Positions 1-33,083 are shown, numbered from the stretch's first letter. The stretch is 33,083 bases of DNA from Phycisphaeraceae bacterium (GCA_026126345.1 JAHCJH010000016.1:1-33083), one strand, 5' to 3'. The notes: generated by a model from the sequence alone, not told the origin. Program-made: numbers and translations.

Positions 1-879
1 GAGAATCCGCCGGCACGCCCCGACGCGCGGCCCGCGGCGCCCTCCGCCCCGCAAACCGCGCCGGCGGTGGCGCCGCAACAGGCCGTCGAGCTTCCGGCCG
101 GCCCGAGGGTGGTCGGGCCTCGCGAGGGCGCGCCACCGGTTCCGCCCCCTCCGGTCGTGAAGGTTGAGCGCGTGCCCGAAGCGGCCAAGCCTTCGGGAGC
201 AGACGCGAACGCCCCGGGCGCGGCCAAGCCGGCGGAACCCGCCAAACCGGCCGAGCGTGAGCCGGTGGCGACGCGCCCCGGAGACCGGACGCCGGAGCGC
301 TCTCAGCCCGAACCGGCAACGCCATCCCCCGCGCCCAGCCCGCCGGCATCGGCGGGCGTCACCGAGTACGCCATCCCCGCGCACCCGATCTTCAACGGCG
401 ACAGGATCTCGCCAGCCAAGGCCGAGAAGCGGGCCGACGGCGTGCTGATGCTCGACGGGCGCTTCGCCATCAAGGGCTCGGGCACCGAGGCCGACCCGTA
501 CGTCCTGCCGTGGGACCTGCTCGTCTCGGCTCAGGAGACGTACAAGCCCCGGATGGGTCAGACCCGTCTGCCGCAACGCATCACGATGTTTGACGGGGCG
601 CACGTGATCATTTCCGGGTACGTCGCCTTCCCGCTGACAGCGACCGACCCGAAAGAAATGCTGATGATGCTGAACCAGTGGGACGGCTGCTGCATCGGCG
701 TCCCCCCCACTCCGTACGACGCCATCGAAGTCCGGCTGACCAAGAGACCGCCGGATTCGGCGAGACTGGCGACGCACGGCACCATGCGCGGCAAGTTCAA
801 AGTCGAGCCGTATGAGGACGGCGGCTGGCTGCTGGGCCTGTACATGCTCGAAGACGCGACGCTGAAGGTCGACCAGTAA
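1..879 (+). CDS. DUF3299-like protein, 5'-truncated by the window edge
   Basis: Frame 1 is open from the first base, so the true start lies upstream and only the last 292 codons are visible. The first ~115 visible residues are a Pro/Ala/Glu-rich, low-complexity linker with repeated AKPAEPAKPAE-type units. It probably spans the periplasm or tethers the domain. The C-terminal ~150 residues form a compact domain with the pattern 'G..V.I.GY..FPL', then a Cys pair in 'WDGCCIGVPPTPYDAIEV'. This resembles the DUF3299 pattern of small exported proteins (G-x-x-V-x-I-x-G-F/Y, a Cys, then PPxP). The family assignment is from memory of the pattern and the function is unknown. The gene is convergent with the metallo-hydrolase gene, with 34 bp between the stop codons. 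An internal GTG at 67 is possible as a start but unlikely, because the same Pro/Ala-rich composition continues upstream of it. Confidence 0.6.
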   Translation, partial: ENPPARPDARPAAPSAPQTAPAVAPQQAVELPAGPRVVGPREGAPPVPPPPVVKVERVPEAAKPSGADANAPGAAKPAEPAKPAEREPVATRPGDRTPERSQPEPATPSPAPSPPASAGVTEYAIPAHPIFNGDRISPAKAEKRADGVLMLDGRFAIKGSGTEADPYVLPWDLLVSAQETYKPRMGQTRLPQRITMFDGAHVIISGYVAFPLTATDPKEMLMMLNQWDGCCIGVPPTPYDAIEVRLTKRPPDSARLATHGTMRGKFKVEPYEDGGWLLGLYMLEDATLKVDQ

Positions 880-913
880 TCCAGCGCCGTCGCCACCGAA
901 GCCGCGCCGGCGA

Positions 914-2330
914 TCACAGGTCGATGTGCTCGCCGAAGCGCGGCAGGATCGCGGCAACCCCGTAGCGCTCGGCGATGCCCGCGGCCAGGGCCTGCCGCGG
1001 CTTGTCTTCGCCGTGCGTAAGCGCCACGGCCGGGCGCGCCCCGCCGGAAAGCAGCGGCGTCAGCCAGTGCAGCAACGTGGTGCGCCCCGCGTGGGCCGAC
1101 AGGCCGCCGAGCGTATGAACCTGCGCCCGGACTTCGATCTCCTGCTGGTGAATCCGAACGACCGGCTCGCGATTGACCAGACGGCGCCCGAGCGTTCCCT
1201 CGGCCTGGTACCCGACGATCGTGACGTGCGTGTTGGCCTTGTGCAGGTGCTGCCGCAGGTGGTGCACGATGCGCCCGCCGTTGCACATGCCCGCGCCGGC
1301 GATGATCACCGCGGGGCCCTTCAGGTCGTTGAGGCCGCGGCTTTCTTCGCCGGTCCTGCTGAGCCTCAGTTCGGGAAACTGGATCGAGCAAACCGCCGTC
1401 GACCAAACGCGCGCGGGCGTTGTCGTCGAAGCAGGTCCTTGTGGTCAGTACAGGCGTCGCGGCGATGCCCATGGGGCTGTCCAGGATGACGGGCATGCCG
1501 AGCCTGCGGGCGCGCGATCGCTGCAGGAAGTAGTAGAGCAGCGTCTGGGTGCGGCCGATGGCGAACGACGGGATCAGCACCTTGCCGCCGTCGGACCTGG
1601 CGGCGTCGACGACGGCGTCGAGCTCGCGGAAGGTCTCGTCGAGCGGCTTGTGGTCGCGGTCACCGTACGTGCTCTCGTGGATGACAAGGTCGGGCGCGGA
1701 GCCGTTTCCATGCGGGGTTTCCGGATCGTGCAGCAGGGGCATGTGCCGCTCGCCGACGTCGCCGCTGAAGACGATGGTCCGTTCGCGCCCGGCGTCGCGC
1801 AGGTGCAGCAACAGGGACGACGATCCGAGGATGTGGCCGGCGTCGAAGAACGTCACGTCAATCCCGGGCGCCACGGGCACGGCCCTGCCGTAGGGGGCCA
1901 CGGTGAAGAGCCGCAGGGCCGCGGTCACGTCCTCGTCCGTGAACAGGGGCTGCACGTCGGGACAGGGCCGGTCGCCGGCGCGCTGGCGGCGCTTGCGGCA
2001 GATCCGCTCGACATCGGCCTTCTGCAGGTAGGCCGCGTCGCGCAGCAGGATGTCCGCCAACGGGAGAGAAGGCACGGTGGTGGTGATCCGACCGCGGTAG
2101 CCGCGCTTGACCAGTTGCGGCAGGCGGCCGCTGTGGTCAAGATGGGCGTGGGTCAGGATGACCGCCGAGAGTCTGGCGGGGTCGAAACAGAACGGCCTGC
2201 GGCACTTAAGCTCCGCCTTGGCGCCGCCCTGGAACAGGCCGCAATCGACCAGCACGGCCGACCCGCCGGCCTCGACGAGGTAACTCGAGCCGGTCACCTC
2301 CCCGCTGGCGCCGAAGAACGACACGCGCAT
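914..2330 (-). pseudogene. Metallo-beta-lactamase / beta-CASP RNA-specificity domain hydrolase, frameshifted
   Basis: The start is ATG at 2330 with an AGGAG site about 6 bases upstream. The N-terminal part begins MRVSFFGASGEVTGSSYLVE and carries the metal motif THAHLDHSG (H61, H63, D65, H66). HESTYGDRDH and the beta-CASP region LDSPMGIAATPVL follow. Near residue 316, at about 1378-1383, the frame breaks. The reading frame then gives unrelated Arg-rich sequence, while the shifted frame resumes perfectly with FPELRLSRTGEESRGLNDLK, AGAGMCNGGRIVHHL, GYQAEGTLGRRL and the C-terminal ALTHGEDKPRQALA, ending at 914. Removing one base of the GG pair at 1381-1382 joins the two halves into about 470 residues, normal for this family of RNA exo/endonuclease-like enzymes. 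The gene is 35 bp downstream of the MFS gene and probably cotranscribed with it. The break could be a real lesion or a sequencing error; the intact coding quality on both sides favours error or a very recent mutation. Confidence 0.85.
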
Positions 2331-2365
2331 GCCCTGCTCCTGATGGGCGACCAGTCTACCGGCGA

Positions 2366-3736
2366 TCACTCCGGCGAGCGCTCTTCCAGACGCACGGCCG
2401 CCGACGCGGGGGACCGCAGGACGGCGGCGGACTCGGCCGGGTCGCGCCGGGGGCGGGCCACCACCAGCCAGAGCAGCGGGAGCGTCGCGAGGCGCAGGAG
2501 CGTGCTGACGCCGAAGATGGCCTGGTACGCCTCCGGGGGCGGGCGGCCGCCGAGCGCGTCGGCGCGATGCAGGGCCCACCCCCCAGCCAGCGATCCCAGG
2601 GCGATGGCGCACCGCTCGAAGAACAACTGCCAGGAGACCATACTGGTTCGCTCGTTCTCCTTGAGGTGCTCCAGCAGCAGCAGCCACACGGCGAGCTCGT
2701 AGCAGCCCCAGACGACGCCGGAGTAGATCTGCACGCCCACCAGCCAGCCGTACGACGGGCTGAGCATCCACATCAAACCGATGGGCGTCATGCCGATGCC
2801 GCCGATCACCAGCAGCCGGGTTGAGCCGCGACGCTTGGCGAACCGCCCGCACGCCGGGAGCGTGACCACCTTGGTTGCCATGACGGTTCCGATGAGCACG
2901 GCGTACCACACGTAGCCGGTCTCCATGTGGCTGAGCACGAACGGATTGATGTAGGGCGCGGCGAAGTTGGCCGCGAACGACACCGCGAGCATGTAGGCGA
3001 TCAGCCGCACGTCGCGAGCCGCGTCTCCTCGTGCCCGCAGTCGCTTCCAGAGCTCCCGCCAGCCGACGGGCCTGTGGCCCCTGGGCATCGGCTCGGGCTC
3101 GTCGTGCCGCTGGAGCAGCACCCACGACATGCCGCGGGCCAGCGCCGCGAGCACGAACAGGCCTGTGAACGCCCACATGACTCGCGCCCGGTCGGCGTCG
3201 CCGGTGGCGGCCGACCCCGCGGAGGCGCCCAGGATGACTCCGCCGAGCACGAAGCCCGCGAGCGTCCAGAGCTGGTAAACCCGCTGCCGCCTGCCGAACC
3301 ACGTGGCCCGCATCGGGCGCGGCACGAGCGTGGCGATGAGCGTGCTCCAGGCGCTTCCGGCGCCCAGGCCAGCGGTCCAGTAGGCGCTGGCGGCCAGGAA
3401 CACCGCCCACGCGGGCATGGTCCCGATCGCCGCGCCGACGATCAGCGGCACGAAACTGAGTGCCTGGCAGCCGACCATGATGAGCACCCAGGCTTTGTGG
3501 GACCGCAGCCAGCGGACGCCGCGGGCGCTGAGCAACTGCGCCGCGGCCCCGACCACGGGGGGGAGTGTCGCGACCAGACCGCTGGCGATTTCACCCAGCG
3601 CCAGGGCCAGGACGAACGCGGGGAGGTAGAACTCGCCGACGCCGACCATGAGGGCGTACCCGGCGACATCGATCATGGAACGTCGCAGGTTGGCTCTGGT
3701 GGCGGTGGGAGCTGCCGCATTGTCCTGGGTGACCAC
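2366..3736 (-). CDS. MFS transporter
   Basis: A hydrophobic protein of about 456 residues with around 12 membrane segments, typical of major facilitator superfamily permeases. Features include a repeated two-half layout, charged loops such as RPMRATWFGRRQRVYQLWTL between helices 4 and 5, and a long cytoplasmic loop (about residues 190-215) between the halves. The substrate cannot be read from the sequence. The open frame extends to an ATG at 3826, which would overlap the divergent kinase gene. I prefer GTG at 3736, because AAGGA lies 7 bases upstream; GTG at 3742 is the alternative. The first helix begins about 20 residues later, at 'IDVAGYALMVGVGEFYLP'. It is the first gene of a two-gene minus-strand unit with the metallo-hydrolase. 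Confidence 0.85.
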   Translation of the reverse strand: MVTQDNAAAPTATRANLRRSMIDVAGYALMVGVGEFYLPAFVLALALGEIASGLVATLPPVVGAAAQLLSARGVRWLRSHKAWVLIMVGCQALSFVPLIVGAAIGTMPAWAVFLAASAYWTAGLGAGSAWSTLIATLVPRPMRATWFGRRQRVYQLWTLAGFVLGGVILGASAGSAATGDADRARVMWAFTGLFVLAALARGMSWVLLQRHDEPEPMPRGHRPVGWRELWKRLRARGDAARDVRLIAYMLAVSFAANFAAPYINPFVLSHMETGYVWYAVLIGTVMATKVVTLPACGRFAKRRGSTRLLVIGGIGMTPIGLMWMLSPSYGWLVGVQIYSGVVWGCYELAVWLLLLEHLKENERTSMVSWQLFFERCAIALGSLAGGWALHRADALGGRPPPEAYQAIFGVSTLLRLATLPLLWLVVARPRRDPAESAAVLRSPASAAVRLEERSPE

Positions 3737-3746
3737 GAGCACGTCC

Positions 3747-3776
3747 TTGTGCGATCGGAGGGAATTCCGGTAGGCT
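3747..3776 (+). promoter_or_regulatory. Possible sigma70-type promoter for the kinase gene
   Basis: TTGTGC at 3747-3752 and TAGGCT at 3771-3776 are separated by 18 bases and lie 49 bases upstream of the preferred kinase start. Each box matches the consensus only partly. The site overlaps the preferred start of the divergent MFS gene, so the assignment is tentative. Confidence 0.2.
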
Positions 3777-3824
3777 ATGCACCCGATTCGTGTTATGTTG
3801 TCACGATCGAGACGTGGGGACCGC

Positions 3825-6374
3825 ATGCAACCCGATCCGTCATCTCACCGTCACGAGCAGGAGACCTTCGGCGGAGGCGAAGCCGCAAGCGGCGCGCTCT
3901 TCGAAGGCGACAGCCCGGCCCACCGGGCATCCACGGTGCCCGCCGATGAGTCCAACGGGATCGGCCGCGTCGGTCGGTACACGTTGCTGCGGGTGATCGG
4001 CCAGGGCGGCATGGGCTCGGTGTACCTCGCGCAGCAGGACGTTCCGCGCCGGATGGTGGCGCTCAAGCTCCTGCGTCCGGAACTGCTCACGCCCGCCTTG
4101 CTGCGTCGATTCGAGATGGAGTCGCAGACCCTCGCCCGGCTGCAGCACCCGGGCATCGCCCAGATCTACGACGCCGGTGCGGCGCAGACGGCGGCGGGCG
4201 CCCAGCCGTTCTTCGCGATGGAGTACATCAAGGGGCGTTCGCTGGTGGAGTACGCCGCCGCGGCGGCGCTCACGCTGCCTCAGCGGCTCGAGCTGTTCAT
4301 CCGCGTGTGCGACGCGGTGCAGCACGCGCACGCCAAGGGCATGGTGCACCGCGATCTGAAGCCGGCGAACATCCTGGTGACCGATCAGGGCGAGCCGAAG
4401 ATCCTGGACTTCGGCGTTGCCCGGCTGACGGACAAGGACATCGCCGGCGCGACCATGCACACCGAGGTGGGCCAACTGGTCGGCACGCTGCCGTACATGT
4501 CGCCGGAGCAGGTCGCCGGCGTTCCCGACGACGTGGACACACGCTCCGACGTGTACGCGCTGGGCGTGGTGCTGTTCGAGTTGCTGACGGGCAGACTGCC
4601 GTACGAAGTTGCCGGCAAGATGGTGCCGGAAGCTGCCCGCATCATCCGCGAGGAAGACCCCACACGCCTGAGTTCGGTGAACCGCCACTACAGGGGAGAC
4701 GTCGAGACCATCGTCGGCAAGGCCCTGGAGAAGGACCGCCTGCGCCGGTACCAGACCGCCGCGGCTCTGTCGGCGGACCTTGGCCGGTACCTTCGAGACG
4801 AGCCGATCGTGGCCCGACCTTCGACGACGTGGTACCAGGTGCGCAAGTTCGCGCAGCGGCACCGGGCGCTGGTGGGAGGCGTGGCGGCGGTGTTCGTGGT
4901 GCTGGTCGCGGGAGTCGTGGTGTCTCAGATGCTCCTGGCCCGCGCGCTGATTGCCGAGGAGCGCGCGCACGAGGAGGCGAGACAGGCCGGCATAGCCCGT
5001 GCAGGCGAGCAGCAGCGCCGAGTGGAGGCCGAGCAAGCGAAGTCCGCGGCCGATCGAGCCGCCAGGCGCGCGATGAACACGGCGGACGTGCTTCGCTCCA
5101 TCATCGTCGGAGCCAATGCCGAGCGGGGTGGACGGGCCAACCTCACATTGCGCGAAGTGCTCGACACGGCCGTGGATCGCCTGCGGCGCGATCTGGCCAA
5201 TGACCCGGAGCTGCTCGGAGCGTTCCTGCTGGACGCCGGCACAGCGTACACGTCCCTTGACTTGCCCGCCAAGGCACGCGAAGTCCTGAAGGAAGCGATC
5301 GGACACACCGCGAGTGTGTACGGCGAGGCGAGCGAGCAGGTGGCGGCCGTGCACGAGGCGCTCGGCCAGGCGGTCCACAGGGTGCAGGACGCCAACAGCC
5401 CTGAAGTCCTCGAAGAAGCGCGAGAGCACATACGGCAGGCAAAGCGGATCTATGAGCGTATCGGCGGGCCGAACGATCCTCGCGCGGCCCGCGCCGAGGG
5501 CGATCTGCAGTTCTTGGACAACATGACGAGCCAGCGCCCCGCCGCAAGCGCGGCTCAGCCTGCGACGGCCGGACGCTGGAGCAAGGGCGAATTGTCCATT
5601 CAGGATCGTTTCTTCCTGGCCGCTTGGGCGGCGTCAACGAACGGCAAGAAGTCCGCTGACGATCTGCTCGATGAACTGACGCGCGTGACGGAGCGCGTTC
5701 GCGCGCTCTGGCGCGAGGGCGAGCGAGACGAGTCGCACAGAGTGCTTCGTGAGTATGTCGCAGCCGCCGCGAAAGAAGCCCAGCAGGAGGATAGGGCGTG
5801 GCTCGTGGCCGGCGGCCTCGCGCAGCGCCAGTTCAGAGTCGGGGATCTCGAATTGTGCGAGATCATCTGCCTCGAGGCCGAGAAGCACTTCGCCGGCCCC
5901 GGCGGCAGGCCGACGATCAACCAACTGACGATTATGAGCCAGCTCGGTGACGTGGAGCATCGACGAAAACGCTACGCACACGCCGTGAAGCAGTACCGAC
6001 GAGCGCTCCAGGCCGATGCGGGAACGCTTCCGCCCGATCACACGGTCATCCTGACCATCCGCTGCAACCTCACGATCTGCCTGGTGCTGGACGGCAAGAT
6101 CGACGAAGCAGAGTCCGAGGTCCTCGGTCTGCTGAAACTCACGGAAGGCTCGTCGCGTGCCGCCCGACTGCCCCGACAAGTAGGACTCGAGCAGATGTTC
6201 GACATCTGCAAACTCCGCGGCGATGGCGAGGGGATGCGCAAGTACGCGGCGCTTCTTCAGCAGGAGTTTCCCTCGGCTCCGGGTACGACGAGCCGGAAGA
6301 AGTTCGTGGACGGGCCGACCTCTGTTCCGAACGGCGGGGCGACTCCCGGTAATGCTCCGCCACCGGCCGACTGA
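3825..6374 (+). CDS. Transmembrane Ser/Thr protein kinase with C-terminal TPR region
   Basis: An 849-residue PknB-type (Hanks) kinase. After a ~50-residue disordered head come the glycine loop IGQGGMGSVYLAQ (58-70), catalytic Lys81 in VALKLL, the catalytic loop HRDLKPANIL (H175, D177), the DFG motif (195-197) and the APE-like PYMSPEQ. One membrane helix follows at about 347-370 (VGGVAAVFVVLVAGVVVSQML). A charged Ala/Glu/Arg-rich coiled coil runs to about 420. The rest is helical TPR-like sequence with 'LGDVEHRRKRYAHAVKQYRRAL' and 'NLTICLVLDGKIDEAE' units. This matches the large family of planctomycete receptor-like kinases, whose substrates are mostly unknown. The kinase domain is predicted to be cytoplasmic and the TPR part on the far side of the membrane. 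ATG 3825 is chosen because GGGGA lies 4 bases upstream; an ATG at 3777 would add 16 residues. Confidence 0.9.
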   Translation: MQPDPSSHRHEQETFGGGEAASGALFEGDSPAHRASTVPADESNGIGRVGRYTLLRVIGQGGMGSVYLAQQDVPRRMVALKLLRPELLTPALLRRFEMESQTLARLQHPGIAQIYDAGAAQTAAGAQPFFAMEYIKGRSLVEYAAAAALTLPQRLELFIRVCDAVQHAHAKGMVHRDLKPANILVTDQGEPKILDFGVARLTDKDIAGATMHTEVGQLVGTLPYMSPEQVAGVPDDVDTRSDVYALGVVLFELLTGRLPYEVAGKMVPEAARIIREEDPTRLSSVNRHYRGDVETIVGKALEKDRLRRYQTAAALSADLGRYLRDEPIVARPSTTWYQVRKFAQRHRALVGGVAAVFVVLVAGVVVSQMLLARALIAEERAHEEARQAGIARAGEQQRRVEAEQAKSAADRAARRAMNTADVLRSIIVGANAERGGRANLTLREVLDTAVDRLRRDLANDPELLGAFLLDAGTAYTSLDLPAKAREVLKEAIGHTASVYGEASEQVAAVHEALGQAVHRVQDANSPEVLEEAREHIRQAKRIYERIGGPNDPRAARAEGDLQFLDNMTSQRPAASAAQPATAGRWSKGELSIQDRFFLAAWAASTNGKKSADDLLDELTRVTERVRALWREGERDESHRVLREYVAAAAKEAQQEDRAWLVAGGLAQRQFRVGDLELCEIICLEAEKHFAGPGGRPTINQLTIMSQLGDVEHRRKRYAHAVKQYRRALQADAGTLPPDHTVILTIRCNLTICLVLDGKIDEAESEVLGLLKLTEGSSRAARLPRQVGLEQMFDICKLRGDGEGMRKYAALLQQEFPSAPGTTSRKKFVDGPTSVPNGGATPGNAPPPAD

Positions 6375-6422
6375 CCCCGCTCGGCCGGTCGCCTTGCGAT
6401 TCCTACCATTGCCCCGGCGAGT

Positions 6423-6441
6423 CGCGGCCGGGCCGGCCGCG
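6423..6441. repeat. Perfect 9-bp inverted repeat upstream of the mutase gene
   Basis: Two perfect 9-bp arms (CGCGGCCGG and CCGGCCGCG) surround one central base, 29 bp before the mutase start and 48 bp after the kinase stop. There is no T-run on either side, so it is not a classic intrinsic terminator. It could be a leader hairpin, a Rho-type 3' end or a protein-binding palindrome. A TACCAT box at 6404-6409, possibly a -10 element, lies just upstream, which would place the repeat at the 5' end of the mutase transcript. Confidence 0.45.
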
Positions 6442-6470
6442 GCTGAAGTCGCCAGAAAGAACGGCACCCC

Positions 6471-8357
6471 ATGTCCACGCTTTCGCCCAACAACCGCCCC
6501 CCCGCCGCCGGCAAGCCGCTGCCGCAGGATCATCCCGCCGGCGCGGTCTTCACCAACGTCAACCCGGCCCAGGGCGCGAGCAAACCTGGCAAGATCGACC
6601 CGCACGCCGTGACCATCTCCGGGCTGATCCTGAACCCGGTGTACGGCCCTGAGCACGGGCCGGCCGGGCAGATCGCCGAGAGCCTCAGGTCGCTCCAGGC
6701 CATCGACGAGCACCTGGGCAAGGGCGGCATGCCCGGGCAATACCCGTTCACCCGGGGGCTGTTCCCCCAGGGCTACCGCACGCGACTGTGGACCATGCGA
6801 CAGTTCGCCGGCTTCGGCTCGGCCGACGACACCAACCGCCGGTTCAAGTACCTGCTGGAGCAGGCACGTAGTTCCACCGCCGCGAACACGGGGCTCTCGA
6901 CGGCGTTTGACCTTCCGACGCTGATGGGGCGCGACTCGGACGATCCGTTGTCGGCCGGTGAGGTGGGCAAGTGCGGCGTGGCGATCAGTTCGATCGAGGA
7001 CATGCATCGGCTGTACGCCGACATTCCCGTTGGACAGGTGACGGTGTCGCAGACGATCAACGGCCCGGCGGCGGTGATCTGGGCGATGTACCTGGCGCAC
7101 GCGCTGCAGCGGGGCATCGGCTGGGAGACGCTCGGCGGCACGCTGCAGAACGACATTCTCAAGGAGTTCCACGCCCAGAACGAGTTCATCTACCCGCCCG
7201 AGGCGTCGGTGAAACTGGTCGTGGACACCATCGAGTTCCAGTCGCGCCTGCTGCCGAAGTGGAACAGCGTGTCGATCTCGGGTTACCACATCCGCGAAGC
7301 GGGCTCGACGGCGGCGCAGGAGCTGGCCTTTACGCTGCGCGACGGCATGGAGTACGTCGAGGCCTGCCTGGAGCGGGGCATGAACATCGACGAGTTCGCG
7401 CCGCGGCTGTCCTTCTTCTTCAACAGCCACAACGAGTTCTTCGAGGAGATCTGCAAATTGCGCGCGGCGCGGCGGATCTGGGCCCGCAGCATGAAGCACC
7501 GCTACGGCGCCAGGTCCGAGCGATCGCTCTACATGAAGACGCACGTGCAGACCGCCGGCTGCTCGCTCACCGAGCAGCAGCCGCTGAACAACATCGTCCG
7601 CGTCGCCTATCAGGCCATGGCCGCCGTGCTGGGCGGATGCCAGAGCCTGCACACCGACAGCATGGACGAGACTCTCGGCCTGCCCACGGAGCAAGCCGTG
7701 ACCGTCGCCCTGCGCACCCAGCAGATCCTGGCCCACGAAACCGGCGTCACCCGCGTCGCCGACCCGCTCGGCGGTTCCTGGTTCATCGAGCACCTCACCG
7801 ACACGGTCGAATCCGGCGCGCTGGACTTCATCGCCGACATCGACGCCATGGGCTCCTACCGCGGCCAGTCCGCCGACCAGACCCGCGCCGCCGGCGTGTA
7901 CGCGCCCAAGTCCGGTTACGGTCGCGGCGTCGTCAACGGGATCAACAAAGGCTACTTCCGCCGCCAGATCGCCGAAGCCTCCTACCGCTACAGCGAAGAG
8001 GCCGAAGCCGGCGACCGCATCACCGTCGGCGTCAACGCCTACGCGGACCCGGACGAGAAGCGCCCCATCGAGATCCTCCAGATCCCGAATTCGGTCGAGG
8101 TCGAGCAGTGCGACCGGCTGGCGAAGTTCAAGGCCCGGCGTGACGCCGGGCTGGTGCGACGTTCGCTCGACAACATCCGCGCCGCCTGCCAGGGCAGGCC
8201 CGTGACGCTGAAGCACACGCTGCCCGGCGCCGCGCTCGACCCCACCAACGTCATGCCCGCGCTCATCGACGCCGCGCTGTGCAACGCGACGCTCGGCGAG
8301 ATGGTGCAGGCCATGGCCGACGTCTACGGACGGTACACCGGCGGGCCGGAGTGGTAA
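6471..8357 (+). CDS. icmA: B12-dependent acyl-CoA mutase, large (catalytic) subunit, isobutyryl-CoA mutase-like
   Basis: A 628-residue protein of the methylmalonyl-CoA mutase family containing only the acyl-CoA-binding TIM-barrel domain. The C-terminal cobalamin-binding domain (DxHxxG) is absent, so a separate small B12 subunit must be encoded elsewhere. The motif [20 protein letters not shown] (91-110) is followed by Phe112 where methylmalonyl-CoA mutase has Tyr89. In [13 protein letters not shown], Gln236 stands where that enzyme has Arg207, the residue that binds the substrate carboxylate. Phe and Gln at these two sites are the known signature of isobutyryl-CoA mutase. The catalytic His (H273 in [13 protein letters not shown]) and Asn265 are kept, and Ala145 remains in [10 protein letters not shown] therefore infer isomerisation of isobutyryl-CoA and butyryl-CoA or a related uncharged acyl-CoA; automatic annotation would probably say methylmalonyl-CoA mutase. 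No mutase chaperone G-protein is visible nearby. The ribosome site before ATG 6471 is weak. Confidence 0.85.
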
Positions 8358-8390
8358 TCCGGCCCGCAGTCCGCCCCGTGCGAGCCCTCC

Positions 8391-9254
8391 ATGCGCGCGC
8401 CGCCGCAGGCCGACATCCAACGCTGTGACCTTCCCGCCGATGTGCTGGCGTGGGTCGAGTCGGTGTGCGGACCGGTCGAGCGGATCGTCGACCTGCTGCG
8501 GTACCGCCGGCCCGCAAGCGGTCGCGCAACGCTGAAGGTCGAAACCGCGTCCGGCTGGACGTACAAGGTGCGCCGGTTCGGCAGTGCCTCAGCCGCCGAA
8601 GCGGCCCGCGCCGAGCGCCTGACGTTGAACCCGCCCTGGATGCCCCGCGTGATCGCCTGGCGCGACGACGCCTGCATCGAACGATGGATCGACGGCCAAA
8701 CTGGAGATGAGGCGCCTCTCGAACCAGACCAGATCGAGCGGTGCGGAACGATGCTGCGGCAGGTGCACGATGCGCCGCCGCCCGCCGGAGCCCGGATGCG
8801 CACGCCCGAGCTCTGGGCCGAGCGCCTTCGGGAGAACCTTGGCCGATTGCGGCTGGCCGGCCTGATCGGCGACCAAGCCGAGGCCGAGTGCCTGAAGCAC
8901 GCGATGTCGGACTTTCCCAAAGCGCTGACCATCGGCCTCGTTCACCGCGACCTGTGCCCGGAGAACATCGTGCGCGACGGCGAAGGCCGGCTCTGGGTCG
9001 TGGACAACGCGTTGCTGACCGTCGGATCGCTCGAAGAGGATGCCGCGCGAGTCTGGTGGCGGTGGCCGATGACGCCGCCGCAGCGCGGGGCGTTCCTGCG
9101 CGGGTACAACCATCCGGCACGAGCGTGCTGGTTCGAACTGCCCAGCCCCTTCTGGCGGGCCTCGGTCATCGCCAACTCGGCCAGGATCCGGCTCGGCGCC
9201 GATCCGGCCGGCGCCGCCGCGCGCGCTCAGTGCCTGCTGGAGTCGCTGCGGTGA
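8391..9254 (+). CDS. APH/choline-kinase-like phosphotransferase
   Basis: A 287-residue protein of the aminoglycoside phosphotransferase / small-molecule kinase fold. The Brenner-type catalytic loop is HRDLCPENIV, and the metal-binding Asp follows in LWVVDNALLTVGSLEEDAARV. An upstream N-lobe holds 'TYKVRRFG', with a candidate ATP-binding Lys. The substrate cannot be told; the fold phosphorylates sugars, amino alcohols, antibiotics or other hydroxyl compounds. It starts 33 bp after the mutase stop and its TGA overlaps the GTG of the next gene, so it heads or continues a tightly packed operon with an HprK-related kinase, two oxygenases, a glycosyltransferase and a nucleotidyltransferase. This context points to tailoring of a metabolite or glycan rather than antibiotic resistance. 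Confidence 0.75.
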   Translation: MRAPPQADIQRCDLPADVLAWVESVCGPVERIVDLLRYRRPASGRATLKVETASGWTYKVRRFGSASAAEAARAERLTLNPPWMPRVIAWRDDACIERWIDGQTGDEAPLEPDQIERCGTMLRQVHDAPPPAGARMRTPELWAERLRENLGRLRLAGLIGDQAEAECLKHAMSDFPKALTIGLVHRDLCPENIVRDGEGRLWVVDNALLTVGSLEEDAARVWWRWPMTPPQRGAFLRGYNHPARACWFELPSPFWRASVIANSARIRLGADPAGAAARAQCLLESLR

Positions 9255-10333
9255 GCGGCGCTATCGGTCGGTACGGCCTGGGCGGCGTTCGCGTGGATGT
9301 TCGATCCGATGCGGCGGGCATTCCGCGATGGCTGGACGAGTTCCTGCTCCCGTGGTTCGCGCCCGAACCGGTCGCCGATGAAGTCTGGTCGATCGACGTG
9401 CGCTGTACCCCCCGGGTCCCCGACAAGGTGCACGGCGAGCCTCTGGGCGACATCGACGTGTTCACCCGCGACCGAGGCGCCGAGCGGCTGGCGGCGTGGC
9501 GAGCCGCTGATGCCGTCGTTCTCGCCGACGCACGCGGCCCCACCCAAATCTCCGTGCACACCGCACGCCGCGCGGTCGTCGTCACGATCGACCGCGACGG
9601 CGCCCGACCCCGCTCGCTGGTCATGCGGCTGGTCCGCGAGATCATCTGCCGGCACGGTGCGGCGAAGGGCTGGCTGATGCTGCACGCCTCGGCCGCAGCC
9701 GTGGGAGATCGCGCAGCGCTGTTCCTGGGCGGCAAAGGCAGCGGCAAGACCACGCTGCTGTCCCGCGCGCTGGTCGGAGGTGCGGCATTGGTCGCCAACG
9801 ATCGCGTGCTGGCGAGCGTGGACGACAGCCGGGCACGCATCCTCGGCTGCCCCACGATCGTCCGCGTCCGTCCCGATGGCCCCGCACGCGTGCCGGGCTT
9901 GCGGCCACCGGACTTCGGCGGCGATCATCGGTACTACCTCACGCTCGCCGAGTGCCGCCAGGACGGCCCGCTGCGTGAACCGACCGATCGCGATCCGCCG
10001 TCGATGAGCCCGGCGCAATGCGCCGCGTGGCACGGAGCAGAGGTCCGCACGACAGCGCACCCGGTCGCGTTGGTGTTCCCGCGCGTCGTTCCGGGCGTGA
10101 CGAACTTTCATGTCGAGCCGTTGACGGCAGCCGAGTGCGAGCGGATGCTGCACGCCTGCGTGATCGTGCCCGCATCGGGGACGTTGCTCGGCCGCGGCGC
10201 GGCCCCGGGACCACCGGCGACCATGGACGGCCTGGCCCTCGCCGTGCCCGGGTACCGGCTCGACATGGGGCCGGGGGCCTACGGCCCCGCAGGTGCGTGG
10301 GACGCGGTTGTGGAACTCCTCGCGGCCCGATAG
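9251..10333 (+). CDS. HprK-related (HPr kinase-like) P-loop kinase
   Basis: A 360-residue protein starting at GTG 9251 in a GTGA overlap with the preceding stop; the open frame continues upstream but that part is a shadow. The N-terminal ~130 residues have no clear family. The C-terminal half begins 'WLMLHASAAAVGDRAALFLG' and has the Walker A GGKGSGKTT (160-168). This is followed by LVANDRV (N183, D184), at the place of the LxxDDxV motif of HPr kinase. Such HprK-related proteins recur beside NTP_transf_5 nucleotidyltransferases in exopolysaccharide, HPr-rel-A and some lasso-peptide loci, where they are thought to phosphorylate a peptide or small molecule. There is no HPr, PqqD-like protein or lasso cyclase next to it here, so its substrate is open. 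Confidence 0.75.
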   Translation: MSGAIGRYGLGGVRVDVRSDAAGIPRWLDEFLLPWFAPEPVADEVWSIDVRCTPRVPDKVHGEPLGDIDVFTRDRGAERLAAWRAADAVVLADARGPTQISVHTARRAVVVTIDRDGARPRSLVMRLVREIICRHGAAKGWLMLHASAAAVGDRAALFLGGKGSGKTTLLSRALVGGAALVANDRVLASVDDSRARILGCPTIVRVRPDGPARVPGLRPPDFGGDHRYYLTLAECRQDGPLREPTDRDPPSMSPAQCAAWHGAEVRTTAHPVALVFPRVVPGVTNFHVEPLTAAECERMLHACVIVPASGTLLGRGAAPGPPATMDGLALAVPGYRLDMGPGAYGPAGAWDAVVELLAAR

Positions 10334-10364
10334 GCTTGCCGCGGCTCGAATCTGGAATCAGACT

Positions 10365-11387
10365 ATGCTCGGCACGCTCTGGAACAACCCGCTGACACGC
10401 TCGGCAGCGGCACGAATCGAGAAAGGCCACAACAAGCTCCTGGGAATCCGCCGGACCATGCGGCTGGCCAAGACCCTGAGCAAGGTGCGCAACGCCTCTG
10501 CCTGGCGGGTGCGGCGCGAGCTGTACGACGACCACGTCGACCGGCTGCTGGCCGAGAACGGGCCCGTCGGCAGCGACACGATCGAACTGCGCGACGGTTG
10601 GGCCGTGGACCACAGCAAGTCGCTGCCGCACCTGGAGCGACTGATCGCCGACGCCCAGGAGATCATCAAGGAACGCGGCGGCGTCTTCCGCGGGGGCGGC
10701 GAACGCTCGTTCTTCCAGCAGATCCTCACCGATGAGCACGTCGCACGGTACCCGTCGATCCTCGATTTCGCGACTTCCAACGCCATTCTCGCCCCGGTCA
10801 TGCGCTACATGAAGACCGTGCCGACGCTCTCGGTCTCCAAGCCCCTGGGCGTGCGCCTGGCCGAGAGCGATGCGCGGCTCGCCCCGCCGGACCAGAGAGG
10901 CTACGCCGAGAGCCAGCTCTTCCACCGCGACTACCACGACGACCCCATGGTCTACGTCGTCGTCGCCCTGCGCGACGTCACCCGGCAGAGCGGCCCCTTC
11001 AGCATCCTGCCCGCCTCGGCGTCGCGCACCGTGACCGAGAAGCTCCGCTACGGATCCCGGGGCGTTCCCTACCGCCTGACCGACGACGCGGTGTACTCCG
11101 CCGTCGACCGCTCGGCGCTCTTCGAGTTCGCCTGCCCGGCCGGCTCGGTGCTGTTCGTCGACAGCAGCGCGTGCTTCCACTACGGCAGTCGCGACGCGAT
11201 CATCCCCCGATACCTGATGATGTACGCGTATGTCTCCGTGTGCCGGACGGATTTCGGCGACCTGCTGAGGCCCGAGTGCGAGCGCCCGGTGACCGACGAT
11301 TCGGCCCGCACTCGGCGCGCCAAGTATCCCGTGGGCCCCAACGATTCTCGCCTGCGCCGGCTCGTGCTCGACCGGCATGCGACCTGA
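10365..11387 (+). CDS. Phytanoyl-CoA dioxygenase (PhyH)-like Fe(II)/2-oxoglutarate oxygenase
   Basis: A 340-residue protein starting at ATG 10365 (MLGTLWNNPL); an upstream in-frame start at 10293 would overlap the kinase gene. The iron-binding triad is visible as H187-x-D189 in LFHRDYHDDP and H272 in CFHYGSR, with Arg276 placed to bind 2-oxoglutarate. 'CPAGSVLFVDSSAC' before the distal His is typical of the PhyH fold. The N-terminal ~100 residues are helical and basic and may be a family-specific lid. PhyH-like enzymes hydroxylate acyl-CoAs and many natural-product intermediates using oxygen and 2-oxoglutarate. It lies 31 bp after the HprK-like gene and 35 bp before the Rieske gene, so two oxygenases are paired in one operon. 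Confidence 0.8.
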   Translation: MLGTLWNNPLTRSAAARIEKGHNKLLGIRRTMRLAKTLSKVRNASAWRVRRELYDDHVDRLLAENGPVGSDTIELRDGWAVDHSKSLPHLERLIADAQEIIKERGGVFRGGGERSFFQQILTDEHVARYPSILDFATSNAILAPVMRYMKTVPTLSVSKPLGVRLAESDARLAPPDQRGYAESQLFHRDYHDDPMVYVVVALRDVTRQSGPFSILPASASRTVTEKLRYGSRGVPYRLTDDAVYSAVDRSALFEFACPAGSVLFVDSSACFHYGSRDAIIPRYLMMYAYVSVCRTDFGDLLRPECERPVTDDSARTRRAKYPVGPNDSRLRRLVLDRHAT

Positions 11388-11422
11388 TTCCATCACCAAC
11401 GCCCCGGCCACTGGAGACGCAC

Positions 11423-12655
11423 ATTCTCTCAGCAACTCAGCAGGACGTTCTGACCCGCGTGGGCCCGGGAACACCCATGGGCGCATTGATGCGCCGGTAT
11501 TGGCTGCCCGCCGCGGCGTCTGTGGAGGTCGCCCCGGGCTCGGCCAGGCGAGTGCGCATCCTCGGCGAAGATCTGGTCGTGTACCGCGACACGCAGGGGC
11601 GTGCGGCCGTGATCGACGAGCGGTGCCCGCACCGCGGCACCTCGATGGCCACGGGCTGCATCGACGCCGAGGGCATCCGTTGCCCCTACCACGGCTGGAA
11701 GTTCAACGCCGCCGGTGCGTGCCTGGAGACCCCGGCCGAGCCGGAAGACTCGCCGCTGCGCACCCGCGTGCGCGCCAAGGCCTATCCCGCCGAGGAGTTG
11801 GGCGGGCTGATCTGGCTGTACATGGGTCCGGATCCTGCGCCGTTGCTGCCGCGCTTCGACCTGTTCGTGTGGGACAACTGCGTGCGCGACATCGGCGTCG
11901 CGGACCTGCCGTGCAACTGGCTTCAGATCATGGAGAACAGCGTTGACCCGCACCACCTGGAGTGGCTGCACGGCCACCACCTGGCGCACGTGCGGTCGGC
12001 CAAGGGGCAGGCGGCGCCCACGCACTACCTGCGGCACCACGAGAAAGTAGGGTTCGACGCGTTCGAGTTCGGCATCGTCAAGCGGCGCGTGCTCGAGGGC
12101 GGCAGCGAGGCCGACGACGACTGGACGATCGGCCACCCGCTGGTGTTCCCGGTCATGTTGCGCGTCGGCTCGCACCGCCAGCACCGCATGCAGATCCGCG
12201 TGCCCGTGGACGACACCAACACCCGCCACTACTGGTACGCCTGCTACCAGCCCGCCCCGGGCCAGCGCGTCGAACCGCAGCCCGCCGTCCCGGTCTATCA
12301 GGTCCCCTGGCGCAACCCCGACGGCTCCTACATCGTGCACTTCGTCGACGGGCAGGACATCATGGCCTGCGTTTCGCAGGGTCCCATCGCCGATCGCACC
12401 CGTGAGATCCTCGGCAGTTCCGACGCCGGCATCGCCCTCTACCGCCGGATGCTGCTGGAGCAGGTCGATCGCGTGAGCCAGGGGCTCGACCCGCTCGGCA
12501 CCGTGCGAGATCCCGCGCGGAACACCATCATCGAACTGCCCCAGGAACGCGACAAGTACCGCAAGGGGGGCGCCTTCCTGGGCGAGTCGATCCGGATGGG
12601 CCACGCGCAGTTCAGCCCGCTGAAGGAACGAATCCTCGAACTGCTGAGCGTCTGA
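11423..12655 (+). CDS. Rieske [2Fe-2S] non-haem oxygenase, phthalate 4,5-dioxygenase-like alpha subunit
   Basis: A ~410-residue Rieske oxygenase. The cluster ligands are CPHRG (C68, H70) and CPYHGW (C87, H90). The catalytic iron site is NWLQIMENSVDPHHLEWLH, with D175, H178 and H183 as the DxxHxxxxH ligands. The start is unusual. The family normally begins M-L-S-x...LTRVGPGTPMG, and here 'LSATQQDVLTRVGPGTPMG' is preceded by ATT at 11423, with GGAG exactly 6 bases upstream (11413-11416). No in-frame ATG or GTG lies at the expected place. GTG 11459 would remove 12 conserved residues; CTG 11411 lies in front of the GGAG. I infer initiation at ATT. No ferredoxin or reductase gene is in the window, so electrons must come from elsewhere. 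It sits in the six-gene run, 15 bp before the glycosyltransferase. Confidence 0.85.
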   Translation: MLSATQQDVLTRVGPGTPMGALMRRYWLPAAASVEVAPGSARRVRILGEDLVVYRDTQGRAAVIDERCPHRGTSMATGCIDAEGIRCPYHGWKFNAAGACLETPAEPEDSPLRTRVRAKAYPAEELGGLIWLYMGPDPAPLLPRFDLFVWDNCVRDIGVADLPCNWLQIMENSVDPHHLEWLHGHHLAHVRSAKGQAAPTHYLRHHEKVGFDAFEFGIVKRRVLEGGSEADDDWTIGHPLVFPVMLRVGSHRQHRMQIRVPVDDTNTRHYWYACYQPAPGQRVEPQPAVPVYQVPWRNPDGSYIVHFVDGQDIMACVSQGPIADRTREILGSSDAGIALYRRMLLEQVDRVSQGLDPLGTVRDPARNTIIELPQERDKYRKGGAFLGESIRMGHAQFSPLKERILELLSV

Positions 12656-12670
12656 AATCAGCGCCAACCG

Positions 12671-13810
12671 ATGAACGTGCTCTTCTACTGCCAGCATCTC
12701 TCCGGCACCGGGCACTTCGTGCGCTCGTACGAGATCTGCCGCGCTCTGGCCGAACGGCACGACGTCTGGCTGACCGACGGCGGCCGGCACGTGCCCCGCC
12801 CGGCGCGTCCGCCCCGCATGCGGCTGCTGCCGCTCGAGCGGCTCGCCCGCACCGAGCGGGGTGTCGTCGCGCTCGCCCCGGACAAAGCCGCAGATGAGGC
12901 CTGGACCCTGCGTCGGGCCGCACTGGCCGCGGCAGTGGAGGCCATCCGGCCCGACGCCGTGCTCATCGAGGGGTTTCCGTTTTCGAAGTGGGACCTGCAC
13001 GATGAGGTCTTGGCGCTGCTCGAATCACTGCGCTTTCTCCGGCCAAACGCCCCGGTTTGGTGCTCGCGACGCGACGTGATCCCGCCCGCGCGCGTGGACC
13101 GCGTTCCCGCTGACATTGCCAGCGCCGCCCCCGGTGTGCTGGCCGAGTGGTTCGACGGCGTGCTGGTGCACGGCGACCCGGCTCTGGCCACCATCGAGAT
13201 GCACACGCCGTGGGCCCGGGACCTGCCCGTCCGCGTCGAGTACACCGGGATGGTGTGCGAACGCGTCGACGGCCCGCCGCCCCCGTTGCCGGGCGGCGCA
13301 TCGGACGGTTGCGTGCTGGTCAGCGGTGGCGGCGCGGGCGACGGCCGCCTTCAAGCCGTCGCCGAGCGGGCGTGGCCCCGGGCGCGGGAACACCCGGTGC
13401 TCGCGGGCGCAAGCATGATCGTCTCCGCGCCGCCGTTCTCCGCGAGCGCGGTCGAGTCGACGGCACACGCCGATCGCGTGATCCGGACGCCGTTCGACGC
13501 GGCGTTCGCGGGGTGGATGCGCCGCGCGGCGCTCTCGGTGAGCCACGCCGGGTACAACACCTGTGCAACGGTGCTGGCATCGGGCGTGCGCGCGGTCCTG
13601 GTGCCGCGATCGAACATGAGCGATCAGGTGGCCCGCGCTGCGCTGCTCGCCGAACGGGGGCTGGTTAAGGTCGTGCCGGAAGACGATCTGAACGAGCACA
13701 CCCTGGCGCGGGCAATCCGGCACGCCCTCGACGCCCCCCCCACCACCGGACACGGTGTGAACCTCGACGGCGCCTCCGCCACGGCGCGGCTTCTGGAGCG
13801 CGGACCGTGA
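12671..13810 (+). CDS. COG4671/MurG-like glycosyltransferase (GT-B fold)
   Basis: A 379-residue protein beginning MNVLFYCQHLSGTGHFVRSY. The pattern 'YxQHLxGxGHxxR' is characteristic of predicted glycosyltransferases of COG4671, related to MurG and GT28. The C-terminal Rossmann half contains 'SVSHAGYNTCATVLASGVRA', then 'VPRSNMSDQVARAALLAERG', which is the nucleotide-sugar donor site of GT-B enzymes (gly-rich loop and a DQ pair). No signal peptide or membrane helix is visible, so it should act in the cytoplasm. Neither donor nor acceptor can be assigned. It starts 15 bp after the Rieske gene and ends in a GTGA overlap with the nucleotidyltransferase gene, consistent with glycosylation of the product of the operon. 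Confidence 0.75.
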   Translation: MNVLFYCQHLSGTGHFVRSYEICRALAERHDVWLTDGGRHVPRPARPPRMRLLPLERLARTERGVVALAPDKAADEAWTLRRAALAAAVEAIRPDAVLIEGFPFSKWDLHDEVLALLESLRFLRPNAPVWCSRRDVIPPARVDRVPADIASAAPGVLAEWFDGVLVHGDPALATIEMHTPWARDLPVRVEYTGMVCERVDGPPPPLPGGASDGCVLVSGGGAGDGRLQAVAERAWPRAREHPVLAGASMIVSAPPFSASAVESTAHADRVIRTPFDAAFAGWMRRAALSVSHAGYNTCATVLASGVRAVLVPRSNMSDQVARAALLAERGLVKVVPEDDLNEHTLARAIRHALDAPPTTGHGVNLDGASATARLLERGP

Positions 13811-15021
13811 CCGGTCGCGGGACATCATCCCGGCCGTTGGCGATCCCACCCCCGGACGCCCGGTGCCTGCCCCTGCTGCGGGCCGTGCTGCGGGGCGATG
13901 CCGCCGAAACCGCGCACGCAGCGTCGGCCATGCACCCTGCGCACGCCGAGGCCTGGGCCCGCTACGTCATCGGCCAGCAGGTGGCGCACACCGTGCTGTG
14001 GCTCACGGCCAAGTGGCCGGACGTCCTGCCCGCTTCGGCCGTCGGGATGCTCGCCGCCGAGCGCGAGCGCACCGCGGCGCGGGACCGAGCGCTCGCCCGA
14101 TCGATCCGCGAGGCAACCGCGGCCCTTTCGCAGGCCGGGCTCCAGAGCATGGTCCTCAAGGGCATCCCGATGGCCGAGCGGTACTACGGCAACGCCGCTG
14201 CGCGCCGGACCGCGGACGCCGACATCCTCGTACGCACCGAGTGCGCTGACCAAGCGTTGGCGGTGCTGATGGGCCTGGGTCTACGCCCCAAAGTCCGACG
14301 CGCGAAGCCGACACCGTCCGGACCGATCATCGACCGCCACACGCTGGCCACCGACCACGCGTTCGCCCTGGCACGCGACGAAGTTCGCGTCGACCTGCAC
14401 TGGTGCCTGCGCCGCGCGCCGGGGTATCGCATCGCCGAGGATTCGGTCTGGGCCGGCGCGGTGCGCACCGAGAGCGTCGCGGGCCCGTGCCTGATTCCAG
14501 GCGACGCCCACGCGCTGACACTCCTGTGCATCTCGATCGCCGAGGACATCGGCCGCGGAGCCTGCCGATTGAAGCACGTGGTGGACGTGCGGCAGTGGCT
14601 GGTGACGGTCGGCAGCCGGGCCGACTGGCCGAGCCTGCTCGCGCAGCGGCGCGAGGAACGCACCGAGACCATCGTGCTCAACGTGCTGGCCCTGACGCTC
14701 GACGTGCTGCAGGAGCCCGCGTGCCCGCCCGGGCTGAAGGAAGCGATCGTGGCGGCGGGCAACCGCATCCGGCACCGCTCGCCTCAAGATGCGATCGACC
14801 TCGTTCACACACCGCCCGCCAGTCCGCGGGGCGCCCTGTGGTTCGCGCGGGTGTACCCGCTGTCATTCCGGCGCGACATCCCTTGGGTTCTGCGGCGTGA
14901 CTTCGGGCGCGTGCGCAACTGGTACACGTCGGCGTACCGCGCCGTCCGTTTCTCGGCCCGCCTGGGGTGGCACGGCCTCGTGGCGTCGCGGCGAAAGCCG
15001 CACGGGCAGCCCCCAACGTGA
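13807..15021 (+). CDS. NTP_transf_5 family nucleotidyltransferase
   Basis: A 404-residue protein starting at GTG 13807, which overlaps the glycosyltransferase stop (GTGA). The diagnostic stretch is 'MVLKGIPMAERYYGNAAARR' followed by TADADILV. This is the 'LKG....Y......R..D.D.L' pattern of NTP_transf_5 proteins, with the acidic pair that would bind metal. Downstream, 'DLHWCLRRAPGYRI' and 'ALTLLCISIAEDIGRGACRL' match the conserved helical part of the family. These nucleotidyltransferase-fold proteins repeatedly accompany HprK-related kinases in polysaccharide and peptide-modification loci, but their reaction is not established. It is the last gene of the six-gene run; the opposing tRNA terminator begins about 55 bp later. 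Confidence 0.75.
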   Translation: MTGRGTSSRPLAIPPPDARCLPLLRAVLRGDAAETAHAASAMHPAHAEAWARYVIGQQVAHTVLWLTAKWPDVLPASAVGMLAAERERTAARDRALARSIREATAALSQAGLQSMVLKGIPMAERYYGNAAARRTADADILVRTECADQALAVLMGLGLRPKVRRAKPTPSGPIIDRHTLATDHAFALARDEVRVDLHWCLRRAPGYRIAEDSVWAGAVRTESVAGPCLIPGDAHALTLLCISIAEDIGRGACRLKHVVDVRQWLVTVGSRADWPSLLAQRREERTETIVLNVLALTLDVLQEPACPPGLKEAIVAAGNRIRHRSPQDAIDLVHTPPASPRGALWFARVYPLSFRRDIPWVLRRDFGRVRNWYTSAYRAVRFSARLGWHGLVASRRKPHGQPPT

Positions 15022-15075
15022 GGCCCCGGGCAACCACCCGCCGCCCAGCCGGTCCGATCCCGGGGGCGATTCGGG

Positions 15076-15126
15076 CCCCAAAAACAACCCGCCGGTGCGG
15101 CCTTCTGGGAAGGGCGTACCGGCGGG
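15076..15126 (-). terminator. Intrinsic terminator of tRNA-Arg
   Basis: The hairpin is at 15088-15126. Its arms pair over 18 positions with one mismatch and one G-T wobble, around a TGG loop. On the minus strand it is followed by TTGTTTTTG (15078-15087), a classic U-tract. The hairpin begins only two bases after the tRNA 3' end. It may also help end transcription of the oncoming six-gene operon, although on the + strand it has no following T-run. Confidence 0.85.
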
Positions 15127-15128
15127 AA

Positions 15129-15202
15129 CACGGGCGAAGGGACTCGAACCCCTAACCTTCTGATCCGTAGTCAGATGCTCTATCCAATTGAGCTACGCCC
15201 GC
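15129..15202 (-). tRNA. tRNA-Arg (anticodon ACG)
   Basis: The 74 bases fold as a full cloverleaf on the minus strand. The acceptor arm is GCGGGCG with CGCCCGT (one G-T pair) and discriminator G. T8-A9 precedes a GCTC D-stem. The anticodon stem/loop is CTGA-CTACGGA-TCAG, giving anticodon ACG. The T-arm is AGGGG-TTCGAGT-CCCTT. CCA is not encoded. A34 would be deaminated to inosine so that CGU, CGC and CGA are read. An intrinsic terminator follows directly. Confidence 0.95.
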
Positions 15203-15254
15203 TCCGTGCGCTCAAGCGTAGAACGGCGGGGGGCTTCGGGCAAGGCCGGCAGCC

Positions 15255-15283
15255 TTGATCGGCGGGCGTCTGGGCTCTACCCT
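15255..15283 (+). promoter_or_regulatory. Candidate promoter of rpsT
   Basis: TTGATC (15255-15260) and TACCCT (15278-15283) are spaced by 17 bases, about 75 bp before the rpsT start. The -35 box matches the sigma70 consensus well and the -10 box partly. It faces away from the tRNA gene, leaving a leader of about 70 bases. Confidence 0.35.
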
Positions 15284-15308
15284 TGACACCTTGACGCCAG
15301 ACGTCAGG

Positions 15309-15326
15309 CCGGGCCTCACGGCCCGG
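15309..15326 (+). promoter_or_regulatory. Leader hairpin upstream of rpsT
   Basis: A perfect 7-bp stem (CCGGGCC/GGCCCGG) closed by a TCAC tetraloop lies 32 bases before the S20 start codon, inside the predicted leader and ahead of the GGAG site at 15344-15348. It has no T-tract, so it is not an intrinsic terminator. Ribosomal-protein leaders often carry autoregulatory structures, and S20 is translationally autoregulated in E. coli, but no S20 contact can be shown here. Confidence 0.35.
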
Positions 15327-15358
15327 GAGTTTCCCCGACACGCCGGAGTTTGGACGAC

Positions 15359-15655
15359 ATGGCTCACTCTCTGTCCGCCAAGAAGCGCATCCGCCAGAAC
15401 GCCAAGCGCAACGCCCGCAACCGCTGGCGCAAGGACACCATGCGTCTGGACGTCAAGACGTTCACCGACAAGCTGCTCCACGGCACGTTGGACGAGGCCA
15501 AGGCCGCCTTCAAGGCCGCCGCGCGCACCATCGACCGCACCGCTCAGAAGGGCACCATCCACAAGAACCAGGCCGCCCGCCGCAAGAGCCGCATGATGGC
15601 CCGCCTCAAGGCCCGCGAGAAGAGCGGCCAGACCGGCGCTCCCGCCAGGAAGTAA
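15359..15655 (+). CDS. rpsT: 30S ribosomal protein S20
   Basis: A 98-residue, strongly basic all-helical protein starting MAHSLSAKKRIRQNAKRNAR, the standard S20 N-terminus. The typical C-terminal helix 'KGTIHKNQAARRKSRMMARL' is present. S20 binds 16S rRNA early in assembly of the 30S subunit. The length is slightly above the usual 85-90 residues because of a short Gly/Ala/Lys tail. ATG 15359 is chosen: it matches the family start, and GGAG lies about 10 bases upstream. An in-frame TTG at 15350 is too close to that site. The gene stands alone behind its own candidate promoter and a leader hairpin. Confidence 0.97.
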   Translation: MAHSLSAKKRIRQNAKRNARNRWRKDTMRLDVKTFTDKLLHGTLDEAKAAFKAAARTIDRTAQKGTIHKNQAARRKSRMMARLKAREKSGQTGAPARK

Positions 15656-15697
15656 GCCAGCCGGCCTGTTGTTCGGGGGCCGGGCCCGGGTTCGCCC

Positions 15698-16513
15698 ATG
15701 ACCAGACCGCTGAAGCGAGCACGGACGCGGCCGGGTGCGCGTCGCGGCGATCATTACACCCACGCCGCCGACAACTACTGGTCGCTTTCGACCCGCCCGC
15801 TGCACGCGCTGGCGATCAGCTCGTTCCTGGTGCTGGTGTACGAGCTCTGCTCGCTGCTGTACCTCACGGACCTGCAGCACGGCCAGATGCGGACGATCAA
15901 GGCCAAGAACCTCCTGGCCGACTTCATGCAGACGTTCGGGGTGGTCGGCCTGCTGGCGCCCGGCGTGGCGCTGCTGGTCATCCTGCTCATCTGGCACATC
16001 CTCAGCCGTGACGCCTGGCACATCCGCCCGCTGGTGCTGCTGGGCATGGTCCTTGAAGCGGCGATCTGGACCTTTCCGCTGCTGGTCTTCGGCGCGCTGC
16101 TCAAGCAGGCGTCGAGCGCCCTTGGCCTCTGGGCGGCCGCCGATCCGCCCGGGGTCGAACTGATGGAACTGAGCTGGCCCGCGCGAGCCACGATCTCGCT
16201 CGGCGCCGGGCTGTACGAGGAACTGCTGTTCCGGCTTGTGGCGATCGCGCTGCTGCACTTCGCGATGCGCGACGTGCTGCGCCTGCACGAAACGGCGTGC
16301 AGGTGGATCGCCGTGGTCGGCTCGGCCCTGGCGTTCGCGCTCTACCACCGCGTCACCCTCGCCGGCGGCGAGATCAACTGGCCGGCCGTGGCGTTCTACT
16401 TCGGCGCCGGTGTGTACTTCGCGCTGCTGTACCTGTCGCGCGGGTTCGGCATCGCCGTGCTCACCCACGCGCTGTACGACGTCGCCGTGCTGGTGATCCT
16501 GCGGCCGAACTGA
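15698..16513 (+). CDS. CPBP-family intramembrane glutamic endopeptidase
   Basis: A 271-residue membrane protein with about seven hydrophobic helices after a ~40-residue basic, cytoplasmic head. The CPBP (CaaX protease / Abi) motifs are visible. Motif 1 is YEELLFRLV, giving the EExxxR pattern with the catalytic Glu pair. Motif 2 is FALYHR, with His. Motif 3 is THALYDVAV, with His and Asp. Such proteases cleave within or near the membrane and are linked to protein processing or bacteriocin immunity, but the substrate here is unknown. It lies 42 bp downstream of rpsT and only 3 bp before birA, so it may be transcribed with both. No strong ribosome site precedes ATG 15698. Confidence 0.85.
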   Translation: MTRPLKRARTRPGARRGDHYTHAADNYWSLSTRPLHALAISSFLVLVYELCSLLYLTDLQHGQMRTIKAKNLLADFMQTFGVVGLLAPGVALLVILLIWHILSRDAWHIRPLVLLGMVLEAAIWTFPLLVFGALLKQASSALGLWAAADPPGVELMELSWPARATISLGAGLYEELLFRLVAIALLHFAMRDVLRLHETACRWIAVVGSALAFALYHRVTLAGGEINWPAVAFYFGAGVYFALLYLSRGFGIAVLTHALYDVAVLVILRPN

Positions 16514-16516
16514 GCC

Positions 16517-17305
16517 ATGCCCGCCCGCGATGCCCACGGCGCGACCGACGTCGAGACGCCCACCCCGGCGCGATTCGATGACATCGACTCGACCTCGCTG
16601 CACGCTCGCCGCCTGGTCGAATCGGGCGACGACCCGCTCGATCACGGACCACTCCTGGTGCTGGCCTGCCGCCAATCGGCGGGCGTCGGCCGGCTCGGGC
16701 GTGCCTGGGCCAGCCCGGCCGGCGGGCTGTGGTGCACGCTGGCCGCTCGCCTGAACCATCCGCCGCACGCGTCGCTGAGCGTGCGGGCGGGCCTGGCGGT
16801 GCTCGCCGTTCTCCAGCAAGCACTGGGCCGAAACGCCGATCGCGTGCGGCTGAAATGGCCGAACGATCTCATGCTCGACGACCGCAAGCTCGGGGGTGTG
16901 CTTATCGAGATTCTCGCCCGCCCCAGAGGCGGCCCGGGCGGTCGGGCCGTGCTCGTTGGGGTAGGCATCAACGCCAACGTCGATCCCGCCGCGCTCCCGC
17001 CACACCTTGGAACCTCGGCCGCCACGCTCACGGGGGCCGGGCTTGGGCCCGTCGACATCGACGCGCTGGCCATGGACATCGGCCGGGCCGTCACCGCCGC
17101 GCTGCCCCGGGGCGCGTTGGACGAGTCCGAATTGCGGACGGCCGAGAAGTCCCTCTGGGGCGTCGGGCGACGGGGCTCCTGGGCGGCGCCCGGGGGCTCG
17201 CGGATCGAAGGTGTGCTGCTTGGACTGGACGACCACGGCCGGGCGTTGGTCCGCGACGCCACGGGGCAGACGCGGCGTATCGCCAGCGCCGAGTGGTCCG
17301 CCTGA
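16517..17305 (+). CDS. birA: Biotin--[acetyl-CoA-carboxylase] ligase
   Basis: A 262-residue biotin protein ligase without the N-terminal DNA-binding domain (class I, ligase only). Motifs include the substrate entry 'FDDIDSTSLHARRL', the ATP/biotinyl-AMP loop SAGVGRLGRAWASP (the GRGRxGRxW motif, with its first Arg replaced here by Val), and LKWPNDLMLDDRKLGGVLIE with the catalytic Lys. 'VGVGINANV' follows and there is a C-terminal SH3-like cap. It activates biotin to biotinyl-AMP and transfers it to the carboxyl-carrier lysine of biotin-dependent carboxylases in the cytoplasm. It starts 3 bp after the CPBP gene; its end is 38 bp before the ATG chosen for prmC. The lack of a helix-turn-helix means it cannot repress biotin genes itself. 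Confidence 0.93.
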   Translation: MPARDAHGATDVETPTPARFDDIDSTSLHARRLVESGDDPLDHGPLLVLACRQSAGVGRLGRAWASPAGGLWCTLAARLNHPPHASLSVRAGLAVLAVLQQALGRNADRVRLKWPNDLMLDDRKLGGVLIEILARPRGGPGGRAVLVGVGINANVDPAALPPHLGTSAATLTGAGLGPVDIDALAMDIGRAVTAALPRGALDESELRTAEKSLWGVGRRGSWAAPGGSRIEGVLLGLDDHGRALVRDATGQTRRIASAEWSA

Positions 17306-17343
17306 GCGTACCGTCGGTGGTGGATCCCGCAGCCACATCCGGA

Positions 17344-18264
17344 ATGCCGGCAGCGCCGGCCGCCGCCGGGCCAGGCGGCCCCTGGACGACACGCCGCCTG
17401 TTGGCGTGGATGAACGACGCGTTCACACGCAGAGGGCTCGACGCCCCACGGTTGTCGGCGGAGGTCCTGGTCTCGCGCGTGCTGGAGTGCGATCGGCTGC
17501 GGCTCTACACCGATCCCGACCGCCCCGCCTCGCCCGCCGAGCTGCAGGCGCTCCGCGACCTTGTGGCCCGGGCCCTGAAGCACGAGCCTGTGCAGTACCT
17601 CACCGGCGAAGCGTGGTTCTTCGGCCTGCCGATGCTGGTCGATCCGCGCGTGCTCATCCCGCGCCCCTGCACCGAACTGATCGTCGAATGGGTGCTGCAA
17701 CGTGCGCGTGCCGAGGCCGCGAATCCGCAGCCTCGCACGGGCCCGGCGGCGGTGGCCGACGTGTGCACCGGCTCGGGGTGCATCGCCGTCGCGCTGGCCC
17801 GGCACCTGCCGGGAGCACGCATCCTGGCGACCGATCTGTCCGCGCCCGCGCTCCAAGTCGCCGCGCACAACGCCGTCCGGCACGCCGTGGCCGACCGCAT
17901 CGAGTTCCTTGAGGGCGATCTGCTCGCCGCCCTGCCCGGCGAGCTGCGTGGCACGCTCGACTTCCTCGTGGCCAACCCGCCCTACATCCCCGACGATGAA
18001 TGGTCCGCGGTGCCCGCCAACGTGAAGGACCACGAGCCCGAATCGGCCCTGCGCGCCGGTCCCGACGGCTTGCGCCTGGCGCGCCCGCTCATCGAGCAGG
18101 CCGCCGCGTGGCTGCGCCCCGGCGGACATCTGCTGGTCGAGTGCGCCGCCTCCAACGCGCACGCCGCCGCTGCTTTGGCCGAACGATCGGCCGGCCTCTC
18201 GGGCGTCACAGTGCTGAGCGATCTGGAGGGTCTGCCGCGCGTGGTGCTCGCCCGGCGGGCGTGA
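17344..18264 (+). CDS. prmC: Peptide chain release factor N5-glutamine methyltransferase
   Basis: A ~306-residue SAM-dependent methyltransferase. The N-terminal helical domain contains 'RLSAEVLVSRVLECDRLRLY' and 'EPVQYLTGEAWFFGLPM' (the family's PxQYxxGxxxF motif), then VLIPRPCTELIVE. The SAM loop is VADVCTGSGCIAVALA, and the catalytic motif is VANPPYIP (NPPY). PrmC/HemK methylates the glutamine of the GGQ motif in release factors, which is needed for efficient peptide release. ATG 17344 gives a normal N-terminus; GTG at 17317 or 17320 would add 8-9 residues, and none has a strong ribosome site. Its stop is one base from the stop of the convergent receiver-protein gene. Confidence 0.93.
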   Translation: MPAAPAAAGPGGPWTTRRLLAWMNDAFTRRGLDAPRLSAEVLVSRVLECDRLRLYTDPDRPASPAELQALRDLVARALKHEPVQYLTGEAWFFGLPMLVDPRVLIPRPCTELIVEWVLQRARAEAANPQPRTGPAAVADVCTGSGCIAVALARHLPGARILATDLSAPALQVAAHNAVRHAVADRIEFLEGDLLAALPGELRGTLDFLVANPPYIPDDEWSAVPANVKDHEPESALRAGPDGLRLARPLIEQAAAWLRPGGHLLVECAASNAHAAAALAERSAGLSGVTVLSDLEGLPRVVLARRA

Positions 18265-18265
18265 G

Positions 18266-20017
18266 TCACGACCGTCCGGCCAGCGCCTTGTGCACCTCTT
18301 CGATCAGCCGCTCGGCCTGGAACGGCTTGAACAGCACGCACGAAAGCCCTTCCTGGCTGGCGCGCACGATCGAGTGGTGCGGGTCGTAGCCGAAGCCGGT
18401 CATCAGGATCACCGGCAGGCTCGCGTGGGTGCGACGCGCCGCCGCGAAGATCTCGTACCCCGTCTTGTCGGGCAGCTTGATGTCGCTGATCAGGAGGTCG
18501 AAGTGGCGCGCCACGCCGCCGCCGGTGTCGCCGACCGTCCGCTCCGTGCCCGGCCCCGAGGCGCCGCTGGGGGCCGCGGCCGTGTGCGTGAGCACCTCGA
18601 TGGCCTCGACGCCCCGCTCGCAGATCACCACCTCCGCCCCGCGGGCCCGAAGCACGTCGCGGATCACCTGGCGGATCCGCGGCTCGTCATCGACCACCAG
18701 CACGCGCTTGCCGGCCATCGCGGGGTCCACCGTCACGTCAGACAACGCCCGCTCGGCGCCCAGGATGTTCCGCGGACCGCTGGCGACGTCCTTCACCCGC
18801 CTGCGGATCGATTCCACGTCCGCCGAGATGCGTTCGAGGTGCCTCGCGAAGTTCGGGTCGGCCGCGCCGCCCTCCTGCTTGATGCGCACCAGCTCCGAAG
18901 CGATGTCCTCCAGCGGCTCGGTCAACTCGCCCTCCATGGTGCCCGAGACCGTCTGCCCGGTGGTCGTGCGCTCGACCACGAGCAGGTCGAGGATGTGCAG
19001 CGCCAGCGCCACGTAGTTGGCGAACATTTCCGCGAACTGTCGGTCCTCTTCGCCGAACGCGTTGAGGATCGTGCTCTCGACGTTGAACACGCCGATCACC
19101 TTGTCGCTCAGCCGCAGCGGAACCGTGAGGCTCGACCGGGCCGCGACGATGCCCACCACGTACCGCGGGTCGCGCCCGGTGTCGTTGCAGATGTACGATT
19201 TCCCGGTCGCCGCGACGTACCCCGAGATTCCGTTGCCCTCGCGCCGCGCGAACAGCTCGACCTCCATCGCCTCCGGCGGCAGCCCCTGGCTCATCACCAG
19301 TTCCAGCTTCCCCGTGCGCTCGTCCACCAGCCGGATCGCGAAGTGATCGAAGTGCATCAGGTCGTGCGCCGACTTGACGATCTTCTGCTCCAGCACGCGC
19401 AGCCGCTCGCCGGTGTTCATCCTGCGGATCAGATCCGCGTCGAGTTTCACCAGTTCCGCGCCCGCCGACTCGATCGCCGCCATCTTGCGCTGCGTCCGCC
19501 GGATCGACGTCGCGTCCCACACCACCGCGGCCACGTGGCGCACGCCCGCATCCGAGATCACCGGCGACACCATCACCTCGTAAAACTTGCTCTCGTCGGC
19601 CGAAGCAACCTCGTACCGCCGGGCGTTTGCGTGCCGCGACTCCACCGGCGGGCCGTCAAAGAGCATCTTGGCCGCTTGCCGGCACGCCGCCCCGATCCGC
19701 GCCTGGGTCTGCGGGTCGTACCCCTGGAACCTCGGATTGCCCCACACCACCCGCCCGTCCCCATCGACCAGGCAAACGCCCTCGCCCAGTGCGTTGAGCA
19801 GCACGTTCGATTGATGGCCGACCAGATGCCGCTCCAGCGGCAGGTAGTCCCCCGTATCGGCGATCACCGCGTGGAACGTCTGGCTGCGCAGCAGCGCCAG
19901 AGCGTCCGAGCCGTCGCTCACGACGACGTCGAACCGCCCGGCCAGCAGGCCCTGCACCTGCTGGGCCTGAACGTTGGCTCCCGACAGCACCAGCAACTTC
20001 GGCCGACCTTCACTCAT
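18266..20017 (-). CDS. PAS-GAF signalling protein with C-terminal receiver domain, no kinase domain
   Basis: A 583-residue soluble protein starting at ATG 20017; an upstream in-frame ATG at 20107 lacks domain support. Its order is as follows. A shortened receiver-like head (about 1-65, 'KLLVLSGANVQAQQVQ', without the acidic pair) comes first. A PAS domain (about 75-170, 'GEGVCLVDGDGRVVWGNPRF') comes next. A coiled linker leads to a GAF domain (about 200-350, 'DHFAIRLVDERTGKLELVMS', 'VPLRLSDKVIGVFNVES'). A helical segment and a C-terminal receiver with D443/D444, phospho-acceptor D512, T540 and K564 complete it. No histidine kinase core or DNA-binding domain is seen, so it should be phosphorylated by a separate kinase and act through protein contacts. 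The final receiver contains about 24 extra Gly/Ala-rich residues before the phospho-acceptor strand. It is divergent from the ABC operon, 146 bp away. Confidence 0.85.
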   Translation of the reverse strand: MSEGRPKLLVLSGANVQAQQVQGLLAGRFDVVVSDGSDALALLRSQTFHAVIADTGDYLPLERHLVGHQSNVLLNALGEGVCLVDGDGRVVWGNPRFQGYDPQTQARIGAACRQAAKMLFDGPPVESRHANARRYEVASADESKFYEVMVSPVISDAGVRHVAAVVWDATSIRRTQRKMAAIESAGAELVKLDADLIRRMNTGERLRVLEQKIVKSAHDLMHFDHFAIRLVDERTGKLELVMSQGLPPEAMEVELFARREGNGISGYVAATGKSYICNDTGRDPRYVVGIVAARSSLTVPLRLSDKVIGVFNVESTILNAFGEEDRQFAEMFANYVALALHILDLLVVERTTTGQTVSGTMEGELTEPLEDIASELVRIKQEGGAADPNFARHLERISADVESIRRRVKDVASGPRNILGAERALSDVTVDPAMAGKRVLVVDDEPRIRQVIRDVLRARGAEVVICERGVEAIEVLTHTAAAPSGASGPGTERTVGDTGGGVARHFDLLISDIKLPDKTGYEIFAAARRTHASLPVILMTGFGYDPHHSIVRASQEGLSCVLFKPFQAERLIEEVHKALAGRS

Positions 20018-20163
20018 ACGGGTGGTGCGGGGAGCGCCCCGGGGGTCCTCCGCCGCCAGAGTGTAGGGAACACCCACCCCCCCCGCCCCCCGCCGGGCGT
20101 TGTCCACAGCCCCGAATCACCGGTTCTGCCCCCGAGCCGCCGCGACCGCTAACCTGACGCCCG

Positions 20164-21156
20164 ATGATCGAAGTCAGGGACGTCAGCAAGCGGTTCGGCT
20201 CGACCCTGGCGGTCGACGGCGTGACCCTGTCGCTGGAGCCCGGGCGCGTGGCCGGCCTGCTCGGACCCAACGGCGCCGGCAAGACCACCCTCATTCGCAT
20301 GATGACGTCCTACCTGGCGCCGAGCACAGGCACGATCACCGTCTGCGGGCACGACACCGTTCAGGAGCCGCAGGCCTCGCGCCGCGTGATCGGCTACCTG
20401 CCCGAATCGGCTCCGCTTTACCCCGAGATGTCGGTCCGCGGCTACCTCCGCTTCCGGGCCAGCCTTTTCTGCGCCGACCGGTCCAGGCGCGAGCGGCTCG
20501 CGGCGGTGTCGGCGGCGATCGACCGGTGCTGGATCGCGGACGTGGTAACCAGGCGGATCGGCGTGCTCAGCAAGGGGTACCGCCAGCGCGTCGGCCTGGC
20601 CGCCGCCATCCTCCACCAGCCCAGGGTGCTCATCCTCGACGAACCTTCCAGCGGTCTGGACCCGGCGCAGATCACCATGATGCGCGGCCTCATCCGCGAC
20701 CTGGCCGCGGACCGCGTCGTGCTGCTCTCCTCGCACATCCTCTCCGAAGTCGAGTTGACCTGTTCGCGTGTGCTCATCGTGACGCGCGGCCGGCTTCGCG
20801 CCGACGGCTCGCCCGAAGAACTCACCTCCCGCTTCGATCCGGCGGCGCGTTTCGCCGTGGAGTTCGCCGCCGGCGCCGACGCCGCGTCGGCCGAGCGTTG
20901 CTTGCGGTCCGTGCCCGGCGTGGCACGCGTCGAGTTCGCGACCGACCGTCCGTCCTCGGGCGGCGGGTCGGCCCCGGAAGGCCCGGCGTTCACCGTGCTC
21001 GGCGGCAACGACCGGGCCGACCTGCGCGAGCCGATCGCCCGCGCAGCGCGCGACGCGGGGCTGCTCGTGCGCGAACTGTCGCGGCGCAGGCCATCCTTGG
21101 AGCAGGTGTTCATGTCGATCCTCGAGCGGGGCGACCGCACGGAGGCAGCGGCATGA
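20164..21156 (+). CDS. ABC transporter ATP-binding protein, GldA-like
   Basis: A 330-residue ABC ATPase. Walker A is GLLGPNGAGKTT, the Q-loop region is YLPESAPLYPEMSV, the signature is LSKGYRQRVGLA, Walker B is VLILDEPSSGLDP, and the switch His is in SSHILSEV. A ~110-residue C-terminal extension (DUF4162-like, from 'GRLRADGSPEELTSRF') is typical of export-type ATPases such as GldA, NosF and YhaQ. The 'YLPESAPLYPEMSVRGYLRF' form is common in GldA relatives. It energises the permease encoded next, whose ATG overlaps its TGA. The whole trio resembles the GldA-GldF-GldG system known from Bacteroidetes gliding motility; in planctomycetes the role is not known. Confidence 0.9.
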   Translation: MIEVRDVSKRFGSTLAVDGVTLSLEPGRVAGLLGPNGAGKTTLIRMMTSYLAPSTGTITVCGHDTVQEPQASRRVIGYLPESAPLYPEMSVRGYLRFRASLFCADRSRRERLAAVSAAIDRCWIADVVTRRIGVLSKGYRQRVGLAAAILHQPRVLILDEPSSGLDPAQITMMRGLIRDLAADRVVLLSSHILSEVELTCSRVLIVTRGRLRADGSPEELTSRFDPAARFAVEFAAGADAASAERCLRSVPGVARVEFATDRPSSGGGSAPEGPAFTVLGGNDRADLREPIARAARDAGLLVRELSRRRPSLEQVFMSILERGDRTEAAA

Positions 21157-21869
21157 CGCGCACCTGGGCGGTGGCCCTGCGTGAGTTCGGCTCGTTCTTC
21201 CGCACGCCGCTGGGGTGGATCGTGCTGGCGTTGTTCCTGTTCCTGACCGGGCTGGTGTTCACAGGCGAGTCGCTCCGCCCCGGCAACCCCGCCAGCCTCC
21301 GCGGCGCGCTGTCGCTTTGGTGGATGCTGCTCATCGTGCTGGCGCCGGCCATGTCCATGCGCCTGGTCGCCGAAGAGTCCCGCACCGGCACGCTCGAGCC
21401 GCTCATGAGCGCGCCGGTGTCCGAGTGGGCCCTCATCACCGGCAAGTACCTCGGGGCCGCATTGTTCCTGGCCGCCTGCCTCGCGCCCACGCTGCTGTAC
21501 GTCGTGCTGCTGGAGGTTCTGGCCCGCCCCGACTACGGCCCCATCGTCTCCGGGTACCTCGGCGCGCTGCTGCTGGGCATGACCTACCTCGCGGTGGGCA
21601 CCTTCTTCTCCACGCTCACCAGCAGCCAGACGCTCGCCTTCCTCCTGACCCTGTGCCTGCTGGTGCTCCTGGAAGTCGGCGCCAGGTTCGCCGCCGTCAA
21701 CGTGCCGGCCCCGTGGGATTCGGTGGCGCTGTCGCTGCTCATCTCCGCGCGACTCGATGACTTCGCCAAGGGCGTCATCGACACCTCCCACATCGTCTTC
21801 TTCCTGGCCGTCAGCGGCTGGTTCCTGGCCGCCAGCGCCGTCGCCCTGCGCACCAGGAGGTGGCGATGA
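21153..21869 (+). CDS. ABC transporter permease, GldF-like
   Basis: A 238-residue integral membrane protein with six predicted helices, starting at ATG 21153 in an ATGA overlap with the ATPase gene and with GGAGG 7 bases upstream. The N-terminal 'VALREFGSFFRTPLGWIVLA' and 'MRLVAEESRTGTLEPLMSAP' are typical of the ABC-2 / GldF permease family, where the EExRTGTxE loop contacts the ATPase. It should form the membrane channel for the neighbouring ATPase, together with the GldG-like protein. The exported substrate is unknown. Confidence 0.9.
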   Translation: MTRTWAVALREFGSFFRTPLGWIVLALFLFLTGLVFTGESLRPGNPASLRGALSLWWMLLIVLAPAMSMRLVAEESRTGTLEPLMSAPVSEWALITGKYLGAALFLAACLAPTLLYVVLLEVLARPDYGPIVSGYLGALLLGMTYLAVGTFFSTLTSSQTLAFLLTLCLLVLLEVGARFAAVNVPAPWDSVALSLLISARLDDFAKGVIDTSHIVFFLAVSGWFLAASAVALRTRRWR

Positions 21870-23989
21870 GCACCGTGCCCGGCGGCACCGTCTCCGGCGG
21901 GGCCCGGCGCGCCAGGAACACCCTGGCCGCGGCGGTGCTCATGCTGGCCGTCACGGCCATCGCCGGGCTGGCCGTGTTCCTGGGCACGCGTGTTTCGGCG
22001 CGTTTCGACGTCACCGCGACCCGCGAGCACGCCCTCAGTCCCCAGACGGTCGCCGTCCTCGCCCGGCTCAACCACCCGGTCACCCTCGTCATCGCGACCG
22101 ATCTGCGGACCGTCAGCGGGCCCGCGCGCACACGCCTGACCGACGTCCTGGACAAGTTCACGCGCGCCACGCCCCACCTGCGCATCGTCACCATCGACAC
22201 CGCCTCGGCCGCCGGCGTCGCCGAGTTCGACGGGCTGCTCGATCAGATCGCCCAGAGCGATGCGCCGATCATCGACGCCGCCGCCAAGGCCGTCGCCGCC
22301 GGCAGCGCCGTCGCCGAAGATCTGGCCAACGGCCTCGACGCCCTGTCGGCGGCGCTCTTGACCACCGGCGGCGCCGCCGGTGAGCGTGCCAAGGCCGTCT
22401 GGGAGAATCTCGCGGCGGTCGCGCGGGTGGACGCCGGCGACCTCCGGGCCGCCGCCCGGGAAGCCGCGAGACTGGCCGCCGGCAAGGCCGAGGGCCTGCC
22501 CGTGCCCCCACTGGACCAGGCCTGCCGGCTCCTTCGAAGCACCTTCGAGCGCACCGCAACCAACCTCGCCTCGCTGGCCGGCACCCTCGACGCCGTGCGG
22601 AACAGTCCGCAGACTTCGGCGGAACTCAAGGCGGCGGCGACCAACGCGGCCCAATCCGTGCCGACGCTTCGCGATCGGGCCGCACGCACGGGCGTGGCGC
22701 TCGACCGTGCCGGTCGGATCCCGGTGCTTGCCGTCGCACGCACCGTGCAGCGGTCGCGCGCCGTGCTGCTGGTCGATTCCGCCCCCGCCCCCATCGACGA
22801 TCCCCGCCCCAGGGTGACGGCCATCGACGCCGACGCCCTGCTGCCCTCGCCCGCCGCCGGCGAGGCCGCGCTCGACCAGCGGGCCCGCGCCGAGGAGCTC
22901 GTCGCCTCTGCCATCGGCGTCATGCTCTCGCCGGTCAGGCCCGTGGTGGTGCTCGTGCACCCGCTGCCGCAGAAACTCGCGCCCGACTTCGCCGAACTGA
23001 CGGAGTTCGCCTCGCGGTTGTCGCTGCGCGGCATCGAGCTTGTCGAGTGGGCCACGGCGCTCGACCGGGAGCCGCCGATCATCCCGCCCACCGCGTCGGG
23101 AGCTCGCCGGCCCGTCGTGTACGTCAGTCTCAGCCTCGAGGTGCGTGCGCCGGAGGATGCGGCCCGGCTCGGGCGGCTTGGCGATGCGCTGGCGCAGCTC
23201 GTCGCCTCCGGGCGCAACGTCCTGATCTCGGTGAACCCCAGCACGCTCCCGGGGGTGGGGGCGCCCGATCCGTGCGTCTCGTTCCTGGAGCCGCTGGGGC
23301 TGCGCGTCGATTCTGGCCGGCCGCTGATGGAAGAGGTGCGATCGGCCGGCGCCAGAGCCGTATCCCCCGATCAGTACACCACCGACCCGGGCGCCGGTCA
23401 CCCGATCGCGCGCACGATCGCCGGCCTGCGCACGCTGCTGCTGTGGCCCCTGGCGATGTCGGCCGCACCGACGCCGGGCGTCCGCATCGAGCCCGTGATC
23501 ACGCTGCCCGACCGTCCGGGGCTCTGGGCCGAATCGGAATGGCAGCCCTACCGCCAGGTGCCCGCCGGCCAGCGAGCCCAGGTTACCAACCCGCCCGCCA
23601 AGGACAGTTCACGCGACGGCGCCGGCGACGGCTCGCCCTGGACCGTCGCCGCGGCGATCGAACGCACCAGCGCCGAGTTCCCGGGCACGCAGCGTCTGCT
23701 GGTCGTCGGCTCCAACGGCTGGTTCGTCGACGGCGTGCTGCGGCTGTCGGCGGTGGTCGACGGCAAACCCTTCGCGATTACACCCGGCAACAACGAGCTG
23801 CTGCTCGCCTCGGTCGCCTGGCTCGCCGGGCAGGACGAACTGCTGGCCCGGTCGGCGTCGGCCATGTCAGCGCCCACCATCCCGAACCTGTCGTCGGGGC
23901 AGATCGCCGCGTTGCGGTGGCTGCTCATCGCCGGTGTTCCCGGCGCTGTGCTGGTGCTCGGCGTGCTCTACCGCGCCGTCCGGGGGTAG
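21866..23989 (+). CDS. GldG-like ABC-associated membrane protein
   Basis: A 707-residue protein starting at ATG 21866, again in an ATGA overlap and with GGAGG 6 bases upstream. One membrane helix is near the N-terminus (about residues 24-46) and another at the very C-terminus (LLIAGVPGAVLVLGVLYRAV). The large periplasmic body begins with 'RFDVTATREHALSPQTVAVL', the diagnostic opening of GldG / DUF7088 proteins, and ends with 'TPGNNELLLASVAWLAGQDE', the typical GldG tail. In between, about residues 110-290 are an Ala-rich, strongly helical insertion that canonical GldG lacks, which explains the extra length. It probably partners the GldF-like permease on the periplasmic side. Its last 123 bases overlap the convergent zinc-ribbon gene. 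Confidence 0.82.
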   Translation: MSTVPGGTVSGGARRARNTLAAAVLMLAVTAIAGLAVFLGTRVSARFDVTATREHALSPQTVAVLARLNHPVTLVIATDLRTVSGPARTRLTDVLDKFTRATPHLRIVTIDTASAAGVAEFDGLLDQIAQSDAPIIDAAAKAVAAGSAVAEDLANGLDALSAALLTTGGAAGERAKAVWENLAAVARVDAGDLRAAAREAARLAAGKAEGLPVPPLDQACRLLRSTFERTATNLASLAGTLDAVRNSPQTSAELKAAATNAAQSVPTLRDRAARTGVALDRAGRIPVLAVARTVQRSRAVLLVDSAPAPIDDPRPRVTAIDADALLPSPAAGEAALDQRARAEELVASAIGVMLSPVRPVVVLVHPLPQKLAPDFAELTEFASRLSLRGIELVEWATALDREPPIIPPTASGARRPVVYVSLSLEVRAPEDAARLGRLGDALAQLVASGRNVLISVNPSTLPGVGAPDPCVSFLEPLGLRVDSGRPLMEEVRSAGARAVSPDQYTTDPGAGHPIARTIAGLRTLLLWPLAMSAAPTPGVRIEPVITLPDRPGLWAESEWQPYRQVPAGQRAQVTNPPAKDSSRDGAGDGSPWTVAAAIERTSAEFPGTQRLLVVGSNGWFVDGVLRLSAVVDGKPFAITPGNNELLLASVAWLAGQDELLARSASAMSAPTIPNLSSGQIAALRWLLIAGVPGAVLVLGVLYRAVRG

Positions 23990-24391
23990 GGCGTTGTCGC
24001 GCGGGCGCGGGCCGGTGTAGCGGGGCACGATCGCCGGCTCGCCGCCCACCGGCGCCCCGCACTCGGGGCAGATCACTGACCCAGGATCGCCCGGTTCCAG
24101 CCCCGACAGGTCGTACCAGCACGTGCGGCAGTGCCGCTCCACCGCCGGCGGACGGGGAAGCAGGCAGATGAACGTCCCCGATGCCAGGATCAGCACCGTC
24201 TCGCCCTGGATCAGCAGGTTCATGCCGTGCCAGTCCGGGCTGAGCGACCGGATCAGCGGCGCCGCGAGCCAGAACAGCCCGCCCAACCCCCACACCGCGA
24301 CGAACCCGTACCAGCGGCGGCGCCAACGCATCGCCAGGAACCACACGAACACGGCATACACGGCAAGAAGGATCACGGCAGACCGGCGCAC
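23867..24391 (-). CDS. Membrane protein with C-terminal zinc ribbon (CxxC...CPECG)
   Basis: A 174-residue protein. There are three hydrophobic segments in residues 5-78, and then CRTCWYDLSGLEPGDPGSVI followed by CPECG, giving C88, C91, C108 and C111 as zinc ligands. Small membrane proteins with this 'CxxCxYDLxGL...CPECG' knuckle are very common in Phycisphaerales; their function is unknown. The start is GTG 24391 without a clear ribosome site; an ATG at 24331 would remove the first helix. The C-terminal ~41 residues are polar and low in predicted structure, and are antisense to the end of the GldG-like gene. It may be cotranscribed with the DUF444 gene, 45 bp upstream. Confidence 0.65.
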   Translation of the reverse strand: MRRSAVILLAVYAVFVWFLAMRWRRRWYGFVAVWGLGGLFWLAAPLIRSLSPDWHGMNLLIQGETVLILASGTFICLLPRPPAVERHCRTCWYDLSGLEPGDPGSVICPECGAPVGGEPAIVPRYTGPRPRDNALPPDGAVEHAEHQHSAGNTGDEQPPQRGDLPRRQVRDGGR

Positions 24392-24436
24392 ACTAGGTTG
24401 ACCGTCGCCCCGCGTCCGGCCCCGTCTGCGTCCGGG

Positions 24437-25546
24437 TCAGCGGCCAGCCCGGAACAACTGCTTCAGGCTGTCGAGAATCTCGTCGCGGCTGTTCACCTTC
24501 GACGCGACCACGCGTGCCGCCGGCGACTCGTCCGCCGGGTCGGTGACCTCCGGGTACGCCTCGCGGAGCACGTTCCAGAAATGCCCCGAGCCGTACGCGC
24601 TCTTGACCTGCACGTACCCGAAGAGGTTCGCGGCCGGCAGCAGGTGCTTCTCCAGCACCTGCAGGCACAGCCGGTTGTCCGCGTCCGACGAGTTGTCCCC
24701 GTCGCTGAAGTGGAACAGGTAGATGTTCCAGTCCGCCGGGTCGTAGTGCGCCTCGATCAGCTCGCGGCAGCACTGCAGGGCCGAGCTGATCCGAGTGCCG
24801 CCGTCCTCCCGCACCGAGAAGAACGTATTGCGGTCCACCTCCGTCGCCGCGACGTCGTGCACGATGTACCGGCTCTCGATCCCGTCGTAGTTGCGGCGCA
24901 GCCACGTGTCGATCCAGAACGCCTGCAGGCGCACCAGGTCCTTCTGCTCCTGGCCCATCGAGCCCGACACGTCCATCATGTACACGATCACCGCGTTGCT
25001 CTGCGGCTTGCGCACCTCGGTCCACGAGCGGTACCGGTGGTCGTCCTTCACCGGGATGATCACCGGGTTGTCCGGGTCGTAGGTTCCCAGCGACATCTGC
25101 CGCCGGAGCGCCTGGCGATAGGTTCGCTTGAAGTGCCGCAGCGACGCCGGCCCCACCGGTCGGATCCCTGAATACCGGTCCTTGATCGTCGTGAGCTTGT
25201 GCTCGCCCCGGGGCTTGATGCGGGGCAGGCGCAGCTCCTCTCCCAGGATGTCGGCCAGTTCCTGCAGGTCGATGCCGACCTCGAGCACGTGCTTGCCCTC
25301 GCCCTCGCCCCCCTCGGCCCCGCCGACGGGCTCGCCTTCCTTGCCCTCGCCCATGCCCACGCCGCCCGGGTTCTCGCCGAACCGGAACGTGGGGATGTCG
25401 ATGTCGTGAACCGGCACCGACACGTACCGCCCGCCCTCGCGGCCGATGAACTCGCCCCGGGCGATGAACCGTCGCAGGTCCTTGCGGATGCGACCCTTGA
25501 TGATCTGCCGGAATCGGCCGTGATCCTGTTCGATCTTGCTGACCAT
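24437..25546 (-). CDS. DUF444 / YeaH-like protein with von Willebrand A domain
   Basis: A 369-residue protein of the DUF444 (YeaH/YhbH) family. The N-terminus 'IIKGRIRKDLRRFIARGEFI' and a Gly/Glu-rich linker (about 60-85) precede a vWA domain. Its metal-ion-dependent adhesion motif is DVSGSMGQ (D192, S194, S196), followed by 'FFSVREDGGTRISSALQCCR' and 'LFHFSDGDNSSDADN'. In E. coli and Bacillus the family is genetically tied to the PrkA-type kinase and SpoVR in stress or sporulation responses. Neither gene is found in this window. ATG 25546 matches the conserved start and has GGAG 9 bases upstream; the frame is open to 25621. A 140-bp gap separates it from the flippase-like gene. Confidence 0.9.
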   Translation of the reverse strand: MVSKIEQDHGRFRQIIKGRIRKDLRRFIARGEFIGREGGRYVSVPVHDIDIPTFRFGENPGGVGMGEGKEGEPVGGAEGGEGEGKHVLEVGIDLQELADILGEELRLPRIKPRGEHKLTTIKDRYSGIRPVGPASLRHFKRTYRQALRRQMSLGTYDPDNPVIIPVKDDHRYRSWTEVRKPQSNAVIVYMMDVSGSMGQEQKDLVRLQAFWIDTWLRRNYDGIESRYIVHDVAATEVDRNTFFSVREDGGTRISSALQCCRELIEAHYDPADWNIYLFHFSDGDNSSDADNRLCLQVLEKHLLPAANLFGYVQVKSAYGSGHFWNVLREAYPEVTDPADESPAARVVASKVNSRDEILDSLKQLFRAGR

Positions 25547-25686
25547 GCAGGCACGCTCCGCAAGGCTCTGCGCACGCCGGGCTCTTCCGGTTGCATCGGC
25601 TCTCGCCCGCACCCCGCCCACAGGCCGGGATCACGGGTCCAACTCGCCGCCTTCTTTGAACAGACGCCCAACCTGGGCGACGGGTT

Positions 25687-26724
25687 TTACTGGACCTGCC
25701 CGTCCGATTCGCCCCCGGCCGTTGCACCGGCTCCCGCTCGGTCATCGCCCCCGCTCCGGGCCCGGCGCACCGCCAGCCACGCTGCCGACGCCAGGCCGAT
25801 CGGCACCGAGCAGACGATCTCCGCGGCACGGTTGATCAGGTCCGCCAGCAGTCCGTGCGTCATGCCCGGCAACGCCCCGCCGCCGATGCCGAGCACGCCC
25901 CCCACCGCCGTCATCGCCCCGACGATCCACTCCCGCACGCCCAACTGCACCGGCAGCAGCCCCGCCACCTGGCTGGCCACCACGATCACGCCCAACTGCC
26001 ACAGCGCCACCGGGTGGTCGATCGTCTCGAACACCAGCCAGTATCGCGCCGCCCACACCATCATCTCCAGGTACCGAAGCGCCCCAGCCAGCATCAGCGC
26101 CCGCACGGCCCCGGCCCGCTCTGCCGCCGCGCTGTCGGCCGCACGCGCCGGGTGGGAGCCCAGCGCCAGCATCATGCACGGCGGCAGCAGGCACAGGACC
26201 ACCGCTGTGCCGATCAGCAACGGCTCGCCAAGCCACCCCGTGGCGCCGATGCCCGCGATCGCGATGCACACCACCGCCAACATGCACGCCACCATCGCCG
26301 TCACGGCGATGACCTGCAGCAGCACTTTGGCAGAGTCGCGCACCGCGATCCCGTGCACCGCCTTGTGGTACGCCACCCGTCCGAACAGCCCGGGCCGCAT
26401 CGGCAGCAGGTTGAACAGCCAAGCCGCCCCCACCAGCGCCGCCATCTCCGCCGCCCCCACCGGGCCCAGCCGGCGCGTCAACAGCCAGAACACGGCGCTC
26501 GTCAGCACCCAGTTCACCACCGGCAGCAGCGCCACGCCGACGACCATCGCCGCCGGCGCCGCCCGGATCGACTCGACCGCCCGGCCCACCAGTCCCTGCT
26601 GCCGCCACACAGCCCACACCGCCAGCACCAGCAGCGCCACGCCGACCGCGTACCACGCGGCCCGGGCCCGTCGCCGCCGCGCGGCCCGCGCCACCTCGAC
26701 GCCCTGGGCCGTCACCCCGTTCAC
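25687..26724 (-). CDS. Flippase-like LPG_synthase_TM (UPF0104-type) integral membrane protein
   Basis: A 345-residue protein with eight or nine membrane helices. 'AWLFNLLPMRPGLFGRVAYH' corresponds to the NxxLPxRxGE-type loop of the lysylphosphatidylglycerol synthase transmembrane family, and 'GLLPVQLGVREWIVGAMTAV' to its second conserved re-entrant loop. Proteins of this fold flip or transfer lipids or lipid-linked saccharides; no catalytic domain is attached here. The start is GTG 26724, which overlaps the stop of the upstream TPR gene (GTGA), so the two are translationally coupled. The Gly/Ala-rich tail after the last helix is probably disordered. The family call rests on topology and loops, so it is moderate. 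Confidence 0.65.
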   Translation of the reverse strand: MNGVTAQGVEVARAARRRRARAAWYAVGVALLVLAVWAVWRQQGLVGRAVESIRAAPAAMVVGVALLPVVNWVLTSAVFWLLTRRLGPVGAAEMAALVGAAWLFNLLPMRPGLFGRVAYHKAVHGIAVRDSAKVLLQVIAVTAMVACMLAVVCIAIAGIGATGWLGEPLLIGTAVVLCLLPPCMMLALGSHPARAADSAAAERAGAVRALMLAGALRYLEMMVWAARYWLVFETIDHPVALWQLGVIVVASQVAGLLPVQLGVREWIVGAMTAVGGVLGIGGGALPGMTHGLLADLINRAAEIVCSVPIGLASAAWLAVRRARSGGDDRAGAGATAGGESDGQVQ

Positions 26725-29228
26725 CGGGCCCCGCTCAGCGTCAGCGTGTTCAGGCGCGAGTACCCCCGCGCCCCGGCCTTGAGCCGCTCGCGAATCGTCG
26801 CGCCCGTCGCCTTGACGGCCTCATCGCCCGATGCCGCGGCGGCGTCGAGCATCGCGTTGTCCGGCTCGTCGGCGCGGGTAACGAGTTTGGCCACGAAGAC
26901 GTCCGGGTCGGTCTCCTGAATCGGGCGCAGCGCCCGGTCGAACACCAGCATGCCCGGCTCGCGCCGCCCCGTGGGCAGGCCGGTGAGCATCACCAACCGT
27001 CCGACGGATCCCTCCCGCTGATACCGGGCCAGCAGCGCGGCGCCGAGTCGAGCGAATTCGTCGGGCGTGAGCTTGGCCTGCACGCCCGACACAACCCCCA
27101 GCGCCCGCACCCGCACGGCCGCCACGACGTTGACCAGGTCGTCGGCCGACGCGCTCTCGATCGCGGCGATGATCGATTCGAGCGTGCCCTCGGCCCCGGA
27201 CGGGCCCAGCCGGACAACACCGGCCGTCTCGGTCGAGAGCCCCAGGCCGCTCGCCCGGCTCGCCCCCATCGCGTCCACCCGGAAGCCCTGCTCCAAACGC
27301 CAGCGGACCCGCATCGGCAGGTTCGACACCTGCTCCAGGGCCCAGCCGCCGTAGCCCGGCTCCGCCCAGATGGTGACCACCATCTCCTCGCGCGGCATCA
27401 GCCGGAGCCGCCGGTCCAGGTTGATCACTTCGGGCGCCGCGACCGACGCCACGTCGACGCCCGGCGCTGAGGCGCTGGGCGCCATCAGGAACCGGGAGTT
27501 GATCGTCCGGTCCGGACCGACCCCCAGCGCGATGGGCGAGGTGTTGCGCAGGCGGACCGTCAGCAGCGCCTTCTCCCCGGGGTTCAACTCGGCCGGCGCT
27601 ACCGACGCCGACAGCACCTCGAACCGGCGCGGGTTCACCGCCATCTCGTCGATCCAGGCCGGGATGCCCGACGCCATGGCGTCCAGGCGCGCCGCAGACT
27701 CCGAGGGCTTGATGTCACCGCCGAGCGCCGCCGCCTTGGTTCTGGCCCACGCGCCCAGCAAACCGCCGGGGGCCGACCGCCAAGCGTCCGCGTAGATCTT
27801 CGCCGCGCCGGCCGCATCGGACCGAGCCTCGGCCGCCAGCCCCAGGCCGATCCGGGCCAGCACGCTGCTCTCGGCCAGCGGCTTGAGCGCCGCGTCGGCG
27901 TCTTCGACCTTGCCCTCGCGCAGCAGCAGCAAAGCCCGCAACGTCGGCTCGTCGTCGATCGGCCCGGCCCGGGCCAGGTCGTCGAGCTGCTTGGCGGCCT
28001 CCTCGGTCTGCTTGCCCGTCAAAAGTCGCATTCCCAGCAGCTCACGATCCCAGAACGAAAGATCGGCCTTGATCCGCTCTTCGCTGGCGCCCTGCGGACG
28101 CTTGGCGGGGTCGGCCGCCTGGTCGCGCAGGTTCGTGACCGACCCGGCCAGATCGGCAAGCGACGCCGCTTCCGTCTCTGCGTCGCCGCTGGCGTTGGCC
28201 GCCACCAGACGGACCACCTCCACGTCCAGCGCGACGCGAAGCGACGCCGGCTCGGGCCGGTTCCGCAGCGGCACGCCCAACTCTTCGGCCCGCTTGCGCG
28301 CCGCCTCCGCCGCACCGCGCTGCCGGCTCAGGCTGCTGTTCACCTCGCTCAGCACGCCGTCGGCGCCCTCCACCAGCCACTGCTGCGTCATGCGCCCGGC
28401 GATCACGTCCAGGTCCAGCCGCCGCTGCAGCAGGTCGGAGATCTTCGAGGCGTTTCGGTAGTACCGGAGCGACGCGGCGTGCGCCCCGCCCAGCGCCAGC
28501 TCCCGCGCCAGCGTCTCGTGATACACCGGGTCAGTCGGGTCCGCGTTCATCAACGCGATCAGCGTTTCGACCCGCGCCTGCGGATCGTCCACGCGCTGCG
28601 AGAAGAACGAATAGGCCAGGGCCGCCGCGTCCTTGTTCGTCGGGTCGAGCCGCACCGCCAGCCGCAGGCGGTCCACGAAACCGTCCGCGTCGCCGTTCTC
28701 GCGCAGAAGCAGCGCCGCGTCCAGCGCGAGCCTGCTGCGGATCGACGCGTCGATGGTCTCGCCCCGCGGCCCCAGGAAGTTGTCGTACAGCGCCAGGCGC
28801 GCCCGCACGTCCTGCGCCCTGTCGATCTGGGCGCTGATGAGCCGCAACTGGGCGACGGTGTCGTCGGGCCGCAGCCGCAGCAGGTCGCGCGTCAGCGCGA
28901 TCACCCGCTCGCGGTCGCCGCCCTGGACGGCCGCGTCGATCGCCAGCCGGACCAGGTCCTCGTCGTCCGGCGTCAGGCGCAGCGCCGCGCCCAGCAACCG
29001 CTCGCACACGCGGTAGTCGGCCGACGTGGGGTTGTCGATCGCGCGCAGGTCCACCAGCGCCAGCCGCGCCACGCCCACCGCCGCGCTCCGCACCGCACGG
29101 CTCGGCGCCGCCGCCGGCGCGCCGGGCTGAGCCTCGCCCCAACCGGGAGCCGACACCGGCGAACCCACGACGGCGACCAGGGCCGCCGCGCCCGCAACCA
29201 CCGCACGCGTGAACAGTCTGGGGCTCAA
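26721..29228 (-). CDS. Secreted TPR-rich protein of unknown function
   Basis: An 835-residue protein with a cleavable-looking signal peptide (basic start, hydrophobic AVVAGAAALVAVVGSPVSA, then Ala/Pro-rich mature end). About residues 45-560 are helical TPR-like repeats, for instance 'LGAALRLTPDDEDLVRLAID' and 'RDLLRLRPDDTVAQLRLISA'. A beta-rich region follows ('LNPGEKALLTVRLRNTSPIA', 'NSRFLMAP'), reminiscent of an immunoglobulin-like or CARDB-type segment, and then a short helical end. I infer TTG at 29228 as the start. It gives the signal peptide, overlaps the preceding stop as TTGA, and has GGAG 7 bases upstream. The role is unknown; coupling to a flippase-like protein and a small membrane protein suggests an envelope complex. 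Confidence 0.7.
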   Translation of the reverse strand: MSPRLFTRAVVAGAAALVAVVGSPVSAPGWGEAQPGAPAAAPSRAVRSAAVGVARLALVDLRAIDNPTSADYRVCERLLGAALRLTPDDEDLVRLAIDAAVQGGDRERVIALTRDLLRLRPDDTVAQLRLISAQIDRAQDVRARLALYDNFLGPRGETIDASIRSRLALDAALLLRENGDADGFVDRLRLAVRLDPTNKDAAALAYSFFSQRVDDPQARVETLIALMNADPTDPVYHETLARELALGGAHAASLRYYRNASKISDLLQRRLDLDVIAGRMTQQWLVEGADGVLSEVNSSLSRQRGAAEAARKRAEELGVPLRNRPEPASLRVALDVEVVRLVAANASGDAETEAASLADLAGSVTNLRDQAADPAKRPQGASEERIKADLSFWDRELLGMRLLTGKQTEEAAKQLDDLARAGPIDDEPTLRALLLLREGKVEDADAALKPLAESSVLARIGLGLAAEARSDAAGAAKIYADAWRSAPGGLLGAWARTKAAALGGDIKPSESAARLDAMASGIPAWIDEMAVNPRRFEVLSASVAPAELNPGEKALLTVRLRNTSPIALGVGPDRTINSRFLMAPSASAPGVDVASVAAPEVINLDRRLRLMPREEMVVTIWAEPGYGGWALEQVSNLPMRVRWRLEQGFRVDAMGASRASGLGLSTETAGVVRLGPSGAEGTLESIIAAIESASADDLVNVVAAVRVRALGVVSGVQAKLTPDEFARLGAALLARYQREGSVGRLVMLTGLPTGRREPGMLVFDRALRPIQETDPDVFVAKLVTRADEPDNAMLDAAAASGDEAVKATGATIRERLKAGARGYSRLNTLTLSGAR

Positions 29229-29539
29229 GACACCGCTCCGATCAGGTTGGCGGCGAGGTAGGCCGCGCCGAGGATGAACGTCGCCGCGCTGGCGGCCTGA
29301 ACGCCGCCGGAAACCACGCGGCTGGAACCCGGGAACAATCGGTCCGCCACCAACACGGCGAACACAAACTCGGCCATGGCGATCAGCGTCACGCCGGCCA
29401 CCACGCACCCCGCGGCAAAGCCCGGGAAGCGTGCCGTCCAGTCCGTGATCGCCAGCAGGCCGCACAGCGCCAGCAGCGCCGCCCACGCCGTGGCCAGCAC
29501 GGTGCGGACGACCAGCCTCCAGCGCAACGCTCCCGCCAT
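29225..29539 (-). CDS. Small three-helix membrane protein of unknown function
   Basis: A 104-residue protein, almost wholly hydrophobic, with three membrane segments (about 10-32, 40-66 and 78-101) and a short basic N-terminus. ATG 29539 is preceded by GGGAGG 4-5 bases upstream. Its TGA overlaps the TTG start of the large TPR gene, so it is the first gene of a three-gene coupled unit. I do not recognise a family. It starts 73 bp after the rho stop, beyond a strong palindrome. Confidence 0.65.
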   Translation of the reverse strand: MAGALRWRLVVRTVLATAWAALLALCGLLAITDWTARFPGFAAGCVVAGVTLIAMAEFVFAVLVADRLFPGSSRVVSGGVQAASAATFILGAAYLAANLIGAVS

Positions 29540-29582
29540 GACGCCTCCCGCACGCCGACCGGGCCGTGCAGCCGCATCGTAC

Positions 29583-29603
29583 AGCGGCGCGGCCCGCGCC
29601 GCT
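29583..29603 (-). terminator. GC hairpin just downstream of rho
   Basis: A perfect inverted repeat with 10-bp arms (AGCGGCGCGG and CCGCGCCGCT) around one base, beginning 10 bases after the rho stop codon. The stem would be 9 bp with a three-base loop. No U-tract follows, so it is either a Rho-assisted 3' end, a stabilising 3' structure or a weak terminator before the three-gene envelope unit. Confidence 0.4.
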
Positions 29604-29612
29604 CGGCCGGGG

Positions 29613-31331
29613 TCAGCCCATCGCCATCGACATCAGGAACTCGGCGTTGGTCTTCACCTTGCCGAGCCTGCTCTTCATGAGCTCCATCGCCTCGACGACG
29701 TTCATGTCGCTCAGCACCTTGCGCAGCCGGTACACCAGCTCCAGTTCCTTGCGGTCCAGCAGCAGCTCCTCGCGCCGCGTGCCGCTGGCGGCGATGTCGA
29801 TCGCCGGCCAGATGCGCTTCTCGACCAGCTTGCGGTCCAGGTGCAGCTCGCTGTTGCCGGTGCCCTTGAACTCCTCGAAGATCACCTCGTCCATCTTCGA
29901 GCCCGTCTCGACCAGCGCCGTGCCGATGATCGTCAGGCTGCCGCCGCCCTCGATCGCTCGGGCCGCTCCGAAGAACTTCTTGGGCCGGATCAGCGCGCCC
30001 GAATCGATGCCGCCCGACATGATCTTGCCCGAGTGCGGCATCTCGTTGTTGTACGCCCGCGCCAGACGCGTGATCGAGTCCAGCAGGATCACCACGTCGT
30101 CCCCGAACTCGACCATCCGCTTGGCCTTCTCGATCACCATCTCCGCCACCGCCACGTGCCGCGACGACACCTCGTCGAACGTGCTCGCCACCACCTCCAC
30201 GCTCCGCGCCGTGTTACGCCGGAAGTCCGTTACTTCCTCCGGACGCTCGTCCACCAGCAGCACGATGATCCGCGTGTCCGGGTAGTTCTTCGCGATCGCC
30301 TTGGTCATCTTCTGCAGCAGCACCGTCTTACCGGTCCGCGGCGGCGCCACGATCAGCGCCCGCTGGCCCATGCCCAGCGGCGTCACCAGGTCGATGATCC
30401 GGCACTCGATCTCGTCCGGCGTCGTCTCCAGGATGATCCGCTTCTCCGGGTGCAGCGGCGTCAGGTCCTCGAAGTTGCTGCAGTCCGAGACCTTGCCCGG
30501 CTTGTGCCCGTTCACCGAGTCCACCCGCAGCAGCGCGAAGTACTTCTCGCTCTCCTTCGGGGGCCGGATGAACCCGCGCACCACCATGCCCTTGCGCAGC
30601 CCGTGCTTCTTGATCTGCGTCGGCGAGATGTAGATGTCGTCCGGCCCCGCCAGGTACGACTGCTCGGGCGACCGCAGGAAGCCGAACCCGTCCTGCATGA
30701 TCTCCAGCGTCCCCTCGCCCAGCAGCAGGCCGCTCTTGGCCGCCCGCCCCTTGAGGATCTTGAAGATCAGGTCCTGCTTGGGCACCTGGTTGTAGTTCTC
30801 CAGGCCTTCCTTCTTGGCGATCTTGTGGATCTCGTCGATGTCCATCCGCTGAAGCTGCGTCGCCGTCAGGCTGTCCTTCAGGCTCGTCGCGTCGGCGGAC
30901 GAAACGATCTTCTCGAGTTCGGCCGCTTCGCGTTCCAGCTCCTCATCGCTCGGCAGCCCGCCCTGACCCGGCGTGCCGCGGAACTCGCTGCTCTCCCCGC
31001 CGCCGCCGCCGCCCCCGCCGCCATAGAACCCGCCGCCGCCGAAGCCCCGCTTCTTCTTCTTCTTGCGACGGTGACCGCCGCCAAACCCGCCCTGGCCTTG
31101 CTGGTATCCCCCTTGCTGGTACCCACCGCCCTGCTGGTGACCCTGCCCGCCGCCCTGTCCGCCACCCTGCCCCCCCTGCTGGCCGCCCTGGCCACCGCCC
31201 TGGGAGTGCGATGACTGCTGGCCCTGGGGCTGACCGCCATTCTGAGGTCGAGGCCCGTTCCCGCCACCGCCGCCGCCTGATGAAGACTGCTGCGCACCGG
31301 CGGACTCCGAAGCCTGGGTCTTGTTGCTCAC
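29613..31331 (-). CDS. rho: Transcription termination factor Rho with Gly/Gln-rich N-terminal region
   Basis: A 572-residue Rho. It starts at GTG 31331 with GGAG 6 bases upstream; the open frame extends to 31583 but that part is not Rho-like. Residues 14-112 are low complexity, rich in Gly, Gln, Tyr and Phe, with a basic cluster HRRKKKKKR (87-95). After a helical Rho-N segment ('[20 protein letters not shown]') come the RNA-binding cold-shock domain ('[20 protein letters not shown]', '[20 protein letters not shown]'), Walker A APPRTGKT (329-336), Walker B LLDSITR, the Q-loop SGGIDSGAL and the R-loop region up to '[16 protein letters not shown]'. It acts as a hexameric RNA helicase that ends transcription. 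The low-complexity head resembles those of Rho proteins shown to phase-separate in other phyla. It lies downstream of hpt-PH-coaE after a 223-bp gap. Confidence 0.97.
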
Positions 31332-31476
31332 ACTGCGCTCCTGAACGCTGCTCAAAGGGATTCTGAACTGGAAGATGGGGATCGAATCCGCCGCGAGGAT
31401 CGGCCCGGGGCCGTTCCGCCGCGTCCGAAACCGGGGTGGACCAGGGCCGGTGCCGACAGCACGTGCCGGCGGACCC

Positions 31477-31496
31477 GTCCGTGAAGATTCACGGAC
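31477..31496. repeat. Perfect 9-bp inverted repeat in the coaE-rho gap
   Basis: The arms GTCCGTGAA and TTCACGGAC are separated by GA. It lies 58 bp past the coaE stop and 145 bp before the rho start. No T-run follows on the minus strand. It could be an operator-like dyad, a 3' hairpin for the coaE transcript or part of the rho leader, where Rho autoregulation is known in other bacteria. Confidence 0.45.
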
Positions 31497-31554
31497 AGCG
31501 GCAGGGTGTTCGGTCCGCCCGGTCGCCCGGGCCATCGCTGCCGCAAAGGGGGGT

Positions 31555-32211
31555 CTACGCGGGCCGGCGGGACGTCCCCGCACGGCGCTGGCGAATCAGG
31601 TTGATCACCTGCTGGCTCACCGACCGGACCTGCTCGTCCACGTCGGCCTGTCCATCCGCGTTGACCACAGTATAAGCACACCGGGCCCGCTTTTCCTCCA
31701 GGGGCCACTGGGCCGCTTCGCGCCTGGCCAGCTCGGCCTCGTCCCAGCCGCGGGCCCGCACCCGCCGCAGCCGTTCGGCCGCCGGCGCCTCCACCCACAC
31801 CACCGCGTCGCATTCCCGATCGACACCCGCCTCGAACAGCAGCGGCGCATCGATCACCACCCCTGGCCTTCCAGCACGCCGGGCCGCGGCGATCCGCTCC
31901 GCGCGGCCCGCCTTCAACCTCGGATGCACAACCCCCTCCAGCCATGCCCGCTCCTCCGGCCGCGCGAACACGATCGACGCGACGGCGCCCCGATCGATCC
32001 GCCCATCCGAACCAAGCACCCCCGCACCCCACCGCGCCACCAGCGCCGCCCGCACCTGGGGCTCTTCCAACTGCGACCGGGTCTGCGCGTCAGAGTCACA
32101 CACTTCAAACCCCATCCTGCCAAACGCCGCGGCCACGTAGCTCTTTCCCGCCCCAATCCCGCCGGCCAGGCCCAGCACCACAAAATCGGGGGTGTTGCTC
32201 GCCGCCGTCAC
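31555..32211 (-). CDS. coaE: Dephospho-CoA kinase
   Basis: A 218-residue P-loop kinase that adds the 3'-phosphate to dephospho-CoA in the last step of CoA synthesis. Visible are the P-loop GGIGAGKS (17-24), the substrate motif '[20 protein letters not shown]' (usually D-x-D/H), '[10 protein letters not shown]' (the conserved HP), [12 protein letters not shown] (conserved PLLFE) and the lid '[20 protein letters not shown]'. The start is GTG 32211, which overlaps the stop of the PH-domain gene (GTGA) and has GGAGG 7 bases upstream; the longer open frame to 32949 is not conserved. It is the third gene of hpt-PH-coaE. CoA supply has a loose link to the acyl-CoA mutase far upstream, but the genes are not adjacent. 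Confidence 0.93.
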
Positions 32212-32858
32212 GACGCCACCTCCGCGCCGCCGGCCGGGCCCGGATCGCCCGCGTGCGGCTTCAGCTTCACCTGACCGGGTCCCAGGTGGCCGTATCGGCT
32301 CAGGGTCTCCCGCACCAGCCGCACCACTTCGACCGGCCGATCGATCATGAACCACGAGAACTCGCCGCCGGCGCCCCCCGCCGTGGAGAACACGACCGTC
32401 CCCAGCCCCGTTGCCCGCTCCCGAACGCTCCGGTACAGCACCACGTTCTGCACCGCCGGCAGCGGCGCATCGAAGACCACCTGCCGCACGATCCCCGACA
32501 CCCGCATCACCCGCCGGTCCGTCAGCAGGTACATCCGCGTCAGCCAGTCCGCCAACGTGTACAGCACCAGCATGCTCACCGCCCCCAGACCCACCGCCAG
32601 GGCGATCCACGGGTCGATCGCCGCCCAGCCGCCCCAGCCCGCCGCCGCCCCCAGCCCCGACACCGCCGCCACGCTCACGAGTCGCCACATGGGCTTGAGC
32701 ACGATGAACCAGAAACTCGGTCGCAGCGAAGCGATCACGATTTCGCCGTGCGGCACCAGATCGCGCATGCCCGGCATCTCGGCAACCGGCAGCGGCGCCA
32801 CCACCGCCGCTTCCACCGGCCGCCCGGGCCAGCACGCTGCCGCCCGCGCGCGGCTCAC
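32208..32858 (-). CDS. PH-domain (bPH_2/DUF304-type) membrane protein
   Basis: A 216-residue protein. The N-terminal ~50 residues lead to two closely spaced membrane helices ('LVSVAAVSGLGAAAGWGGWA' and 'ALAVGLGAVSMLVLYTLADW'). A bacterial PH domain follows, with the typical 'YLLTDRRVMRVSGIVRQVVF' and 'LPAVQNVVLYRSVRERATGL' strands, then GTVVFSTAGG. The family is widespread; its ligand is unknown, and the domain should face the cytoplasm. The start is GTG 32858 in a GTGA overlap with hpt, and the end is a GTGA overlap with coaE. Translational coupling to housekeeping genes suggests constant expression rather than a shared pathway. Confidence 0.82.
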   Translation of the reverse strand: MSRARAAACWPGRPVEAAVVAPLPVAEMPGMRDLVPHGEIVIASLRPSFWFIVLKPMWRLVSVAAVSGLGAAAGWGGWAAIDPWIALAVGLGAVSMLVLYTLADWLTRMYLLTDRRVMRVSGIVRQVVFDAPLPAVQNVVLYRSVRERATGLGTVVFSTAGGAGGEFSWFMIDRPVEVVRLVRETLSRYGHLGPGQVKLKPHAGDPGPAGGAEVAS

Positions 32859-33083
32859 GCGTCGCCCCGCGCTTCGGCCAGAGTGACGATGTCCGGCACA
32901 TTGCGGTACAGCCCGTCGTAGTCAAGCCCGTACCCGACGACGAACTCATCGTCGATCCGGAACCCGAAGTACTCCACCGCGACGTCCTCGTCGCGCCCGC
33001 CCGGCTTGGTCTTGTTCAGCAGCACCGCCAGTCGCTGGCTCTGCGGCTGCTGCGCCGCGATCACCCGGCGCAGCAGGCCCAGC
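32855..33083 (-). CDS. hpt: Hypoxanthine phosphoribosyltransferase, C-terminal part (cut by window edge)
   Basis: The frame is open to the last base, so the start lies outside the window and about 75 residues are visible. 'RLAVLLNKTKPGGRDEDVAV' followed by EYFGFRIDDEFVVGYGLDYDGLYRN is the hallmark C-terminus of bacterial Hpt: the Asp/Phe purine-binding strand, then FVVGYGLDYxxxYRNLP. The enzyme salvages hypoxanthine and guanine using PRPP. The PRPP loop is in the missing part. It is the first visible gene of the hpt-PH-coaE run, with a GTGA overlap to the PH gene. Confidence 0.93.
   Translation of the reverse strand, partial: LGLLRRVIAAQQPQSQRLAVLLNKTKPGGRDEDVAVEYFGFRIDDEFVVGYGLDYDGLYRNVPDIVTLAEARGDA

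Follow-up and report, generated by a model that had tools for sequence, protein, structure and literature searches.

We have analysed a stretch of 33,083 nt from a Phycisphaeraceae bacterium (GCA_026126345.1; hereafter the window), in which six open reading frames on the + strand form a compact cassette at positions 8391-15021. In order, these encode an APH-type small-molecule phosphotransferase (8391..9254; Pfam APH 61.5 bits, cut-off 23.2), an HprK/PEPCK-fold kinase (9251..10333; weak NCBIfam matches and a predicted fold), a PhyH-like Fe(II)/2-oxoglutarate oxygenase (10365..11387), a phthalate-dioxygenase-like Rieske non-haem iron oxygenase (~11423..12655; Pfam Rieske 78.2 bits), a GT28/COG4671-type (MurG-like) glycosyltransferase (12671..13810; Pfam Glyco_tran_28_C 48.1 bits) and an NTP_transf_5 nucleotidyltransferase-like protein (13807..15021; Pfam PF14907 112 bits). 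Counting from the acyl-CoA mutase gene that precedes the APH gene, the intergenic gaps are 33, -4, 31, 35, 15 and -4 bp, the 35 bp ahead of the Rieske gene being measured to a probable ATT start at 11423, and the overlaps at 9251-9254 and 13807-13810 are exact GTGA sequences. A codon-usage caller trained on these genes and iterated returned the same six, with zero overlapping antisense rivals; six same-strand genes with gaps of at most 35 bp and two GTGA overlaps is also what the first-pass annotation had described. Its family calls find support as well: APH, Rieske, the GT28 C-terminal domain and NTP_transf_5 all score above their Pfam cut-offs, the HprK call is backed by the predicted fold, and the PhyH call by an orthologue and an intact motif. 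The catalytic motif HRDLCPEN is intact in the APH protein, whose orthologues are 28-34% identical, and the KG and DxD motifs are conserved in the NTP_transf_5 protein.

The best NCBIfam match of the HprK-like protein is FomB (1e-8), the phosphonate monophosphate kinase of fosfomycin self-resistance, which phosphorylates a small molecule, as the window protein would; this match covers only the nucleotide-binding part, at 34.6 bits against a cut-off of 400. The match to HprK_rel_B (9e-8) is also under its cut-off, and on the TIGR04352 and TIGR04355 models the protein scores 17 (17.2, HprK_rel_A) and 32 bits, where the cut-offs are 200. An AlphaFold model of moderate confidence (mean pLDDT 62.6, the kinase core mostly 70-90) matches PEPCK and HprK/P with a Foldseek probability of 1.00, and a Walker A sequence GGKGSGKT (160-167) and an ND-R-V segment (183-186) are conserved. 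The modelled fold, the P-loop and the conserved acidic segment thus place the protein in the predicted HprK/PEPCK-fold class. Sequence identity is only 24-33% even between cluster members. PDB profile searches using the HprK, PhyH and NTP_transf_5 alignments gave no clear match, and a scan of the genome collection queried by the single HprK protein returned zero matches, which probably reflects a scarcity of conserved stretches in this protein.

In the Rieske protein the motifs CPHR, CPYHGW and NxxDxxHxxxxH are intact, providing the CxH/CxxH cluster ligands and the N-x2-D-x2-H-x4-H arrangement of the class, and the closest solved structures are of the phthalate 4,5-dioxygenase type. The gene has no ATG, GTG or TTG where its homologues start (region 11423-11480); an ATT sits at 11423, and the next ATG, at 11477, would remove about 18 conserved residues. 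The ATT is likely either the real start or an assembly error. The PhyH protein reaches 14.6 bits in the window against a Pfam cut-off of 22, whereas its orthologue in the planctomycete genome G418 reaches 23.8, and the HxD...H...R motif (H187xD189 ... H272) is intact. The PhyH gene of another genome, G549, matches across two reading frames (L046:1069-2012), which suggests a frameshift or a sequencing error.

The right-hand boundary of the cassette region is a tRNA-Arg(acg) gene on the - strand (15129..15202; ARAGORN/Rfam and synteny in relatives), which with the genes for S20 and CPBP forms a block conserved in the family (15129-16513). Upstream of this tRNA each of the seven relatives examined carries different genes, with the mutase and the cassette both missing. 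Synteny shows the region beside tRNA-Arg(acg) to be a variable site, with the cassette as its content here. The cassette is not set apart from its surroundings by G+C content or composition, so a compositional signal of a recent island is lacking, and a search of the window found neither a repeat copy of the tRNA 3' end nor an att-like repeat; for these reasons no attachment site is claimed. Elsewhere in the window, a minus-strand protein of 826 residues (26721-29201), near a DUF444 protein and Rho, has no Pfam match at 1e-5.

Recurrence within the phylum was assessed in 343 genomes, mostly of draft or MAG grade, comprising the window's own (G000) and 342 others. Close glycosyltransferases (E<1e-50) and close Rieske proteins (E<1e-100) occur in exactly the same four of these (G000, G392, G478 and G549), each from another family; the chance of this 3/3 coincidence in 342 genomes is 1.5e-7 on the assumption, not fully true, that genomes are independent. 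Full-length HprK relatives are present in 4/343 (G000, G015, G478 and G549), as are close PhyH relatives (G000, G015, G549 and G418), the latter in all cases together with other pathway genes. Within the taxonomic order to which the window's genome belongs, the HprK-like protein was found in one other genome of 150, G015, where the locus also encodes PhyH and NTP_transf_5, and where APH and HprK are fused in one protein of 666 residues. APH is fused N-terminal to HprK in the same way in G478, where the fusion lies inside 6 kb with NTP_transf_5, the glycosyltransferase and the Rieske protein (60% identical). Five of the six genes are together in the distant planctomycete G478 and in the gammaproteobacterium Haliea, four are present in G015, and G549 has all six, spread over three contigs. 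The first-pass annotation had named at least four of the six genes in distant genomes as support for a system, and this is the case in G478, Haliea, G015 and G549. Such co-occurrence supports the view that the six-gene putative operon belongs to one system. Neither a Rieske homologue nor a close glycosyltransferase was found in G015 in the phylum searches, so the gene set appears to be modular and not fixed.

A Rieske alignment scan over 84,980 species genomes yielded 79 loci, against which the cluster proteins were searched with tblastn. Linkage was detected in Planctomycetota, in Xenococcus (Cyanobacteriota) and in Haliea, Thioalkalivibrio and other Gammaproteobacteria. Taking all searches together, conserved combinations are carried by G478, Haliea, G549, G015, G392, Xenococcus, Thioalkalivibrio and others. 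The cluster was absent from Rieske loci further removed (in Pseudonocardia, Bacillaceae and others), where the only matches were generic ones to ALDH and ABC proteins. The Haliea locus (L067) consists of APH, a block of NTP_transf_5, HprK and an ABC exporter, and a block of dehydrogenase, fusion protein, Rieske and glycosyltransferase, together with a radical SAM gene, and the glycosyltransferase adjoins the Rieske gene in several further genomes from three phyla. The ten cluster-bearing Rieske proteins, which include orthologues 58-68% identical to the window's, form a single clade (support 95/89) over Planctomycetota, Cyanobacteriota and Pseudomonadota, within which the planctomycete G478 copy nests among gammaproteobacterial ones (100/98). 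This placement suggests horizontal transfer, and the cluster has probably spread horizontally to reach its sporadic distribution. No close homologue of the amidohydrolase::ALDH fusion described below was found in plasmid records.

In other genomes two genes, one for a LeuB-like dehydrogenase and one for a cysteine amidohydrolase fused to an aldehyde dehydrogenase, stand directly before the Rieske-glycosyltransferase pair, or adjoin APH-HprK. The amidohydrolase part keeps the D-K-C triad of the isochorismatase family, its nearest PDB entries being cysteine hydrolases of that family, biuret hydrolase included, and the ALDH part is closest to ketoglutarate-semialdehyde dehydrogenases. Conserved linkage shows a predicted core that runs from a LeuB-like beta-decarboxylating dehydrogenase through amidohydrolase::ALDH and Rieske to GT28, and these four, linked across phyla, would define a new cluster family. 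In the window's own genome (86.5% complete, 253 contigs) the cluster is split, with the dehydrogenase and the fusion on other contigs: each half of the fusion is cut short by a contig end, one on C219 and the other on C49, the dehydrogenase lying beside the half on C219, and we infer that the halves are one gene split by assembly. Their neighbours are housekeeping genes (GAPDH, SecA), so the pathway probably lies in at least two places in this genome, as it does in G478 (contigs C11 and C13).

A HemN/STM4012-like radical SAM enzyme usually accompanies the core; seven of the Rieske-clade genomes have a protein of this STM4012/HutW type, 49-67% identical, and no cluster-type homologue was found in the window's own incomplete genome. 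Linkage to an MsbA-like exporter occurs in G015, in a Planctomycetales genome and in Haliea. The cassette had been described as lacking a scaffold enzyme and a transporter; the former is correct for the cassette itself and not for the pathway, given the dehydrogenase and fusion linked elsewhere and present here on C219 and C49, and the latter does not extend to related loci, where the exporter recurs. The suggestion that the acyl-CoA mutase supplies a building block was not supported: the mutase is missing from every related locus and was rejected as a cluster member, its 33-bp proximity being local. Among the loci scanned, NRPS-like proteins (A-T-TE, A-T-C-TE) adjoin pathway genes only in G015 and G418 (L023:15701-18352 and L203:11622-16076). 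Other neighbours recur too. A Methyltransf_24 protein paired with a protein of 350-365 aa is common to two planctomycete clusters (L045:2531-5588 and L057:2329-4094); in L045 the latter has weak RimK/ATP-grasp similarity and the pair adjoins an STM4012-type radical SAM gene. A family of about 290-320 aa with no confident Pfam match also recurs by the cluster (L023:13752-15682 and L057:13200-14060), with two copies in G015.

HprK/APH and cluster-type NTP_transf_5 (E<1e-100) are co-present in the same 5/13 genomes (G000, G015, G478, G549 and Haliea) and absent from 8/13, a count in which the two genome lists differ by one genome, one listed genome (a Nitrospirae sister) has the Rieske gene but none of the other cluster genes at that locus, and the absence of HprK from G418 is taken from the phylum search. 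This pattern shows APH, HprK and NTP_transf_5 travelling as a separate module, optional across lineages. A second, diverged NTP_transf_5 gene lies outside the cluster in the window's own genome (L024, G000:C177, ~34590-35189).

On balance we favour an undescribed gene cluster for a specialised metabolite, with the cassette encoding its tailoring steps. The core enzymes would make or oxidise a small scaffold of amide or carboxylate type and link a sugar to it, the Rieske enzyme hydroxylating this scaffold, PhyH possibly adding a further hydroxyl and GT28 acting as the glycosyltransferase. APH and HprK would most likely phosphorylate one or two hydroxyls, and NTP_transf_5, by analogy with PsmK/PsmN, would put a glycosyl or nucleotidyl group on the new phosphate; such capping is its most likely role given one lasso-peptide precedent, to which the sequence link is at the family level only. 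An MsbA-type exporter, found beside pathway genes in several genomes, may secrete the product. The first-pass annotation had proposed a single system for phosphorylation, hydroxylation and glycosylation, and co-occurrence supports this, with the activities read from the protein families. A bolder version, which we put forward tentatively and regard as rather improbable as a whole, is a new class of secreted small molecules in at least three phyla, for the most part made with no PKS, NRPS or RiPP genes as scaffold builders. An APH-HprK double kinase would phosphorylate a hydroxyl on these molecules, and NTP_transf_5 would cap the phosphate with a glycosyl or nucleotidyl group; if true, this would mean phosphoglycosylation outside lasso peptides.

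Other readings of the same genes were considered. HprK and NTP_transf_5 might modify a lipid-linked sugar to which the MurG-like glycosyltransferase adds another sugar before an MsbA-like ABC protein flips it, so that the cassette would decorate a surface glycan or glycolipid. The GT28 and MsbA-like families are indeed present, three more glycosyltransferase genes (GT2/GT92 families) lie beside the G478 cluster, and some exopolysaccharide loci are annotated with HprK-related and NTP_transf_5 proteins, a link that we could not confirm in the open-access literature. However, the genes annotated in related loci do not include a polymerase, a priming transferase or a PqqD partner, and the LeuB-like dehydrogenase, amidohydrolase::ALDH, Rieske and PhyH partners are unusual for glycan assembly, which makes this reading unlikely. 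We consider slightly less likely still a catabolic or detoxification operon, in which amidohydrolase::ALDH, dehydrogenase and Rieske enzyme degrade an aromatic or amide compound and the kinases and glycosyltransferase inactivate it. The relatives of the Rieske protein, the ALDH and the amidohydrolase domain named above all lend themselves to such a role, but the core or recurrent genes include those for a glycosyltransferase, a radical SAM enzyme and an ABC protein of the export type, NRPS genes adjoin in two genomes, and the loci scanned showed no ring-cleavage genes.

The tailoring set of paeninodin and pseudomycoidin, an HprK-like kinase, a nucleotidyltransferase and an ABC exporter, invites the idea of a RiPP or lasso-type pathway whose peptide, encoded at a distance, is modified by HprK and NTP_transf_5. 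This is improbable, since no lasso precursor, B1/B2 protease, C cyclase or PqqD was found among the annotated genes of the cassette or of the related loci scanned, and the gaps of at most 35 bp in the window operon leave no room for a conserved small ORF. Least credible is that unrelated genes came together by chance at a variable site next to a tRNA: although the site varies among relatives and G+C content does not distinguish the cassette, the recurrent linkage in distant phyla, the domain fusion, the GTGA overlaps and the single Rieske clade all speak against it, and recurrence already refutes it. Under the specialised-metabolite reading, six genes that looked like a curiosity of one genome become part of a defined gene-cluster family with a clear enzyme inventory in three phyla. 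This reading points to a planctomycete and gammaproteobacterial metabolite family whose core clusters are for the most part without the usual scaffold genes, and offers a route to the function of NTP_transf_5, labelled 'uncharacterised' in Pfam, outside lasso peptides.

In the open-access literature we found no description of this gene combination or pathway, nor of the APH-HprK and amidohydrolase::ALDH fusions, and the nearest known systems each share part of it. Phthalate 4,5-dioxygenases have the Rieske motifs, iron ligands and nearest structures in common with the window protein which, unlike them, sits in a separate cluster-tied clade with no phthalate genes seen nearby. HPr-rel-A and HprK-related loci (TIGR04352, TIGR04355) combine an HprK-like kinase with NTP_transf_5 in one locus, as here, but HprK_rel_A is below its cut-off and a PqqD-like partner is missing from the operon and from the annotated genes of related loci. 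In pseudomycoidin, as reported for PsmK/PsmN (PMC8498205), an HPr-kinase homologue sets a phosphate, which then receives one or two hexoses from a protein annotated as a nucleotidyltransferase. The cassette holds this pairing of HprK-fold kinase and nucleotidyltransferase, and the pseudomycoidin and paeninodin loci (K, N and ABC transporter D), like the related loci here, bring the two together with an ABC exporter (PMC8498205). The partners differ, being in our case APH (sometimes fused), Rieske, PhyH, GT28, a LeuB-like dehydrogenase and amidohydrolase::ALDH, whereas the order of events that we propose, the kinase acting first and the phosphate-modifying transferase second, is that of pseudomycoidin and paeninodin (PMC8498205).
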